Shown piece after piece: positions 1-64,000 of a stretch of 64,000 nt of DNA. Positions within the stretch are counted from its first letter, which is position 1, and every line of letters starts with the position of its first letter. Below the pieces are notes generated by a model. The model did no database searches and had not been told where the DNA came from. It was given only the letters and a program-made list of their open reading frames with translations. Source of the stretch: Pedobacter segetis (GTDB lineage: Bacteria; Bacteroidota; Bacteroidia; Sphingobacteriales; Sphingobacteriaceae). Position numbers and translations under genes: made by a program. The stretch covers positions 1-64,000 of the forward strand of contig NZ_JAEHFY010000002.1 of assembly GCF_016623585.1 (NCBI RefSeq). Reading direction: 5' to 3'.

Positions 1-261
1 ACCTTATGTTATGGTGATTAAATTTAAGAGTTAAGATGCAAGAAACAAGTATCAAGAAGCAAGAACATATTTAATAAAAATAATGAACTAATAAACCACA
101 ACGCAAAACACCAATGAACCAATGCCTAATGAACTAATAAACCACAACGCAAAACACCAATGAACCAATGCCTAATGAACTAAAAGACTGCAACGCAAAT
201 ACCAATGAACTAATGCCTAATGAACTAAAAAAGCCATTTTGTATGTACTAATAAACCATTT
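1..261. other. Intergenic region at window edge, repeat-rich
   Basis: I see no credible gene here. Bases 1-80 hold low-complexity text built on the words CAAGAAGCAAGAA and AAGATGCAAGAA, which recurs in other gaps of the window. Bases 81-235 are a tandem repeat listed separately. The next gene starts at 262. The upstream gene, if any, lies outside the window. Confidence 0.6.
81..235. repeat. Tandem repeat of about 46 bp, three copies and a partial fourth
   Basis: Copies begin at 81, 127 and 173, each with TAATGAACTA. The first two (81-126 and 127-172) are identical over 46 bases. The third (173-217) is diverged and one base shorter. A partial fourth starts at 218. The unit contains CCAATGAACCAATGCC. 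A related, diverged stretch reappears at about 650-680, over the start of the MobA-like gene. No protein or known mobile element explains the unit. Confidence 0.85.
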
Positions 262-537
262 ATGAAACCAATAATACAAATAGAATACTGCCCAAAATGT
301 GGTTGGATGTTGCGATCGGCATATATGGCGCAAGAGATATTGAATACTTTTGTAGATGAGATTAAAGGAGTAATGTTGGTTCCGAGTGAAACAGGAGGCA
401 AATTTACCATCAAAATAAATGAAGAATCAATTTTTGATAGGGCAAAAATGGATCGTTTTCCAGAAATTAAGGAGCTTAAAAAGCTGATAAGGGATGTGGT
501 CAATCCGGATAAAAGTTTAGGACATACAGATAGGTAA
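262..537 (+). CDS. SelT/SelW/SelH (Rdx) family thioredoxin-like protein, Cys form
   Basis: This is a 91-residue protein with an N-terminal Cys-x-x-Cys (residues 10-13, in EYCPKCGW) followed by a MAQEIL stretch, and a TGGKF segment near residues 45-49. Both are typical of the Rdx family, small thioredoxin-fold redox proteins related to selenoprotein W. The first motif position is Cys, so no selenocysteine insertion is implied. The length fits the family. It lies just upstream of a MobA-like gene and may be co-transcribed. The physiological partner is unknown. Family assignment is firm; the role is not. Confidence 0.85.
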   Translation: MKPIIQIEYCPKCGWMLRSAYMAQEILNTFVDEIKGVMLVPSETGGKFTIKINEESIFDRAKMDRFPEIKELKKLIRDVVNPDKSLGHTDR

Positions 538-664
538 TTGAATGTGAAGAGATAAACATCAAGAATTAATAACCAAGAATAAGGAGCTAAGAATCCAGAG
601 CCAAGAATCAAGAATTTACGGCATGGCAACTAAATACTAGCACTTAGCAAATACCAATAAACCA

Positions 665-1249
665 ATGCCTAATAAACTAAAAAACAATAACTTAAAAGGT
701 TTGATCCTCTGCGGTGGCGAGAGCAAAAGAGCGGGTACAGATAAAGGTTTGAAAACTGGCAATGGAACAACTTGGGTAAAATTGGTGGCCAATAAATTGG
801 AAAATTTAGGTCTAGATTATTTCGTTAGCATTAATTCTTCACAGATCGAAAAATATAAAAATGAAATAACTGAAAAACTATTTATCTTAGATGATTTAGA
901 TATTCTAGGGCCTTTAAGGGGCATTTTATCTGCGCACCAAAAATACCCGAAAAACAATTGGCTCATCTTGGCCTGTGATATGATAGATATGGATTTGCAA
1001 ACTATCCGTAGCTTAATCAATGAATTTCTATATACAGAAAAGCATGATTTTTATGTTTATAAAAACGAAGAATTTTACCAGCCTTTTTGTGGGATATATA
1101 CTGCTGATGGACTTTCTAAACTGTTAAAAAAATACTCAAATAAAGAACTGGATACTTTCAAATTGCAAAATGTCTTCAAAAACCATGATACCTTGGCTAT
1201 CCCGATTAATTTGAACGATCCATCTTTCAATAATTACAACCAACCCTAA
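665..1249 (+). CDS. mobA: Molybdenum cofactor guanylyltransferase-like protein (MobA family)
   Basis: A 194-residue nucleotidyltransferase of the MobA/GlmU-like fold. The nucleotide-binding signature LILCGGESKRAGTDKG occupies residues 13-28, and a LACDMI segment near residue 100 supplies the metal-binding Asp. MobA joins GMP from GTP to molybdopterin to make the guanine dinucleotide form of the molybdenum cofactor. Length matches MobA (about 190-200). The first eight codons read through sequence resembling the tandem repeat upstream, so the translation start may be recent or repeat-derived; the conserved region starts only at residue 11. Other mo-genes are not in the window. Confidence 0.8.
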   Translation: MPNKLKNNNLKGLILCGGESKRAGTDKGLKTGNGTTWVKLVANKLENLGLDYFVSINSSQIEKYKNEITEKLFILDDLDILGPLRGILSAHQKYPKNNWLILACDMIDMDLQTIRSLINEFLYTEKHDFYVYKNEEFYQPFCGIYTADGLSKLLKKYSNKELDTFKLQNVFKNHDTLAIPINLNDPSFNNYNQP

Positions 1250-1310
1250 AAAATATAAAACAAATTATGGCATAATTATTTCTGATTTTAATTTACCAAC
1301 AAATTAGATC

Positions 1311-1853
1311 ATGAAAGCAAATCAATTAAAATTTATGGTTATAGGCTTATTGGCATTCATTATTGGCTGCACAAACTCAAAACCATCGTCAACCACCCAA
1401 AAAAATCTCGATTCTGCAAACATTAAAAGAAATACTGATGATACTATTCAAAACCTACCATCAGTTGCAGAAAAAATCACCTCAATAAAGGCCGATATTA
1501 CAAAAATGAAATGGAATTTGATTTTCTTTTCTGGAATTAAGAATGAAACCGAGCCTTTTAAGAATGAAAAAGCTACCATTAAATTTAATAACGATGGAAC
1601 TTTTAATGCTAAATTTTGCAATAACATGTCAGGGAGTTATGTAATAGATGAAGAAAAGGGAGCCATCACACTTTCAAAAATAATAGCTACAAAAATGCTT
1701 TGCCAAGGAAATTTGATGAAGGCCGAAGATGGTTTAAAAGAAGGGACCTATCAAATGGATATTACTAAAGGTCGTTTATCATTAAATGCAAAAAACCGAT
1801 TTTTTACTTTTGATAGAGAAAGCACACCAACAGAAAACCCCATGGCCAATTAA
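1311..1853 (+). CDS. META domain (HslJ-like) lipoprotein
   Basis: A 180-residue lipoprotein. Residues 1-20 form a lipoprotein signal with a lipobox ending at Cys20 (IIGC). After a Ser/Thr/Asn-rich linker, a META domain starts near residue 64 (MKWNL) and shows the family landmarks: FNNDGTF, the CNNMSGSY turn and TKMLCQG. META domains occur in HslJ (heat-shock, novobiocin resistance in E. coli) and in many uncharacterised Bacteroidota lipoproteins. Probable location is the periplasmic face of a membrane. It stands alone, with its own upstream gap. The exact function is unknown. Confidence 0.8.
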   Translation: MKANQLKFMVIGLLAFIIGCTNSKPSSTTQKNLDSANIKRNTDDTIQNLPSVAEKITSIKADITKMKWNLIFFSGIKNETEPFKNEKATIKFNNDGTFNAKFCNNMSGSYVIDEEKGAITLSKIIATKMLCQGNLMKAEDGLKEGTYQMDITKGRLSLNAKNRFFTFDRESTPTENPMAN

Positions 1854-1871
1854 ATAGGCATCAAAAAAAAA

Positions 1872-2045
1872 TTATTGCGACTTTTTCTGATTATAAATAT
1901 TAGAAACCAAGCATATAATTAAAGATGCAAATAGCACCCAACAAACTATTAAAGGTATATATGAGTTCCAACTATCAATGAAATAATAGGCAACTATAAA
2001 AGAAATTGAGCATAATGCCACTAATAGATAAATTAATCTCATCAT
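1872..2045 (-). CDS. Small two-helix membrane protein, unknown
   Basis: An unbroken frame of 57 codons on the minus strand, beginning MMRLIYLLVALCS and ending NQKKSQ. It has two hydrophobic stretches, about residues 4-22 and 29-48, separated by a short polar turn (FIDSWNSY), and a basic C-terminus, so a small inner-membrane hairpin protein is plausible. It fills the otherwise empty gap between two genes. No family is recognised. There is no ribosome-binding site, as is usual in this phylum. The composition is coding-like, but the short length leaves real doubt. Confidence 0.45.
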   Translation of the reverse strand: MMRLIYLLVALCSISFIVAYYFIDSWNSYIPLIVCWVLFASLIICLVSNIYNQKKSQ

Positions 2046-2115
2046 TTTAAGAATGAAATCTAATTAAGCTTAAATTAAGCAAAAAAGAAAAAAAACGACG
2101 ATTTAGACTATTAAT

Positions 2116-3168
2116 TTAAGTTAAAGGTCTATTCCTTTGCCTTTTATTGGCATTTTTGGCTATCTGTAAAGAAAATTCTTTAGGGTTTAATTGAAAAGTG
2201 GCTTTAAATAACCTAGAAAAGTAACTTTTATTGGCAATCCCAATATTGTTGGCAATCTCGCTGATGTTAAGTTCGCCGATCATAATCTGTTCTTTGGCAT
2301 AGTCTAGCCTAATTTTATTGAGGTAATTATTTACCGTTAGGCCAAAATTGTACCTAAAACCCTCTTGCAATTTGGTGGGGTTGGTACCTACCTTGTTGGC
2401 TAGTTCTTTTATGGTTAAAGGTTTTGATAGCTCAGATTTTAATATCTGAACGGCTTTTTGTATCTGCACCAATTCAGATTTCCTTAGTATTTGCCTTTTA
2501 GGAATATCTTTTTTATCATCCTCATAATCAGATATTTGTATGCTCAAAATCTCGTTAGATTTGCCTTCTAAAAATAAAGACCGGGCAATTCCAGAGAACT
2601 TACTTGTTTTAATGGTATCAATACAATCAGACATTGCAAGGCTATAATTCCCTTGGTAAAAGAAAAGGTTGCGAGCCGTTAAATCTTTAAAAAGCTTTTT
2701 AAGGCCAACATCAAGGATATTTAAGTCGCAATCTATTTTTGTTTTAAATTCTTTGCGGCTAATTTCCAAACTATTCAAATGGATGTTTTCATTTTTAGGG
2801 AAAATTAGGATGTGCCCGTTCTGCTGGGTGCTTGCAACAATGATATTTTGGAATTGCTCTATCTGGTGTAAAACATCATGCTCTTCAAATTTATGCTTCA
2901 CAGATCCTTTAGAACAATAAATAAATTTTAAAGGATGTATGCTGTTAACGTTAAAGTGTATTTTTAGAGCTTCTTTTAAAGTACAGTTGTATTCTATTAA
3001 ACCAAAGCCGTTTAAAAAATTAATCCCTCTAATAGAGCCCTCTCCGTATATTTCGGGGATATTTAATATGTACTCGTTGCATCTATTAAAATAAGTAGTG
3101 TCTAAAGCCTCTGCAATATTAGCGATAACATCTTTTAATGGGAGCGATTTTACAAAAATCTCGTTCAT
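2116..3168 (-). CDS. AraC family transcriptional regulator
   Basis: A 350-residue protein with a C-terminal AraC/XylS DNA-binding domain from about residue 235. It contains two helix-turn-helix units: LTIKELANKVGTNPTKLQ, and then ISEIANNIGIANKSYFSRLF. The pattern YFSRLFKATFQLNPKEF is the classic family signature. The N-terminal 230 residues are a poorly conserved sensor region without a recognised ligand motif. It is a monocistronic minus-strand gene, divergent from the helicase gene, with which it shares the gap 3169-3438. The regulated genes cannot be told from the sequence. Confidence 0.9.
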   Translation of the reverse strand: MNEIFVKSLPLKDVIANIAEALDTTYFNRCNEYILNIPEIYGEGSIRGINFLNGFGLIEYNCTLKEALKIHFNVNSIHPLKFIYCSKGSVKHKFEEHDVLHQIEQFQNIIVASTQQNGHILIFPKNENIHLNSLEISRKEFKTKIDCDLNILDVGLKKLFKDLTARNLFFYQGNYSLAMSDCIDTIKTSKFSGIARSLFLEGKSNEILSIQISDYEDDKKDIPKRQILRKSELVQIQKAVQILKSELSKPLTIKELANKVGTNPTKLQEGFRYNFGLTVNNYLNKIRLDYAKEQIMIGELNISEIANNIGIANKSYFSRLFKATFQLNPKEFSLQIAKNANKRQRNRPLT

Positions 3169-3438
3169 TCAAGTATAATAAAACAAATTGAATTTTATGG
3201 TTCTTCCTTAAATTTTTATCGAAATTATAAAATACTTATGAAATAAAACCTGCCTTTTCTTTAGTGTTATTTTTATATTCATTTAAGTTAAAAAATAGCT
3301 TTTTATAAATTAAAACAACTTTAATTATCAACTCGGTACTGTTTTACAAGATTATTGCAACCTTATATGATGTTGGTTTACAAGAGGATTGAAATAAATG
3401 TTTTATATTTGCTATCCTACGCTTAAAAATAATAATAT
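3169..3438. promoter_or_regulatory. Divergent promoter region, AraC regulator / DEAD-box helicase
   Basis: This 270-bp gap separates two divergent genes and must hold both promoters. On the plus strand TATATTTG at 3404-3411 matches the Bacteroidota -7 box and lies 28 bases before the helicase start; no TTG is present at the ideal 19-21 base spacing. No terminator, repeat or further gene is seen. Confidence 0.45.
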
Positions 3439-4644
3439 TTGAAATTCCAAGATTTTAATTTCGTCTCCCAATTGCAAGAGGGTTTAGACACTATGGGTTT
3501 TACAAAACCAACCCCAATCCAACAAGAAGCAATTCCGCATATTTTAGCAAATAAAGATCTAATAGCTTGTGCGCAAACGGGTACGGGTAAAACCGCGTCC
3601 TATTTATTGCCGCTGCTACATAAGATACAAGAGGCAGGTATTTCCCATACAGATACCGTTATATTATCCCCAACTAGAGAATTGGCTATGCAAATTGATC
3701 AGCAAATAATGGGGCTAGCCTATTTTACAGGTTGCACTTCAATTGCAGTTTATGGCGGTGGCGATGGTTTTAGTTATGAACAGCAAAAACGTTCATTAAC
3801 CGATGGAGTAAACATTGTGGTAGCAACACCAGGGCGTTTGATCGCACATTTAACATCCGGAACAGTGAATTTGAAAAAAGTAAAGCATTTGGTTTTGGAT
3901 GAAGCCGATAGGATGTTGGACATGGGCTTTTATGATGATATTGTGCGCATCATCAGTTATTTACCTGCTAAAAGGCAAAACTTGCTTTTTTCGGCAACCA
4001 TGCCTCCCAAGATAAGGTCTTTATCAAAAAAAATACTGCATAACCCCGTAGAGGTTAATATTGCGATTTCACAGCCCTCCGAAGGGATTTTACAACAGGC
4101 TTATCTGGCCTTCGATGATCAAAAAATGGCTTTGCTAAAGCTGATACTATCCAATAAATCTTTTAAAAGCGTGATCGTTTTTGCATCGAGAAAAGAAACA
4201 GTCAAAAAATTGAATTCGGCTTTAAACCGGGCTAATATTTCCTCAGAAGCCTTTCACTCCGATTTGGAACAAGAGGATAGGGAAGATATTATGGTAAGGT
4301 TTAGGGGGAAAAGCTTACCAATTTTGGTAGGTACAGATGTGATTTCTAGAGGGATTGATGTTGTGGGGATAGATCTAGTGGTAAATTATGATGTGCCGCC
4401 GGATCCAGAAGATTACATCCACCGCATCGGGAGAACCGCAAGGGCAGAAACAACAGGTACGGCCATTACTTTCATCAACGATAAAGACCAACAAAAATTT
4501 GCAAGGATAGAAACCCTGATAGCCAAAGAAATCCCAAAGCTGCCATTGCCAGAAGGTTTTGGAGATGCCCCTGTTTATAATCCAAAAGCAAAAAAAGCTT
4601 TTAACCCTAAATGGAAAAATAAGAATTTTAGAAAGAAAGCCTAA
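3439..4644 (+). CDS. DEAD-box ATP-dependent RNA helicase
   Basis: A 401-residue helicase with all core motifs: a Q-motif region (FTKPTPIQ, residues 21-28), motif I AQTGTGKT (45-52), PTREL, DEAD in VLDEADRMLDMGF, motif III SAT, and the C-terminal HRIGRTAR. It is an RhlE-like RNA unwinding enzyme, probably used in ribosome assembly or mRNA turnover, with a short lysine-rich tail that may bind RNA. The start is TTG at 3439; this gives the usual N-terminus MKFQDFNF and no better ATG precedes the Q-motif. Its stop overlaps the stop of the convergent thioesterase gene by four bases. Confidence 0.95.
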   Translation: MKFQDFNFVSQLQEGLDTMGFTKPTPIQQEAIPHILANKDLIACAQTGTGKTASYLLPLLHKIQEAGISHTDTVILSPTRELAMQIDQQIMGLAYFTGCTSIAVYGGGDGFSYEQQKRSLTDGVNIVVATPGRLIAHLTSGTVNLKKVKHLVLDEADRMLDMGFYDDIVRIISYLPAKRQNLLFSATMPPKIRSLSKKILHNPVEVNIAISQPSEGILQQAYLAFDDQKMALLKLILSNKSFKSVIVFASRKETVKKLNSALNRANISSEAFHSDLEQEDREDIMVRFRGKSLPILVGTDVISRGIDVVGIDLVVNYDVPPDPEDYIHRIGRTARAETTGTAITFINDKDQQKFARIETLIAKEIPKLPLPEGFGDAPVYNPKAKKAFNPKWKNKNFRKKA

Positions 4645-5054
4645 TCTTTAAACCTATCGGCAGAATAAGTGATTTTTGTTTTGCCATGTGGTATAGGGTT
4701 AAACTCTTTATCTATATTTACGAACACGATCTTATCGATGGTTAAAATACTCTGACGCGTGATCTTATTTCTTACCTCGCAAAATAACGTAAGCGAGGTT
4801 GTACCAAATTTTGTGGCAATGATCCCCATCTCTATAATATCCCCTAATATTGCCGAACTCAAGAAATTGATTTCAGACATATATTTGGTAACCACCCTTT
4901 TATTGTCTAATTGGCAAATGGCATAAATTGCGGCCTCCTCATCAATCCATTTTAATAAACTTCCGCCAAATAAAGTTCCATTGGGGTTTAAATCTTCTGG
5001 CTTAACCCATTTTCTGGTATGGAAATTCATTTTTTCTTTAATATCCTCAGTCAT
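4641..5054 (-). CDS. Acyl-CoA thioesterase, hotdog fold (YciA-like)
   Basis: A 137-residue single hotdog-domain protein. The segment NPNGTLFGGSLLKWIDEEA (about residues 23-41) is the core helix and active-site region of YciA/BACH-type acyl-CoA hydrolases; the Asp in WIDEEA is the usual catalytic acid. Such enzymes cleave acyl-CoA to free acid and CoA. Length is typical for a stand-alone unit, which normally assembles as a hexamer. It converges tail-to-tail with the helicase (stops overlap). Substrate chain length cannot be read from the sequence. Confidence 0.88.
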   Translation of the reverse strand: MTEDIKEKMNFHTRKWVKPEDLNPNGTLFGGSLLKWIDEEAAIYAICQLDNKRVVTKYMSEINFLSSAILGDIIEMGIIATKFGTTSLTLFCEVRNKITRQSILTIDKIVFVNIDKEFNPIPHGKTKITYSADRFKD

Positions 5055-5137
5055 TTTAATTTCGATTTTTATGGTACAAATATCTTAAATTATCACAAAC
5101 AAAATTTCGGATTAAGCATTTAACGGCATAATGGGCG

Positions 5138-5685
5138 CATAAAAGAGTAAAGTAACCATAATAGGTGCTGGTATAGCTGGCTTAATGGCGGCAAAAGTTT
5201 TAAATGAAGCGGGTTTTAGAGTTTTAGTTTTGGAAGGTTTTGATCGTATTGGAGGTAGGGCAACCACCACCAACAAAGAGGGTTATTTGCTTGATCGCGG
5301 CTTCTAAGTATTATTGGGCAATTATCCTTTGGCAAAAGAACTGTTAAACTATAAAAGTTTAAACTTAAAAGCCTTTGATCCTGGGGCCAAAATTTTATAT
5401 CAATAAAAATATACCATGTTTTAGATCCCCTAAGAAAACCCTTGAGTTTGTTTAATACAGTATTATCGCCAATAGGTTCTTTTGCCGATAAGTTGTTGAT
5501 GTTTAGGCCTAAGATAAGGCTAAGGTTTAAAACTATAGAACAGGTTTTTGATGAAGATGAGCAAACCACCATCAGCTAATTGTTAAAGCTAGGCTTTGAT
5601 GATAAAATGATCGATCGGTTCTTTATCCCCTTTTTAGGCGGCATTTTTTTAGAGAAAGAGAGAATTAACCACCTCAAGCAGGGTG
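5138..5685 (+). pseudogene. FAD-dependent oxidoreductase (CrtI/amine-oxidase-like) pseudogene, 5' part
   Basis: Frame by frame this stretch reads as the N-terminal half of a phytoene-desaturase-like FAD oxidoreductase. It shows the Rossmann motif IIGAGIAGLMAA near 5156, GGRATTT, DRGF-VLLGNYPLAKELL, SPIGSFADKL and DRFFIPFLGGIFLEKE. It is broken by in-frame TAA codons at 5305-5307, 5404-5406 and 5577-5579, a frameshift near 5420 and another in the GA run at 5651-5664, and it has no good start codon. The last intact words are TTSSRV, ending exactly at base 5685, where the restriction-modification insert begins. The gene resumes at 7942. Confidence 0.85.
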
Positions 5686-5794
5686 TTATGCCCAATGCTA
5701 CTAGCGGTCTTACTAAAACGAACTGACAGACAAAACCCAACGACTTTACCAAAACTATTAGTAAATTTGAAACTGAAATTAGATATAGAAATTT

Positions 5795-6868
5795 ATGGAC
5801 ATACAAAAAGTAGGGCTATTCGGAATTAAGCATTCAAACAGGGATTTTACTCAAGCAGACACTTGGGGCAAAAACCAGTTTAATTCTTCGTTTCCTGCTG
5901 GTTTGACTAACTTTCTTGCTTCAAAAAAATTAGAAAACGTTTATATTTGTCTTGATAAAGACCTCAAAATTGAACATCAAAAAATCTCGGCAGAACAACT
6001 TTACGGAATAGACTCAACTTCTGAAGATTTGTTTTTCTCTTTTGAAAGTCAATACACACCATACCAACAATTGGTTATAGGTACTTTACCGAGAGTGGAT
6101 TTAGTTACTCAATCACGAAATAGTGGACAGGTTTTACGACCTATTGAAGTAAAGCTAACTGCATTGCCCGATAATTCTACTTACAATTTAAGTGAAGAAT
6201 ATTATGGTTGCGAAATAGTAATAAGATCAGACACAATCGTGTATCTGGCTTGTAGTATTGCCTCAAATTTCAAAGACAAACAAAAGCAACTTTCCAAATT
6301 AATCGGGAATAAATTTGACAATATAACAGACTGGGCAGACGGAACAGCGGTTTGGGCGCATATAACTGAAATGATTGTAACTATTGACAAAATCATTCTT
6401 TCGGTCTTAGAAAAACAAGAACCTATTTTATTACAACCAATATGGAAAACAAACGGAAAATCACCAAAACTTTCTGATAATTGTTTGGATGCTTTTGTTT
6501 GGAGTAATATCGCTTTTACTCAGTTTTTTGTTGATGTGGCAAGAGGCGAACTATCATCTAACAATAAAATTACAAGACAAATAAGAACCATTATTTGGTT
6601 ATTCAAAATGCTTTATGATTTTGCCAAAAACGGACAAATAAACCATCATAAAATCATTGACGAACTTTCTTACAATACCAAAAACGATAAAGCATTTGCG
6701 GTAAGCGGACGTGTTACGCACCGCTACATGACTTGTGCAGAACTCACAAAACCAAGAATTGAGAAAAAGGACATCAAGAAAATTATCCTTGGTGGAGGAC
6801 AGAATTTACTTAGTCCCGAAAGACGATTTGATGCTATTATTTTTAACTCACCTGAATTATTTAGCTAA
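5795..6868 (+). CDS. Type II restriction endonuclease, HindVP family
   Basis: A 357-residue protein resembling the HindVP family of type II endonucleases: the N-terminus VGLFGIKHSNRDF, then FESQYTPYQQLVIGTLPRVD and IEVKLTALPDNST. The last two fit a PD-(D/E)xK nuclease core, with candidate metal ligands Asp102, Glu118 and Lys120. Known relatives cut GRCGYC; that specificity here is only inferred from the family. The gene is full length and intact, unlike the pseudogene around it. Its stop overlaps the methyltransferase start by one base (TAATG), so both are translated from one message. No controller protein gene accompanies them. Confidence 0.85.
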   Translation: MDIQKVGLFGIKHSNRDFTQADTWGKNQFNSSFPAGLTNFLASKKLENVYICLDKDLKIEHQKISAEQLYGIDSTSEDLFFSFESQYTPYQQLVIGTLPRVDLVTQSRNSGQVLRPIEVKLTALPDNSTYNLSEEYYGCEIVIRSDTIVYLACSIASNFKDKQKQLSKLIGNKFDNITDWADGTAVWAHITEMIVTIDKIILSVLEKQEPILLQPIWKTNGKSPKLSDNCLDAFVWSNIAFTQFFVDVARGELSSNNKITRQIRTIIWLFKMLYDFAKNGQINHHKIIDELSYNTKNDKAFAVSGRVTHRYMTCAELTKPRIEKKDIKKIILGGGQNLLSPERRFDAIIFNSPELFS

Positions 6869-7812
6869 TGGAAACAGTAGATTTATTTTCGGGTTGTGGT
6901 GGTTTATCACTTGGATTTCAAAATGCAGGATTTAAAATTCTAGCTGCTTTTGACAATTGGGAGCCAGCCGTAAAAGTATATAAAGAAAATTTTGACCATC
7001 CTATTTACGACACAGATTTAGGTTGTAAAGAAGAACTTGAATTTGTAAAAAGCTTTAAACCCCAAATGATAATTGGCGGTCCACCTTGCCAAGATTTTTC
7101 AAGTGCTGGAAAGCGTGACGAAACCTTAGGGAGAGCAGATCTAACTATATCATTTGCAAACATAGTTTCAGAAGCAAAACCAGAATGGTTTGTAATGGAA
7201 AATGTGGAAAGAATTACAAAAAGTAGTATTCTTAAAGAAGCATTACAAATTTTCAAGAAAGCGGGTTATGGTATTTCTTATCAAGTTTTAGATGCTAGCT
7301 TTTGTGGTGTTCCTCAATCAAGAAAACGCTTTTTCTTGATCGGACATAAATATTCGCAAGACAATTTTTTAAATCCATATTTTTCTAAAAAACAAACTAC
7401 AAAACCAACGACTTTGTTTGATTATTTTGGTAATTCGTTAGGTCTTGAATATTATTACAGACATCCGAGAAGCTATGCAAGGCGTGGTATTTTCAGTATT
7501 TATGAACCAAGTCCAACAATACGCGGTGTAAACCGACCTATTCCAAAAGGCTACACAAAACACGAAGGCGACCCAGTAGAAATTACGGAAGATTTAAGAC
7601 CTTTAACAACAAAGGAAAGAAGTCTAATACAGACTTTTCCAGAGGATTTTGTTTTCAATGGAACAAAAACAGACCTTGAACAAATTATTGGTAATGCTGT
7701 ACCTGTGAAATTGGGAGAGTTTGTAGCAAATTGTATTAACGATTACATCATCGACAAACAACAAAACAAACAGATTTCAATCGGACAATTGGAATTAATA
7801 TACGAAAACTAA
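6868..7812 (+). CDS. DNA (cytosine-5)-methyltransferase, partner of the HindVP-like nuclease
   Basis: A 314-residue C5-cytosine methyltransferase with all main motifs in order. Motif I is VDLFSGCGGLSLGF (residues 4-17). Motif IV is GGPPCQDFSSAG with catalytic Cys74. Motif VI is ENVERI (111-116), motif VIII QSRKRFFLIG (150-159), motif IX RPLTTKERSLIQTFP, and motif X IGNAVP near residue 283. The target-recognition region lies between VIII and IX, about residues 165-240. It transfers a methyl group from S-adenosylmethionine to C5 of cytosine and protects host DNA from the linked nuclease. The stop at 7810-7812 is 11 bases before the attC-like site. Confidence 0.95.
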   Translation: METVDLFSGCGGLSLGFQNAGFKILAAFDNWEPAVKVYKENFDHPIYDTDLGCKEELEFVKSFKPQMIIGGPPCQDFSSAGKRDETLGRADLTISFANIVSEAKPEWFVMENVERITKSSILKEALQIFKKAGYGISYQVLDASFCGVPQSRKRFFLIGHKYSQDNFLNPYFSKKQTTKPTTLFDYFGNSLGLEYYYRHPRSYARRGIFSIYEPSPTIRGVNRPIPKGYTKHEGDPVEITEDLRPLTTKERSLIQTFPEDFVFNGTKTDLEQIIGNAVPVKLGEFVANCINDYIIDKQQNKQISIGQLELIYEN

Positions 7813-7823
7813 AACAGAACTGT

Positions 7824-7941
7824 GCATAACAAATTATTGGCGTAATAGCCGTTGAATGGATTCTATTAAGCATTTGTACAAAGCTGAACGGTAGTAATTC
7901 TACTGAACTTTTATACTGAAAATCCGCCAATACCCAAACCG
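7824..7941 (+). other. attC-like recombination site (with 5686-5691)
   Basis: The outer box GCATAAC is at 7824-7830. An inner pair TATTGGCG (7835-7842) and CGCCAATA (7925-7932) is perfectly complementary, and the partner outer box GTTATGC forms from G7941 plus TTATGC at 5686-5691 in the circular form. The middle contains partly complementary CCGTT and AACGG. The total length of about 124 nt falls within the known attC range. The crossover point is G|TT. What is unproven is that an integron integrase can use it. Confidence 0.6.
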
Positions 7942-8616
7942 TTCAATTTTGTGTTTAAGATGTTTGGGGAAGGGGATGCGCTAATCTCGGCAGGGAATGC
8001 AAGAGATACCTAATCAATTAGCTACGGGGCTATTCAGCAACAAAATAATTTACAACAGTTTTGTTACTCAAATGAAAGAAAATAAGGTAATCTGTGAAAA
8101 TGGTAAAGAATATGTTTCAGATCATATTGTTTTCGCAACAGACCAGATGAATTTACCAAAACCATTTGCCCAAACACCAAAAAATTACAGATTTGTTCAT
8201 GATTTTTTTATTATTGATAAACTACCTTTTAAAAAGCCAATGATAACACCGGGATAAATAATATGGCAATTATGGATAATATCTCAAAAAATTATACCTC
8301 TAACCAAAAGCATTTAATCTCTATTTCGGTAATCAAAAATAGGGGTCAGTTGCCACAAGAAAACATGATCGAAAAAATAAAACTTGAAATGGCAGAATGG
8401 TTTGATGTTAGTGATTGGGATTTTTTAGATAGTTTCAAGATCAACTACCTATTGCCCTATCAGTTAAGCGTAAAAAATCCATTGGCAAACTCAGATATAA
8501 TCAAACAAGAAAATAGCTACAATTGCGGTGATTATTTGTGCAATAGATCCACCAACTCGGCAATATATTCTAGAAAACGAGTTTTTGAAATAATTAACAA
8601 CTTTAACAAAAATTAA
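7942..8616 (+). pseudogene. FAD-dependent oxidoreductase pseudogene, 3' part
   Basis: This continues the gene interrupted at 5685. It reads FNFVFKMFGEGDA, shifts frame near 7990-7997, continues MQEIPNQLATGLFSNKI at 7997-8047, meets TAA at 8255-8257, and resumes as NMAIMDNISKNYTS and LPYQLSV to the C-terminal FAD-binding signature CGDYLCNRSTNSAIYSRK, ending at 8616. Together the halves cover a full-length protein of the CrtI/amine-oxidase family. The scattered stops and shifts show long decay. The cassette in the middle is intact, so the two parts of this locus are under different selection. Confidence 0.85.
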
Positions 8617-8729
8617 TTAACTAAATAGGTAAATCGATTTTTTTTAATTAACGAATGGTCTATTTACAATGGTTAAAATTAACACATCCAAAAAAAATCG
8701 AATTATTTCTCAATTATTTTCTCAAATAA

Positions 8730-8762
8730 TTTGCTTAATCAAGTTATTTGTTTCTATATTTG
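8730..8762 (+). promoter_or_regulatory. Bacteroidota-type promoter
   Basis: TTTG at 8730-8733 and TATATTTG at 8755-8762, separated by 21 bases, match the -33 TTTG and -7 TAnnTTTG consensus of the Bacteroidota primary sigma factor. Transcription should begin a few bases downstream, at the foot of the hairpin at 8764-8784. Confidence 0.6.
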
Positions 8763-8763
8763 T

Positions 8764-8834
8764 CATGCCCTCCCAAAGGGCATGTTTTTCATAGGTAGAT
8801 GTAGGGTCGAATATTTATATTCGGCCCTTTTTTG
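8764..8834 (+). ncRNA. Candidate small RNA or ubiX leader with two hairpins
   Basis: Directly after a consensus promoter come two hairpins. The first has arms CATGCCC (8764-8770) and GGGCATG (8778-8784), followed by five T. The second has arms GGGTCGAATA (8804-8813) and TATTCGGCCC (8818-8827), ten pairs with one G-T, followed by six T, which is a classic intrinsic terminator. The expected transcript is about 65-75 nt and has no open frame. It ends 38 bases before the ubiX start, so it is either an independent small RNA or an attenuated leader of ubiX. No known RNA family was recognised. Confidence 0.45.
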
Positions 8835-8871
8835 TTTTAGAACCTTTTTATCATGATTTTGTTAAACAACC

Positions 8872-9444
8872 ATGGCGAATAAAAAAATTGTAGTGGCAAT
8901 TACCGGTGCTAGTGGATCTATTTACGCAAAAATATTGTTGCAAAAATTAGCCCAACTTAAAAAGCAAATATCAGAAGTGGGCGTGGTGATGTCTGATAAT
9001 GCCAAAGACGTATGGAAATTTGAATTAGAAGATGAATCTTATCATGATTTTGATTTTAAATTTTACGATAAAAACGATTTTATGGCCCCCTTTGCCTCGG
9101 GGTCTGCAAAATACGATACCATGATCATTGTTCCTTGTTCTATGGGCACCATGGGCCGCATAGCCTCTGGTATATCTAATGATTTAACCAGCCGGGCTGC
9201 AGATGTTATCCTAAAGGAAAGAAGAAAATTGATCCTAGTGGCAAGAGACACGCCTTTAAGTCTTATCCATATCAACAACATGAAAGCCATAACAGAGGCA
9301 GGCGGAATAATTTGTCCGGCCGTTCCATCATTTTATAACAAACCAAAAACTATTTACCAAGTAGCAGAAACGGTTGTTAATAGGGTGTTAGATTTGGCAG
9401 GATTAGAATCTGATAGCTTCCGGTGGGGAGAAACCAAGGCCTAA
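8872..9444 (+). CDS. ubiX: Flavin prenyltransferase (UbiX family)
   Basis: A 190-residue flavoprotein: VAITGASGS (residues 7-15) binds FMN, and VPCSMGTMGRIASGISNDL and LVARDTPLSLIHINNM are the UbiX core segments. UbiX attaches a dimethylallyl group to FMN, making prenylated FMN for UbiD-type decarboxylases used in quinone and aromatic metabolism. Length is standard. A two-hairpin unit precedes it, and the mtaB gene follows within 40 bases, so the two may share a transcript. No ubiD is in the window. Confidence 0.93.
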   Translation: MANKKIVVAITGASGSIYAKILLQKLAQLKKQISEVGVVMSDNAKDVWKFELEDESYHDFDFKFYDKNDFMAPFASGSAKYDTMIIVPCSMGTMGRIASGISNDLTSRAADVILKERRKLILVARDTPLSLIHINNMKAITEAGGIICPAVPSFYNKPKTIYQVAETVVNRVLDLAGLESDSFRWGETKA

Positions 9445-9482
9445 TTAAGCAAGAAATTTATATCTTTGCAGCCTTGATCAAG

Positions 9483-10802
9483 ATGAATAAAAAAGTTGCA
9501 TTTTATACTTTAGGTTGTAAGCTCAATTATTCTGAGACTTCTACAATTGGCAGGCAATTTAGTAATGCCGGTTTTGAAGTGGTAGATTTTGCCAGCCAAG
9601 CAGATGTTTACATCATCAATACCTGCTCTGTAACAGAAAACGCCGATAAGAAATGCAGAAAAATTGTAAAGGAAGCCTTAAAGCATTCTCCATTTGCATA
9701 TATTACCATAGTTGGTTGTTACGCCCAGTTAAAACCAGAAGAAATTTCTAATATAGAAGGGGTGGATATGGTTTTGGGCGCAGCAGAAAAATTCCGCATA
9801 GTAGAGTTTATTACAGACCTCACAAAAGAAAATAAACCGAAAATATTCAATAGCCCAATTTCAGAAACCAACCAGTTTGTTGCCTCATATTCTTTTGGCG
9901 ATAGAACCAGAACGTTCTTAAAAGTTCAGGATGGTTGCGATTATTCTTGTACCTTTTGCACAATTCCGTTGGCAAGGGGAGAGAGCAGGAGCGATAACAT
10001 AGAAAGCGTTGTTGATCAGGCTAAAGAAATTGCAGCATCTGGGGTTAAAGAAATTGTTTTAACAGGTGTTAATATTGGCGATTTTGGCATTAGGGCAGGT
10101 AAAAGAGAACACAAGTTTTTAGATTTGGTAAAAGCTTTAGATAAGGTTGATGGCATCAATAGAATACGTATTTCTTCAATAGAGCCTAATCTTTTAAGCA
10201 ATGAAATTATTGGGTTTGTTGCACAATCTAATAGGTTTGTGCCGCATTTTCATATTCCTTTACAATCTGGATCTGATAAGATTTTGGGTTTGATGCGCAG
10301 GAGGTATAAAAGGGATCTATACATAGATAGGGTAAAAACCATTAAACGGTTAATGCCAAATGCTTGTATAGGTGTTGATGTTATTGTTGGTTTCCCAGGA
10401 GAAACACGTGAAGATTTTATCGATACTTATAATTTTTTGAACGATTTGGATATTTCCTATCTACACGTTTTTACCTATTCAGAAAGAGAAAACACACCAG
10501 CTTTTGAAATGGAAGGCGTGGTGCCGGGTTCGCAAAGGGCCGATAGGAGTAAAATGTTGCACATCCTATCAGAAAAAAAGAGAAGGGCTTTTTATCAGAC
10601 CCAGTTAGGAAAAGAAGCAGAAGTTCTTTTTGAAGCAGATCATAAAGAAGGTTTTATGCATGGCTTTACCGCTAATTACGTAAAGGTTAAAGTGAAGTAC
10701 GATCCCCTTTTAGTAAATGAGCTAAAACAAATTAAACTCGATTTCATTTTGCCCGAAGGCGATGTGAGCATTACGGAACCAGCCGAATTATTTATACATT
10801 AA
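9483..10802 (+). CDS. mtaB: tRNA (N6-threonylcarbamoyladenosine-C2)-methylthiotransferase MtaB
   Basis: A 439-residue radical-SAM methylthiotransferase. The N-terminal domain starts [15 protein letters not shown] and includes [13 protein letters not shown] and VVGCYAQ, which supply the cysteines of the auxiliary cluster. The radical SAM triad is [10 protein letters not shown]-terminal TRAM-like segment ends near residue 435. It converts t6A37 to ms2t6A37 in tRNAs. The frame is open further upstream, but the ATG at 9483 gives the family N-terminus; TATCTTTG at 9461-9468 just before it resembles a -7 promoter box. The next gene, lgt, follows after 16 bases. Confidence 0.92.
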
Positions 10803-10818
10803 CATACCAAAAACCTAT

Positions 10819-11982
10819 ATGTTTCCAACTCTTTCGCATCTTATCGAATATCTTTTCGGGATAAATGTTCCCTTGCCAATACAAACATTTGGCTTTTTTG
10901 TGGCCCTGGCTTTTGTGGCCGGTTATTGGGGCTTTTCTGAAGAACTAAAACGTAGGGAAAAACTAGGTCAAGTACACCCGGTAAAAAAGGAGGTTATTAT
11001 AGGTGCCCCCGCATCTATTACAGAATTGATCCTAAACGGGCTTTTTGGCTTTTTAATAGGTTATAAAATTGTTTACGGACTTTTAAATTACACTGCTTTT
11101 GTTAACGATCCGCAAGGTTTTATTTTATCTACCAAAGGAAATTTTATCGCTGGTATAGCGGTGGCCGCTTTGTTTGCTTATTGGGCTTATCGCGAAAAAA
11201 AGAAAACAGAATTACCTACTCCAAAAAAAGTAACAGAAGTTGTTCATCCTTATCAAATGATGGGGACTTTTATCGCATACGCTGCCATTGCAGGTATTAT
11301 TGGGGCCAAAATTTTTGATAATTTAGAGTATTGGGATCGTTTTATGCAAGATCCAATCCAAAACTTGCTTTCATTTAGTGGTTTAACCTATTATGGAGGT
11401 TTAATTTGCGGGGCATTTGCGGTATTATATATATCTGGCAAAAACGGTATTAAAGCCGTTCACATGGCAGATGTTTGCGGCCCGGGTTTAATGTTGGCTT
11501 ACGGAGTGGGCAGAATTGGCTGCCAAATGGCTGGTGATGGCGATTGGGGAATACAAAACCTTAACCCAAAACCACATTGGTTTTCTTGGGCACCAGATTG
11601 GATGTGGTCTTTTAAATACTCCCATAATGTTATTAACGAAGGTATTGCCATACCGGGTTGCGTGGGTAAGTTTTGTAGCGAGTTGGCTGTTGGGGTTTAC
11701 CCAACTCCTTTTTATGAAACAATAGCCTGCTTTATACTGTTTTTGTTCTTATGGTCTATTCGTAAAAAAATCAAAACTCCAGGGATATTTTTCTGTATCT
11801 ATTTAATATTAAATGGTTTAGAAAGGTTCTTTATCGAGTTAATCCGTGTAAACTCTAAATATCATATTGGTTCTTTTGCTTTTACACAAGCAGAATTAAT
11901 TTCTACTTTATTGGTTTTGGGCGGCTTAATTGGGATGGTTTTATTTTACAATGCCGATAAAAAAAGAAAGGGAATAGCATAG
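10819..11982 (+). CDS. lgt: Prolipoprotein diacylglyceryl transferase
   Basis: A 387-residue polytopic membrane protein with about seven hydrophobic segments. The signature [16 protein letters not shown], near residues 231-246, is the Bacteroidota form of the Lgt active-site region. Lgt moves diacylglycerol from phosphatidylglycerol to the cysteine of prolipoproteins, the first step of lipoprotein maturation; several lipoproteins in this window are potential substrates. It is longer than E. coli Lgt (291 residues) because of cytoplasmic loops near residues 40-65 and 120-140, common in this phylum. It sits in a tight plus-strand run from ubiX to the haem-binding gene. Confidence 0.92.
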
Positions 11983-11983
11983 T

Positions 11984-12454
11984 ATGCCTTCTAATGTTAT
12001 CGGTAAAACCTTAAACCAATATCGTTTTTTTCAGAATAAGGTAGTTAGGTTTTTTCTTTCTGCGGGTGTTGCCATGTTGGTAGATGTAACCATTTACTTC
12101 ATCACCTTCAACTTTATATTTGTCAAAGACGTGGTCATGATCTTTGGGCATCCAAACAAGGCACATAACGTTTCTTTACTTATTTCTTACAGCTGCGGCG
12201 TAATCGTAAATTTTTTATTAACTAAATATGCGGTCTTTGCCAACTCTACTTTGGCCAGTAGAAGACAGTTTATCCGGTTTAGCTTTATCGCCTTTATAGG
12301 TTTTTTTGCTAACTATGCCTTGTTAAGGTTTTTTATAGAGATTTTCTACATTGCGCCAACCTTGGCCAGGATAATATCGGCATTAAGCCTAGGTTTTTCT
12401 AGTTATTACGTTCATAAATTATTTACCTTTAAAATAAAACCTAATAATGATTGA
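11984..12454 (+). CDS. GtrA family membrane protein
   Basis: A 156-residue protein with four predicted membrane helices, starting near residues 20, 60, 97 and 125. FFLSAGVAMLVDVTIYF and the GVIVNFLLTKYAVF region are characteristic of GtrA, proteins thought to move lipid-linked sugars across the inner membrane or assist glycosyltransferases. It starts one base after the lgt stop and overlaps the start of the following phosphatase gene by eight bases, so translational coupling is likely. The substrate is unknown. Confidence 0.88.
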   Translation: MPSNVIGKTLNQYRFFQNKVVRFFLSAGVAMLVDVTIYFITFNFIFVKDVVMIFGHPNKAHNVSLLISYSCGVIVNFLLTKYAVFANSTLASRRQFIRFSFIAFIGFFANYALLRFFIEIFYIAPTLARIISALSLGFSSYYVHKLFTFKIKPNND

Positions 12455-13244
12455 TTATGAAAACCTTTGTAAACAGGTAATTGAGGTAGCTAAAATGGCC
12501 GGAAAATTTATCATTACAGAATCCAAAACCTTTAATGCCTCTAAAATTGAGTATAAAGGTGTAAACGATATGGTTTCTTATGTAGATAAAACTGCCGAAA
12601 GGATGATCATCGAAGAGCTTTCTAAAATTCTACCACAATCTGGTTTTATAGCAGAAGAAGGTACTTCAAACAAAACCGCAGAAGAATTTAATTGGATCAT
12701 AGACCCCTTGGATGGGACAACAAATTTTATACATGGCATACCCGCTTTTGCAGTTAGCATCGCTTTAAAACAACATAACGATTTAGTTGTTGGAGTTATT
12801 TATGAGATTAACCAAGATGAATGCTTTTATGCTTGGAAAGACAGCAAGGCGTATTTGAACGGGAAGGAAATAAAGGTATCTGATAACGAAAAGCTAAACA
12901 GCAGTTTGGTGGCCACGGGTTTTCCTTATTACGATTTTGAAAGGCAAAACGCATATATGGGTTTATTTACAGAAGTGATGCGAAAATGCCATGGTTTAAG
13001 AAGGATTGGAGCAGCTTCTGTAGATTTGGCTTACACCGCCTGCGGTAGGTTTGATGCCTATTTTGAATATAACCTAAAACCATGGGATATTGCAGCCGGT
13101 TTATTGATCGTAGAGCGGGCAGGGGGCAAATACTTTGATTTTGATGGCGGAGAAAACGCCTTAACAACCTATGATATAGTGGCCACAAACGGTAAGATAT
13201 CTGAAGAACTCAATGAAATTATACATTCACATTTTAAAAAATAA
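12447..13244 (+). CDS. Inositol monophosphatase family protein (SuhB-like)
   Basis: A 265-residue Mg-dependent sugar phosphatase. The metal-binding motifs are present: EEGTSN (about residues 71-76), IDPLDGTTNF (about 89-98) and the C-terminal WDIAAGLLIVERAGG. Such enzymes hydrolyse inositol monophosphate or related phosphates; SuhB also acts in rRNA antitermination in proteobacteria. Length is as expected. It overlaps the gtrA-like gene by eight bases and is followed after three bases by the haem-binding gene, in one operon. Confidence 0.9.
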   Translation: MIDYENLCKQVIEVAKMAGKFIITESKTFNASKIEYKGVNDMVSYVDKTAERMIIEELSKILPQSGFIAEEGTSNKTAEEFNWIIDPLDGTTNFIHGIPAFAVSIALKQHNDLVVGVIYEINQDECFYAWKDSKAYLNGKEIKVSDNEKLNSSLVATGFPYYDFERQNAYMGLFTEVMRKCHGLRRIGAASVDLAYTACGRFDAYFEYNLKPWDIAAGLLIVERAGGKYFDFDGGENALTTYDIVATNGKISEELNEIIHSHFKK

Positions 13245-13247
13245 GAA

Positions 13248-13730
13248 ATGGCAAAGAAAATATTATTGGCAATAGCGGTTATATTAGTTGTTATCCAATT
13301 CATTAAACCAGAAAAAAATATACACGCCGGTACGCAGCCAAATAGCATTACTTCTAAATATGCAATGCCAGATACGGTAAACAAAATATTAACCGTTGCT
13401 TGTTATGATTGCCATAGCAACAACACACGTTACCCTTGGTACAACAAAACCCAGCCCATCGCGTGGTGGTTAAATGATCATGTAACAGGCGGTAAAAAAC
13501 ATTTTAATTTTGATGAGTTTACCACCTACTCTTTAAAGAGACAAGATCATAAATTAGAAGAATTGATCGCTTCTCAAGATGAAGGTTGGATGCCGCTAGA
13601 ATCTTATACCTTTATACATAAAGATGCCCTTTTAAATGCTTCGCAGAAAAAAATATTGACAGATTGGGCAAAAGATTTAAGAAAAGAAATTCAGGCCAAT
13701 CCAGATTTTGCAGCATCTCCCGCAAAGTAG
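13248..13730 (+). CDS. Haem-binding domain protein (periplasmic c-type, single CxxCH)
   Basis: A 160-residue protein with an N-terminal hydrophobic anchor (residues 4-20) and one c-type haem motif, CYDCH, in ACYDCHSNNTRYPWYN. That motif with the downstream WWLNDHV and FNFDEF is the haem_bd domain seen in Bacteroidota and other Gram-negatives. It is presumably exported and tethered in the periplasm, where it may carry electrons or sense redox state. It is the last gene of the run starting at ubiX, and a structured intergenic repeat follows it. Confidence 0.85.
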   Translation: MAKKILLAIAVILVVIQFIKPEKNIHAGTQPNSITSKYAMPDTVNKILTVACYDCHSNNTRYPWYNKTQPIAWWLNDHVTGGKKHFNFDEFTTYSLKRQDHKLEELIASQDEGWMPLESYTFIHKDALLNASQKKILTDWAKDLRKEIQANPDFAASPAK

Positions 13731-13766
13731 ATCTGTTTAACTTATCTTTTAAAAATTAAAAATAAT

Positions 13767-13890
13767 TTGGCGTTTTAACGGTTATCAGGCTGGCTAATAC
13801 CTCTTTTTATTTGTCATCCTTTTCCCTTCGCACAGCGCAAAAATGCTAAGGATCACAAATAAAAAGGATGCGTTTCTATTCCTAACCCAC
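13767..13890. repeat. Structured intergenic repeat, copy A
   Basis: It begins TTTGGCGTTTTAACGG and ends ATTCCTAACC. A perfect 12-bp inverted repeat, CTTTTTATTTGT (13803-13814) and ACAAATAAAAAG (13855-13866), encloses a second hairpin, ATCCTT (13816-13821) with AAGGAT (13848-13853). The same frame, GGCGTTTTAACGG ... CTTTTTnTTTG ... AAAAAGGATG ... CCTAAC, recurs at 34171-34262, so this is a dispersed element. Both copies sit just after a gene end. Confidence 0.65.
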
Positions 13891-13976
13891 TCATAATCAT
13901 GGGGAACTACCGCTTTAATAACTCTTTAAAGGTTATAAAGTTATTCTCTTTCTGTAGCAACCGCTAAAAACAAATA

Positions 13977-14010
13977 AAAAAACCGACGATTAATATTTGT
14001 CGGTTTTATA
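13977..14010. terminator. Intrinsic terminator between convergent genes
   Basis: AAAACCGAC and GTCGGTTTT form a stem around an AT-rich loop, with A-rich sequence on the left and T-rich sequence on the right. It could therefore stop transcription from either direction, serving the ubiX-to-haem-binding operon and lpdA. Confidence 0.6.
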
Positions 14011-14060
14011 TTTTGGGTATTTTTTATTTCCTATCCTTAAAATCTCGCTTCTTAATATCT

Positions 14061-14095
14061 CAATACTCAATACTCAATACTCAATACTCAATACT
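14061..14095. repeat. 7-bp tandem repeat, five copies
   Basis: The unit CAATACT is repeated five times without error from 14061 to 14095. It lies 20 bases beyond the lpdA stop, outside any gene. Perfect short arrays like this are prone to copy-number change, but it is not placed to affect a start or promoter. Confidence 0.85.
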
Positions 14096-14114
14096 GAGTA
14101 AAATACTAAAAACA

Positions 14115-15503
14115 TTAAAGATGTATCACTTCTCCGTAAGCATCAGCGGCGGCTTCCATAACGGCTTCGCTCATGGTTGGGTGAGGATGTACTGTTTTGA
14201 TGATTTCCATCCCGGTAGTTTCTAATTTACGGGCAATTACCAATTCTGCAATCATTTCGGTAACGTTATTACCGATCATGTGAGCACCTAACAGTTCTCC
14301 GTACTTTGCATCAAAAATCAACTTAACAAAACCATCCTTAGCGCCAGAAGCACTTGCCTTACCAGATGCAGAAAAAGGGAATTTACCAATTTTAAGCTCG
14401 TAACCTGCCTCTTTTGCTTTTTTCTCTGTCATCCCCACAGAAGCAATTTCTGGGGAGCAATAAGTACAACCCGGAATGTTACCATAGTTTAATGGTTCTG
14501 GATGATGGCCGGCAATTTTCTCTACGCAGATAATCCCTTCTGCAGATGCCACGTGAGCCAAAGCCTGTCCGCCAACTATATCTCCAATTGCATAAACACC
14601 ATCTACATTTGTTTTGTAATAAGCATCGGTAACAACTCTTCCTTTATCAACTTTTACCCCTAACTCTTCTAAACCTAAATTCTCTAAATTTGGTGTATAG
14701 CCTACGGCAGATAAAACAATTTCGGCTTCCAATTCTTTTTCTCCGGCTTCTGTTTTAACTGTTACTTTACAAATATCGCCAGAGCTGTCGATTTTTTCTA
14801 CAGAAGCCTTGGTCATGATATCGATACCTACTTTTTTGAAAGAACGATTCAATTGTTTAGAAACGTCCTCGTCTTCTACCGGCACAATATTATCCAAAAA
14901 CTCTACAATGGTTACTTTTGTGCCCATGGTTGCATAAAAATACGCAAACTCTACGCCTATTGCTCCAGAACCCATCACAATCATAGATTTTGGTAATTGA
15001 GGTAGGGTCATTGCTTCTCTATAACCGATAACTTTTTTGCCATCTTGTTTAAGGTGGGGCAATTCTCTTGATCTGCCGCCAGTTGCCAAAATAGTATGCT
15101 TGGCTTCATATTCTTTGGTGCTACCATCGGCAGCTTTAACCTCAACCTTACCACCCTTTTTGATTTTTCCAAAACCCATGATCACATCAATTTTGTTTTT
15201 CTTCATCAAAAACTGGATCCCCTTGCTCATTCCATCGGCAACACCTCTACTTCTTTTCACAACAGCGCCAAAATCTGCAGAAGATTCCCCTACATTGATC
15301 CCGTAATCTGCGGCGTGGTGTATATACTCGAAAACCTGTGCGCTCTTTAATAATGCTTTAGTTGGGATACAACCCCAATTTAAACAAACGCCACCTAAAG
15401 ACTCCTTTTCTACAATTGCAGTTTTTAAACCCAACTGAGCTGCCCTAATTGCCGCAACGTAACCACCGGGGCCGCTACCTATAACTATTAAATCGTAATT
15501 CAT
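14115..15503 (-). CDS. lpdA: Dihydrolipoyl dehydrogenase (E3)
   Basis: A 462-residue flavoprotein of the pyridine nucleotide-disulfide oxidoreductase family. It has the FAD motif VIGSGPGGYVAA near the N-terminus, the redox disulfide in GGVCLNWGCIPTK, a second nucleotide motif (MGSGAIGVEFA) and a C-terminal HPHPT with the active-site His. It reoxidises dihydrolipoamide in the pyruvate and 2-oxoglutarate dehydrogenase complexes using NAD. I chose the ATG at 15503 (MNYDLIVIG) over one eight codons upstream because it gives the usual N-terminus. TAAATTTG on the minus strand shortly upstream resembles a -7 box. It is monocistronic. Confidence 0.95.
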   Translation of the reverse strand: MNYDLIVIGSGPGGYVAAIRAAQLGLKTAIVEKESLGGVCLNWGCIPTKALLKSAQVFEYIHHAADYGINVGESSADFGAVVKRSRGVADGMSKGIQFLMKKNKIDVIMGFGKIKKGGKVEVKAADGSTKEYEAKHTILATGGRSRELPHLKQDGKKVIGYREAMTLPQLPKSMIVMGSGAIGVEFAYFYATMGTKVTIVEFLDNIVPVEDEDVSKQLNRSFKKVGIDIMTKASVEKIDSSGDICKVTVKTEAGEKELEAEIVLSAVGYTPNLENLGLEELGVKVDKGRVVTDAYYKTNVDGVYAIGDIVGGQALAHVASAEGIICVEKIAGHHPEPLNYGNIPGCTYCSPEIASVGMTEKKAKEAGYELKIGKFPFSASGKASASGAKDGFVKLIFDAKYGELLGAHMIGNNVTEMIAELVIARKLETTGMEIIKTVHPHPTMSEAVMEAAADAYGEVIHL

Positions 15504-15705
15504 GTGTTTATTTTTAAAGAGTTGCAAATTTAAGAAAATTATTAGATAAGGTTATTAATTATGAAACAACTAAGGTTATATGTTAAAATGTTTGTAAAGT
15601 GTTAATAAAATTAAGGGATTGTTAACATTAATTTAATATAACTTCTGCTATAATATCAAATTACCTATTTACATTTGTCCAAAATTCATTTTTCAATTAA
15701 CACAC

Positions 15706-18700
15706 ATGAAAAGAAAATTACAAAGAAAATTATTGATGTTCTTCGCATTGATAAGCTTCACAGCTTTATCTGCGGTAGGGCAGGTAACAACTAGTTCCAT
15801 GTCTGGTATAGTAAAAGATTCTAATGGCGAGACAATGCCTGGTGCATCTATCAAAGCTATCCACACTCCAACAGGATCGGTTTATACCACCCAAACCACA
15901 TCTAGTGGTAGATTTACCATCCCAAACATGAACACAGGCGGTCCTTACACCATTGAATTTACTTTTATTGGTTTTAATCCAAAGAAGTTTGATGGAATTT
16001 TTTTAAAATTAGGTTCTACCTATAATTTAGATGTTGTAATGGAAGCAGGCGGTAAAACTTTAAATGAAGTTGTAGTTACCGCACCAGACAAGAACTCAAT
16101 TTTAAATTCAACTAGAATTGGTGCAGCAACAAACATCAGTTCTAAGCAATTAACTACCTTACCAACAATTAACAGAAGTATCACTGATTTCGTAAGAACT
16201 ACACCACAAGCAAGTGGGAATGGCTTTGCCGGCAGAGACGGTAGGTATAATAATTTACAAGTGGATGGTGCTAACCTAAATAATAATTTCGGTTTGAGTA
16301 GTGATCCTCTTCCGGGTGGTGGTGCACAACCAATATCTATTGATGCTTATCAAGAAATATCTGTAAACATTGCTCCTTATGATGTGAGACAGTCTGGTTT
16401 CACTGGTGCAGGTATCAATGCAATTACTAAAAGCGGAACTAATAAATTTAGCGGCACTGCTTACACTTTTTATAGAAATCAAAATTATTTAGGTACTAAT
16501 GTTGGTAGCACAGATATTTCTAGTCAAATACAAGACACAAAAAGTAATATTTATGGTTTTAGCTTAGGTGGGCCTATTATTAAAAACAAGCTTTTCTTTT
16601 TTATAAATGCAGAATCAGAAAAAAATGTTAACCCAGGCATTAGCTATACCCCAACTGGCGGTTCTGGCTCTGGAAACGTTTCTACAACAACTGCGGCAGA
16701 CTTAAAAAAAGTTTCAGATTATGTAAAACAAAAATTTGGTTATAATACTGGTGCTTATGATAACTTCCCTAATTTTGAAACAAAAAACACTAAGATACTG
16801 GCAAAATTAGATTGGAATATTAATAAAATAAACAAATTAACACTTAAATATAGTGATCTTGATGGTACTGATGACCAGTCTTTAAATGGTTCTAGTGTAC
16901 CTAATGGAGGTGGTTTTAATGTTACTGGTAAATCTAATATCACAAGATTACCATACAACCGTTTTAGCAATAATTCTATGTCTTATAATAATTCTAATTA
17001 TTTTTTCAATAATAGAGTGAGGACAGGTACTTTGGAGTTAAAGAGCAATATTAATTCACAATTCTCAAATCAGTTTTTAACCACTTACACCAAAATAGGA
17101 ACATCTAGGGACGTGAATTCTTCATTTTTCCCTACTGTAGATGTTTTTGATGGTGCTGGCGGCAATTTGCTAACCTTTGGTACAGACCCTTTTACCGCAA
17201 ATAATAATGTTAAAAATAATATTATTAGCTTTACTGATAACCTAACTTATTATAAAGGTATTCATACTTTTACTGGTGGTTTAACCTATGAACAACAATA
17301 TGTTGGTAATCAGTTTATGCCTGCTGCCAAAGGATATTATGCTTTTAATAGCGTTGATGATGTATTAAATAACGCTGCCCCTGCTTATTTTGCCTACACT
17401 TATTCTTTAAAACCTGGTGATCCCGCACCTTATGCAGCTGAAATAAAAGTGGGTCAATTGGGGATTTATGCACAAGATGATATCGATTTTGACAACGGTT
17501 TAAAGTTGACGGTTGGCTTACGTGGTGATAAGCCGATTTATTTAGATGATCAAATTGAAAATACTGCAATTACTGCATTACAGTTTTACGATAAGAAAGG
17601 TAATTTAAAAAATTACAAAAACTCTGATAGGCCAAGTAACAACTTTTTGCTTTCTCCTAGATTAGGATTTAGATATGATGTTAAAAAAGACAATTCTCTT
17701 ATTCTTAGAGGCGGTACAGGTATATTTACAGGTAGGATTCCATTTGTTTGGTTAACTAATGCTCCATCTAATTCTGGTGTTATCCAATTTGGTGGCAGGT
17801 TAAGAAATTCTAATGCTACTGAAGCAGTTTCTTTAGCAGGTATCAGACTTACCGAGGATCCAACTGTTTATGCTAATTTGTTTCCAACAAACTTAACTCC
17901 AACAGCTCCTGGGAACATAGTTTTAATAGATCCAAACTTTAAATTTCCATCTGTATTTAGAACAAACTTAGCAGTGGATAAAAAAATAGGTAACGGATAT
18001 TCTTTTACTCTTGAAGGTTTATTTACAAAAGATATAAATGGTGTAGTGATGAGAAACGCTAATAACAAAGCACCAAACGGAGCAATTGTTGATGGCCCTA
18101 ATGCTAGTAGATTAAGATATACCTCAACTGCAAATAGAGATTTGAATAGTTCCATTACATCTGCTATTGTATTAGAAAATACCAATAAAGGCTATTCTGG
18201 TGCAATTACTGCATTGTTATCAAAAGATTTTTCTTCTAATTTCTATGGTTCTATTGCTTATACTTACACAAGCTCTAAAGATGTAACTGCTAATCCAGGT
18301 TCTCAGGCTGCATCAGTTTGGAATGGTAATCCAGTTGTTGGAACTCTAAATAATCAAGAGTTATATAATTCTAGTTATTTAACCCCACATAGAGTTGTAA
18401 TGAATGCTTCCTATAACTTTAAATATGCCAAATATTTTGGAACAACAGTTTCTTTATTTTATGAAGGTGCTTCACAAGGAAATTACAGTTTTGTAATTAA
18501 TGGAGATGCAAACTTAGATGGAGGAAGTTCTACCGACTTAATGTATATTCCTAATAAAACATCAGATGTAGTTTTTGAACAATATACTGCAACTGTAAAT
18601 AATGCGCCTGTAACTTTTACTGTACAACAACAACAAGATGCGTTTGAGAAATTTATCGAAAGTTCTCCGTATTTAAGTAAGAACAGAGGTAAATATGCTG

Positions 18701-19026
18701 AAAGAAATGGGGCGCAATTACCTTGGTATAATGAAATAGATTTTAGATTACTGCAAGATTTTATGATAAAACAAAAAAGTATTAATCATAATCTTCAGCT
18801 AAGCGTCGATATTTTTAATCTTCCAAATTTATTAAATAAAAATTGGGGTATAAAGGATAGGTATGTTACCAATAATCCTTTAGGCTTTAGAAGTATTAAC
18901 GCCAACAACCAACCTGTTTATAGATTGCAAAACAATAATGGAAATTTAGTAACCAATTACATTCAGGATAATATTAGTACAGCAAGTACTTGGAGAATGC
19001 AAATTGGTTTAAGATATAAATTCTAA
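15706..19026 (+). CDS. TonB-dependent receptor, Oar-like, with carboxypeptidase-regulatory domain
   Basis: A 1106-residue outer-membrane protein. Residues 1-26 are a signal peptide ending near SAVGQ. A carboxypeptidase-regulatory-like beta-sandwich follows (about 28-115), then a plug domain (including ITDFVRTTPQASGNGF and LQVDGANLNNNFGL), and a long beta-barrel ending in the aromatic residue typical of outer-membrane proteins (LRYKF). Oar-type receptors take up or export large substrates powered by TonB. It has no SusD partner next to it, so a starch-utilisation type system is unlikely. TACATTTG at 15670-15677 is a candidate -7 box, and a strong terminator follows at 19045. Confidence 0.93.
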   Translation: MKRKLQRKLLMFFALISFTALSAVGQVTTSSMSGIVKDSNGETMPGASIKAIHTPTGSVYTTQTTSSGRFTIPNMNTGGPYTIEFTFIGFNPKKFDGIFLKLGSTYNLDVVMEAGGKTLNEVVVTAPDKNSILNSTRIGAATNISSKQLTTLPTINRSITDFVRTTPQASGNGFAGRDGRYNNLQVDGANLNNNFGLSSDPLPGGGAQPISIDAYQEISVNIAPYDVRQSGFTGAGINAITKSGTNKFSGTAYTFYRNQNYLGTNVGSTDISSQIQDTKSNIYGFSLGGPIIKNKLFFFINAESEKNVNPGISYTPTGGSGSGNVSTTTAADLKKVSDYVKQKFGYNTGAYDNFPNFETKNTKILAKLDWNINKINKLTLKYSDLDGTDDQSLNGSSVPNGGGFNVTGKSNITRLPYNRFSNNSMSYNNSNYFFNNRVRTGTLELKSNINSQFSNQFLTTYTKIGTSRDVNSSFFPTVDVFDGAGGNLLTFGTDPFTANNNVKNNIISFTDNLTYYKGIHTFTGGLTYEQQYVGNQFMPAAKGYYAFNSVDDVLNNAAPAYFAYTYSLKPGDPAPYAAEIKVGQLGIYAQDDIDFDNGLKLTVGLRGDKPIYLDDQIENTAITALQFYDKKGNLKNYKNSDRPSNNFLLSPRLGFRYDVKKDNSLILRGGTGIFTGRIPFVWLTNAPSNSGVIQFGGRLRNSNATEAVSLAGIRLTEDPTVYANLFPTNLTPTAPGNIVLIDPNFKFPSVFRTNLAVDKKIGNGYSFTLEGLFTKDINGVVMRNANNKAPNGAIVDGPNASRLRYTSTANRDLNSSITSAIVLENTNKGYSGAITALLSKDFSSNFYGSIAYTYTSSKDVTANPGSQAASVWNGNPVVGTLNNQELYNSSYLTPHRVVMNASYNFKYAKYFGTTVSLFYEGASQGNYSFVINGDANLDGGSSTDLMYIPNKTSDVVFEQYTATVNNAPVTFTVQQQQDAFEKFIESSPYLSKNRGKYAERNGAQLPWYNEIDFRLLQDFMIKQKSINHNLQLSVDIFNLPNLLNKNWGIKDRYVTNNPLGFRSINANNQPVYRLQNNNGNLVTNYIQDNISTASTWRMQIGLRYKF

Positions 19027-19044
19027 TATTTTATTTGTTCCATA

Positions 19045-19080
19045 AAAAAGCCTCTTAACTGTTTAGTTAAGAGGCTTTTT
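19045..19080 (+). terminator. Strong intrinsic terminator after the TonB receptor
   Basis: A 16-bp perfect stem, AAAAAGCCTCTTAACT (19045-19060) with its complement (19065-19080), has a four-base GTTT loop and ends in a T run. The A run on the left makes it bidirectional, so it can also stop the small minus-strand gene that ends at 19102. Confidence 0.9.
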
Positions 19081-19101
19081 TGTTTTAATAGGTAAGAAAA
19101 A

Positions 19102-19263
19102 TCAAACCGTTTTTTTATTTTTCTCCTCCAATTCAGCATTAACCTGTTTATATACAGATTTTGGTTTATTGGCTTCTTCTAGGTTTTTATCATTCAGTTC
19201 TTTCCTTTTTTCCTGAGTTTTTTCCCAATCTTTCCCTTTATTTTTTCTGTCTTGAAAAGTCAT
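19102..19263 (-). CDS. Small highly charged protein, unknown
   Basis: A 53-residue protein beginning MTFQDRKNKGKDWE and ending ELEEKNKKTV. Lysine, glutamate and asparagine make up most of it, with no hydrophobic core, suggesting a disordered or single-helix protein. The open frame extends seven codons further upstream, but the ATG at 19263 avoids overlap with the gene before it and lies 10 bases after that gene's stop. It is probably co-transcribed with the SpoIIAA-like gene. No family is recognised. Confidence 0.55.
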   Translation of the reverse strand: MTFQDRKNKGKDWEKTQEKRKELNDKNLEEANKPKSVYKQVNAELEEKNKKTV

Positions 19264-19273
19264 GATTGAATAT

Positions 19274-19633
19274 TTATTTAACAAATGTTTTCGCTTGTTC
19301 TATTTCTTCTGGAGAGAAACCTTTCAATTCCCCGGGTATGATAGCAGAAACAACACCGATTACATTTTTCAAATAATCTTTGTTAACAACTATCGCAACC
19401 TTGTTCCATTTGTTATAATATTTAAAATCTGTTTTTAGGTCTTCTAACATGGCAGATGAGCTAAAGTTAGCTATCTCTGTATCATATATGATAAGGCAAT
19501 TTAGCTTATCATGCGTTTTATGTTGTTTCTCTATGGCGGGCTCCAAAACTTTTTTATAGTCTTCTTCCTTAACTTTGCCGCTGATATTAATTCCGATTAC
19601 GTGTGGAGGTAAATTTTCTATTAAACTTATCAT
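19274..19633 (-). CDS. SpoIIAA-like (STAS-related) protein
   Basis: A 119-residue protein matching the SpoIIAA-like/SEC14-related fold: an N-terminal INISGKVKEEDYKKVL strand-helix unit, a central LNCLIIYDTEIANFSS, and a C-terminal FSPEEIEQAKTFVK helix. Family members are small cytoplasmic or membrane-associated proteins of unclear role, often near stress genes. Length is normal. It lies between a DUF4126 membrane-protein gene and the small charged protein, all on the minus strand. Confidence 0.8.
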   Translation of the reverse strand: MISLIENLPPHVIGINISGKVKEEDYKKVLEPAIEKQHKTHDKLNCLIIYDTEIANFSSSAMLEDLKTDFKYYNKWNKVAIVVNKDYLKNVIGVVSAIIPGELKGFSPEEIEQAKTFVK

Positions 19634-19728
19634 GGTTTTATTTTTTAAGATGTATATATTTAATAAAAAGAAAATTCCATGCCATCATCAAACTGCTTGT
19701 TAGTAGATTTTAAATAAATGACAAACCA

Positions 19729-20190
19729 TCAATAAAACATATTTCCTAAACCATAGGCTAAAACATCTTCTGCCATTCCTAAAACTTTGTCTTTACCGGT
19801 TTTTTTTGCTAATTTTTTTCTTAGATAAAAAAAGGCATAAGTAGATGCTACCGCGGATATTGCACCAACAGCAGCTCCTTTTAACGGATTGTTAAAGGAT
19901 GCTTTGTAAATAGCCGCCCCAACAAATGCCCCAGAAATTGCCCTCGCAATTATACCTAAAGGCTCTGTCCTATTTGGTGCCTGCTCGCTTTTATCTCCCG
20001 CCAGCTCACCAAAAGCTGCCAAACCTAAAAGGCCAGAGGTTAAACCAGATTGTATGAAATTAAACTTGGTATGGGTTAGGCTTGCTTGTTTATGTTCATG
20101 AAACCTAGCGCTCATGATGGCTAGGGGAGCCATCGTTCTCATTCCGGCGCTCATCCCCAACATAACTGTTTTTATAAAAATATTTTTCAT
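19729..20190 (-). CDS. DUF4126 family membrane protein
   Basis: A 153-residue hydrophobic protein. The pattern SAGMRTMAPLA near the N-terminus, GELAGDKSEQAPNRT (about residues 61-75) and the Gly/Ala-rich helices AISGAFVGAAI and GAAVGAISAVAS are characteristic of DUF4126, an uncharacterised family of four-helix membrane proteins. It heads a minus-strand group with the SpoIIAA-like and small charged genes. Function is unknown; the family call is good. Confidence 0.8.
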   Translation of the reverse strand: MKNIFIKTVMLGMSAGMRTMAPLAIMSARFHEHKQASLTHTKFNFIQSGLTSGLLGLAAFGELAGDKSEQAPNRTEPLGIIARAISGAFVGAAIYKASFNNPLKGAAVGAISAVASTYAFFYLRKKLAKKTGKDKVLGMAEDVLAYGLGNMFY

Positions 20191-20359
20191 GGTTTTGATG
20201 TTTGATAAGTAAGATCAAAAACCTTACCCTTTATTTGGGTTAAAAGCTAAAAGCCAGTTGCTAAAATATAAGTTGTTAAAAATCATATAATTAAGATAGA
20301 TTTTAGGGATTTTTTCTTTATAGGTTAATTTAAACTAAAATAGATCTTAAATTTGTTTC

Positions 20360-21394
20360 ATGTACAAATTCATCAAATCCATATTTTTTCAATTTGATCC
20401 CGAGGCCATCCATTATACGGTTACAGATACCTTAAAGATGATGCAAAAGTTTTGGGGCTTTCCAAAATTGATGAGAGGGATTTACAATTTAGAGTACCCC
20501 TTGTTAAATAGAAAGGTTTTTGGTCTTGATTTTAAGAACCCGGTTGGTTTGGCCGCTGGATTTGATAAAAACGGAGATTTTATAGAAGAGTTTGCCAATT
20601 TTGGCTTTGGTTTTATTGAAGTAGGTACGGTTACACCTTTGCCGCAACCAGGTAACGATAAACCGAGAATGTTTAGGCTCAAGGCCGATGAAGCATTGAT
20701 AAACCGAATGGGTTTCAACAATATGGGGGTTGATGTTTTGGCGAGAAAACTGAAATCGGTTAAAAGGGAAGGATTGATCATCGGTGGGAATATAGGAAAG
20801 AATAAGAATACACCCAACCAAGATGCCGTAAGTGATTATATTAAATGCTTTGATGCTTTATTTGATGTGGTAGATTATTTTGTGGTAAACGTAAGTTCGC
20901 CCAATACACCAGGATTAAGGGAACTTCAAGAAAAAGAACCTTTAATGCACATTTTAAATGCTTTGCAAAAGCGCAATCTTAAAAATGATATTTCTAGGCC
21001 TATTTTATTAAAGATTGCCCCAGATTTAACAGATCCCCAGTTAGATGATATTGTGGAAATTGTGCAAGAAACCAAAATAGCCGGCGTAATAGCCACCAAT
21101 ACCACCATTTCACGCGATCATTTAACATCAAGCGAAAGCGAAAAAAATGAAATAGGAGGTTTAAGTGGGAAACCGTTAACAAAACGTTCTACAGAAGTGA
21201 TAAAATATCTATCCCAAAAGTCAAATCATTCTTTCCCAATAATTGGGGTCGGGGGGATCCACTCCGCAAAAGACGCTCAAGAAAAATTAGAGGCCGGAGC
21301 TAGTTTGGTGCAAATTTATACTGGTTTTGTTTACGAAGGCCCCGGTTTGGTAAAAAGAATTTTGAAAGGTTTAATTAAACATAATAAATTGTAA
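20360..21394 (+). CDS. pyrD: Dihydroorotate dehydrogenase (quinone), class 2
   Basis: A 344-residue class 2 enzyme. It has the N-terminal membrane-associating helices ([16 protein letters not shown]), then [14 protein letters not shown], the FMN-binding segments, [14 protein letters not shown] with the catalytic Ser, ATNTTISRD, and [28 protein letters not shown]. It oxidises dihydroorotate to orotate in pyrimidine synthesis and passes electrons to menaquinone. TAAATTTG at 20348-20355 is very close to the start and may be a -7 box of a nearly leaderless message. The downstream DoxX-like gene starts right after its stop. Confidence 0.95.
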
Positions 21395-21751
21395 ATGATT
21401 AAACATTATTATCCCTTGATAATGGGCATCGTTTTTATCATTGCGGGAACCAATCATTTTTTGATGCTGGGCTTTTATATGAAAATAATGCCATCTTACT
21501 TTCCGTTCCCAAAAGTACTGATTTACCTGAGTGGGGTTGCCGAGATAATTGCAGGTGGGTTATTGACGATAAAGAAAACCAGAAAAGCAGGAGCGTGGTT
21601 ACTTATTTTATTGTTGATCGCCGTGTTCCCGGCCAATATACAAATGGCCATCAATCAATCTAAAAATATCGATTTGATGTTTTATCTCTCCTTAATAAGA
21701 TTACCTTTTCAGTTTCTATTTATTTATTGGGCGTATATTTTTACAAAATAG
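21395..21751 (+). CDS. DoxX-like small membrane protein
   Basis: A 118-residue protein with four membrane helices: residues about 6-22, 41-60, 67-84 and 97-114. The start (LIMGIVFIIAGTNHFL), the LSGVAEIIAGGLL turn and the layout fit the DoxX/DoxD superfamily. Its ATG directly follows the pyrD stop with no gap, so it is very likely translated from the same message. DoxX proteins are linked to thiosulfate oxidation in archaea and to redox homeostasis in actinobacteria, but their role in this phylum is unclear. Confidence 0.75.
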   Translation: MIKHYYPLIMGIVFIIAGTNHFLMLGFYMKIMPSYFPFPKVLIYLSGVAEIIAGGLLTIKKTRKAGAWLLILLLIAVFPANIQMAINQSKNIDLMFYLSLIRLPFQFLFIYWAYIFTK

Positions 21752-21994
21752 TTGATCAGGTATTTTTTCATTATTGATTGTTTTATGCTAAGTTTTGATA
21801 TTCAGTTGCCATAAGGTCTTGTTTCTTGCTTCTCGTCTCTTGTTTTTTGATGCTCCAATACCTTAACCAATGATCATCAAAATTGGCAAGGGCTTTGCTA
21901 ATTAATTTAACAAACCGTTAAACCAAAATCAGATATTAGAGCTATTTATCGTTATTGTTGGGGATATGCTTATATTTGTAATTCAATTTTTTTT

Positions 21995-22978
21995 ATGATA
22001 GACTTACCTGTAGGATCCCGAAAAGAAGTAATGAGTTATTTGGAACCATTTATGGTAAACGATATGGCTGATTATTTAAAGCCCGTAGAAGATATGTGGC
22101 AGCCGGCAGATTTTTTGCCCGATGCCAGCAAAGAAACTTTTTTTGATGAGGTTAGGGATTTGCAAGGTAGCACCAAAGAACTTTCTTATGATTTAATGGC
22201 CGTTTTAATTGGTGATACCATCACCGAAGAGGCTTTACCAACCTATGAATCTTGGTTAACCATGGTTGATCATGTTTCTAGAAGCGAGCAGGGCGGCTGG
22301 ATGAAGTGGGTTAGGGCATGGACGGCAGAAGAAAACCGGCATGGAGATTTATTGAACAAATATCTATACCTATCAGGAAGGGTTAATATGAGAGAGATGG
22401 AAGCATCCACACAATATTTAATCCAAGATGGTTTTGATATAGGGACCGGCCATGATCCTTACCGAAATTTTATCTATACCTCATTTCAAGAGATAGCAAC
22501 TAATATTTCACACAGAAGGGTAGCCCAATTAGCAAAACAGAGCGGCGATAAATTATTATCTAAAATTTGCGGCTTAATTGCCGCCGATGAAGCTCGCCAT
22601 GCCAAAGCATATAAAGCATTTATTGGTAAAGCCTTTGAGGTAGATCCAAATGAAGTAATGCTAGCCTTTGAAGATATGATGCGAAAGAAGATTGTTATGC
22701 CCGCCCATTTTTTGCGTGAGATGGGAACAAAAATAGGCAGCACCTTTGGTCATTTTACCGATGCTGCGCAACGTTTAGGTGTTTATACTGCTTTAGATTA
22801 TGTAGATATCCTAAAAAACTTGATAGAGGATTGGAACATAGAAAGCATTAAAGATTTGAATGAAGCAGGGGAGAAGGCCAGGGATTACCTGGTTGCCTTA
22901 CCAGATCGTTTAACGCGTATCGCTGATAGGATAAAAATCCCTAACCTAGAATATAAGTTTAGTTGGATTTATGGATAA
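21995..22978 (+). CDS. Acyl-ACP desaturase (soluble di-iron)
   Basis: A 327-residue protein of the plant stearoyl-ACP desaturase type. The di-iron ligands appear in two helices: AEENRHGDLLNKY (EExxH) and DEARHAKAYKAF (DExxH). A further Glu is likely in the preceding helices. It introduces a cis double bond into acyl chains on acyl carrier protein, using ferredoxin and oxygen, to adjust membrane fluidity. TATATTTG about 20 bases before the start resembles a -7 promoter box. It is monocistronic; a terminator follows. Confidence 0.92.
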   Translation: MIDLPVGSRKEVMSYLEPFMVNDMADYLKPVEDMWQPADFLPDASKETFFDEVRDLQGSTKELSYDLMAVLIGDTITEEALPTYESWLTMVDHVSRSEQGGWMKWVRAWTAEENRHGDLLNKYLYLSGRVNMREMEASTQYLIQDGFDIGTGHDPYRNFIYTSFQEIATNISHRRVAQLAKQSGDKLLSKICGLIAADEARHAKAYKAFIGKAFEVDPNEVMLAFEDMMRKKIVMPAHFLREMGTKIGSTFGHFTDAAQRLGVYTALDYVDILKNLIEDWNIESIKDLNEAGEKARDYLVALPDRLTRIADRIKIPNLEYKFSWIYG

Positions 22979-23005
22979 AACATAAAGGAGAATGATAAAA
23001 TAAAG

Positions 23006-23036
23006 AAAGCTCAGAATTTATATTTTGAGCTTTTTG
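23006..23036 (+). terminator. Terminator after the desaturase gene
   Basis: AAAGCTCA (23006-23013) and TGAGCTTT (23026-23033) pair across a 12-base AT loop and are followed by more T. The hairpin begins 27 bases after the desaturase stop. Confidence 0.75.
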
Positions 23037-23227
23037 TATTTATGGGATATTTACTTATTTAAAATTTACTCCTTTTGGGCACAAGACTTATATCGGTAAA
23101 TGTAATCAATCCGGTTATATTGATTGATAATGAAACATCACACAAATAGGCAAACATTCAGCGAGGCAATTTTGCAATTGAGATGGTTCCCCACAACCAC
23201 CTTAGCCATAAACAAAAGGATTAAAAC

Positions 23228-23977
23228 TTAATTAAATTTTGTCCCACCTACGTTTAAAACAATTCCAATTGTAAAAACCGAACTTCCAGCAGTCATAAAA
23301 TCCCTGTTTTTTAGGCCAAAGTTGCTGCCCGAGGTATATTGCAATTGTAGGTTTTGATTTAACTTTAAGCGGGTAAAAAAAACAGGTTCGATAAAGATAT
23401 TATCCTCTAATGGTTGGTTGATGTTATTTCTCTTAAAATCTGTCATGCTAACATGGCTAATCCTAAATATGGTCCCGTAATTTAAGGGGAAAGTCTTAGA
23501 GAAAAGTTTTAAGTCTTTTTGTTCTTTAGAGCTATAATTTACCTGAAAAAACAGCTTATCGAAATTTACATTTTGTACGTCTGTTGTTATTGTTCCGTCT
23601 TTTTCCTTGTTTCTAAAAACACGTTCTGTGCTGCCCCTGCCCAAACCGCCGTAAAATTCTAAAATCCTGCTATTATCCGTACCAAATGTTGTGAAATAAC
23701 CTGCGCCACCTTCTACCAAATCTTGCCTAAAATCTTTTTTGTTTTTTTGTTGATTGATAAACGAACCATTAAACAAAACCCCAACATGATCGGAAACGGC
23801 ATAAGCGGTATTAATGTTAACGTTTCCACGCAAAGATAAATGCCCAGAAGCGTGAACTTCGTTTTTCTTGCTCAACATTGGGCTATTGGGCACATTAGGC
23901 ATATAAACAGAAGAACATGAACTAGATAAAAGGATAACGGAGAGTATAAGAAGGAGATGCTTAAATTTACATTGCAT
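23228..23977 (-). CDS. Outer-membrane beta-barrel-like lipoprotein, unknown
   Basis: A 249-residue protein with a lipoprotein signal (residues 1-21, SSSC lipobox at Cys21). The rest is rich in alternating polar and aromatic residues, with strands such as NVNINTAYAVSDHVGVLFNG and ILEFYGGLGRG, and ends in TIGIVLNVGG, resembling a small eight-stranded porin-like barrel anchored by lipid. No enzyme motif is seen. It stands alone; between it and the desaturase lies a 7-bp hairpin, AATCAAT/ATTGATT at 23104-23125. Function is unknown. Confidence 0.65.
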   Translation of the reverse strand: MQCKFKHLLLILSVILLSSSCSSVYMPNVPNSPMLSKKNEVHASGHLSLRGNVNINTAYAVSDHVGVLFNGSFINQQKNKKDFRQDLVEGGAGYFTTFGTDNSRILEFYGGLGRGSTERVFRNKEKDGTITTDVQNVNFDKLFFQVNYSSKEQKDLKLFSKTFPLNYGTIFRISHVSMTDFKRNNINQPLEDNIFIEPVFFTRLKLNQNLQLQYTSGSNFGLKNRDFMTAGSSVFTIGIVLNVGGTKFN

Positions 23978-24053
23978 ATTGGCTAAAACGTAAAAATTAA
24001 AGTATATTGTTTAAGGTATTTTAAATGATTAAATTAGTTAAAATTTTAATGCT

Positions 24054-24276
24054 ATGAATATTCGATATTAAAAACTAGACTTGTTAGAAACAATCGTGAA
24101 TATTAAAGATGAATCTCTGATTTTAGATTTAAAAGCATTTATAAATACTAGATCAATAGATTGGTTTGATGAGTTAAAAGAAGAAAAAAAAGGAAATTAA
24201 GGAAGGATTAGACGATGCGGATAATAAATGAACTGTATCGCACATAGAAGCTATGAAATTATTAGCGATCGTTTAG
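24054..24276 (+). pseudogene. Decayed antitoxin of a type II toxin-antitoxin pair
   Basis: From the ATG at 24054 the frame reads MNIRY, stop, then KLDLLETIVNIKDESLILDL, the usual N-terminal helices of antitoxins found next to RelE/ParE toxins. A frameshift in the A run near 24182-24191 moves the reading to EIKEGLDDADNK, then TGA at 24228-24230, then TVSHIEAMKLL, the family's SHEEVM-like end. So there are at least two stops and one shift. It cannot make a full protein. The toxin remnant follows at once. Confidence 0.7.
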
Positions 24277-24521
24277 AATATCTAGAAATCCATTTTAGTG
24301 ATAAAATAATTTTAGAATTCGTTAGTCAAGTATCAAGAACTTTAGATAATATTAAACATAGTTCTTTGATTTTTAGAAAGTCCACTTCATTTAAAGACGT
24401 TTATAAATGATTAATCATTAAACAGGTCTCAGTCATCTACAGAATAAAAGAGGAATCTAACACTATCGAGTTAATCGCTTTTATTGATAATAGACAAAAA
24501 CCAATCAAGCAAAATTTTTAA
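24249..24521 (+). pseudogene. Decayed RelE/ParE-type toxin
   Basis: The frame reads SYEIISDRLEYLEIHFSDK, then a typical LDNIKHSSLIFRKS helix, FKDVYK, an in-frame TGA at 24408-24410, and LIIKQVSVIYRIKEESNTIELIAFIDNRQKP, which matches the beta-sheet end of ParE/RelE toxins. About ten residues appear missing between SDR and LEYLE compared with the family. The TGA removes the conserved C-terminal third, so the toxin should be inactive. Its end overlaps the yceH-like stop by four bases. Confidence 0.75.
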
Positions 24522-25171
24522 CCCATCAATTCTTTCATCAGTCTATCAAAATCAGCTTTAAGCTGATCATAGTTTTCTTCTAAAACAGCTATTCTTTGTT
24601 CTAGTTCAGAAACAGATTTTTTTGTAGGTTCTACAAGATCATCCTCGTGATCTATATTTGGTTCGCCGCCAAGTAAGTGCATAAACCTTGCTTCTTTTTG
24701 TCCAGCTTTTTTTGGGAGTTGAACTAAATAGGGCATATCAGGATTAGATAATTGCTCTAAAACATCATTAACCTGCTCCAAAGATTCAAATTCATATAAC
24801 CTGCCGGCATTGGTATTAATTTCGCCCGGTGTTTGCGCCCCTCTTAATAATAACAAACAAATGATGGCCAATTGCGAAGGTACCACGGGAAACATAATGG
24901 CAAAATTATGTTTATATTTAACTACTCTGCTTCCTCCGCCTGTTGCTGTAGAAACCAATCCCTTTTTCTTTAAACTATCCAAGGTTAAAATCACGGTTTG
25001 CTCATCATAATCTACCACAGGTTTCCTTGAGCTTTTTTGATTACAAGCCGCTGTTAAAGCGTTCAAAGTCAATGGATAATAATCTGGAGTAGTTTTGCTT
25101 TTTTCTATTAAACAGCCCAAAACCCTTATTTCTTCTGGGTTTAAAAAAGGTAATTTTTTTGTTTCTTCCAT
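24518..25171 (-). CDS. YceH-like (DUF480) protein
   Basis: A 217-residue protein. The N-terminal 170 residues match YceH: FLNPEEIRVLGCLIEK, TTPDYYPLTLNALTAACNQKSSR, LLLRGAQTPGEI, and then a second winged-helix unit. The C-terminus is a coiled coil (ELEQRIAVLEENYDQLKADF). The fold suggests DNA or protein binding, but the role is not established. I chose ATG 25171 (MEETKKLPF) because a longer frame upstream would overlap the MFS gene. It lies just downstream of that gene and may be co-transcribed. Confidence 0.88.
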   Translation of the reverse strand: MEETKKLPFLNPEEIRVLGCLIEKSKTTPDYYPLTLNALTAACNQKSSRKPVVDYDEQTVILTLDSLKKKGLVSTATGGGSRVVKYKHNFAIMFPVVPSQLAIICLLLLRGAQTPGEINTNAGRLYEFESLEQVNDVLEQLSNPDMPYLVQLPKKAGQKEARFMHLLGGEPNIDHEDDLVEPTKKSVSELEQRIAVLEENYDQLKADFDRLMKELMG

Positions 25172-25193
25172 TATTTTTAAGTTAAAAATAAAA

Positions 25194-26333
25194 CTAAGAT
25201 CTAATTTTGAACAAGCTTTTTGATACAGGAACAAACATTAACCCGGCAACAATAAATAAAATAAAAGCGATGCGTAGGTTAAAAAGATGAGAAAGATAAC
25301 CTATTAAAGGTGGACCTAACAACATCCCTACTATAGAGTAGGTGGCAACAATTGATATGCCCATACCGGCAGAATATTTTGATGATTTTCCCGCTAGCCC
25401 CAATGTCATCGGGAAAATGGATGCTGTTCCCATTCCTGTTAATGCAAACCCAATTAATGCTACCCAAAAGTATGGGAAAGTTATAGATAGCAAAATTCCG
25501 CTTACGATTAAGCAAGTACTTAAAATATAGGTATTGGCAATGCCTATCTTGCCTATCACTTTATCAGAAACAAAACGAAAAGAGGCCATAAATACCAAAA
25601 AAGTAAAATAACCATAGGTAAATATTGGGGTGTGCAATATCTCTTTAAAATATACTCCGCTCCAATCAAACATCCCGCCTTCGCAAATTGCAGCAAAAAA
25701 GCCTAGCAAACCTAATCGCATGATAAATGGATCTGGTTTACCGAAAATAAGTTTGTTCCCTTTTTCTGCTCTATCTTTTCCCAATAATCTTGGGTATGAG
25801 ATTGCCGACCCAATAAAAACGAGTACTGTTATGGCTAAAAAATGGTAGCTTATATCAATTTTTAATAATAATAACAAAGAGGTAATTCCTGCGCCAAATA
25901 TCCCGCCTAAACTCCAAATTCCGTGGAAACTTCCAATAATAGGTTTATCATAAAACTTTTGAAGATTAACAGATTGCGTATTAACGGCGATGTTGATCAA
26001 CCTCATGGCAAAAGCAAATAAAAACAAGAAAATGCCTAAAATGAAAATATTTTGGGCAAAGCCGATGCCTGTTAGTGCGCTTGCCTGTAAAATGGAAGAT
26101 GCTAAAATTAATTCTTTACTGTTAAATTTTGAGATTAAATAGCCCGAAAGTGGCAGGCCAACCAAAGAACCTATTGGCAAGACAAAGAGCAGGCTTCCAA
26201 GTTCAGCATCGTTTAAGGATAATAACAATTTGATCGTAGGAATCCTTGATGCCCATGAAGCAAATAATATCCCAGAAAGAAAGAAGAATACCTTAAGAAA
26301 TATGCGTTTTGTTTTTAATTCTCCCAATTCCAT
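25194..26333 (-). CDS. MFS transporter
   Basis: A 379-residue protein with about twelve hydrophobic segments. The N-terminal FASWASRIPTIKLLLSLNDAELG and GLPLSGYLISKF form the usual MFS helix 1-3 region. The layout resembles the YbjJ/fucose-permease-like branch, which moves small solutes or drugs with protons. The substrate is unknown. It precedes the yceH-like gene on the same strand with a 22-base gap. Confidence 0.88.
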   Translation of the reverse strand: MELGELKTKRIFLKVFFFLSGILFASWASRIPTIKLLLSLNDAELGSLLFVLPIGSLVGLPLSGYLISKFNSKELILASSILQASALTGIGFAQNIFILGIFLFLFAFAMRLINIAVNTQSVNLQKFYDKPIIGSFHGIWSLGGIFGAGITSLLLLLKIDISYHFLAITVLVFIGSAISYPRLLGKDRAEKGNKLIFGKPDPFIMRLGLLGFFAAICEGGMFDWSGVYFKEILHTPIFTYGYFTFLVFMASFRFVSDKVIGKIGIANTYILSTCLIVSGILLSITFPYFWVALIGFALTGMGTASIFPMTLGLAGKSSKYSAGMGISIVATYSIVGMLLGPPLIGYLSHLFNLRIAFILFIVAGLMFVPVSKSLFKIRS

Positions 26334-26385
26334 ATTGGGTGCAAATATCTGTTTTAATAAAGTAAAATCATCCTAAAAAAATAAA

Positions 26386-28299
26386 TTAATCTGTTTCTAT
26401 TGTATTCAAATACATTTCTTCAATAGCGCCAGCATATTTTTTCTCTATCACTTTTCTTTTAGGTTTCATTGTAGGGGTCATCTCACCATCTTCTATCGTA
26501 AAAGGATTGCGCTTAATTTTAAAGTTTTTAATGCGCTCAAACTTGGCAAGTTCATTAGAGAATTTTTTAATGTCTTGCGCTATCCAATCTACAATTTGTG
26601 CATCATCTATAAAAACATCTGCCGTATCAAAAAAAGCATCTTTTAAACCAAAATTTTCTTGTAATGTTTCTTTGTTTGGGGTAATAATTGCGGTAATATA
26701 TTCTTTTTTATCCCCTAATAAAAAAACAGCCTCAATTTTTTGACTTTTTAAATAGGTATTTTCTACTGGTGTAGGATAAATATTTTTGCCATAAGCATTT
26801 ACCAACATATTTTTGATCCTATCGGTAATTTGCAGGTTACCTTTAAAAAACCTGCCAACATCGCCAGTATGAAACCAACCTTCATCATCAATCACTTCTG
26901 CAGTTTCATCGGGTTTGTTCCAATATCCCTTCATAACACAATGCCCGCGTACGCAGATTTCGCCCTCGTTGCAAGTGAAGTTAGGGTTAAAGGATTGGTG
27001 ATTTTGTATAGAGATAAAATTTTTGCTTTCTACATCTTGGATACCGATTTCTATCCCTGGTATAACCCTCCCTACAGTTCCATAAACCTGGCGGTGATAT
27101 TCTGTGACCGACATTACGGGTGAAGTTTCTGTTAATCCAAAACCTTCTAGAATTTTGATGCCTAAATTCCCGAAAAATTCCCCAACATTTTTTGGCAAAG
27201 CCGCACCACCAGAAATCATAAATTTTAAGTTACCACCTGTTTTTTCTTTAATCTTGCTAAAAACCAATTTTTCTGCTATGGCATGTTTTACATTTAAGAG
27301 AATAGACGGGTTTTTGCCAGCTTCTTTGATTTCCCTATGCTTTTGTCCAATATCTAAGGCCCACAAGAATATTTTAGCCTTTGTGCCTCCGGCCGCTGTT
27401 CCTCCTTTTATGGCTTTATCATGGATTTTTTCTAATAGCCTTGGTACACAAGACATTACCGTAGGTTTAACCTCGCCCATGTTTTTGGCCAATAATTCTA
27501 AACTTTGGGCAAATGCTATTTTATTACCTTTTGCACAACAAACATGGTAAGTTGCCGTACGCTCAAAAACGTGTGATAAGGGCAAAAATGAAAGAAAAGT
27601 TTCGTTCGAATCAATCACGGGGATTTGCTGCAAGCAAACTTTTACATTTTCTACAAAGTTAGAATGCGTTAGCATTACACCTTTTGGTACGCCGGTGGTG
27701 CCAGAAGTATAAATTAGTGCAGAAATATCAGAAGGTAAAACTTGGTCCCTTAAATGGTTGATTTCATTTTCAAAGCCATCTAATTTAGAATGGCCCTCCT
27801 TGATTACATTTTCTAAACTGATTACGCCAGCATTTAAAGCAATTTTTTCTGTTATTTTTTCAAAATCATCAAAAACGGGGATTATCCTTATTAATTCTTT
27901 ACTGCTATTGGCAACCTTAACAACTTTTTTTAACAAGAAAGGGCTACCAACTAAAATGGTTTTTGCGCCAGAATCGTTTAAGATATATTCTATTTCCGCT
28001 TCCGATAGGGTAGGATAAATAGAAGTGTTTATAGCTCCAATTTGTTGTAAAGCCTGATCGTAATAAACATATTCTGGAGAGTTTTCAATAATGAAAGCTA
28101 GTCTGTCCCCTTTTTTAATACCAATTTCTAAAAAATAAGCCGAAATAGCATCGGCTTTAGCCAGGGTTTCTTTAAAAGATATTTCTTCCCATTTTTCTTT
28201 TACTTTTCTGATCAAAAAAGTATCCGTTTCTGGATGAATGTTTTTAATAGCATTGCGTAATAATTGCGGAACGGTTGTTTTTTTGGTAATTAACTCCAT
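26386..28299 (-). CDS. AMP-dependent long-chain acyl-CoA synthetase
   Basis: A 637-residue adenylate-forming enzyme. Motifs in order: the P-loop YTSGTTGVPKGVMLTH (about residues 195-210), GFGLTETSPV with the aromatic specificity residue, GWFHTGDVG with the AMP-ribose Asp, and a C-terminal GEMTPTMKPKRK with the catalytic Lys. It activates long-chain fatty acids to acyl-AMP and then acyl-CoA. Length is that of bacterial FadD-like or FAA1-like proteins. A terminator lies between it and the next minus-strand gene. Confidence 0.93.
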   Translation of the reverse strand: MELITKKTTVPQLLRNAIKNIHPETDTFLIRKVKEKWEEISFKETLAKADAISAYFLEIGIKKGDRLAFIIENSPEYVYYDQALQQIGAINTSIYPTLSEAEIEYILNDSGAKTILVGSPFLLKKVVKVANSSKELIRIIPVFDDFEKITEKIALNAGVISLENVIKEGHSKLDGFENEINHLRDQVLPSDISALIYTSGTTGVPKGVMLTHSNFVENVKVCLQQIPVIDSNETFLSFLPLSHVFERTATYHVCCAKGNKIAFAQSLELLAKNMGEVKPTVMSCVPRLLEKIHDKAIKGGTAAGGTKAKIFLWALDIGQKHREIKEAGKNPSILLNVKHAIAEKLVFSKIKEKTGGNLKFMISGGAALPKNVGEFFGNLGIKILEGFGLTETSPVMSVTEYHRQVYGTVGRVIPGIEIGIQDVESKNFISIQNHQSFNPNFTCNEGEICVRGHCVMKGYWNKPDETAEVIDDEGWFHTGDVGRFFKGNLQITDRIKNMLVNAYGKNIYPTPVENTYLKSQKIEAVFLLGDKKEYITAIITPNKETLQENFGLKDAFFDTADVFIDDAQIVDWIAQDIKKFSNELAKFERIKNFKIKRNPFTIEDGEMTPTMKPKRKVIEKKYAGAIEEMYLNTIETD

Positions 28300-28362
28300 C
28301 TATTTAACCTTAGAATTTAACTGGTATAGCTCACAATTATAATGTATTTAAGCTTAAAACAC

Positions 28363-28394
28363 AAAAAGGGCCCTTAATTAAAAGTGCCCTTTTT
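28363..28394. terminator. Terminator between iscA-like and acyl-CoA synthetase genes
   Basis: AAAAAGGGC (28363-28371) and GCCCTTTTT (28386-28394) form a 9-bp stem with an A run on one side and a T run on the other. Read on the minus strand, it lies just past the iscA-like stop (28412) and upstream of the synthetase, separating the two transcripts. Confidence 0.8.
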
Positions 28395-28411
28395 AACATA
28401 TTTCGTTTTTG

Positions 28412-28738
28412 TTATACAGAGAAGCTTTCCCCGCAACCGCAAGTACGTGATGCGTTTGGATTGATAAAGTTAAATCCTTTACCGTTTAATCCATCAGAAA
28501 AATCCAACTCTGTTCCTGCCAAGTAAAGGAAAGATTTCATGTCTAAAACAATTTTTAAGCCCTTATCTTCAAAATCTTGATCGCCTTTTTGGGTTTCGTT
28601 ATCAAAATCCATATTGTAAGATAAGCCAGAACATCCCCCGCCTTTCACAGAAACACGCAGGAAATAAGACTGATCTAACCCTGCATCTTTCATCAGCTCT
28701 TCTATCTTACCTTTTGCTTTATCTGTTATTGTTACCAT
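28412..28738 (-). CDS. Iron-sulfur cluster assembly protein, HesB/IscA family
   Basis: A 108-residue A-type carrier. The three conserved cysteines are present: one in GGGCSGLSYN and two in the terminal CGCGESF. IscA/SufA proteins accept Fe-S clusters from the IscU scaffold and deliver them to target enzymes. It is the third gene of a minus-strand iscS-iscU-iscA set (29363-30577, 28832-29245). Whether it is the iscA or erpA ortholog is not clear from the sequence alone. Confidence 0.92.
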   Translation of the reverse strand: MVTITDKAKGKIEELMKDAGLDQSYFLRVSVKGGGCSGLSYNMDFDNETQKGDQDFEDKGLKIVLDMKSFLYLAGTELDFSDGLNGKGFNFINPNASRTCGCGESFSV

Positions 28739-28740
28739 GT

Positions 28741-28831
28741 TTTTAGAATCAAGTATTTAGTATCAAGAAGCAAGATTTAAAAACGATAGAAAATCGTCTT
28801 GATTCTTGCTACTTGCATCTTGCTACTTAAA
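28741..28831. repeat. Imperfect inverted repeat between iscA-like and iscU
   Basis: AGTATCAAGAAGCAAGA (about 28755-28771) is followed by a middle AAACGATAGAAAATCG and then TCTTGATTCTTGCTACTTGCATCTTGC, largely the complement of the first part. The words belong to the same low-complexity family seen at 1-60, 540-620 and 21810-21860. It could form a hairpin in the isc transcript. Confidence 0.5.
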
Positions 28832-29245
28832 TTAATGATGTGATTTCTCCAATTCAATCGCTTCCATGCCGTTTTTCACACGATAATCATTAATCGCTGA
28901 CTTAATTGCATCTTCCGCTAAAACAGAACAGTGGATTTTAACCGGAGGTAATGCCAATTCTTCAACAATGTCCATGTTATCGATAGTTAGGGCATCATCA
29001 ATAGATTTTCCCTTTAACCATTCTGTTGCTAATGATGATGAAGCGATTGCAGAACCACATCCAAATGTTTTGAATTTGGCATCGGTAATTACGTTGTTTT
29101 CATCAACTTCAATTTGTAAACGCATAACGTCGCCACACTCTGGTGCGCCAACTAATCCCGTACCTACGCTTTTTTTAGATTTATCTAGCGTACCCACGTT
29201 TCTTGGGTTGCTATAATGATCAATTACTTTATCTGAATATGCCAT
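28832..29245 (-). CDS. iscU: Fe-S cluster scaffold protein IscU
   Basis: A 137-residue scaffold. It shows the IscU layout: NPRNVGTLDKS near the N-terminus, then VGAPECGDVM with the first cluster Cys, FKTFGCGSAIASSS with the second, and HCSVLAEDAIK with the third. The cluster is built from sulfur delivered by IscS and iron, and is then passed to A-type carriers. It lies between iscS and the IscA-like gene, all on the minus strand. Length and motifs are complete. Confidence 0.94.
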   Translation of the reverse strand: MAYSDKVIDHYSNPRNVGTLDKSKKSVGTGLVGAPECGDVMRLQIEVDENNVITDAKFKTFGCGSAIASSSLATEWLKGKSIDDALTIDNMDIVEELALPPVKIHCSVLAEDAIKSAINDYRVKNGMEAIELEKSHH

Positions 29246-29362
29246 GTCTTTTTTAATTAGTTAATTTAATAATTAGTCAATTTGAAAATGACTTTTAATA
29301 TTATTTATGAACGATTTTTATTCCATTGTCAAATTTTCAAATCGACAAATTGTAAAACCGAA

Positions 29363-30577
29363 TTAATGCTCTGCCCACTCAATTTTATCAAGATCTATGC
29401 CTTCCTTAAACATTTCCCAAAGCGGAGACAATTCTCTTAGATGAAGAACTGCTTTTTTTGTATTTTCTATTGCAAAATCAACTTCTTCCTCGGTGGTAAA
29501 CCTCCCTAAGCCAAAACGGATGGAAGAATGAGCCAAATCATCTGAAAGGCCTAAGCTTTTTAAAACATAAGAGGGTTCTAAAGAAGCAGATGTGCAGGCA
29601 GAACCAGATGAAACCGCCATATCTTTCATTGCCATCATCAAACCTTCGCCCTCAACATATTTAAAAGAAATATTTGCGGTATGAGGTAAACGATGTGCGG
29701 GGTTCCCGTTTACATAAGATTCCTCTAACTCGGTTAAGCTTTTTTCTAATTTATCCCTTAAAGTAGAAAGCCTGACAGCTTCTTCTTCCATTTCATTGTA
29801 ACAAAGCTCACAAGCTTTACCTAAACCAACAATACCAGGAACGTTTAAAGTACCCGAACGCATCCCTCGTTCATGGCCACCACCATCCATTTGAGAAGTT
29901 ACTTTAACCCTAGGGTTTTTTCTTCTCACATATAAAGCCCCAACACCTTTTGGGCCGTACATCTTATGTGCCGATAATGCCAATAGGTCAATACCGTCGG
30001 CTATTACATCAACAGGAATTTTTCCAACAGCTTGAACAGCATCGGTAAAATATAAAGCACCATGTTTATGGGCAATGGCAGCTATTTCTTTAACAGGTTG
30101 TATTACGCCAATTTCATTATTTGCATACATGATAGCAACCAAAATAGTTTGGTCTGTAATGGCCGCTTCTAATTTTCTCAAATCAACCAAGCCATCAGAT
30201 TCAACATCTAGGTATGTAATGTTTGCACCTAATTTTTCTAAATGTTTACAAGCATCTAAAACAGCCTTATGTTCTGTGGTTAAGGTAATGATATGGTTAC
30301 CTTTATCTTTATACATCTCATAAACACCCTTTATCGCTAAATTATCGGATTCTGTTGCGCCAGAAGTAAAAATAATTTCTTTTTCTGAAGCACCTATTAA
30401 TTTAGCCACTTGTTCACGGGCGTAATCTACCCCTTCTTCTGCAACCCAACCAAAAGGATGGTTTCTACTAGCAGCATTCCCAAATTTTTCTGTGAAATAA
30501 GGTAACATTGCTTCTAATACCCTTGGATCCATCGGTGTAGTTGCATTATTATCTAAGTATATTGGTGTTTTTAACAT
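29363..30577 (-). CDS. iscS: Cysteine desulfurase IscS
   Basis: A 404-residue PLP-dependent enzyme. [11 protein letters not shown] binds PLP phosphate, [10 protein letters not shown] holds the PLP Lys, and [13 protein letters not shown] contains the mobile catalytic Cys. It strips sulfur from cysteine for Fe-S clusters and tRNA thiolation. I chose the ATG at 30577 ([15 protein letters not shown]) because it gives the family N-terminus; the frame is open for 19 more codons upstream. A minus-strand TATATTTG at 30607-30614 with TTG at 30632-30634 (17 bases apart) is a plausible promoter for the isc set. Confidence 0.95.
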
Positions 30578-30606
30578 CTTATTTAGAATTGTTTTTATTA
30601 TTGTTA

Positions 30607-30634
30607 CAAATATACTAAAAAACTTTTGGAGCAA
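30607..30634 (-). promoter_or_regulatory. Candidate isc operon promoter
   Basis: Reading the minus strand: TTG at 30634-30632, a 17-base spacer and TATATTTG at 30614-30607. The -7 box matches the Bacteroidota consensus fully; the spacer is slightly shorter than the usual 19-21. The iscS ATG is at 30577, leaving a leader of about 25 bases. Confidence 0.4.
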
Positions 30635-30695
30635 TGATAGAATATCTCTATATAAGTATAGGTTTAATGGTCATTAAAATGCAATTTTGGGGTTA

Positions 30696-31097
30696 ATGGA
30701 TAAGATAGAGCATATAGGTATTGCGGTAAAAAATTTAGCAGATTCTTCCCTTGTTTATCAAAAGATTTTGGGGGTAAAAAGCTATAAAAAAGAAATTGTG
30801 GAGAGTGAAAACGTGACCACGGAGTTTTTCAAAATCGGCGAAGCCAAAATAGAATTGTTGCAAGCCACAAACAAAGATAGCGCAATCATTAAATTTATTG
30901 AGCAAAAAGGTGAGGGCATACATCATATCGCATTTGAGGTTAAGGATATTTATGCCGAAATAAAACGATTAAAATCTGAAGGCTTTAAAATGATAAATGA
31001 AACTCCTAAATTAGGTGCCGATAATAAATTAATTTGCTTTGTTCATCCTAAATCTACAAATGGCGTTTTAATAGAAATATGTCAAGAAATTGATTGA
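30696..31097 (+). CDS. mce: Methylmalonyl-CoA epimerase
   Basis: A 133-residue protein of the vicinal-oxygen-chelate fold. MDKIEHIGIAVKNL starts the first metal-binding half-module, with GIHHIAFEVKDI as the second; the family His and Glu metal ligands are visible (HIG, HHIAFEV, IEICQE). It interconverts (R)- and (S)-methylmalonyl-CoA for propionate metabolism. I chose ATG 30696; a TTG three codons earlier is possible. The GAF-domain gene follows after three bases and is probably co-transcribed. Confidence 0.9.
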   Translation: MDKIEHIGIAVKNLADSSLVYQKILGVKSYKKEIVESENVTTEFFKIGEAKIELLQATNKDSAIIKFIEQKGEGIHHIAFEVKDIYAEIKRLKSEGFKMINETPKLGADNKLICFVHPKSTNGVLIEICQEID

Positions 31098-31100
31098 TAA

Positions 31101-31787
31101 ATGATTGAAAATAATGAACTAGAACGCCTAAAAGCCGTTGGTAAATATCTGATGTTTGATGTTAAAAAAGAGGTTGGGCAAATTGCCAAGCTAGCTTCTG
31201 TTTTAACCAAAAAGCCAATAGCCTTGGTTACGTTAATTGATGAAAGCGAGCAAATTATACTTGCAGGCGAGGGGATTGATTTAGACCGCATGCCAAGGGC
31301 CACCTCTTTTTGTGCACAGGCAATAAAAGAGAATGATGTTTTGGTAGTTGAAGATGCTACCGAAGATGAGAGATTTAAAAACCTACCTTCGGTAACGGGC
31401 GAATTCAATATTAGGTTTTATGCCAGCGCAAACCTCAACTCAAACGATGGTTACAAGATTGGCACCTTATGCGTTTATGATATTAAGCCCAGCCAATTTT
31501 CTGATGAGGAAAAAGGATACCTTAGAATTTTGGCAGCCCAGGTAGATCATGTTTTAGAATTGAATAGGCAGCTAAGCTTATCGGTAAAAAAAAATCAAAC
31601 CTTGGCCCAAGTTGCTTGGGTACATTCGCATCAGTTTAGGGGACCTTTAACATCGGTTTTGGGAATGATAGATTTAATTAAACTAGACAATTATAAGTTT
31701 AACAAAGAATACATAGATTTATTAGAAAAATCTGCTAATCAATTAGATAAAGTGATCAATCAGATCATTAGGGATACAAGCAACTAA
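31101..31787 (+). CDS. GAF domain protein with isolated histidine-kinase dimerisation (HisKA-like) domain
   Basis: A 228-residue protein. A GAF domain spans about residues 15-155 (TSFCAQAI and GTLCVYDIKP are typical). A helical tail contains HQFRGPLTSVLGMIDLI, which reads as a histidine-kinase H-box (His177, with the usual Arg and Pro at +3 and +5), and a second helix follows to residue 225. The protein then stops: no ATP-binding domain is present in the frame or directly after it. It may act as a phosphotransfer protein, an inhibitor or partner of a full kinase, or a truncated kinase. It lies three bases after the epimerase gene. Confidence 0.75.
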   Translation: MIENNELERLKAVGKYLMFDVKKEVGQIAKLASVLTKKPIALVTLIDESEQIILAGEGIDLDRMPRATSFCAQAIKENDVLVVEDATEDERFKNLPSVTGEFNIRFYASANLNSNDGYKIGTLCVYDIKPSQFSDEEKGYLRILAAQVDHVLELNRQLSLSVKKNQTLAQVAWVHSHQFRGPLTSVLGMIDLIKLDNYKFNKEYIDLLEKSANQLDKVINQIIRDTSN

Positions 31788-31801
31788 TTATTATTAATTT
31801 C

Positions 31802-31831
31802 TTGTAAACAATAATTTTTTAATTACATTTG
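31802..31831 (+). promoter_or_regulatory. Promoter of rpmE2
   Basis: TTG at 31802-31804, a 19-base spacer and TACATTTG at 31824-31831 fit the Bacteroidota primary-sigma consensus (-33 TTG, -7 TAnnTTTG) very well, as expected for a ribosomal-protein gene. The ATG is 36 bases further on. Confidence 0.75.
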
Positions 31832-31867
31832 CACCTCTAAAAATTAGGGAATAAAGATTAGAATACA

Positions 31868-32116
31868 ATGAAAAAAGATTTGCATCCATCAAATTATAGA
31901 TTAGTAGTTTTTAAAGATATGTCTAACGATTATGCCTTTTTAACTAAGTCTTGCATCAACACAAACGAAACTGTTAAATGGGAAGATGGTAATGAATACC
32001 CGCTTGTTAAATTAGAGATTTCTCATACTTCGCACCCATTTTATACAGGTAAAATGAAATTGGTAGATACTGCGGGTCGTATTGATAAGTTTAAAACTCG
32101 TTACGCTAAGAAATAA
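31868..32116 (+). CDS. rpmE2: Ribosomal protein L31, type B
   Basis: An 82-residue L31 of the zinc-free type B form: it starts [19 protein letters not shown], has [13 protein letters not shown], and ends [10 protein letters not shown]. The zinc-binding cysteine pairs of type A are absent, as in the B form. L31 bridges the two ribosomal subunits. It is monocistronic, with its own strong promoter at 31802-31831 and a terminator at 32144. Confidence 0.97.
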
Positions 32117-32143
32117 TTTTAATAAAATTGATAATATATTTGG

Positions 32144-32172
32144 GTCCCGTCTTGATAGTCGGGACTTTTTTT
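32144..32172 (+). terminator. Terminator after rpmE2
   Basis: GTCCCG (32144-32149) and CGGGAC (32160-32165) form a GC-rich stem with a ten-base loop, followed by seven T (32166-32172). It ends 13 bases before the next start codon. Confidence 0.9.
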
Positions 32173-32185
32173 GTTTTTTTGTAGC

Positions 32186-33361
32186 ATGACAATCATTTTT
32201 TTTGATGATAACAGTAGGGAAACTTTGCTACCCCTTACCTATACCCGCCCAACAGCAGATTTACGCATTGGCATTCTAAAAATATCAGAGAAATGGTGTC
32301 AACATTTTAAAGTGGATATTTCTTATCAAACTGCAAGTTATTTACAGAAGAAATTTCCGATGGTCAATGATCATGATCAATTGTTCATAAATGGCAGCAT
32401 TTGTCCAAATGCAGAACTAGTAAGCGCTATTTACAGTTTAAAAGATGGTGATGTTTTAGTAAAAGGGGAAACTTGTATAGCTGCAAAAATCAATCATGAT
32501 AAACTAAATTCAGAGGATTTATCAAATCATCATAAAATTAAATTTGAGCAAGATTTTACAAAAATCAACTACCCTGAAGATATTTTTAAATACAATGACA
32601 TTGAACTGAGAACCGATTTTAAATTGCTCACAAAGAACAGGGTTTCTCAAAAACTTAGCGCAAGCAACACCGTCATTGGAGATGATATTTTTGTTGAAGA
32701 AGGGGTAGAGGCAGAATGTTGCACCTTTAACACCAAATACGGGCCAATTTATTTGGGAAATAATTCACAGGTTTGGGAAGGTTCTCACATACGTGGTGGT
32801 TTAGCGCTCTGTAATGATTCTCAAATAAAATTAGGGGCAAAGATTTATGGCGCAACAACCATAGGCCCAAACTGCAGGATAGGAGGAGAGATAAATAACG
32901 TTGTGATTTGGGGAAATTCCTCTAAAGGGCATGATGGTTATTTGGGTAACGCAGTAGTTGGAGAGTGGTGTAACTTTGGTGCCGATACGAACAACTCTAA
33001 TCTTAAAAATAATTATGCAGAGGTTAAGCTCTGGGATTATAAAACAGAAAGATTTAGGAAAACAGGCCTACAATTTTGCGGATTGATTATGGCAGACCAT
33101 GCAAAATGCGGCATTAACACCATGTTTAATACCGGTACAGTTGTAGGTGTTGGTGCCAACGTTTTTGGGGCAGGTTTTCCTAGAAACTTTATCCCAGATT
33201 TTTCTTGGGGCGGCGCACAAGGTTTAGAAACCTATACCATCAACAAAATGTTTGAAACATCGCAAAAGGTATATGATAGAAAGAATAAAGAATTTAACGA
33301 TATAGAGAAAGATATTTTGACAGAAATATTTGATCAAACCAATAAATACAGAAGATTTTAA
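32186..33361 (+). CDS. GlmU-family putative sugar nucleotidyltransferase / left-handed beta-helix protein
   Basis: A 391-residue protein. The N-terminal 150 residues (TIIFFDDNSRETLLPLTYTRP) are the Bacteroidota alternative GlmU-like domain; the C-terminal half carries hexapeptide-repeat segments of a left-handed beta-helix (KLGAKIYGATTIGPNCRIGG and onwards), as in acyltransferases. It may replace GlmU in making UDP-GlcNAc or modify another sugar nucleotide; the exact reaction is not established. I chose ATG 32186 over a codon five residues earlier. It is followed by tpiA after nine bases. Confidence 0.85.
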   Translation: MTIIFFDDNSRETLLPLTYTRPTADLRIGILKISEKWCQHFKVDISYQTASYLQKKFPMVNDHDQLFINGSICPNAELVSAIYSLKDGDVLVKGETCIAAKINHDKLNSEDLSNHHKIKFEQDFTKINYPEDIFKYNDIELRTDFKLLTKNRVSQKLSASNTVIGDDIFVEEGVEAECCTFNTKYGPIYLGNNSQVWEGSHIRGGLALCNDSQIKLGAKIYGATTIGPNCRIGGEINNVVIWGNSSKGHDGYLGNAVVGEWCNFGADTNNSNLKNNYAEVKLWDYKTERFRKTGLQFCGLIMADHAKCGINTMFNTGTVVGVGANVFGAGFPRNFIPDFSWGGAQGLETYTINKMFETSQKVYDRKNKEFNDIEKDILTEIFDQTNKYRRF

Positions 33362-33370
33362 AATTAAATT

Positions 33371-34141
33371 ATGAGAAAGAAAATTGTTGCAGGAAACTGG
33401 AAAATGAACAAAGATTATAACGATGGACTAGCTTTGTTCTCTGAGGTAATCAATATGGTTAAAGATGAAGTGGTTGGAGACCTTAAGGTAGTGGTTTGTG
33501 CGCCTTTTATTCATTTGAATAGTTTAGTGGGTTTGGGTAAAGGATACGATAAGGTAAGTGTAGGAGCCCAAAACGCACACCAAGAAGAAGCAGGAGCATA
33601 TACCGGGGAAATCTCCACATCTATGTTAAAATCCATCAATGTAGAATATGTGATCTTAGGCCATTCTGAAAGAAGACAGTATTTTGGGGAAAACAACGCA
33701 TTATTGGCCAAAAAAACAGATGCCGCTCTAGAAAACGGCCTAAAACCAATTTTCTGCATCGGTGAAACCTTCTCAGAAAGAGAAAGCGGCGAATATTTTA
33801 ATGTGGTAAAATCTCAATTAGCAGAAGCTACTTTCCATTTATCGGCAGATGGATTTTCTAAATTGGTGATCGCCTATGAGCCTGTTTGGGCAATTGGAAC
33901 AGGTGTAACTGCATCATCTGCGCAAGCACAAGAGATACACGCTTTTATCAGGAAAGAAATAGCCGCCAAATACGGACAAGAAGTTGCAGATAATACCTCC
34001 ATCTTGTACGGTGGGAGCTGTAACCCAAAAAACGCCGAAGAATTATTTTCTCAAGCAGATATTGACGGAGGTTTAATTGGTGGCGCATCTTTAAAATCTA
34101 GGGATTTTGTAGATATCGCAAAAGCATTCAATAGCAAATAA
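33371..34141 (+). CDS. tpiA: Triosephosphate isomerase
   Basis: A 256-residue TIM barrel. GNWKMN (Lys active site) opens the protein, ILGHSERR carries the catalytic His, YEPVWAIGTG has the catalytic Glu, and the phosphate-binding ends (YGGSCNPKN, GGLIGGASL) are intact. It interconverts dihydroxyacetone phosphate and glyceraldehyde 3-phosphate in glycolysis. It follows the GlmU-like gene closely. A 9-bp hairpin and structured repeat copy B come right after its stop. Confidence 0.97.
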   Translation: MRKKIVAGNWKMNKDYNDGLALFSEVINMVKDEVVGDLKVVVCAPFIHLNSLVGLGKGYDKVSVGAQNAHQEEAGAYTGEISTSMLKSINVEYVILGHSERRQYFGENNALLAKKTDAALENGLKPIFCIGETFSERESGEYFNVVKSQLAEATFHLSADGFSKLVIAYEPVWAIGTGVTASSAQAQEIHAFIRKEIAAKYGQEVADNTSILYGGSCNPKNAEELFSQADIDGGLIGGASLKSRDFVDIAKAFNSK

Positions 34142-34147
34142 ATGTTG

Positions 34148-34177
34148 CGCCCAAATTTTTCTTTAATTATTTGGGCG
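34148..34177. terminator. Hairpin after tpiA, probable terminator
   Basis: CGCCCAAAT (34148-34156) and ATTTGGGCG (34169-34177) form a perfect 9-bp stem, eight bases after the tpiA stop, followed by TTTTAA. It merges with the start of structured repeat copy B, so it may be part of that element rather than a separate signal. Confidence 0.6.
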
Positions 34178-34262
34178 TTTTAACGGGCTGTCCGTTATAT
34201 CTTTTTTTGCAATTTGCAAATCGCATAAAGCAAAAAAAGGATGTCACTCCCATCCCTAACGC
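34171..34262. repeat. Structured intergenic repeat, copy B
   Basis: TTGGGCGTTTTAACGG starts it, CTTTTTTTGC (34201-34210) and GCAAAAAAAG (34230-34239) form a perfect 10-bp stem, and CATCCCTAACGC ends it. The outer ends GCGTT and AACGC can also pair. It shares its frame with copy A at 13767-13890. It lies between tpiA and prmA, in a gap of 163 bases. Confidence 0.65.
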
Positions 34263-34304
34263 TCTTATTAAGGTAATGATCTTAAATCCAAATTAAATCT
34301 TTTT

Positions 34305-35141
34305 ATGAATTATAAAGAACTAGTGTTCACTATTGTCTCTGATCAAGATTACCACCAAGATTTATTGATAGCCGCCTTAGGAGACATAGGTTTCGATACC
34401 TTTGAGGAAACGGATTTTGGTTTTAAAGCCTACATCCCTTCAGATAAATTGAACGAAAACGAAATTAAAGAGACGCTAAGCCCCTATCATGATCAATTTT
34501 CTTTTTCTTACGAGGTAAACCTTATCCCACAAAAGAATTGGAACCAAGTATGGGAAAGCAATTTTGAACCCATACAGATTAAAGACCAAGTTTATGTGAG
34601 GGCAAACTTTCATCAACCAAAACCTAGTTTTAAGCATGAAATTGTGATAGACCCAAAAATGGCTTTTGGTACGGGGCATCACCAAACAACTGCCATGATC
34701 ATGGAATATCTTTTAGAAATAGACTTAAATAATAAATCTGTTTTAGATATGGGATGCGGTACAGGGATTTTGGCAATTTTGGCCAGTAAATTAGGGGCAA
34801 AGGAACTGGTTGCCATAGATAACGATCAAATTTGTTATGAGAGTACTTTAGAAAACACCGTTCTAAATCATATTAAAAACATTGAAGCATTATGCGGTTC
34901 TAAAGAAGCTATACCAAACACGTTATATGATGTGATCTTAGCCAACATTAATAGAAATATCTTGATCGATCAAATGGAAAACTACGCTAAAGCTTTGAAA
35001 AGCGATGGCGAAATATTTTTTAGTGGCTTTTACCAAAGCCCCGATTTAGAAATTATAGAAACAGCGGCATCAAAATTTGGCTTAAAATACATTAGCCATA
35101 AAAAAAAGGATTTATGGGTGGCTGCAAAATTTATTAAATAA
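34305..35141 (+). CDS. prmA: Ribosomal protein L11 methyltransferase
   Basis: A 278-residue SAM-dependent methyltransferase. The catalytic domain shows KMAFGTGHHQTTAMIMEYL, the SAM motif LDMGCGTGILAILASKLGA and ANINRNIL. The N-terminal 120 residues are the substrate-recognition domain. PrmA methylates lysines and the N-terminus of ribosomal protein L11. Length fits. The next gene (Mpl-like) starts after five bases, so the two are probably co-transcribed. Confidence 0.94.
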   Translation: MNYKELVFTIVSDQDYHQDLLIAALGDIGFDTFEETDFGFKAYIPSDKLNENEIKETLSPYHDQFSFSYEVNLIPQKNWNQVWESNFEPIQIKDQVYVRANFHQPKPSFKHEIVIDPKMAFGTGHHQTTAMIMEYLLEIDLNNKSVLDMGCGTGILAILASKLGAKELVAIDNDQICYESTLENTVLNHIKNIEALCGSKEAIPNTLYDVILANINRNILIDQMENYAKALKSDGEIFFSGFYQSPDLEIIETAASKFGLKYISHKKKDLWVAAKFIK

Positions 35142-35146
35142 AAACT

Positions 35147-36511
35147 TTGAGGGTACATTTTATTGCCATTGGAGGTGCTGCTATGCACAATTTGGCTATC
35201 GCTTTACATTTAAAAGGTTTTAAAGTAACAGGTTCTGATGATGCTGTTTATGAACCTTCAAAAACCCGATTAAACAAACACGGCATTTTGCCAAAAGCAG
35301 AAGGGTGGCACCCACAAAATATCACAAAAGACCTAGATGCCATCATATTGGGTATGCATGCCCGGATTGATAACCCAGAACTATTAAGGGCGCAAGAATT
35401 AGGTCTTAAAGTTTATTCTTACCCAGAGTATGTATATGAGCAATCTAAAGATAAATTAAGGGTTGTTGTAGGCGGCAGCCACGGCAAAACAACCATTACC
35501 TCCATGGTTTTGCATGTACTCAACTATCATCGTAAAGATTTTGATTATTTAGTGGGTGCGCAGATTGCCGGTTTTGATAATATGGTAAAATTATCAGGTG
35601 CACCAATCATTGTGATCGAAGGGGATGAATATTTAGCTTCACCAATAGACAGAAGACCAAAATTCCATCTTTACAACGCAAATATCGGTATCATAAGCGG
35701 TGTGGCATGGGACCATATCAATGTTTTCCCAACTTTTGAGAGTTACAAAAATCAATTTAGCTTGTTTATTGATACCATAACACCAAACGGCACATTGATC
35801 TATTGTGAAGAAGACGATGTTTTAAAAGATTTGGTAAACCTGCATCAATTTAAAAACAAGCTGGAAAAAATCCCATACCACACTCCTTTATTTGAGATTA
35901 AAAGCGGGAAAACTTATTTAAAAACCAAACAAGGAGAACTTGGGATAAACATTTTTGGCAAGCATAACCTAATGAACCTTAACGCGGCTAAATTGGCCTG
36001 CGAAAAAATTGGTTTAAGTAACGAGGAGTTTTATGAGGCTATTGTTTCTTTTGCCGGTGCGGCAAAGCGTTTAGAGCTTTTGGCACAAAACGAAACAAGC
36101 GTGGTTTATAAAGATTTTGCCCATTCTCCTTCAAAATTGAAAGCAACTATTGAAGCGGTTAAAGAGCAATATCCCGACAGAAAATTAATTGCCTGTATAG
36201 AATTGTATACTTTTAGTAGTTTAAATGAGGATTTTTTAGAAGAATATGCCGGTACCATGAATGGCGCAGATATTGCTATTGTATTTGTAGATGAGAAAAC
36301 CTTCTTTCAAAAAAGTTTAAAACCGTTTTCTGAAAATAAAGTCATAAAAGCGTTTTCTAACGATAAAATAAAGTTTTTTAATCAAGCAGAAAAAATAAAA
36401 GGTTACTTAGAATCGTTAGAAATTAAAAATACTAATTTATTGATGATGAGTTCTGGGATTTTTGGAGGTATTGATTTAGTTACATTGGCTAAATCTATGT
36501 TAAAGAAATAA
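35147..36511 (+). CDS. mpl: Mur ligase family protein, Mpl-like (UDP-MurNAc:tripeptide ligase)
   Basis: A 454-residue Mur ligase. VHFIAIGGAAMHNLA is the N-terminal nucleotide fold, VVGGSHGKTTITSMV the ATP P-loop, EGDEYLASPID and WDHINVFPTFE the middle-domain landmarks, and DFAHSPSKLKAT starts the C-terminal domain. This pattern fits Mpl, which joins recycled murein tripeptide to UDP-MurNAc. It starts with TTG at 35147; no ATG lies before the conserved N-terminus. The distinction from MurC rests on overall pattern. Confidence 0.88.
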   Translation: MRVHFIAIGGAAMHNLAIALHLKGFKVTGSDDAVYEPSKTRLNKHGILPKAEGWHPQNITKDLDAIILGMHARIDNPELLRAQELGLKVYSYPEYVYEQSKDKLRVVVGGSHGKTTITSMVLHVLNYHRKDFDYLVGAQIAGFDNMVKLSGAPIIVIEGDEYLASPIDRRPKFHLYNANIGIISGVAWDHINVFPTFESYKNQFSLFIDTITPNGTLIYCEEDDVLKDLVNLHQFKNKLEKIPYHTPLFEIKSGKTYLKTKQGELGINIFGKHNLMNLNAAKLACEKIGLSNEEFYEAIVSFAGAAKRLELLAQNETSVVYKDFAHSPSKLKATIEAVKEQYPDRKLIACIELYTFSSLNEDFLEEYAGTMNGADIAIVFVDEKTFFQKSLKPFSENKVIKAFSNDKIKFFNQAEKIKGYLESLEIKNTNLLMMSSGIFGGIDLVTLAKSMLKK

Positions 36512-36574
36512 TTTGTTCATATCTTTGTATAAATTAACTTTTAAGTAAGTGTTTTAATAAATAATGTTTAAGAG

Positions 36575-36916
36575 ATGAAATTTTTAGGAAAAAAAATTAG
36601 GCTATTAAGGCATCAAAAGGGATGGAGCCAAGAAGACGTTGCAAGGCAACTAGATATATCTATACCCGCATTCTCTAAAATTGAGACTGGTATTACAGAT
36701 ATAAACATATCGCGATTAGAACAAATTTCTGCACTTTTTAATTTAAGTGTGGTACAATTGTTAACTTATAACGATCCTGAGCAAGAGATAAAAAATGCTT
36801 CAGATTTAGAACTTGTAACCAAAAAGCTTCAGGATAGAGATTCTGAAATAATAGAATTACAGAAAAAAGTGATCGAGCTTTACGAAGAGATCAGAAACGT
36901 TAAAAGTTTCGTTTAA
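36575..36916 (+). CDS. XRE family transcriptional regulator with coiled-coil tail
   Basis: A 113-residue protein. Residues 3-63 form a Cro/CI-type helix-turn-helix (KKIRLLRHQKGWSQEDVARQ to LSVVQLL). The C-terminal 45 residues form an alpha-helical coiled coil rich in Lys, Glu and Leu, likely for dimerisation. A TATCTTTG at 36520-36527 upstream resembles a -7 box. A terminator follows immediately. The target genes are unknown. Confidence 0.88.
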   Translation: MKFLGKKIRLLRHQKGWSQEDVARQLDISIPAFSKIETGITDINISRLEQISALFNLSVVQLLTYNDPEQEIKNASDLELVTKKLQDRDSEIIELQKKVIELYEEIRNVKSFV

Positions 36917-36921
36917 AAAAA

Positions 36922-36948
36922 AGTCCTAAATTTTAGGACTTTTTTTTA
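36922..36948. terminator. Bidirectional terminator between XRE gene and nfu
   Basis: AGTCCTAAA (36922-36930) and TTTAGGACT (36932-36940) form a stem with almost no loop and sit between an A run and a T run. It can terminate the XRE gene on the plus strand and the convergent Nfu-like gene on the minus strand. Confidence 0.75.
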
Positions 36949-36961
36949 ACTGTTTTTTGCT

Positions 36962-37513
36962 TTATAAAGCCTCAGATACAACTTCTTTTACCTCTGGTAT
37001 CATTCTTTGCAATAAGCTTTGAATACCAGATTTTAGCGTTATTGTTGAAGATGGGCATCCACTACAAGAACCTCTTAATTCTACGGTAACAATACCATCA
37101 TTAAAAGAACGATAACTGATTGCACCACCATCTTGTTCTACGGCGGGCCTTACATAATCATTTAAAATCTGTTGAATTTTAATCTCGGTCTCCGTTCCTT
37201 CAAAGTTTAAATTTTCTTCCTCTGTATTTTCTTGAACGGCATATTCTGATTCTATCGCACCTTTTATAAATTCTTTTAATAGAGGCTCTATATCTGCCCA
37301 TGCAGCATCTTCTGTTTTAGTAACCGTAACAAAATTACTGGCAAAAAATACCCCGTTTACAAAATTGAATTTATAGAGCTCTGTTGCAAATTTAGAATGC
37401 TCTGCACTTTCTTTTGTTGAGAAATCTACACTACCATTGATCAACAATTTATTTACTATAAATTTCATTGTTGCAGGGTTGGGGGTAGATTCTGTATATA
37501 CGGTAATGTTCAT
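36962..37513 (-). CDS. NifU-like Fe-S biogenesis protein (Nfu type)
   Basis: A 183-residue protein in two parts. The N-terminal Nfu_N domain (VYTESTPNPATMKF at the start) is followed, after about residue 105, by a C-terminal NifU-type domain with the Cys-x-x-Cys of RGSCSGCPSS. It carries and delivers Fe-S clusters, working with the isc genes at 28412-30577. I chose the ATG at 37513 because it gives the family start MNITVYTESTPNP; eleven more codons upstream are open. purB follows upstream on the same strand. Confidence 0.92.
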   Translation of the reverse strand: MNITVYTESTPNPATMKFIVNKLLINGSVDFSTKESAEHSKFATELYKFNFVNGVFFASNFVTVTKTEDAAWADIEPLLKEFIKGAIESEYAVQENTEEENLNFEGTETEIKIQQILNDYVRPAVEQDGGAISYRSFNDGIVTVELRGSCSGCPSSTITLKSGIQSLLQRMIPEVKEVVSEAL

Positions 37514-37593
37514 ATCAAAAATATTTTTTGTAAAAGTACTCATCAATAAATAAAGCCAAGCCTTACTGTTTTGTTTTTACCTCAACATGACTA

Positions 37594-38937
37594 TTAAATA
37601 CCTGTATAATTAGAAGGATTTATCGCTTTCAATTCTTTTTTCACATCATCTTTTATAGCTAAGCCATCTATAAAACTGGCCATTGTATCAGCATTAATTT
37701 GGGTATTGGTACGTGTTAAATCTTTTAAAGCCTCATAAGGGTTAGGATAATTTTCACGCCTTAAGATAGTTTGGATGGCTTCTGCAACTACTGCCCAATT
37801 ATTATCTAGATCTTTCTGAATTTCTGCCTGATTTAACAATAACTTGTTTAAACCTTTAATGGTAGATTTTAAAGAAATGATGGTGTGTGCTAAAGGTACG
37901 CCTATATTTCTTAACACGGTAGAATCTGTTAAGTCTCTCTGTAACCTGCTAACAGGTAATTTTGCCGATAAATGTTCTAATAGTGCATTGGCAATGCCAA
38001 TATTGCCTTCAGAGTTTTCAAAATCTATAGGGTTTACCTTATGTGGCATGGCCGATGAGCCAACTTCTCCATCTTTAATCTTTTGTTTAAAATAATTCAT
38101 AGAGATGTAAGTCCAAAAATCTCTATTTAGATCTAGAATGATCGTGTTGATGCGTTTTATGCCATCAAATTGTGCTGCCAAGTAATCATAATGTTCTATT
38201 TGGGTTGTATTTTGTAAACGTTTTAATTTAAGCCTGTTATTCACAAAATCATTCCCGAAATTTTTCCAATTGATTAAAGGAAAAGCAACATGATGGGCAT
38301 TAAAATTACCGGTGGCCCCACCAAATTTAGCTCCGTAAGGAATGGCTTTTAACAGCTCAACCTGGTTTTCTATCCTTTCTATAAAAACCGTTATTTCTTT
38401 ACCTAAACGAGTAGGAGAAGCTGGCTGCCCATGGGTATGCGCCAACATAGAAACATGATCCCATTCTTTTGCTAAATCTTTTAAGGTATGGATAAGTTCT
38501 TGCAATTGCGGATAATAAACAACCATCATCCCAGCTTTAAATGAATAAGGAATGGCGGTATTGTTAATATCTTGAGAGGTTAACCCAAAATGGATATATT
38601 CTTTATATTGGGATAATTTTAGTTGATCAAATTTTTCTTTGATAAAATATTCTACCGCCTTTACGTCATGGTTGGTTACTTTTTCTATCTCTTTAATTTT
38701 TAGAACATCATCTTGTGATAAATTGATGATTTCTGATTTAATAGCTTCTAAATTGTATTTCTTTAAACCATTTAAAGCAGGTATGGGCAGCTCGCTTAAG
38801 GCTAAAAAGTACTCCATTTCTACAAAAACCCTAAATTTAATAAGGGCAGCTTCTGAAAAATAGTGGCTTAGATTTTCGGTTTGTTTATGATAACGGCCAT
38901 CTATTGGCGATATGGCGTTTAAACTAGCATCGTTCAT
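37594..38937 (-). CDS. purB: Adenylosuccinate lyase
   Basis: A 447-residue fumarase-superfamily lyase. The three signature regions are present: HFGLTSQDINNTA (S-loop region with catalytic residues), LAHTHGQPASPTRLG, and the signature loop GEVGSSAMPHKVNPIDFENSEGN (read with gaps here). It splits adenylosuccinate and SAICAR in purine synthesis. I chose ATG 38937 (MNDASLNAISPIDGRY) because it gives the family start. A TetR regulator lies divergently upstream. Confidence 0.95.
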   Translation of the reverse strand: MNDASLNAISPIDGRYHKQTENLSHYFSEAALIKFRVFVEMEYFLALSELPIPALNGLKKYNLEAIKSEIINLSQDDVLKIKEIEKVTNHDVKAVEYFIKEKFDQLKLSQYKEYIHFGLTSQDINNTAIPYSFKAGMMVVYYPQLQELIHTLKDLAKEWDHVSMLAHTHGQPASPTRLGKEITVFIERIENQVELLKAIPYGAKFGGATGNFNAHHVAFPLINWKNFGNDFVNNRLKLKRLQNTTQIEHYDYLAAQFDGIKRINTIILDLNRDFWTYISMNYFKQKIKDGEVGSSAMPHKVNPIDFENSEGNIGIANALLEHLSAKLPVSRLQRDLTDSTVLRNIGVPLAHTIISLKSTIKGLNKLLLNQAEIQKDLDNNWAVVAEAIQTILRRENYPNPYEALKDLTRTNTQINADTMASFIDGLAIKDDVKKELKAINPSNYTGI

Positions 38938-39050
38938 TTTTTGCGTTTTGCTGCAAAAATACAAAAATGGATGGCTTACTGTAATCAAATTTGAAATTGT
39001 AATTTAATTGCAACGAAAATAAACCAAATTAAAATATCGATAAAATAAAC

Positions 39051-39087
39051 GGAAACTTTGGAAATGTAAAAAGTTTCCATAGTTTTG
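39051..39087 (+). promoter_or_regulatory. Operator and promoter of the TetR/RND efflux operon
   Basis: TTTG at 39057-39060 and TAGTTTTG at 39080-39087, 19 bases apart, fit the Bacteroidota promoter consensus. A perfect 9-bp inverted repeat, GGAAACTTT (39051-39059) and AAAGTTTCC (39070-39078), with a 10-base centre overlaps both the -33 box and the spacer. This is the expected position of an operator for the TetR repressor that the transcript encodes first. Confidence 0.65.
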
Positions 39088-39097
39088 TGCTCGAATT

Positions 39098-39721
39098 ATG
39101 ACAGAGAATATCGAAACCTATATTTTAGAAGAAGCCGAAAAGCTTTTTATGAAATACGGAACAAAAAGCATTACCATGGATGATATTGCCAAGCAGTTGG
39201 GGATGTCTAAAAAAACCATCTATGCAAACTTTAAAGATAAGGATGAGTTGGTTACCAACTTAATTATCTCAATGATGCAAAAAGATGAGTGCAACATGGC
39301 AGAATTGACCAATAAATCTGAAAATGCGATAGATGAGATTTTTTTGATGATGGATTTTTTGAAAGAGATGTTGGCTAATATCAACCCCGTAATTTTTTAT
39401 GATTTAGAAAAATATCATAACAAAGCCTATAAGATCATGATGGAATTCCATGAAAACCATATCTATAAAAACGTTAAAATTTGCTTAGAGAGAGGGATCA
39501 AAGAAAATGTTTTTAGGGACGACATCAATACAGAAATATTATCCCATGCTAGGGTGGCGCAAATTAATTGGACTTTTGAAACAGATCTGATAAGGAGCGG
39601 TAAACATAGTCTTTATGAAGTGATACAAGAACTAACCACACATTTCCTTTTTGGGATTTGCACACTAAGTGGACATATCTTAATCAATAATTATACAAAC
39701 AAGAACAAACAAACCATATAA
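39098..39721 (+). CDS. TetR family transcriptional repressor of efflux operon
   Basis: A 207-residue regulator. The N-terminal helix-turn-helix is KSITMDDIAKQLGMSKKTIYANFKD (read over residues about 22-46); the rest is the ligand-binding and dimer domain. It is the first gene of a four-gene operon with an RND efflux pump, and its stop overlaps the TolC-like start by one base (TAATG). The inverted repeat at 39051-39078 over the promoter is its probable operator, so it would repress itself and the pump until a ligand binds. Confidence 0.93.
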   Translation: MTENIETYILEEAEKLFMKYGTKSITMDDIAKQLGMSKKTIYANFKDKDELVTNLIISMMQKDECNMAELTNKSENAIDEIFLMMDFLKEMLANINPVIFYDLEKYHNKAYKIMMEFHENHIYKNVKICLERGIKENVFRDDINTEILSHARVAQINWTFETDLIRSGKHSLYEVIQELTTHFLFGICTLSGHILINNYTNKNKQTI

Positions 39722-41061
39722 TGAAAACAAAAACAATGCTGATTACGGCTTTTTTAAGTTTAACTATTGGGAGTTTAATGGCGCAAACAGATACTGCCAA
39801 AACTTACAATTATAATTTAGAGCAATGTATAGAATATGCTTACGGGCACCAAACGGCCTTATTAAATGCTGCTTTAGATCAAAAGATAGCCGATGCCAAG
39901 GTAAAAGAAACCATCGGGATTGGTTTGCCGCAGATTAGCGGTACTGCAGATTTTAAGGATTTCTTAAAAGTACCAACCTCTTTACTGCCAGGTGAATTCT
40001 TTAACCAACCAGGAACCTATATTCCAGTAAAATTTGGGGTCAAGTACAATTCTAGCCTAGGTGCTTCCATCAACCAATTATTATTTGATGGTAGTTATAT
40101 TGTAGGTTTACAGGCATCAAAAACATATAAAGAGCTTTCACAAAGGGCTTATAACCGATCTAAGATTGAAACCAACGTAGCTGTAACAAAAGCTTTTTAC
40201 ATGGTTTTGGTAAATAATAAACAGATTGATCTATTAAATGCCAACATTGCGCAATTGAAAGACCAACTAGATCAAACACAGGCCTTGTTTGATAACGGCT
40301 TTGCAGAAAAAATTGATGCGGATAGGCTAAAAGTTTTATATAATAACTTAACCACAGAGAAAGAGAACGTTTTGCGTTCTTTAGAATTGGGTAAAAGTAT
40401 GTTGAAGTTTCAAATGGGAATGCCAGTTGATGATAATTTATCACTAAAGGGATCTATTGAAGGAGTAAAATTAGATAAGAATTCTATTTTGGCCGATAGC
40501 ACCGCCTATGCCAATAGGGTTGAGTATGCACTATCGCAAACACAGCTTAAACTTAACCAGTTAGATTTAAAAAGGTATAAATCTCAGTTTCTCCCTAGCT
40601 TATCTGCTTTTGGGAATGGCTCATATCAATACCAGAACAACAATTTTAGTGATCTGTATGATAAAAGCTTTCCTACGGTAGTTGTTGGGCTACAATTAAA
40701 TGTCCCGATTTTTAGTGGCCTACAAAAAATTAACAGGGTAAAACAAGCGGAGTTTACTGTCTTAAAATCAAAAAATGATCTGTACAATACCAAAAACTCT
40801 TTGAATTTAGACATTAAGAATAGCATTACCACTTACACAAACAGCATTAACTCTCTAGAGAACCAACAAAGGAATTTAGATTTAGCCAATGATGTTTTAA
40901 GGGTTTCTAAGATAAAGTACGAACAAGGCGTGGGTTCTTCTATAGAGGTAACCCAAGCCCAAACATCGCTTAAAGAAGCAGAAAACAATTACATAAACGC
41001 ACTTTACAATGCCTTGATCAGCAAAGTGGATACAGAAAGAGCAACAGGAAAAATTAATTAA
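39721..41061 (+). CDS. TolC-like outer-membrane efflux protein
   Basis: A 446-residue outer-membrane channel. A signal peptide covers residues 1-21 (MAQTDT site). Two repeats of alpha-hairpin and beta-barrel halves follow, each with long coiled-coil helices, as in TolC. It overlaps the TetR stop by one base and is followed by the adaptor gene after 27 bases. It would form the outer conduit of the efflux system, with the adaptor and pump encoded downstream. Confidence 0.93.
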   Translation: MKTKTMLITAFLSLTIGSLMAQTDTAKTYNYNLEQCIEYAYGHQTALLNAALDQKIADAKVKETIGIGLPQISGTADFKDFLKVPTSLLPGEFFNQPGTYIPVKFGVKYNSSLGASINQLLFDGSYIVGLQASKTYKELSQRAYNRSKIETNVAVTKAFYMVLVNNKQIDLLNANIAQLKDQLDQTQALFDNGFAEKIDADRLKVLYNNLTTEKENVLRSLELGKSMLKFQMGMPVDDNLSLKGSIEGVKLDKNSILADSTAYANRVEYALSQTQLKLNQLDLKRYKSQFLPSLSAFGNGSYQYQNNNFSDLYDKSFPTVVVGLQLNVPIFSGLQKINRVKQAEFTVLKSKNDLYNTKNSLNLDIKNSITTYTNSINSLENQQRNLDLANDVLRVSKIKYEQGVGSSIEVTQAQTSLKEAENNYINALYNALISKVDTERATGKIN

Positions 41062-41088
41062 AGCAAACCTTATCATATCAATAAAATC

Positions 41089-42177
41089 ATGAAAAAAATA
41101 TTAATCGCATCGCTGGTACTGTTTTTAGCAGCTTGCGGAAACAAATCAAAAGATAAAAAAGCCGAGCTAGAAAAATTGAAGAAAGAGCAGGCGGACATCA
41201 GTGGCAAAATTGCCGATTTAGAACAGGAAATTGGTGCCAAGAAGGAAATTATTACCAAAGATGTAAATGTTTATGAGGTAAAGACATCGCCATTTAAAAA
41301 TTATATTGAAATACAAGGTAAAATTGATGCCGAGAAAAACGTACAGGTAACGCCAGAAGCTGCAGGTGTAATTACCAAAGTGTATGCTTCTATTGGCCAA
41401 AACGTTTCTGCAGGGCAAATTTTAGCACAGATAGATGATGCGGTTCTTCGCCAAAATATGGCTCAGTTACAAACACAATTAGATTTGGCAACCAATTTAT
41501 TTAAAAGGCAAAAAAATCTTTGGGATCAAAAAATTGGTACAGAGGTACAATATTTAAACGCAAAATCTCAAAAAGAAGGTTTAGAAAAGCAAATGGGCGT
41601 TTTAAAACAACAAGCAGACTTGTATAAAATCAAATCGCCCATTTCCGGTACCATAGATCAAATGGATTATAAGGTAGGGCAAGCCGTACAACCCGGGGCA
41701 CCGGGCATAAGGGTTGTAAATGCCAATGATCTAAAAGCAAAAGCATTAGTTTCTGAAACCTATGCCGGTAGAATTAACCAAGGCGATGAGGTTATTGTTG
41801 TAGTGCCAGATGCCACAGATTCTGTTAAAACAAAAATCTCTTTTGCGGCAAAAACCATTGACCCAATGAGCAGGAGTTTTGCCGTAGAGGTAAAATTGCC
41901 TAGTAAAAAATCGTTTAGGCCAAATATGTTGGCAGTTTTAAAAATTGTTGATTATGCCAACCAAAAAGCAACGGTTGTACCAATTAAAGCAATACAAAAA
42001 TCAGAAACCGGTGATTACCTAATGTTGGATGATAATGGGAAAGCTAAAAAAGTAGAAGTAAAAGTAGGCAATATCTATAACGGCGTAGCAGAAATATTAG
42101 AGGGTATAAAGCCTGGGGATAAAGTAATTACGGTAGGTTTAAATGGCCTTAACGAAGGCGATAACGTTAAACTTTAG
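41089..42177 (+). CDS. RND efflux periplasmic adaptor lipoprotein (membrane fusion protein)
   Basis: A 362-residue protein with a lipoprotein signal, Cys16 in LFLAACG. Residues 25-48 form a coiled coil; then comes a lipoyl-like beta-barrel and hairpin region (VTPEAAGVITKVYASIGQNVSAGQ and onwards), and a C-terminal beta domain ending in VITVGLNGLNEGD. It joins the inner-membrane pump to the TolC-like channel. The length and layout are typical for HlyD-like adaptors of the MdtA/AcrA type. It is lipid-anchored, unlike many Gram-negative homologues. Confidence 0.93.
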   Translation: MKKILIASLVLFLAACGNKSKDKKAELEKLKKEQADISGKIADLEQEIGAKKEIITKDVNVYEVKTSPFKNYIEIQGKIDAEKNVQVTPEAAGVITKVYASIGQNVSAGQILAQIDDAVLRQNMAQLQTQLDLATNLFKRQKNLWDQKIGTEVQYLNAKSQKEGLEKQMGVLKQQADLYKIKSPISGTIDQMDYKVGQAVQPGAPGIRVVNANDLKAKALVSETYAGRINQGDEVIVVVPDATDSVKTKISFAAKTIDPMSRSFAVEVKLPSKKSFRPNMLAVLKIVDYANQKATVVPIKAIQKSETGDYLMLDDNGKAKKVEVKVGNIYNGVAEILEGIKPGDKVITVGLNGLNEGDNVKL

Positions 42178-42225
42178 AAGATCATTCTCATAAAAGATGG
42201 TAACATCATTTTAATTAATAGCTAA

Positions 42226-45200
42226 ATGAAAGATTTAGAAAAAGAATTTAAGCCCTCTAGTTGGGCAGTAGAAAACAGAACGGCTATTTATGTATTAACC
42301 TTTATGCTGTTGATAGCTGGTTATTTTGCATACAATAGTTTACCAAAAGAAAATTTCCCCGAGATTTCTATTCCAAAGATTTTTGTACAAACAGTATATC
42401 CGGGAACATCTCCTGCAAATATGGAGAATTTGGTAACCAAACAGTTAGAAAAACAGATTAGATCAACCCAAGGATTAAAAAAGGTTACCTCTAACTCTTA
42501 CCAAGATTTCTCCATCATCACGGCAGAATTTAATGCCAATGTTGATATTGTGGTTGCAAAGCAACGTATAAAAGATGCGGTAGATAAAGCAAAAACAGAT
42601 CTACCAAGTGATTTGCCCAACGATCCAACCGTACAAGATATTAACCTTTCTGATCTGCCGATCATGTACTTAAATATGTCTGGCGATTATGATTTGAAAA
42701 CGATAAAAGGTTATGCAGATGATTTAAAGGATAGGATAGAAGCACTTCCAGAAATATCTGGGGTTGATATTGTAGGTGCTTTAGATCCTGAAATGCAGAT
42801 CAACGTAGATATGAATAAAATGGCCGCCGCCAAGATTTCCTTTATGGATATTCAAAATGCGGTAGGTTCAGAAAATATTTCTGCATCTGGTGGTACTATC
42901 CCTATTGATGGGGTTAGAAGAACCTTAAACATAAAGAAGGAATACAAGTCTGCAGAAGAAATCGGAAACACCATCATCAATACGCCAACTGGTGGGTCTG
43001 TTTATTTAAAAGATATTGCCAACGTGGTTGATGGTTTTAAAGAGCAAGAATCTTACGCAAGGCTTTACGGTAAAAACGTAATAACCTTAAACGTAAAAAA
43101 GCGCTCTGGAGAAAATTTGATTGAAGCGTCTGATAAGATCAGGGAAATTTTGGCCGATATGAAGGCCACGCAATTCCCAAAAGGCTTAAACATTGTAGCC
43201 ACCGGCGATCAGTCTGATAAAACAAGGGTTACCCTTCATGATCTGATCAATACCATTGTTATCGGTTTTATATTGGTTACCTTGATCTTGATGTTCTTTA
43301 TGGGCATCACAAACGCATTGTTTGTGGCACTCTCTGTACCGCTTTCTATGTGTGTAGCATTTTTGGTGATGCCAACCATTGGCTTTACCATGAACATGAT
43401 CGTACTGTTCTCGTTCTTGCTTGCCTTGGGGATCGTGGTGGATGATGCCATTGTGGTGATAGAGAATACGCACCGGATATTTGATAATGGAAAATATACG
43501 GTAAAACAGGCTGCTAAAATGGCTGCTGGCGAGGTGTTTTTACCTGTCTTTTCTGGCACCATGACTACCTTGGCACCATTTATTCCATTAGCGTTTTGGC
43601 CAGGGGTAATTGGAGAGTTTATGTTCTTTTTACCAATTACATTGATCATCACCTTGCTGGCATCTTTGGTGGTTGCTTATATTATCAACCCGGTTTTTGC
43701 GGTAGATTTTATGGAGTCTCACGACGAAAACGAGGTTTATAAGCCAACCTTTGATAAGAAAGTGAAAAAGACGTTGATGTATTTGGGTATTGCAGCGGTA
43801 ATTGCTTACCTCATCGATTTTGGTTTTGGAAACTTTGTGATCATTATTGCTTTATTCTATCTATTGCAACATTTTGTACTAGAAAAAGTTATCAGAAAAT
43901 TCCAAAGAAATACATGGCCAAGGGTACAGGCTAAGTATGGTAGGTTTTTAGAATGGGCTTTGCATCGCCCTTATACTATTTTGGGCAGTACATTTGGTTT
44001 GTTGATCTTTTCTATCGTTTTAACAGGAATAATCCCACCAAAATTTGTGTTCTTCCCATCATCAGATCCAAACTTTGTTTACGTTTATACCTCATTGCCA
44101 GTAGGTACAGATCAAGCATATACCAATGAAATCACTAAAAAAATAGAGAAAAAAGTTACCGCGGTTGTAGATAGTTTAGGTAGCCAAAACGTATCGTCTA
44201 TTATCTCTAATGTTACCGTTGGCGTAACCGATCCGCAAGATGAGGATCAAGGGAATTATCCAAACAAAAGTAAAGTAACGGTTGCTTTTAAAGAGTTTGG
44301 GGAGCGTACCGGAAATCCTTCTACTGCTTATTTAACAGCGATCAGAAAAGCGATAAAAGGTATCCCTGGCGCAGAGATTTCTGTAACCCAAGAGCAATCT
44401 GGCCCGCCTACGGCAAAACCGATAAGTATAGAAATTACGGGTGATAACCTAGATTCTTTGGTAAGCACTTCACAAAGATTAAAAAATTATCTAGTCGCAA
44501 AAAATATCGGGGGAATAGAAGAATTGAAATCGGATTTCCAAAACAACAAACCCGAGGTAATTTTCGATATCGATAGAGAAAGGGCAAACAGACAAGGAAT
44601 TGCCACAAGAACCATTGTTTATAATTTAAGAACAGCTCTTTTTGGAACAGAAGTTTCTAAGTTTAGGGATCTTAAAGAAGATTATCAGATTAATGTGAGG
44701 GCGCAAGAGGATCAAAGAAATAGCTTGCAAGCGTTAAGAAACATCCAAATTACCTATCGCGATATGGCAATGGGCGGCATTATTCGCCAAGTCCCTATTT
44801 CTGCTTTCGCTGATATCGACTATGTGAACACTTACGGGGGTATCAAAAGAAAACAAGGGAAAAGGATAATTATCCTATCATCTAATGTGCTTTCTGATTT
44901 TAACCCTGGCGAGGTTAATAAAAACATAGAAAACGCAATTCAGAATTTTAGGAAAACGGATGGGGTGGTGATAAAAATGGGCGGGGCGCAAGAAGAGCAA
45001 GCAGAAACATCGGCCTTCTTAGGTTTAGCTTTAGGGGTCGCTTTTTTCTTGATATTGATTATTTTGGTTATCCAATTTAATTCTATCGGTAAACCTATCA
45101 TTATCTTGAGCGAGATTTTATTCAGTATTATAGGCGTGTTGCTAGGAATTACTATTTTCCACATGGAAATGTCTATTGTAATGATGGGGATCGGTATAGT

Positions 45201-45609
45201 GGCCCTTGCGGGGATAGTAGTGCGTAACGGTATCTTGTTGGTAGAATTTGCCGATTTGATGATGGAACAAGGGATGGAAGCTTACGAGGCAATATTAGAG
45301 GCCGGTAGAACCCGTATGACACCGGTTTTATTAACGGCAACGGCAACCATGTTAGGTTTAATTCCGCTGGCGGTAGGCTTAAACTTAGATTTTACCGCAT
45401 TGTTGAGTACAGGAAACCCCCATATTTATTTTGGTGGAGACAACGTGGCGTTCTGGGGGCCTTTATCATGGACAATGATATTTGGTTTAAGTTTCGCCAC
45501 TTTCTTAACCTTAATTTTGGTGCCTTCTATGTATTTGATCAGGGCAAAAATCAAGAACAGATTTGCAAACAGAAAAAAGAAAGATGTACCGTTGATAGAA
45601 AACGAGTAA
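42226..45609 (+). CDS. RND efflux pump (HAE1-like permease)
   Basis: A 1127-residue inner-membrane pump with twelve core helices and two large periplasmic loops. The proton-relay pair is seen as VDDAIVVIENT in TM4, and the second half has the matching segment (GIVALAGIVVRNGILLVEF). It exports drugs or other small molecules driven by the proton gradient. It is longer than AcrB: after the first half, about residues 500-555 add an extra hydrophobic pair (TLMYLGIAAVIAYLIDF and NFVIIIALFYLLQH), a variation seen in some Bacteroidota pumps. Substrate is unknown. Confidence 0.93.
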   Translation: MKDLEKEFKPSSWAVENRTAIYVLTFMLLIAGYFAYNSLPKENFPEISIPKIFVQTVYPGTSPANMENLVTKQLEKQIRSTQGLKKVTSNSYQDFSIITAEFNANVDIVVAKQRIKDAVDKAKTDLPSDLPNDPTVQDINLSDLPIMYLNMSGDYDLKTIKGYADDLKDRIEALPEISGVDIVGALDPEMQINVDMNKMAAAKISFMDIQNAVGSENISASGGTIPIDGVRRTLNIKKEYKSAEEIGNTIINTPTGGSVYLKDIANVVDGFKEQESYARLYGKNVITLNVKKRSGENLIEASDKIREILADMKATQFPKGLNIVATGDQSDKTRVTLHDLINTIVIGFILVTLILMFFMGITNALFVALSVPLSMCVAFLVMPTIGFTMNMIVLFSFLLALGIVVDDAIVVIENTHRIFDNGKYTVKQAAKMAAGEVFLPVFSGTMTTLAPFIPLAFWPGVIGEFMFFLPITLIITLLASLVVAYIINPVFAVDFMESHDENEVYKPTFDKKVKKTLMYLGIAAVIAYLIDFGFGNFVIIIALFYLLQHFVLEKVIRKFQRNTWPRVQAKYGRFLEWALHRPYTILGSTFGLLIFSIVLTGIIPPKFVFFPSSDPNFVYVYTSLPVGTDQAYTNEITKKIEKKVTAVVDSLGSQNVSSIISNVTVGVTDPQDEDQGNYPNKSKVTVAFKEFGERTGNPSTAYLTAIRKAIKGIPGAEISVTQEQSGPPTAKPISIEITGDNLDSLVSTSQRLKNYLVAKNIGGIEELKSDFQNNKPEVIFDIDRERANRQGIATRTIVYNLRTALFGTEVSKFRDLKEDYQINVRAQEDQRNSLQALRNIQITYRDMAMGGIIRQVPISAFADIDYVNTYGGIKRKQGKRIIILSSNVLSDFNPGEVNKNIENAIQNFRKTDGVVIKMGGAQEEQAETSAFLGLALGVAFFLILIILVIQFNSIGKPIIILSEILFSIIGVLLGITIFHMEMSIVMMGIGIVALAGIVVRNGILLVEFADLMMEQGMEAYEAILEAGRTRMTPVLLTATATMLGLIPLAVGLNLDFTALLSTGNPHIYFGGDNVAFWGPLSWTMIFGLSFATFLTLILVPSMYLIRAKIKNRFANRKKKDVPLIENE

Positions 45610-45632
45610 AATTTATAAAAATATTTAGCCTT

Positions 45633-45668
45633 AACGTCTGTTCTTATCAAATTGAACAGGCGTTTTTT
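45633..45668 (+). terminator. Terminator after the RND operon
   Basis: AACGTCTGTTC (45633-45643) and GAACAGGCGTT (45654-45664) form an 11-bp stem with one G-T pair and a ten-base loop, followed by further T. It lies 24 bases after the pump stop. Confidence 0.88.
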
Positions 45669-45741
45669 TTATGGAAAAAATCTCGTTTTATATCTTTTTT
45701 TTAACTTAGAGAATCTTTAAAATAAATCTTAAATAATTCTC

Positions 45742-46281
45742 GTGAACAAAAAACATCATATTTTCTTTTGTATCATAGTTAGCATATTAGTGGTGCTTAG
45801 CTCTTGTAAATCAAAGAAAAATACACTTAAAAACGCCAATTATAAAATAGAAAAACCTTCAAATAAAATAGCTGCCAAATATGCCGAAGAAATGGATGTT
45901 TCTAAAAGCGATATTAAAAACGGTAAACTTTACGAGTTTATTGATGATTGGGAAGGCACTAGGTATGAGTTTGGTGGCCTAACAAAAAAAGGTATAGACT
46001 GCTCTGGCCTAGTTTACCTTATCTATCAGAACGTTTATGATAGGCAGATCCCCAGATCTACAAGCCAACAAGTAAATATCATCAAAAGAAAATACGAAAA
46101 TCAATTAAAAGAAGGCGATCTTGTTTTTTTTGATTTTGATGGTAAAAAATTTAGTCATGTAGGTTTGTACCTGCAAAATGGTTATTATGTTCACGCTAGT
46201 ACCAGAAAGGGCGTAATGTTAGAAAAATTGAGAAACCCTTATACGTATAAATATTTTTCTAGGGGAGGGAGTGTAGAATGA
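45742..46281 (+). CDS. NlpC/P60 family lipoprotein (peptidoglycan endopeptidase)
   Basis: A 179-residue lipoprotein. The signal ends in the lipobox LSSC (Cys22). The NlpC/P60 catalytic domain starts near residue 65; the triad is in IDCSGLVY (Cys), SHVGLYL (His) and HASTRKG (third polar residue). It cleaves peptidoglycan stem peptides, at the cell surface or in the periplasm. The start is GTG at 45742. Its stop overlaps the next gene's ATG (ATGA), so the two are translationally coupled. Confidence 0.9.
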   Translation: MNKKHHIFFCIIVSILVVLSSCKSKKNTLKNANYKIEKPSNKIAAKYAEEMDVSKSDIKNGKLYEFIDDWEGTRYEFGGLTKKGIDCSGLVYLIYQNVYDRQIPRSTSQQVNIIKRKYENQLKEGDLVFFDFDGKKFSHVGLYLQNGYYVHASTRKGVMLEKLRNPYTYKYFSRGGSVE

Positions 46282-46961
46282 ATTTAGAGGAGCATTATGA
46301 GCAAATGTGGTTGCATGCTCAAGAAAAGTTTAAGCAAAATCAATTAAGTTTAGATCAACAAATTAATGCTAAGGATGATTCTCGTAGAGGAGTTACATTA
46401 ATCATAAGACCTACCACTGAAGTTTTAAAATCCATATCAAAATTTTTGAACGAGTTAAAAGAGATAGCTCCAAATCAATATATTTATCCTGTTTCTGATA
46501 TTCACATTACGGTAATGTCTATCATTTCTTGTTATGAAGGATTTAAGCTAGAAAATATACAAGTGGAAGAATATATTAAAATCATAAAAAGCAGTTTAAA
46601 AAATTTACCTGTAGAAGAAATCCATTTTAAAGGAACCACTGCTTCTGATGCAGGCATTATGATTCAAGGTTTCCCTAAAAATGGAGTATTAGATAAACTG
46701 AGAGATATTTTGAGAGTTAATTTTCGTCAATCTGATTTGGAAAGCTCATTAGACAACCGATATCAAATCAAAACGGCACATAGTACTATTTTAAGATTTG
46801 AATCAACCGTTAAAAAAAATGATGAATTTTTGAAACTCTTAAATAAATATCGTCAATTTAATTTCGGAACTTTTGAAGTGCATAGATATGAGTTTGTATT
46901 TAATGATTGGTATCAAAAAAAGGAATTGACCAAATGTTTGGATATTTTAAACCACAACTAA
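46278..46961 (+). CDS. 2H phosphoesterase / 2'-5' RNA ligase-like protein
   Basis: A 227-residue protein. The two histidine motifs of the 2H superfamily are seen: HIT at residues 76-78 (DIHITVMSI) and HST at 168-170 (TAHSTILRF). Superfamily members hydrolyse or join 2'-5' phosphodiester bonds in RNA or act on cyclic nucleotides. There is no membrane segment. It overlaps the NlpC/P60 gene by four bases (ATGA), so the two proteins are made together, though no functional link between peptidoglycan cleavage and phosphoesterase action is obvious. Confidence 0.75.
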   Translation: MNLEEHYEQMWLHAQEKFKQNQLSLDQQINAKDDSRRGVTLIIRPTTEVLKSISKFLNELKEIAPNQYIYPVSDIHITVMSIISCYEGFKLENIQVEEYIKIIKSSLKNLPVEEIHFKGTTASDAGIMIQGFPKNGVLDKLRDILRVNFRQSDLESSLDNRYQIKTAHSTILRFESTVKKNDEFLKLLNKYRQFNFGTFEVHRYEFVFNDWYQKKELTKCLDILNHN

Positions 46962-46994
46962 AAGCTAAATAAAAATAAAAGGCGTTATAAAACT

Positions 46995-47477
46995 ATGAAG
47001 AATAAATATCTATTTATTTTCTTTGTGATGTTTTTTATAGCAAAAATATCCTTAGCACAAGTAAGATTATTATCTATCAACCAGTTAGAAAACAGGATAC
47101 AACAAGGAAAAGATACAGTTTATGTAGTCAATTTTTGGGCTACTTGGTGTGCGCCTTGCGTTAAAGAACTTCCAAATTTTGAAAAACTAAGCCAAACCTA
47201 TAAAAACCAACCTTTAAAGGTGATTTTAATGAGTGTGGATTTTAAATCTAAACTAGAAAAAGCGGTTGTGCCTTTTGTAAGGCGGAACAAGATCCAATCT
47301 GAAGTATATGTAATCAATGAAAAATCTGAACAAGGATATATAGATAAGGTAAGTAAGGATTGGACGGGTTCTTTACCCGCAACTTTGATAGTTAATAAAT
47401 TGAAAAACTCAAGAAAATTTTACGAGCGAGAATTTACCTACCCACAATTAGAAGAAGTATATTTAGCAAATAAATAA
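46995..47477 (+). CDS. TlpA-like thioredoxin-fold protein
   Basis: A 160-residue exported protein with a signal peptide ending near residue 21 (SLAQ). It has a thioredoxin fold with WCAPC (Cys52 and Cys55) in NFWATWCAPC and a cis-proline loop (SLPATLIV). TlpA/ResA-type proteins reduce disulfides in the periplasm, often for cytochrome c maturation. It is the first of three neighbouring exported thioredoxin-fold genes; the next starts five bases after its stop. Confidence 0.9.
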   Translation: MKNKYLFIFFVMFFIAKISLAQVRLLSINQLENRIQQGKDTVYVVNFWATWCAPCVKELPNFEKLSQTYKNQPLKVILMSVDFKSKLEKAVVPFVRRNKIQSEVYVINEKSEQGYIDKVSKDWTGSLPATLIVNKLKNSRKFYEREFTYPQLEEVYLANK

Positions 47478-47482
47478 ACCTT

Positions 47483-48115
47483 ATGAAAACAGCCGGTATA
47501 AATTTTAAATCCCATTTTTTGTTGTTGCTGATAATTGTATCGAGCAATTTTGCAAAGGCACAAACAGGATATAAAGTAGGGGATTTAGCCAAAGATTTCT
47601 CTTTAAAAAATGTAGATAACAAGATGGTTGTCTTGGCAGATTATCCCGATGCAAAAGGTTTCTTTGTGATTTTTACCTGCAACCATTGTCCTTATGCAAA
47701 AATGTACGAACAGAGGATTATGGATCTTGATAAGAAATTTGCACCACAAGGTTATCCGGTTATTGCCATCAACCCAAATGATCCAAAAGCTTATCCAGAA
47801 GATTCTTTTGAGAACATGAAAAAGCGTTCTGCCGAAAAAAAATATACTTTCCCCTATCTTTTGGATGAAACCCAAGATATAGCCAAAACTTATGGGGCAA
47901 AAGCAACGCCACATGTTTACTTGCTACAAAAAACCAAAAGAGGTTTAGAGGTAGCATATATTGGAGCCATAGATAACGATACCGAAAATGTGAACCAAAG
48001 TGGCAGAAATAATTATGCGGATAACGCCGTTGAAGCCATTATGAAGAATAAAAAACCTCAAATTACACAAACCAAGGCCATTGGCTGTTCAATTAAATGG
48101 AAAGATGAAAATTAA
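47483..48115 (+). CDS. Exported thioredoxin-like / redoxin protein
   Basis: A 210-residue protein with a signal peptide (residues 1-26, KAQ). The redoxin core has the active site FTCNHCPYA (Cys66 and Cys69) and the cis-proline loop KATPHVYLLQ. The layout suggests a periplasmic thiol-disulfide reductase or peroxiredoxin-like protein. The next gene starts inside its last few codons. It differs in active site (CNHC) from both neighbours, so the three genes are not simple duplicates. Confidence 0.85.
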   Translation: MKTAGINFKSHFLLLLIIVSSNFAKAQTGYKVGDLAKDFSLKNVDNKMVVLADYPDAKGFFVIFTCNHCPYAKMYEQRIMDLDKKFAPQGYPVIAINPNDPKAYPEDSFENMKKRSAEKKYTFPYLLDETQDIAKTYGAKATPHVYLLQKTKRGLEVAYIGAIDNDTENVNQSGRNNYADNAVEAIMKNKKPQITQTKAIGCSIKWKDEN

Positions 48116-48716
48116 AGCACCAAAGATTATTTTATTATTTATTTGCTTATTGGCGATAAGCATTAAGGCCAAATCTGCAGTTTTAGAAATTGATACCCTG
48201 CATTTAGGCGATACCGTATCTGGATTTAACTTGCCCAACACCGTACCCAACCAGCCAAAAATGGTAAGTTTGGATGATTATAAAAACAGAAAAGGAGTAA
48301 TATTGATTTTTATGACCAACGGTTGTTACCACTGCATCAGATATCGCCAACGTATTAAAGATCTGCATACAAAATATGCTAAAGATGGTTATCCGGTGGT
48401 AACCATTAACCCAAGTAACCCTAGCTATGCTTTTGAAGAAACCAACCAAGAAATGGTTAAAAATGCCATAAAAGAAAAATATGAATTCCCTTATTTAGAA
48501 GACTCTACCCAAAATGTTACCAGGGCATATAACTTGCGAAGCACACCAACGGCGTATGTTTTACAGCGGCAAAAAAACAATTGGGTTTTAAAATACAAAG
48601 GGCCAATTGATAACGATATGGATAACAAAAAGAAAGATAAAACAAACTTTGTACAAAACGTGGTTGATGCCTTGATCCATCATAAAAAAGATGTGGTTTA
48701 CCCCATGAGGAGCTGA
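48105..48716 (+). CDS. Exported thioredoxin-like protein, CYHC active site
   Basis: A 203-residue protein with a signal peptide (residues 1-23), a redoxin core, and the motif TNGCYHCIRY (Cys74 and Cys77). A cis-proline loop is present at LRSTPTAYVLQ. It is similar in length and layout to the gene before it (CNHC), and is likely an old paralogue. I chose ATG 48105 (MKIKAPKIIL) for its signal peptide; it overlaps the previous stop by eleven bases. Confidence 0.8.
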   Translation: MKIKAPKIILLFICLLAISIKAKSAVLEIDTLHLGDTVSGFNLPNTVPNQPKMVSLDDYKNRKGVILIFMTNGCYHCIRYRQRIKDLHTKYAKDGYPVVTINPSNPSYAFEETNQEMVKNAIKEKYEFPYLEDSTQNVTRAYNLRSTPTAYVLQRQKNNWVLKYKGPIDNDMDNKKKDKTNFVQNVVDALIHHKKDVVYPMRS

Positions 48717-48810
48717 TTTTTATTTTTAATTTAAGATCTTTTCTTTGGTAGCTTTTATCCCAAATAAAAATTCCCGACCTTCATCTTCTTAACCTATCAA
48801 AGCTATTTTA

Positions 48811-48933
48811 ATGGGCAAACAGAAAAAAGATTATTCGTTTTGGAGCAAATACAAACAATTTGCCGGGAATGAAATATTGCTTTATGCCATTATGGTAATA
48901 GGAATTTTGTTAGGAATAATTATTTTTAGCTAA
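48811..48933 (+). CDS. 40-residue single-helix membrane protein, unknown
   Basis: An unbroken frame of 40 codons, MGKQKKDYSFWSKYKQFAGN followed by a hydrophobic helix (EILLYAIMVIGILLGIIIF). A basic N-terminus and one membrane helix suggest a small inner-membrane protein such as a subunit or regulator of a larger complex. It lies 94 bases after the redoxin gene, too far for certain coupling. No family is recognised. The charged N-terminus before the helix looks designed rather than random, but short length leaves doubt. Confidence 0.5.
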   Translation: MGKQKKDYSFWSKYKQFAGNEILLYAIMVIGILLGIIIFS

Positions 48934-49042
48934 ATTGAACCTGTAAAACTTTAATCATTTATTTATCAATCAACAGAAACTCGCATAGCTCAATTTTCAC
49001 GTCTCAAACCTAAAAAATCACATCTAATACTCAAAAAATTAA

Positions 49043-50053
49043 ATGAAACTTAACCTTAAACGCCCATTAGCATTTTTCGATTTAGAAACAACAGGGGTCA
49101 ACATAGCATCAGATCGTATAGTAGAAATATCCATTCTTAAAGCTATGCCCAACGGAACCGAAGAAGTAAAGACCATGAAAATTAAACCTAGCATCCCCAT
49201 TCCGCTAGAATCATCTTTGGTACATGGTATTTATGATGATGACGTTAAAGACGCACCAACATTTAAAGACGTTGCACAAGAAATCATTGCCTTTTTGGAC
49301 GATGCCGATCTAGCGGGCTACAACTCGAATAAATTCGACATCCCTATCCTAATGGAAGAGTTTTTAAGGGCAGGTATAAATTTTGATATCGATAACAAGA
49401 AGTTTATAGATGTACAAAACATCTTCCATCAAATGGAGCAGCGAACCTTAAAAGCCGCCTACAAGTTTTATTGTGGTAAAGAAATCATAAACGCACACTC
49501 TGCCGAAGCAGATATTAGGGCCACTTACGAAGTATTGCTTTCACAGTTAGCTAAATATGAAGGCATCTCTTACGAGGATAAAAAAGGCAATGTTTCGCAA
49601 CCCGTTATTAATGATGTTGATGCTTTACATCAATTTACAAACCTTAATAAACCAGTAGATTTTGCCGGACGAATGGTTTTTAACGATAATGATGAACCTT
49701 GTTTCAACTTTGGGAAGCACAAAGGAAAAACACTTTTTGAAGTTTTTGAAATTGAGCCCAGTTATTATTCTTGGATGATGAACGGCGATTTCCCTTTATA
49801 TACCAAAAACAGGCTAGAGAAATATTGGAAACAACATCGCGAGAAAAAGAACGAAGCAAGGCGAGCAGAAGCACAAGAGAAAAAACCGGCAGAAAAGCCT
49901 GTGGAAATAAAAAAGGTTGATAACGATGCGAAACTTAACCCTCCAAAACCGGTTAATGAATCTCCAAAACCTCATCATAAACCTAAAAAAGACAACAGGC
50001 CTGCGAATGAGGATATGCTGAAAATGTTAGCTGATAAATTTAAAAAAATATAA
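49043..50053 (+). CDS. DnaQ-like 3'-5' exonuclease with C-terminal extension
   Basis: A 336-residue protein. The N-terminal 180 residues are a DEDDh exonuclease: FDLETTG (Asp and Glu), LAGYNSNKFDIPIL, and HSAEADIRAT with the final His and Asp. A conserved CFNFGKHKGKTLFEV module follows at about residues 225-240, resembling the C-terminal part of exodeoxyribonuclease X-like proteins. The last 70 residues are basic and disordered, rich in Lys and Pro, perhaps for DNA binding. It trims 3' ends in DNA repair or replication. The aldose epimerase gene starts five bases after it. Confidence 0.88.
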   Translation: MKLNLKRPLAFFDLETTGVNIASDRIVEISILKAMPNGTEEVKTMKIKPSIPIPLESSLVHGIYDDDVKDAPTFKDVAQEIIAFLDDADLAGYNSNKFDIPILMEEFLRAGINFDIDNKKFIDVQNIFHQMEQRTLKAAYKFYCGKEIINAHSAEADIRATYEVLLSQLAKYEGISYEDKKGNVSQPVINDVDALHQFTNLNKPVDFAGRMVFNDNDEPCFNFGKHKGKTLFEVFEIEPSYYSWMMNGDFPLYTKNRLEKYWKQHREKKNEARRAEAQEKKPAEKPVEIKKVDNDAKLNPPKPVNESPKPHHKPKKDNRPANEDMLKMLADKFKKI

Positions 50054-50058
50054 ATAGC

Positions 50059-50925
50059 ATGATTGTTTTAGAAAACGAAGAATTAAAAGTTACCCTAAGT
50101 TCTAAAGGTGCAGAACTAGTTTCTTTAATAGATAAAAACGATCATACCGAGTATATTTGGCAGGGCAACCCAGATATCTGGGGCTACCACGCACCAAATT
50201 TGTTCCCAATAGTTGGCGGTTTAAAAGACGATACCTTATGGGTTGATGGAGAAAAGCATCATCTAAACAGGCATGGTTTTGCCAGAACAACCGTTTTTAG
50301 GAAAATTGAAGCAGCGCCACAACAGGCCATATTTGAGATAAGGTATGATGATGAGTTGCTAAAAATCTATCCTTATAAATTTGAGTTCCAAGTTATTTAT
50401 TATTTAAAAGGCCGCACATTAGAAGTGTTATATAAAGTGATCAATATGGATGATAAAACCATTTATTTCTCCGTTGGTGCGCATCCCGGCTTTAATGTGC
50501 CTTTGGTTAAAGGAGAAAAATTTGAGGATTATAGTATAGAGTTTCAATACGATGACGATTTAATTACACATCAACTGTCTAAAAACGGGTTGTTTGATGG
50601 CAAAACCTTAAAAATACCTACGGTTAAACAAGAGCTTAAACTAACAAAACCCTTATTTGAGCATGATGCTTTGGTTTTTAAGAATTTAAAATCTAAGGCA
50701 GTTACCCTCAAAAGTAAATTTAGCACCAAAACTGTTAAGGTAGAATTCCCACATTTTGATTATTTAGGGATTTGGAGCAAAGCAGATGCTCCTTTTGTTT
50801 GTATTGAACCTTGGTTGGGCTGCGCCGATAACGAAGGAGAAATTAAAGACATTAAACAAAAAGAAGCCATACAAAAAGTAAAAAAGGGACACGTTTTCGA
50901 AACCGTATTTTGTATATCGGTTTAA
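50059..50925 (+). CDS. Aldose 1-epimerase family protein
   Basis: A 288-residue galactose-mutarotase-fold protein. The segments NRHGFARTT, VGAHPGFNVPL and CIEPWLGCADN are the catalytic His and Glu landmarks of the family. It equilibrates alpha and beta anomers of hexoses or acts on phosphorylated sugars. Length is normal. It follows the exonuclease by five bases, but the two functions are unrelated, so this is likely just close packing. Confidence 0.9.
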   Translation: MIVLENEELKVTLSSKGAELVSLIDKNDHTEYIWQGNPDIWGYHAPNLFPIVGGLKDDTLWVDGEKHHLNRHGFARTTVFRKIEAAPQQAIFEIRYDDELLKIYPYKFEFQVIYYLKGRTLEVLYKVINMDDKTIYFSVGAHPGFNVPLVKGEKFEDYSIEFQYDDDLITHQLSKNGLFDGKTLKIPTVKQELKLTKPLFEHDALVFKNLKSKAVTLKSKFSTKTVKVEFPHFDYLGIWSKADAPFVCIEPWLGCADNEGEIKDIKQKEAIQKVKKGHVFETVFCISV

Positions 50926-50967
50926 ATAAGTAATTATTATTTTTGATGATAATAAAATTAACTGGCT

Positions 50968-51264
50968 ATGCTTTAGAATACACAGGAAATTATCCGATTA
51001 TTAAAAGACAGTAAAGTCTATCTTCAAAAGAAATATCAAATTTCTGAATTAGGATTATTTGATTCTTTTGCAAATGGCACTTATACCAAAGAAAGTGATA
51101 TAGATATTTTTGTTGATTTTAATAAAAAGATAGATGGGTTTGAATATATTAAACTTGCCCACGAATTTGAGGATTTATTTAATCATAAGATAGATTTGGT
51201 TTCTAGAGGTGGCGTGAAAGAAAAATATTTACCATCAATAGAAAAAAACTTGATCCATGTCTAA
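50968..51264 (+). pseudogene. MNT-type nucleotidyltransferase antitoxin, broken
   Basis: From ATG 50968 the frame reads ML, then TAG at 50974-50976 (CAG would restore it), then NTQEIIRLLKDSKVYLQKKY and GLFDSFANGTYTKESDIDIF. This is the MNT nucleotidyltransferase fold, whose motif is normally GLFGSxARG. Here the first Gly is Asp, so two independent defects are present. The stop overlaps the following HEPN remnant by eight bases, the usual MNT/HEPN layout. It is a decayed member of the HepT/MntA toxin-antitoxin type. Confidence 0.75.
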
Positions 51265-51605
51265 TAGAGAAATACAATTATTGTTAGAAGATATTAATTT
51301 AGCAATAATTAAGGATTTTTGATTATACAAAAGAATTAAGTTTCTAAGAATATGAATCTGATTCTAAGACCAAAGATGCTGTTGAAAGAAATTTTGAAAT
51401 AATAGGAGAAGCGGCATCAAGAATTTCTGAAAATTTCAAAATCAATCATTCACAATTAGAATGGAGAATACTAGAAGATTTTAGAAATTTCATTATTCAT
51501 GAATATTTTGGTGTTATTAATCAAATTTTATATGATACTATTCAATTTAGATTGCCAGAATTACAAATAGAAATCCAAAAGTTAATTAACCTAAACTTAT
51601 CATAA
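51257..51605 (+). pseudogene. HEPN (HepT-like) toxin, broken
   Basis: The frame starts MSNREIQLLLEDINLAIIKDF, meets TGA at 51320-51322, shifts one frame to DYTKELSF, meets TAA at 51345-51347, then reads EYESDSKTKDAVERNFEIIGEAASRISENF and FRNFIIHEYFGV to the stop at 51603-51605. The RNase signature R-x4-H of HEPN toxins survives as RNFIIH, but the two breaks remove the beginning. Its MNT partner lies immediately upstream. Confidence 0.75.
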
Positions 51606-51652
51606 ACTCAACATTCTCTTCATCTTAGCTTTTTATATTTACAAAAAACGAA

Positions 51653-51748
51653 ATGAAAATGAAACTATTACAATTCATCTCAAAATCTATCAATCAAATT
51701 AAAGAGGTTTTGTTCTTAAACCAGATGAAAGCTTTATTCTCTCATTAA
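51653..51748 (+). CDS. Possible 31-residue peptide, unknown
   Basis: A 31-codon frame, MKMKLLQFISKSINQIKEVL continuing with FLNQ, forms one amphipathic helix with basic ends. TATATTTA, close to a -7 box, lies 15 bases before it. It lies in the gap between the HEPN remnant and the GH1 gene. The evidence is weak; it is listed because the composition looks coding and because of the promoter-like sequence. Confidence 0.25.
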   Translation: MKMKLLQFISKSINQIKEVLFLNQMKALFSH

Positions 51749-51779
51749 GGTTTGATAACCATTAAATTCCGTGTATTTT

Positions 51780-51805
51780 GCAAGCTTCTATAATCGCTTG
51801 CTTTT
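51780..51805 (+). promoter_or_regulatory. Hairpin directly before the GH1 start codon
   Basis: GCAAGC (51780-51785) and GCTTGC (51796-51801) form a 6-bp GC stem followed by TTTT, ending two bases before the ATG at 51808. A terminator-like structure at a start codon could reduce translation or be part of attenuation. It could also be chance. Confidence 0.35.
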
Positions 51806-51807
51806 AA

Positions 51808-53172
51808 ATGACCGATACTTTTTTGCCCAATAATAATTTCACTAAAGACCACTTTGGCCCTCGGTTTAAATGGGGGGTTTCTGCTGCGGCCTATCAAATT
51901 GAAGGCGCATATAAAGAAGACGGTAAAGGATTATCTATTTGGGATACTTTTACCAACACAAAGGGTAGGATTAAAGGAAACCAAAACGCCAATATCTCTA
52001 GTGATTTTTATCACAGATATAAAGAGGATATTGATCTGATTAAAAAACTAAATATCCCAAATTTTAGGTTTTCTATTGCCTGGGCAAGAATTTTACCCAA
52101 TGGGATAGGAGAAATAAACCAAGCCGGAATTGCTTATTATCATGATGTAATAGATTATTGTTTGGGCTTAGGGATAGAACCTTGGCTTACCATTTACCAT
52201 TGGGATTTACCTGCCGCATTAGAACAAAAAGGAGGTTGGACAAATAGAGAGGTAATTGCTTGGTTTGAAGAATTTGTTGCAGTTTGTGCAAATAATTTCG
52301 GTAGCAAGGTAAAAAATTGGATGGTAATGAACGAGCCCGTTGTTTTTACCGGAGCGGGTTATTTTTTAGGCTTGCATGCCCCGGGAAAGAGGGGAATGAA
52401 AAATTTTCTTCCAGCGATCCATCATGCAGCTTTAGCTATTGCTGCAGGGGCAAGGGTTTTGCGTAAGATAATTCCTAAAGCAAATATTGGCACTACCTTT
52501 TCTTGTTCTTACTTAGCACCTTACCGAAAATTAAAAAGAGATAAAAAAGCCGTTGAAAGGGTAGATGCGCTATTAAACCGTTTGTTTATTGAACCTTTGT
52601 TGGGTTTGGGTTACCCCGAAAAAGAGTTGCCAGTTTTAAAAGGCATTAAAAAAATTAGTAAACCAGAAGATGAAAAAAACTTGGTCTTTGATTTTGATTT
52701 TATCGGGATACAAAATTACACTCGTGAGATCATCAAAAATTCTTGGTTAATTCCTTATATCAAAGCATCATTGGTAAAGGCAGAAAACAGAAAAGTGCAA
52801 TTAACGGAGATGAAATGGGAAGTTTATCCAGAAGCTATTTATCACATGATCAAGCAATTTAACAAGTATCCTCAAATTAAAAAATTATTGATCACTGAGA
52901 ACGGTGCTGCTTTTGCAGATAAGATCATAAACGGAGAGATTAATGATGAAATGCGTACCAAATACATCCAAGATAATTTAAAACAAGTTTTAAGGGCAAA
53001 AAAAGAAGGCTTAAAAATTGATGGTTATTTTGTTTGGACTTTGACCGATAATTTTGAATGGGCAGAAGGTTACCATCCTCGTTTTGGATTGGTACATATA
53101 AATTTTGAGACTCAAAAAAGAACGGTTAAAAACTCTGGAAAATGGTATGGGGAATTTTTAGCGAAAAGCTAA
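51808..53172 (+). CDS. Family 1 glycoside hydrolase (beta-glucosidase-like)
   Basis: A 454-residue (beta/alpha)8-barrel enzyme. FKWGVSAAAYQIEGAYKEDG opens the protein, the acid/base Glu is in VMNEPVVF, and the nucleophile Glu is in ITENGAA, followed by GYFVWTLTDNFEWAEGY. It hydrolyses beta-linked glucosides or related sugars, probably cytoplasmic since no signal peptide is visible. Its stop overlaps the stop of the convergent methyltransferase gene by four bases. Confidence 0.95.
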   Translation: MTDTFLPNNNFTKDHFGPRFKWGVSAAAYQIEGAYKEDGKGLSIWDTFTNTKGRIKGNQNANISSDFYHRYKEDIDLIKKLNIPNFRFSIAWARILPNGIGEINQAGIAYYHDVIDYCLGLGIEPWLTIYHWDLPAALEQKGGWTNREVIAWFEEFVAVCANNFGSKVKNWMVMNEPVVFTGAGYFLGLHAPGKRGMKNFLPAIHHAALAIAAGARVLRKIIPKANIGTTFSCSYLAPYRKLKRDKKAVERVDALLNRLFIEPLLGLGYPEKELPVLKGIKKISKPEDEKNLVFDFDFIGIQNYTREIIKNSWLIPYIKASLVKAENRKVQLTEMKWEVYPEAIYHMIKQFNKYPQIKKLLITENGAAFADKIINGEINDEMRTKYIQDNLKQVLRAKKEGLKIDGYFVWTLTDNFEWAEGYHPRFGLVHINFETQKRTVKNSGKWYGEFLAKS

Positions 53173-53861
53173 ACCAAGGTTAATTTGCCTAAATAGGCGT
53201 TATCATCATCCCTAAACATAATTTGCAGCTGATAACCTGTTTCTTTTGCTAAACCTGCCACTAAGTTTTCATCGGCGTAAAGCCAGCTAAACCAATCTCC
53301 TTTTTCTCCGTTAAACTCATATTGATAGTCGATCTCACCATAATAGCTATCTGGCTCTGGGGCTTCATCTTCATATAAATAAGAAACATCAGAAGAATCA
53401 AAAAGAATTTGCCCCGATGGTTTGAGGATATTTTTAGCATGGATCAAGAATTTTCTCAGCTCATCTACATAACCGCAAAAGCCGATCCCGTTCATCATCA
53501 TCAAAAGGGTATCGTATTTTTCGGCTCGGTAATCCATTACGTTTGCATTGATAATTTTTCTTAAACCACGTTTTTTCATTACCTCGCAAGCCCCTTCAGA
53601 AATTTCTAGAGCGGTAACATCTAAATTATTTCTTTGTAAGATTAAGCTGTGCACACCTGCGCCGGCACCAATATCCAAAATTTTGCCATCGCAAAGATTA
53701 AGCGCAAAAACCTCAATATCATTCAGATCTTCATCTTCCCTAAAAAAAACACTTACCGGGAAATCTTCTGCAGTGGTATAATTGTTATGCAGCAAAACTT
53801 CTAGATCTTGATTACCAGCTTGATAAGCTTTTAAAAAATTACCGTAAATATCGGGGTTCAA
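53169..53861 (-). CDS. Class I SAM-dependent methyltransferase
   Basis: A 230-residue methyltransferase. The SAM-binding motif is DGKILDIGAGAGVHSLIL near residues 53-70, with ALEISEGACEVM as motif II and TLLMMMNGIGF as the later segment. The substrate cannot be told; the fold is used on small molecules, RNA and proteins. Its start overlaps the stop of the patatin gene upstream (ATGA, 53858-53861), so the two are translationally coupled on the minus strand. Confidence 0.85.
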   Translation of the reverse strand: MNPDIYGNFLKAYQAGNQDLEVLLHNNYTTAEDFPVSVFFREDEDLNDIEVFALNLCDGKILDIGAGAGVHSLILQRNNLDVTALEISEGACEVMKKRGLRKIINANVMDYRAEKYDTLLMMMNGIGFCGYVDELRKFLIHAKNILKPSGQILFDSSDVSYLYEDEAPEPDSYYGEIDYQYEFNGEKGDWFSWLYADENLVAGLAKETGYQLQIMFRDDDNAYLGKLTLV

Positions 53862-54880
53862 TGAGGTTCTTCGGTTTTAAGCTTTATCAAGTTATCTATA
53901 ACCAAATCAATAACCCTAGATTGCTGGCTGATCATCCTATCTGCCAAGGCAATTAATTTACTGATGTTTTTTGGTGATGCTGCGTCTAGGTTTTCTTCTA
54001 CGCTTTGCAGGTTAGCGGGTTCTAGTCTTAGGTAATGATCGGCAATCCCTAAAAAACTAAAAATCTTTTTCATGTAAAAATGGCTAGTTTCGGTTGCGCC
54101 GCTCATCATCATATCTAATAAAGCGGGAACAACAAAAAGTGCCTTTGTGTCTTTTATCTCATCACTATCATAAGCTTTTTTTGATGCGCCGGTTCCTAGA
54201 GATAAAATATAAACATCTTTTGGGATGAGTTCTTCTGGGTCTTTTTTTATTTCTACAAAAGCGCTCAATGAGGGGTTGGTGGCAAAAATACCGCCGTCTA
54301 ATAAAGGATACCTTACGCCGGCCAAAGAGTGGATTTCTGCTACGCTAAAATAAGTTGGTGCAGCAGAAGTTGCCCTGCAAACATCCCTCACAAAAAAATC
54401 ACGACTATCGCCTCTGTTCTGCGCAACTTTTTGTCTAAAAAAATGTGCCTTTCTTAACTCTATATTGTAAGCGGTAATGATGCAAGGTTTAATAAGTTGG
54501 CTTAGCTTTACATCATCAAAATAATCTAACAAGATCTTTTCAAGAATTTTTGCATCGTATTTTTCGGTTGTCCAACCAATATTGGCAAAAAACCTTTTAA
54601 TGCCTTTGCTAGAGAAAATTTTAGTGCCGTTATCAATATATAGATCTAGTGCTTCTTTTGCAGAAAACCTGGGTTTTTTAGGGTCGCTTGTTGAAGGGCA
54701 AAGCAAAAGGCAGGTTAAGATACCACCAGTACTTGTGCCGGCAAAAAAATCAAAATACTCTGCAATATAGGCTTCTGGGTTTCCTGTTCTTTCTTTCAGC
54801 CTTCGCTCCATTTCTACCAGAACCATTCCGGGAATAATTCCCTTAATGCCGCCACCGTCAATAGATAAAATGGTATTCAT
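53858..54880 (-). CDS. Patatin-like phospholipase
   Basis: A 340-residue lipase. The oxyanion loop is DGGGIKG (residues 8-14), the nucleophile Ser50 lies in GTSTG (48-52), and the catalytic Asp is in LLDGGIFATNPS near residue 200. Patatins cleave acyl chains from glycerolipids. The gene overlaps the methyltransferase start by four bases. Some patatins serve as effectors in bacterial immune systems (CapV), but no cyclic-nucleotide synthase or sensor gene lies nearby, so a lipid-metabolic role is more likely here. Confidence 0.9.
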   Translation of the reverse strand: MNTILSIDGGGIKGIIPGMVLVEMERRLKERTGNPEAYIAEYFDFFAGTSTGGILTCLLLCPSTSDPKKPRFSAKEALDLYIDNGTKIFSSKGIKRFFANIGWTTEKYDAKILEKILLDYFDDVKLSQLIKPCIITAYNIELRKAHFFRQKVAQNRGDSRDFFVRDVCRATSAAPTYFSVAEIHSLAGVRYPLLDGGIFATNPSLSAFVEIKKDPEELIPKDVYILSLGTGASKKAYDSDEIKDTKALFVVPALLDMMMSGATETSHFYMKKIFSFLGIADHYLRLEPANLQSVEENLDAASPKNISKLIALADRMISQQSRVIDLVIDNLIKLKTEEPH

Positions 54881-54922
54881 TTTTCTAAAGTAGTGATAAA
54901 TTATAAATAAGCTAACAGAATT

Positions 54923-55906
54923 TTAGTTGGTAAAATTTTGGGTTATCATTAGGCCGTTTATACCGCCGTCTAAAATCCCGATGCCAATTTTCCTAAATTT
55001 TGGATTGAGGATGTTTGCCCTATGCCCCGGTGAGTTCATTAAACCGGTATGCGCAATTTCTACGGTTTGGGCAAGGGCCAAATTCTCGCCCGCGGTTAGG
55101 TATGGTATATGATGTGCGCTGATACGATCAAAAGGAGATTTGTTCTCTAAATTGATATGGGAGAAATATCCCTTTTTAAACATATCGGCAGAATGCGCCC
55201 TTGCAACTGCCCTTAAGGCCGTATCTCTTTCTAATAAAGGGATTCCTGCCTTTTTTCTCTCTTGGTTTACCAAAACAAACAGGTGGTTTTCATAATTCTC
55301 GTTCACTTTGGCGTTTTCAACTGTGAAATGTAAGAAAACCGTCTTATCAGATTCTGGCTCTATTGTTAATTTACTGATAGATTTTTTTACCCTATCGCTA
55401 ATATCCGGTGAGATATGGTTATCGATGTTCTCTAACTCTTGGCTTAAAAAATTAGCTAAAAAGCTGTTTCGGGTATTTGATATTAAATTTGGCCATAAAG
55501 GGAGAAATAAAAATATCAAGGCCAATAAAGCTGCGTAAAATAAGCCCCTGATCAAACCAGGAATTATCCCCAAGGTTTTGTTTAGAGAACTCTGGTGGGT
55601 TTTCTTAGAGATGTTTTTGATCAACTTGTAGATAATTGCCCCAATAATTAAGCGGGCAATTAGGATGGCAATAAAAAAAGAAAGCGGAAAAAGCCATCTT
55701 TCTTCAATTTGATAATGATCATCTAAAAAAGTGGCGATGTACAAATAAGAGAGAAAGGCTGTTAAAATACTGCATACTAAGGCAAGCAATTCTAAGGCGC
55801 CTAAAATAAAGCCCCTTCTAAAGCCGTGGTAAACGGCTAAGAAAATGATCGTCGCCAGAATAAGATCTACATAGGTTAACATATCGGGAAGCTTTACAAA
55901 AAACAA
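54923..55906 (-). CDS. CvpA membrane domain fused to a CAP (SCP) domain
   Basis: A 327-residue two-domain protein. The N-terminal 160 residues form four to five membrane helices like those of CvpA (YHGFRRGFILGALELLALV and onwards). From about residue 200 there is a CAP domain: LVNQERKKAGIPLL, ARAHSADM, FSHINLENKSPFDRI, GENLA and HTGLMNSPGHRANIL give the family cavity residues. The CAP part is presumably periplasmic, so the protein would link the membrane to the envelope. A start at 55882 is also possible. Both domains are intact. Confidence 0.85.
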   Translation of the reverse strand: MFFVKLPDMLTYVDLILATIIFLAVYHGFRRGFILGALELLALVCSILTAFLSYLYIATFLDDHYQIEERWLFPLSFFIAILIARLIIGAIIYKLIKNISKKTHQSSLNKTLGIIPGLIRGLFYAALLALIFLFLPLWPNLISNTRNSFLANFLSQELENIDNHISPDISDRVKKSISKLTIEPESDKTVFLHFTVENAKVNENYENHLFVLVNQERKKAGIPLLERDTALRAVARAHSADMFKKGYFSHINLENKSPFDRISAHHIPYLTAGENLALAQTVEIAHTGLMNSPGHRANILNPKFRKIGIGILDGGINGLMITQNFTN

Positions 55907-55946
55907 TCCAATTAGTGCAAAGTGGAGCAGTTGAAGGTTTTTTGGG

Positions 55947-56630
55947 CTAAGAGATTAACTTTGCGATACCAAAAGCCGCACCAGCAGCTAAAGCGCCTAT
56001 TAAAACTGTTTTAAAAGCCCCTTCAAGTGGTTTTTGCCCGGTTAGCTTAGTTTTAAAATAACCAAAAGCAAATAGCGCAATGATGGTAATAATGGCCGAT
56101 ATTCTTAAACCTTCTTCTGGGGTATTGGTAAAAAAATAAGCTAAAAGCGGGATAAAACCTCCAAGAACGTAGGATATGCCAATATTAAAAGCACTTTGTT
56201 TCGCTCTTTTTGGGTCGGGTTTTTCCATGCCCAATTCAAATCGCATCATAAAATCTACCCATTGGTCTTTGTCTAAACTCAACTGTTCTGCAATATCGTT
56301 TTGTAATTTTTCTGATAAACCATAATTGGCAAAAACTTCTTTTACCTCATCTTTTTCTTGTTCAGGGATTCTTTCTACCTCGGCATATTCTCTCTGTAAT
56401 TCTGTTTGATAATGTTCTATTTCAGTTTTTGCCGATAAAAACCCACCCAAACCCATAGCGATAGAGCCTGCAACAATTTCTGCTATACCAGCCGTAATCA
56501 CAAAGCTATTTGCATGCACCACGCCGCTTAAACCAGCCGTTAATGCAAACGGTACGGTTAAGCCATCAGACATCCCAATAATTACATCCCTAACTATTTC
56601 TGATGCCGTAAAATGTTTTTCTTGGTGCAT
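55947..56630 (-). CDS. VIT1/CCC1-family transporter
   Basis: A 227-residue protein with membrane helices at both ends (near residues 12-60 and 145-225). GMSDGLTVPFALTAGLSG and ITAGIAEIVAGSIAMGLGGFLSAKTE are the family signature. The middle, about residues 70-140, is soluble and rich in Glu and Asp, as expected for the metal-binding loop. Family members move iron or manganese, in plants and yeast into the vacuole; in bacteria the role is often iron or manganese export. It stands alone on the minus strand. Confidence 0.9.
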   Translation of the reverse strand: MHQEKHFTASEIVRDVIIGMSDGLTVPFALTAGLSGVVHANSFVITAGIAEIVAGSIAMGLGGFLSAKTEIEHYQTELQREYAEVERIPEQEKDEVKEVFANYGLSEKLQNDIAEQLSLDKDQWVDFMMRFELGMEKPDPKRAKQSAFNIGISYVLGGFIPLLAYFFTNTPEEGLRISAIITIIALFAFGYFKTKLTGQKPLEGAFKTVLIGALAAGAAFGIAKLIS

Positions 56631-56712
56631 ACTTTTGGTTTTATGTTTAAATAAGATCAGAACTCAAAATAAAATATTAAAGCAGATCATTAAATCAGAT
56701 ATAGCTTTAAGC

Positions 56713-57687
56713 CTATTTAATATAGCTCTCTAAGATCTTAAAACCGCTATTTGTTTTTAATAGAACTTGATCTATGGTTGCAGGTATTAAAATACAATCA
56801 CCCGTTTGCACCGGGATTTCTTCTACCCCATATTTTAAAATATAATTTCCTTCTACACAAATATGTATAACAAAACTATCAAGGTTATTGTAATCTTTTA
56901 CCACTTCTTTGGTATAATCTAAGACGTTGGTTGTGAAATAAGGGCAATCTACCAGTTCTATGGGTTGGTTTTTGGTTGCCTGATATTTGGTTTTATATTC
57001 ATCATGATAGGTAAAGTCAATAGCATCCAAAGCTTCTTCTACATGAAGTTCTCTTTTGTTGCCTTTATCATCAACACGATCAAAATCATAAATACGATAG
57101 GTAACATCAGAAGTTTGTTGTATTTCTGCAATCAATAATCCTTTACCAATGGTGTGCACACGGCCGGCAGGCAAAAAGAAAACATCGCCAGCGGCAACTT
57201 GCTCTTTATTTAAAATGTCGTTAATTTCTCCGGCATTAAACTTTTTAAGGTATTCTTTTTTATCTATTTCTTGGTTAAAGCCAGAAATAAGGGCAGCATT
57301 TTTATCGGCTTGTATCACATACCACATTTCTGTTTTTCCTTTAGAGCGATGGCGTTTTTCTGCCAATTCATCATCTGGGTGTACTTGAATGGATAAATCG
57401 TCATTAGCATCAATAAACTTGATAAGGAGTGGAAACTCGTTCCCAAAACGTTCGTAATTTTTTTTCCCGATAAGTTTTCCTTTTTCTTTTGATAACAGAT
57501 CGGCTAAAGAAACGCCTGCTAAAATGCCGTTCGCAACAACAGATACATCAGATTTTACACCAGAGATCTCCCAGGTTTCTCCACAATTTGGTAATGGGGA
57601 AAAGTCTTTATTTAAGATGGTCTTGATTTTTTGACCGCCCCAAATTTTATCTTTAAATATTGTTTTGAATTTTAATGGATATAACAT
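56713..57687 (-). CDS. manA: Mannose-6-phosphate isomerase (class I, short form)
   Basis: A 324-residue cupin-type isomerase. The zinc ligands are in LSIQVHPDDELAE, TEMWYVI and PAGRVHTIGKG. It interconverts mannose 6-phosphate and fructose 6-phosphate, supplying mannose for exopolysaccharide or fucose. It fits the Bacillus-type short form rather than the longer E. coli type. It lies just downstream of the priming glycosyltransferase in the minus-strand exopolysaccharide locus, 46 bases from it, which supports a role in sugar supply there. Confidence 0.92.
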   Translation of the reverse strand: MLYPLKFKTIFKDKIWGGQKIKTILNKDFSPLPNCGETWEISGVKSDVSVVANGILAGVSLADLLSKEKGKLIGKKNYERFGNEFPLLIKFIDANDDLSIQVHPDDELAEKRHRSKGKTEMWYVIQADKNAALISGFNQEIDKKEYLKKFNAGEINDILNKEQVAAGDVFFLPAGRVHTIGKGLLIAEIQQTSDVTYRIYDFDRVDDKGNKRELHVEEALDAIDFTYHDEYKTKYQATKNQPIELVDCPYFTTNVLDYTKEVVKDYNNLDSFVIHICVEGNYILKYGVEEIPVQTGDCILIPATIDQVLLKTNSGFKILESYIK

Positions 57688-57733
57688 TGGAGTAAAAGTT
57701 AAATGTGTGGATTTTAAGTATTGGCTAATCTAA

Positions 57734-59122
57734 TTAAAAAGCGTTTTCATCGCCTTTAATGGTTACCACTATGGTTTTGATGATAATATTTAAGTCGAGC
57801 CAGATGCTCCAGTTTTCTATATACCAAACATCGTACTCAATTCTTTTGATCAATTGTTCTTCCTGTTTTATTTCTCCCCTAAAACCGTTCACTTGGGCGT
57901 AACCGGTAACGCCGGGTTTTTGGTAGTGGCGTATCATATATTTCATGATGATGTTAGAGTACTCTTCGGTATGCTTTAGCATGTGCGGCCTGGGGCCAAC
58001 AACAGACATATCTCCTTTTAAAACATTGAAGAATTGTGGCAGCTCATCAATAGAAGATTTTCTTAAGAATTTGCCCAATTTTGTTATCCTATTATCGCCT
58101 TTGGTAACTTGTTTGGTATCTGATTCTTTATTGATCTTCAAACTTCTAAACTTGATACATTTAAAGGGTTGGTTGTTTTTGCCTGATCGCTCTTGCAAAA
58201 AGAACACCGGGCCTTTAGAATCTAGCTTGATCAATATGGCAATTATAGGCACTAGCCAACTCAATAAGAATATGGTAACTAAAATGCTAAAAACAATATC
58301 GAAAAGCCTTTTTTTTGCTTGTACCGCAAAATCTTCTAACGGTTCTGATCTTAAAGATAAAACCGGTATCTCGCCCACATGATCAAAGTAAACGCTCTTG
58401 TTCACAAATTCCCTAAAATCTGGCACAAACCTAAAACGCATACAAAGGTTTTCTGCAGATTGGGCAATTTCATATATCTCTGAGTAGATCTCTGGCGATA
58501 ACGTTGAGTAAATTTCTGTAACATGGTTAGAAATGGCATATTTGATGCAATCTTCTACCTTCCCCAAATATTCAAAATCAAGCTTATTGATTTCTTCTCT
58601 TTTTTGCTCGGCAAAGCAGCCTAAAATATCTATTGTTTTATTTGTTTTTCTAAGTTTTACAACTAGATCATAGGCAAAGGTATTGTTGCCCAGTATAATT
58701 ACTTTGTTTAATGCTCTTTTTTTCTTGCCGATGTAGGTCGCTATCTTTAAAAAGATTAACCTACTGATGATCAGATAAAATGCAAATATTGCGAAACTGA
58801 TATACAGGTATTCTCTATTAAACCTAAACCTCGAAAAATAAAGGTAAATAAGCAAGAATATAACAAAAATAAAAAAGGCCCTAATGGTTCTACGGGCAAA
58901 TTTTTTAAAGTTTAAGATCCTATCGTTAATGTAAACTTCTGTAAAGTAAGAGCTGATAAGCCAAAAAATAATAGTCATTATAAAATAGACTACATGGCTA
59001 ATATTTGCGGAGTTGGTATCAAAATTATAATTTAAAAGCAAGATCAAATGCAACAAACAAAGAAAACCCAAGTCTGTGAATGCAAAAAATATCCTGAAAA
59101 AATTATCGAATCTACTATTCAT
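57734..59122 (-). CDS. Exopolysaccharide priming glycosyl-phosphotransferase (WcaJ-like)
   Basis: A 462-residue protein. The N-terminal 260 residues include four to five membrane helices and a CoA-binding-like fold. The C-terminal sugar transferase domain has KRLFDIVFSILVTIF, KCIKFRSLKINKES, SSIDELPQFFNVLKGDMSVV and VGPRPHM, the catalytic signature. It attaches the first sugar phosphate to undecaprenyl phosphate, starting each repeat unit. It sits between ManA and the Alg13/14-like pair in the minus-strand locus. Confidence 0.93.
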   Translation of the reverse strand: MNSRFDNFFRIFFAFTDLGFLCLLHLILLLNYNFDTNSANISHVVYFIMTIIFWLISSYFTEVYINDRILNFKKFARRTIRAFFIFVIFLLIYLYFSRFRFNREYLYISFAIFAFYLIISRLIFLKIATYIGKKKRALNKVIILGNNTFAYDLVVKLRKTNKTIDILGCFAEQKREEINKLDFEYLGKVEDCIKYAISNHVTEIYSTLSPEIYSEIYEIAQSAENLCMRFRFVPDFREFVNKSVYFDHVGEIPVLSLRSEPLEDFAVQAKKRLFDIVFSILVTIFLLSWLVPIIAILIKLDSKGPVFFLQERSGKNNQPFKCIKFRSLKINKESDTKQVTKGDNRITKLGKFLRKSSIDELPQFFNVLKGDMSVVGPRPHMLKHTEEYSNIIMKYMIRHYQKPGVTGYAQVNGFRGEIKQEEQLIKRIEYDVWYIENWSIWLDLNIIIKTIVVTIKGDENAF

Positions 59123-59396
59123 ATCATTTAACGGTATGAGCGTTTTATTATTTATTGTTTTTAATAATCTGTTTTATAATACGTTACCATAAAATTGGTA
59201 CTATCATTCATTTAGCCTATAAATTTGCTCAAATTGTTGTAATCAATTCTCTATTATTAGTTCAAAGTTAATCCAATTTTTTAAGGTATTACCACATAGC
59301 TTTAAATATGAAGTTACCTCTAAACTTATACATCATCAATCCATACTTTTTTAATTGTTGCCCATTTTTTAGTTCTTAAACAATTGATCCCACGGT
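59123..59396. other. Gap inside the exopolysaccharide locus
   Basis: These 274 bases separate the Alg13-like gene from the priming transferase on the minus strand. No gene is supported. A short minus-strand frame, MYKFRGNF near 59300-59340, ends after 14 codons and matches nothing I recognise. Confidence 0.4.
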
Positions 59397-59879
59397 TTAT
59401 AAACTATCAATATATTCGCTTAGATAATTCATGATAACAGGTTTGTTAGAAACAAACGGGATCGGGTTAAAATCTTTGATCATATTTAAGATATTTTCCA
59501 GCTCATCCTCTTCACGCCATGGCATAATGTAGCCCAACTCAACAAATTTCTCTAAAATTTCTATTTGATGATCATCCACATGTTCGCCAAATTTGAGTAA
59601 TCGAGCTACGCCAATTATTTTTTTTTGGAACCCAACAGCTTTTATCAAAGAGCCTGTACCTGCATGGGTAATGATAAGCCGGGCATTTTTGTGCAGTTCG
59701 TCAAGTTCTTTTGGTGAAATAAATGGTTTTAAAACCAAATGATCGGTTTCTATAGCCGTGTGGCCGTTTTGTACAATTACTTCTTCGGTAATTATTCCTT
59801 TTTTGCAAAGGCTATCTAGCGCTAGCAAAGGTCTTTTAAACTCGGTAACAAAGGTTCCTAATAAAACAAGAATCATCAA
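59397..59879 (-). CDS. Alg13-like glycosyltransferase subunit (PssE/EpsF type)
   Basis: A 160-residue protein with the GT28 C-terminal fold: ILVLLGTF at the start, VLKPFISPKELDELHKNA, and the donor-binding THAGTGS. The yeast homologue Alg13 is the catalytic half of a split N-acetylglucosaminyltransferase; bacterial pairs of this type add a sugar to the lipid-linked primer in exopolysaccharide synthesis. Its start overlaps the stop of the Alg14-like gene by four bases, so both subunits are made together. Confidence 0.87.
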   Translation of the reverse strand: MMILVLLGTFVTEFKRPLLALDSLCKKGIITEEVIVQNGHTAIETDHLVLKPFISPKELDELHKNARLIITHAGTGSLIKAVGFQKKIIGVARLLKFGEHVDDHQIEILEKFVELGYIMPWREEDELENILNMIKDFNPIPFVSNKPVIMNYLSEYIDSL

Positions 59880-60361
59880 TATATCCCTCCTAAATAAATG
59901 CCTTTACTATAATTAAGCTTTTCATCGGGCCATTGTACAATAAATTTATCTGCAATTTTATACATTAGATCGGCAGATTTAGCCCTTGATGTAACCCTTG
60001 CATACGATAAAATAAAGACCACTTTAATGCCCAACACCTTTGCTAAAAAGCACATTGGTATTGCCGTATGGCTTCCGGTTGAGATAACGGCTTTTGGAAA
60101 ATGGGTTAAAAGTATCTTAAAAGATAAAAATGCGTTGTAAAGTGCCACCAAATAAAAGGAAATCCCACGGCCTTGCCCCTTAGATCTAGCTGCGAGAAAA
60201 AAAGTGTGGTAATTTTCTTTCAGAGGTGCTGTGGCTGGCGTTTTTTCTGTAACCAATAGGTAGTTGTACTTTAAGAACATCTCTTTTAAATGTAAGGTTT
60301 GGGCTAAATGGCCTCCGTCAGAACAAATTAGTATGATCTTTTTTCTCTTATCTTTTCCCAT
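59876..60361 (-). CDS. Alg14-like glycosyltransferase subunit (PssD type)
   Basis: A 161-residue protein. The start KKIILICSDGGHLAQTL is the Alg14 signature, followed by a STGSHTAIPMCFLAK loop and YARVTSRAKSADLMYK. In yeast Alg14 anchors Alg13 to the membrane; bacterial counterparts such as PssD pair with PssE in exopolysaccharide synthesis. It lies between asnB and the Alg13-like gene and overlaps the latter by four bases. The two subunits act together; neither is expected to work alone. Confidence 0.87.
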   Translation of the reverse strand: MGKDKRKKIILICSDGGHLAQTLHLKEMFLKYNYLLVTEKTPATAPLKENYHTFFLAARSKGQGRGISFYLVALYNAFLSFKILLTHFPKAVISTGSHTAIPMCFLAKVLGIKVVFILSYARVTSRAKSADLMYKIADKFIVQWPDEKLNYSKGIYLGGIY

Positions 60362-60374
60362 TTTTGATTGAATA

Positions 60375-62231
60375 CTAAAACTTTAAATAAAAATTCTGGT
60401 ACCACAACTCTAATGAATAAATGGTGTAAATCTGTTTCCTATAATCTCTTTTGCCTTGTTTGTGGGTATTGATCATATTCATTAAAGCATCTTTATTAAA
60501 ATACTGATCTGAAAGGCTGCTTTTTTGGCTGACCAGCGAAACCAGCTCATCATACAAACTGGTCTTAAACCAATCGCCCACCGGGGTTTCAAAGGCTCTT
60601 TTCTTCCTGTTCATCACTTCGCTCGGTAAGAAATTTTCGGCCGCCTTTCTTTCTACGTATTTATGTATTTTACCGTTCAACTTAAATTCTGAAGGCAGGG
60701 TTTCTACAAAGGCCACCAAATCCTTATCCAAAAAAGGCACTCTGTTCTCGATAGAATGCGCCATGGTTGTTTTATCGTTAAATAAAAGCAAATTATCTGG
60801 CAACATCGTTTTTGTATCAATATATAAAAGCCTGTTTAACGAGTCGGATTTGCCACGCACTTCTTCATAAAACTTGCTAAAAAATTTATCTTTTCTAATG
60901 GCGATGGTAGAAAGCAGATCGTTTTTATAGATCTTAGATTTTAGCTCGTCAGAAAACAGGGTATAAATTGCCATAAAGCGATCTTCCTCTTTTTTAAACT
61001 GGGCAGAATAAACACCTCGCTGAAAAGTTTCATTGGCTTTAAAAAACTGTTTAAGGATTTTATAGGGCATCAAATTTAAAATACCTGCATATTTAGACAT
61101 TATCGCCTCCCCATAATAACGTTTGTAACCTGCCATCGGCTCATCGGCTCCTTGGCCGCTTAAAACCACTTTTACAGATTTTGAAGCCATTTTTGAAAGA
61201 TGATAAAGTGCCGGAATGGTTGGCTCTGCAATGGGTTCTTCGGTATGGTAAAAAGATTGTCTAAAATAATCCAAGTACTGGTCTTGGCCCAAAAAATCGG
61301 CAGTATGATCGGAGCCCAACAAAGTTGCCGTTGTCTGTGCATCTTCCAGTTCGTTAAAATTCCCTTTTCCGGTAAAGCCAACAGTAAATGTTTTAATTGG
61401 ATAACCGAGATTTTGGCTCATTACCTTACCGATAAAAGCCGAATCGAGGCCGCCGCTTAAAAACAAACCAACGGGTACATCGGCCAAAAGCTGTCTTTTT
61501 ACCGCATTCTCAAACAACTTTGAATATTCTTCTACTGCTTCATCAAGCGAGATATTGTTATTAACAGCATAAGAATCGTTTCTATAATTCTCTATTTTGT
61601 GCTGATGATTTTTTAAATCATACTTTATGTAAGAAGCTGCGCTTAACTTGTAGATGTCTTTGAAAATTGTGGTGGGCGAGGGGTTGTATCTTAATGTTAA
61701 GATTGAATCTAACGATGACAGATCAATTTCCTTTTTTACCCCAGATTTCAATAAAACTTTCAGTTCTGATGAAAAAACCATCGTTTTACCATTGAAATTG
61801 TAATAAACAGGTTTTACGCCAAAATGGTCTCTCACTAAATAAAACTGCTCATTTTTTATATCGAGGAAAGCGAATGCAAAAATACCGTTAAAATCATCAA
61901 CACTTTTTATCCCAAACTCTCTGATATAGTAAAGTATGGTTTCGGTATCAGAATGGCCTCTGAACGAAATATTAGCAAGTTTTTTTCTAAGTTCGAGATG
62001 GTTGTATATCTCACCGTTGAAAACAATCGCATAGTTTCCGCAATCTGTGATCATGGGTTGGCTACCTGCTTCCGTAAGATCAAGGATGGATAGCCTGGTG
62101 TGTCCTAAATATACCTTGTTATCGCCAACTTGTTTTTCGATTAAACCCTGAGAGTCTGGGCCACGATGTTTGATGTAATTAAGCACATCTATATTAAGAG
62201 CTACGTTGATGGATCCTGCTATTCCGCACAT
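60375..62231 (-). CDS. asnB: Asparagine synthetase (glutamine-hydrolysing), AsnB type
   Basis: A 618-residue two-domain enzyme. It starts MCGIAGSIN with the catalytic Cys2 of the glutamine amidotransferase domain; the synthetase domain from about residue 240 has SGGLDSAFIG (ATP pyrophosphate loop) and SGQGADEPMAGYKRY. It makes asparagine or, in sugar loci, transfers amide groups onto exopolysaccharide sugars. Location between glycosyltransferases suggests the latter, but the sequence does not decide it. Length is normal. Confidence 0.9.
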   Translation of the reverse strand: MCGIAGSINVALNIDVLNYIKHRGPDSQGLIEKQVGDNKVYLGHTRLSILDLTEAGSQPMITDCGNYAIVFNGEIYNHLELRKKLANISFRGHSDTETILYYIREFGIKSVDDFNGIFAFAFLDIKNEQFYLVRDHFGVKPVYYNFNGKTMVFSSELKVLLKSGVKKEIDLSSLDSILTLRYNPSPTTIFKDIYKLSAASYIKYDLKNHQHKIENYRNDSYAVNNNISLDEAVEEYSKLFENAVKRQLLADVPVGLFLSGGLDSAFIGKVMSQNLGYPIKTFTVGFTGKGNFNELEDAQTTATLLGSDHTADFLGQDQYLDYFRQSFYHTEEPIAEPTIPALYHLSKMASKSVKVVLSGQGADEPMAGYKRYYGEAIMSKYAGILNLMPYKILKQFFKANETFQRGVYSAQFKKEEDRFMAIYTLFSDELKSKIYKNDLLSTIAIRKDKFFSKFYEEVRGKSDSLNRLLYIDTKTMLPDNLLLFNDKTTMAHSIENRVPFLDKDLVAFVETLPSEFKLNGKIHKYVERKAAENFLPSEVMNRKKRAFETPVGDWFKTSLYDELVSLVSQKSSLSDQYFNKDALMNMINTHKQGKRDYRKQIYTIYSLELWYQNFYLKF

Positions 62232-62363
62232 ATAATGGTTAAGGTTGTTTGGTAAAACTAAGTTTTTGAAGCGATAATTGATGGCCCTGCCCGTTAAACC
62301 GATGATTTTTTAGGCTTATCAATAGCAATGGTCTCAATTTATTTGTCTTCAAATCAATGGATA

Positions 62364-63386
62364 TTAGGTTGTTAAATAATTCTCAAATATTCTTTTACAT
62401 ACCGCTTTATTTTCATACCGCCCTTTTTTTAAAAAAGTTTCTCTGATAGGGGCACCTCTGTTCTCTAAAGCCTTGATGGTTAAGGCTGCAAGTTGGTTTG
62501 CATCATAACTATCGCTGATAAAACAGTTAGGTATATCTTGTATCACAATGCCAACATCGCCAACCGGCACAGATACCACAGGCAAATTACAGGCTAATGC
62601 TTCTTTAATTACCTGAGGAGACCCCTCGCTTATAGAAGTCATCAATAGGCAATCCGATTGGTTTAAGACTGCTCTAACTTCAGCCCTGCTCATGTTATGG
62701 ATGCAATTGAAATTGATGTTGAACTGGCTTTTTGCTTTTAATATTTGTATAACTTCTTTAAAGAGGGGGTAATTTTTCACACTCCTTTCTGGATCGCCGG
62801 TAAACAAAACCAAACGCAAATTTTCTTCTTTTTTTTGGATACCTGGGTCAATATCGAAGAAATCTGCATTTACCCCGCATGGTAAAACCTCATAATTAAC
62901 GTTTAATTTTTTCATGATTTCTTCCATCTCATCATTTAAGATAAAAACCTTATCTACTTTTTTTGCTATATATTTAGAGATGATGACTTGGATGTAACGC
63001 CCTTGTTTTTTTAATATATCAGACCCGTGGAAAGTAACGAATATCTTTTTCTTGGGCCTAAAAAACAGAAGAAACAATGCCGATAAGCCATAATGGATAT
63101 GTATAATATCTATTTCTTCGTCTTTTTTCAAAATACGAAAAATCTTAAAAACAGATTTTAAATACACTAAATTTCCTTCTTCTTGTGCGTTTATGAAGTA
63201 AGTTTTAGCAATTATGCCAAAATTATCAACCAAGCAATCTATTTGTTCTTTAACAAATACCCCAAAATTTATTGATTTTGGGTAAGGGAACATATTGGTT
63301 ATGAACAAGACTTTTGGTTTTTGAGAATCCATTAATTTATTGGTTGTATCAGCTTTTTTAATTTTATGATAAAGTGTATCGTTCAA
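62364..63386 (-). CDS. Glycosyltransferase family 4 protein
   Basis: A 340-residue GT-B glycosyltransferase. The N-terminal half carries IIHIHYGLSALFLLF and FVTFHGSDILKKQGR; the C-terminal half has LVLFTGDPERSVKNYPL, CLLMTSISEGSPQVIKEALAC and VVSVPVGDV, where the ExxSPQxxxEA pattern is the GT4 donor site. It probably adds a sugar to the growing exopolysaccharide unit. It heads the minus-strand locus, with 437 bases to the divergent lipoprotein gene. A start 18 codons further in (63332) is also possible. Confidence 0.88.
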   Translation of the reverse strand: MNDTLYHKIKKADTTNKLMDSQKPKVLFITNMFPYPKSINFGVFVKEQIDCLVDNFGIIAKTYFINAQEEGNLVYLKSVFKIFRILKKDEEIDIIHIHYGLSALFLLFFRPKKKIFVTFHGSDILKKQGRYIQVIISKYIAKKVDKVFILNDEMEEIMKKLNVNYEVLPCGVNADFFDIDPGIQKKEENLRLVLFTGDPERSVKNYPLFKEVIQILKAKSQFNINFNCIHNMSRAEVRAVLNQSDCLLMTSISEGSPQVIKEALACNLPVVSVPVGDVGIVIQDIPNCFISDSYDANQLAALTIKALENRGAPIRETFLKKGRYENKAVCKRIFENYLTT

Positions 63387-63823
63387 ATAAGCAATTACTT
63401 ACGCTTTAAAATCCGCTTTTTAGAATATCCATTTTGCTTGTAAAACCTCGTTCTAAGATAATATTTTTTTCAATATTGGATTTTGTGCTGCTAAGACCAA
63501 ATTTTAAAAGCAAGTATTTTTTGTTAATTGGCAAATTTTACGTTTTAGCTGTTGTAATGTTTCTTTTTATTCATATTAGTTGATTTGTGAGGTAAACAAT
63601 AATCTAAGCAACCCTAAAAGAGGCTCTAAAGTATTTCTGCTTTTTAATAAAAAAAAGAGCAAAGAAAAAATCAACCTTCAAACTGATCATATTTATTGGG
63701 GAAATTTAAGGTAACCTTGCCCCAATTTTCTACGTAGAACAAGCATCGCCTCAAATAAGTCATCGTTAAAAATAACCTTAAAACAACATTTTGTTTGTTT
63801 TAGAAAAAATCATATCTGTGATC
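63387..63823. other. Divergent gap upstream of the exopolysaccharide locus
   Basis: No gene is supported in these 437 bases. They hold the promoters of the GT4 gene and the lipoprotein gene and a hairpin at 63695-63726. TATCTGTG at about 63814, near the lipoprotein start, differs by one base from a -7 box. Confidence 0.5.
63695..63726. other. Two-tier hairpin
   Basis: ATTGGGG (63695-63701) and CCCCAAT (63720-63726) enclose AAGG (63708-63711) and CCTT (63715-63718), giving a stem with an internal bulge. It lies 98 bases before the lipoprotein start and could be a regulatory structure or a terminator for an unseen transcript. Confidence 0.45.
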
Positions 63824-64000
63824 ATGTTAAATAGTATTTTTGAAAGAAAACAACAAAAGATGACTTTTTCTGTGCTTCTATTAACTCTGTGTACATCTTT
63901 TTTAGGATGCAAAAAGGAAGAGGTTATTATTGATAAAAAGATATTATCAACTGCCGCTATTAGTCAATCAATGTTATTAAACAGCCCATATAAAGCGGGT
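63824..64000 (+). CDS. Partial lipoprotein gene, truncated by the window edge
   Basis: The first 59 codons of a gene that continues beyond the window. It starts MLNSIFERKQQKMTFSVLLL and has a lipobox ending at Cys28 (FLGC) followed by KKEEVIIDKK, so it is an exported lipoprotein with a charged +2 region. It faces away from the exopolysaccharide locus. The visible part is too short to name a family. Confidence 0.7.
   Translation, partial: MLNSIFERKQQKMTFSVLLLTLCTSFLGCKKEEVIIDKKILSTAAISQSMLLNSPYKAG

Follow-up and report, generated by a model that had tools for sequence, protein, structure and literature searches.

A mobile restriction–modification cassette of Pedobacter segetis ends in an attC-like site that probably belongs to an integron-like system without canonical IntI

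Main finding

The stretch of Pedobacter segetis DNA analysed here (the window; 64,000 nucleotides) corresponds to positions 1–64000 of contig C22 in a 3.84-Mb genome of 72 contigs. As read from the sequence, positions 7824–7941 are the 3′ end of a restriction–modification cassette inserted in a decayed amine-oxidase gene (Table 1). This segment is very probably the cassette-borne recombination site of a mobile cassette belonging to an integron-like system, in which a tyrosine recombinase encoded on another contig of the genome (C17) would act on the folded strand. A preliminary description of the site had proposed a candidate attC. Our results agree with it insofar as the site ends a circularisable cassette that was inserted at G|TT, but they do not support a canonical attC of an IntI integron.

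Table 1. Features of the cassette, its recombination site and the interrupted host gene in the window
Feature	Position	Strand	Remarks
Decayed amine-oxidase host gene, left part	5149..5685	+	Start approximate; in-frame stops
Left junction	5685..5691	+	Host G 5685 and cassette start TTATGC 5686-5691 form GTTATGC
Mobile gene cassette	5686..7941	+	2,256 bp, flanked by host bases 5685 and 7942
HindVP-family type II restriction endonuclease	5795..6868	+	357 aa, intact; PF09519 E 8e-150; PADLOC REase_II
C5 cytosine DNA methyltransferase	6868..7812	+	314 aa, intact; PF00145 E 5e-70; PADLOC MTase_II E 1e-148
attC-like recombination site	7824..7941	+	118 nt when integrated; 124 nt as a circle, including 5686-5691
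Outer box R″ GCATAAC	7824..7830	+	From the sequence
Inner box L″ TATTGGCG	7835..7842	+	8-bp pairing, no bulge
Inner box L′ CGCCAATA	7925..7932	+	Pairs with L″
Right junction	7941..7947	+	Cassette G 7941 followed by host TTCAAT 7942-7947; crossover at G|TT
Decayed host gene, right part	7942..8260	+	Similarity to genomes G015, G007 and G003

The cassette and the empty site in relatives

The start of the methyltransferase gene overlapped the stop of the endonuclease gene by 1 base. Homologues of the HindVP protein were found in 24 plasmid records, all with < 60% identity (top-ranked, 38%). Across 5149–8260, the amine-oxidase gene was decayed by stops and frameshifts on both sides of the cassette, and both restriction–modification genes were intact.

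The left flank (5266–5685) showed 77% identity to loci L143 and L144 and 68% to L145 over 361–411 bases; all three loci carry the gene in intact form. When the right flank was sought in 18 genomes of the genus, seven matched, including that of P. segetis itself. Three of the six others matched over at least 85 bp, with identities of 75% (G015), 73% (G007) and 79% over 85 bp (G003), and the remaining three matched over 24–39 bp only. In G015, G007 and G003, the host gene was intact, with an ORF of 414–416 aa assigned to Pfam PF01593 (Amino_oxidase) at E 3e-39 or better; neither of the two ORFs listed in or just beyond 7942–8260 of the window matched a Pfam family alone. Joining the flanks of the window gave AGCAGGGTG|TTCAATTTTG, which aligned without a gap at the join against all three relatives. 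The letters common to both junctions were GTT, that is, a 3-bp overlap, and a target duplication was absent. The cassette was thus inserted precisely at a non-att genomic G|TT site, as in attG (secondary-site) insertions. A transcription terminator at 7824–7941 had also been considered as a candidate and was rejected because of the empty site in the relatives.

Anatomy of the site and its standing against chance

The geometry given in the preliminary description was recovered throughout. The start box GTTATGC (5685–5691) was the exact complement of the end box GCATAAC (7824–7830), and the inner boxes paired over the 8 bp that had been claimed. The loop, described as about 80 nt, measured 82 nt (7843–7924), and the circle form had the expected total of 124 nt. 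The outer and inner boxes were separated by the reported 4 and 8 nt, namely AAAT on the left and, after L′, CCCAAACC followed by G 7941. The proposed central pairing of CCGTT with AACGG was also seen in the predicted bottom-strand fold. The extrahelical bases that were to be looked for in the folded site were absent. The earlier caution that the likeness to attC did not extend to every detail proved apt, given this lack of an extrahelical base and an array-adjacent recombinase that is not a canonical IntI.

The site geometry alone was not strong evidence against chance. Sixty first-order random windows contained 40 comparable patterns, 10 of which were accompanied by a matching upstream start box (ca. 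0.17 per window). Folding was mildly better than that of shuffled sequences (z −1.7 and −1.9 for the two strands), and the strands folded about equally well. The site stands far above chance because of three lines of evidence independent of the geometry: a covariance model built without it, its 77%–79% identity to array sites and the empty site in three relatives. A search of the P. segetis genome with the cassette DNA returned three further stretches, two of which matched the last 81 bases of the site with 77%–79% identity and the third 41 bases with 83%; all three were cassette ends, located on contigs C34, C17 and C37.

The covariance model (R1) was constructed from ten aligned array sites of the same genome, leaving out the window site. 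RNAalifold predicted 16 pairs in these ten sites, 11 of them with compensatory changes. With filters off, the sole significant match of R1 in the 64-kb window was 7824–7947 (35 bits, E 4.2e-6), and the next match scored 14 bits. The ten training sites scored 105–124 bits, which is high by construction, and untrained sites of the same genome reached up to 121 bits. With a broader family model (R2), the window site scored 26 bits (E 0.0084 over 347 kb searched); the E-values of both models, which were built here, are rough. With only eight inner pairs and low R1 and R2 scores, the window site is a weak member of the family. Rfam contained no family that reached its cut-off at the site. Since the segment forms the end of a cassette with exactly complementary boxes, and since insertion took place at G|TT, with 3 bp of overlap and without duplication, an attC-like mode of working is well supported.

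Elsewhere in the window, tandem copies of a 46-bp repeat were located at 60–245 and 649–697, with a further copy ca. 450 bp on. The only Rfam family at cut-off in the window was Flavo-1 RNA (RF01705; 34177–34267, minus strand, 55 bits).

Cassette arrays behind a tyrosine recombinase

Sites matching R1 were present in all 18 genomes of the genus, with 2 to 74 sites each. In the P. segetis genome, R2 identified 55 sites at E ≤ 0.01 besides the window site, which fell below the cut-off of that list. Many of these were on short contigs resembling broken arrays, and others were scattered singly. On contig C17, an array started directly behind the gene for a 348-residue tyrosine recombinase. A search of named genomes with this recombinase identified at least 539 relatives, from which 80 loci were kept; Flavobacterium, Algoriphagus, Chitinophagaceae, Saprospiraceae and others were among the matches listed. 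Across the 80 listed loci, R1 yielded 135 hits at E ≤ 1. As many as 126 of these lay downstream of the recombinase on the same strand, five downstream on the other strand and four upstream, although the upstream sequence covered (680 kb) was twice the downstream sequence (320 kb). Of the 80 loci, 39 carried one or more co-directional sites downstream, including 23 of the 26 with at least 5 kb of downstream sequence. Twenty contigs ended < 800 bp behind the recombinase, and R2 sites were detected in 8 of the 21 remaining listed loci with at least 800 bp downstream. The same layout, with six downstream sites, was found on a complete Chryseobacterium plasmid, whose recombinase is annotated as ‘site-specific tyrosine recombinase/integron integrase’. 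As in integrons, a tyrosine recombinase gene thus adjoins the array.

If each cassette moves as a circle through its own site, its start box must complement its own end box. Such complementarity in 4/4 variable letters was observed in 78 of 94 consecutive cassettes, a set from which cassette pairs without GTT or AAC were left out. In the controls, the two boxes of one site agreed in only 14 of 129 cases, and shuffling gave a mean of 5.8/94 and a maximum of 14 in 1,000 shuffles. The high rate also indicates that the model overlooked few intervening sites. Of 137 sites, 136 had AAC and 130 had GTT, so the arrays share with integrons the palindromic, AAC/GTT-boxed cassette sites.

These data bear on the possibility that 7824–7941 is a terminator or repeat element behind the restriction–modification operon that was moved by another route. 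In favour of such an element, the hairpin follows closely on the last gene and its fold z-scores are modest. However, the borders of the window cassette coincide exactly with the boxes, the join is at G|TT without duplication, and complementary boxes border most array cassettes (78/94); this explanation, already contradicted by the empty-site alignment, is very improbable.

Among 12 scattered sites of the P. segetis genome, a matching upstream start box was identified for six (with three candidates for one of these), and the right box started with G(A/T)T in seven. When the flanks of five single scattered cassettes were joined, the longest open frames spanning the joins measured only 35–97 aa, and most of these cassettes consequently appear to be intergenic. 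At C9:29387, C14:41141 and C55:47622, single sites had a right box that was no longer G(A/T)T; these are perhaps decayed cassettes.

Several loci showed individual peculiarities. Rfam searches of four array loci detected group II introns and tRNAs only. On the Chryseobacterium plasmid (L151), group II intron matches at 24293–24464 and 29354–29525 (minus strand) were each ca. 110 bp before an attC-like site, a pair recalling the link between group IIC introns and integrons that is reported in the accessible text of PMC7923331. At L005 4392–4523, the left arm resembled one site type and the right arm another, which could reflect loop recombination or an assembly chimera. A long run of sites followed a recombinase gene broken by several stops in genome G392 (C2:150830–182552). 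One of the 80 listed loci, L113, is labelled Azoarcus, a proteobacterium, and carried no R1 or R2 site; wrong binning or transfer might account for it.

An attI-like site behind the recombinase gene

The insertion site was analysed in 41 loci with a first site, comprising the 39 listed loci above, the P. segetis genome and the plasmid. The start of the first cassette was located between the recombinase and the first site in 39 of the 41. Measured downstream from where the recombinase match ends, the distance to this start was 95–109 bp in 26 of these 39 loci and < 400 bp in 33. The latter 33 loci shared the core TATAWAYNA directly before the GTT crossover, with A at −8 in all 33 and A at −1 in 32; GTT itself was set by the method. 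A 6-bp helix upstream of the core covaried over 26 loci. In 12 of these 26, a 6-mer recurred three or four times upstream of the core; three copies appeared in 3.4% of letter shuffles. In 10 of the 12, the copies were near some of the positions −72, −60, −28 and −17, mostly in alternating orientation. The 6-mers before the crossover were species-specific (e.g., L082 11042–11153) and are perhaps protein-binding sites. Judging by these sequence features, a putative attI-type primary insertion site is present beside the recombinase, as in integrons.

An alternative is that the array recombinase is a passenger and that XerC/XerD, which resolve dimers in the host, or another recombinase moves the cassettes, as for Xer-exploiting elements. 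Some genomes do carry sites without a close relative of the recombinase, and the accessible part of PMC4792948 notes that XerCD, which have no I2-like domains, act on a phage stem that has no extrahelical bases. This alternative is nevertheless unlikely in view of the one-sided association of the arrays with the recombinase, the near-fixed distance of the attI-like core and the near-fixed register of the repeated 6-mers at that site. The array-adjacent recombinase encoded on C17 remains the preferred candidate.

Relationship of the recombinase to IntI and Xer

The C17 recombinase (348 aa) scored 200.7 bits against the integron-integrase model TIGR02249 (cut-off, 265) and 217 bits against the NCBIfam XerA-type model (cut-off, 220). 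Its match to VchIntIA (2a3v) was split into two stretches around residues 178–243. Over IntI1 197–243, 41 alignment columns were present in at least six of nine IntI and in at most three of 20 array recombinases; the array recombinases thus lack the IntI-specific additional domain (I2). A phylogeny of 31 proteins, with the two Xer proteins of the P. segetis genome for comparison, placed the nine IntI (100/99) in one group and the 20 array recombinases (97/91) in another. This separation is qualified by long Xer branches that the program flagged and by a data set without archaeal XerA. Residues R205, K230, H295, R298, H321 and Y330, which we take to be the catalytic residues, were invariant in 23 recombinases. 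Matches in phage records numbered 1,057, all with < 60% identity (top-ranked, 37%).

The predicted structure of the recombinase (pLDDT 82.7, pTM 0.52) matched archaeal XerA 5hxy best (Z 22.8, rmsd 9.5, 253 aligned). The next matches were tied within 1 Z: 4a8e (Z 19.5, rmsd 12.1, 239 aligned), XerH 5jk0 (19.4, 13.2, 256) and VchIntIA 2a3v (19.2, 14.2, 256). Unlike archaeal XerA and Xer, the array recombinases adjoin cassette arrays, and most aligned members carry an extra N-terminal domain of ca. 65 residues. This domain was predicted as beta-beta-alpha-beta-beta-alpha in L007 9302–9493 and relatives; in some array-associated members (e.g., L119, L137 and L141), the recombinase match starts only after it. 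Predicted alone (pLDDT 79), the domain had no convincing relative in Foldseek (best E 0.57, a HARP domain), in VIA-align (Z ≤ 4.4) or among the sequences of solved structures (nothing better than E 0.31). In Pfam, HARP was matched by 1 of 19 members (E 0.08) and DUF5710 by 9 of 19 (E 0.009 or worse). A HARP-like role is a weak lead.

Comparison with canonical attC sites

Once folded, the attC sites of integrons carry two to three extrahelical bases, according to the accessible part of PMC11641012. In a simple arm alignment, no bulge was found in 85 of 108 family sites, 6 of the 114 sites having been left out for missing boxes or short length; such extrahelical bases are therefore missing from these 85 sites as from the window site. 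Extra left-arm bases were present in all ten IntI-associated sites, eight of which came from three loci of other classes and two of which were the class 1 sites. Among family sites closing an unbroken cassette, 49 of 59 were likewise without a bulge, which argues against a bias of the model.

Pairing of the arms was assessed in the 114 family sites using an alignment fitted to the structure. In this alignment, 92.7% of pair cells were paired, and 553 double changes were counted, compared with 155 in shuffled and 79–109 in slid controls. This covariation supports a folded state of the family sites. The two spacers differed by 4 nt in 89 of 109 family sites, and C preceded GTT in 113 of 114. The 4-nt asymmetry was considered as a unique family trait and rejected, since all eight IntI-associated sites of other classes had offsets of 2/5 or 2/6; the offsets of both class 1 attC sites were 5/5. 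The attC sites of dfrA17 and aadA5 (class 1) yielded no R2 match at E ≤ 1. Near IntI in other classes, R2 produced weak matches in three of eight loci (eight hits; best, 38 bits). Canonical sites chained by script were sought in the eight loci of other classes, and none were found.

Distribution

In one sample of the GTDB class of P. segetis, 204 of 295 genomes, from 119 of 156 genera, contained R2 sites at E ≤ 1e-5, and a canonical IntI over the cut-off was detected in one of the 295. In a sample of the phylum, R2 sites occurred in 181 of 395 genomes, close recombinases (E ≤ 1e-80) in 99 and a canonical IntI over the cut-off in 105, one of which belonged to the class of P. segetis. These counts were based on at most 8 or at most 11 site candidates scored per genome, and the class and genus labels of part of the sampled genomes were inferred. 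Because R2 weakly matches IntI-associated sites, some of the hits from other classes of the phylum may be sites of that kind. No canonical IntI over the cut-off was found in the 18 genomes of the genus, which were scored piecewise; 2 of the 18 had sites and no recombinase at E 1e-60. That sites are commoner than close recombinases suggests that the sites are also mobile or orphaned, or that other recombinases act on them.

The window cassette might alternatively be an ordinary integron cassette that a canonical IntI had captured elsewhere and that simply came to rest at this place. Its boxes, G|TT crossover and secondary-site insertion are the layout of an integron cassette, and other classes in the phylum sample often carry a canonical IntI. 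Against this origin, canonical IntI was missing from all 18 genomes of the genus and nearly so from the class (1/295), the recombinase of P. segetis itself scored well below the IntI cut-off (200.7 vs. 265 bits), and the window site shares sequence with the arrays of its own genome and lacks an extrahelical base. We consider such an origin quite unlikely and favour movement by the integron-like system described above.

Proposed mechanism

In the proposed mechanism, a tyrosine recombinase acting on the folded strand of the site would cut the cassette from an array as a circle. The outer boxes (NNNNAAC/GTTNNNN) and the inner boxes would form two short helices with an asymmetric unpaired spacer between them, and the exchange of one strand would take place beside the conserved G|TT. 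Re-insertion of the circle would normally occur at the attI-like site (core TATAWAYNAG|TT), ca. 100 bp behind the recombinase gene. The window cassette would instead have entered a chance G|TT site in another gene, similar to the attG insertions of integrons. The acting enzyme would be the array-adjacent recombinase on C17, a member of a clade related to Xer and IntI that lacks the IntI-specific insertion, and the spacer asymmetry may choose the strand. Excision and insertion through a folded strand are suggested by the compensated pairing of the arms and the matched boxes of each cassette, which a double-stranded exchange would not need.

The accessible text of PMC4792948 describes how the I2 domain of the integrase accommodates the extrahelical bases, which are key to strand choice and help to block the second exchange. 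It presents the domain and the bases as a good example of co-evolution and as probably the first step toward integrons. The absence of I2 from the array recombinases and of extrahelical bases from most sites fits a lock and key that are absent together.

Relation to known systems and implications

The arrays resemble canonical integrons in having a recombinase beside an insertion site, a one-directional array of short gene cassettes, AAC…GTT outer boxes, a G|TT crossover and complementary start and end boxes in each cassette. In contrast to canonical integrons, the IntI-specific insertion is missing from the array recombinase, whose score does not reach the IntI cut-off, and the sites mostly lack extrahelical bases. 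The orientation also differs: the array recombinase is co-directional with its array and the attI-like site lies behind its stop codon, whereas in L223, L224 and L226, three loci of other classes, the R2 hits and IntI were on opposite strands. The insertion of integron cassettes at genomic attG sites (Loot et al. 2024, as cited in the accessible text of PMC12901181) is similar in that a single cassette occupies a non-att genomic site, but the window case occurs in a genome with no detected canonical IntI.

An integron-like subgroup of simple tyrosine recombinases, in which the integron insertion is not fully conserved, has been defined (Smyshlyaev et al. 2021; accessible text of PMC8138268), and the array recombinases may fall in it. 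That study differs from ours in that the term ‘attC’ is absent from its main text and no Bacteroidetes cassette arrays are described in the accessible portion. IntegronFinder recognises integrons by an IntI profile, including the extra domain that separates IntI from other integrases, together with attC sites. The 2022 survey of complete genomes with it found one complete integron within Bacteroidetes proper, in Salinibacter ruber; earlier complete integrons came from Chlorobi and Ignavibacteriae, and Bacteroidetes had yielded only integrase-only elements before IntegronFinder 2.0 (all from the accessible text of PMC9024848). A 2008 article reported intI genes from the Bacteroidetes/Chlorobi group (PMC2426708), and Bacteroidota are named among the phyla with integrons (PMC9668308; PMC8618304), in the accessible sections of these articles. 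Full-text searches of open-access journal articles on integrons, attC and cassettes in Bacteroidota showed no prior description of these arrays in the accessible passages. Our results accordingly point to a widespread gene-capture system that is apparently undescribed.

Because the system appears to work like an integron and yet differs from integrons in two of the defining features compared, it can be regarded as a candidate integron variant. Tentatively, and with real room for other outcomes, we propose a second integron lineage in most sampled genomes of the class, with folded single-stranded sites, without I2 and mostly without extrahelical bases. This lineage may preserve a pre-integron state, with the strand chosen by the asymmetric spacer, as the clade of these recombinases lies beside IntI instead of being nested in it. 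If this is true, a gene-capture platform in about two-thirds of the sampled class genomes (204/295) would have been overlooked. It would have its own cassette pool, including defence genes such as the restriction–modification pair of the window. Such a system would also make it testable whether the I2 domain and extrahelical bases are needed to recombine folded cassette sites.
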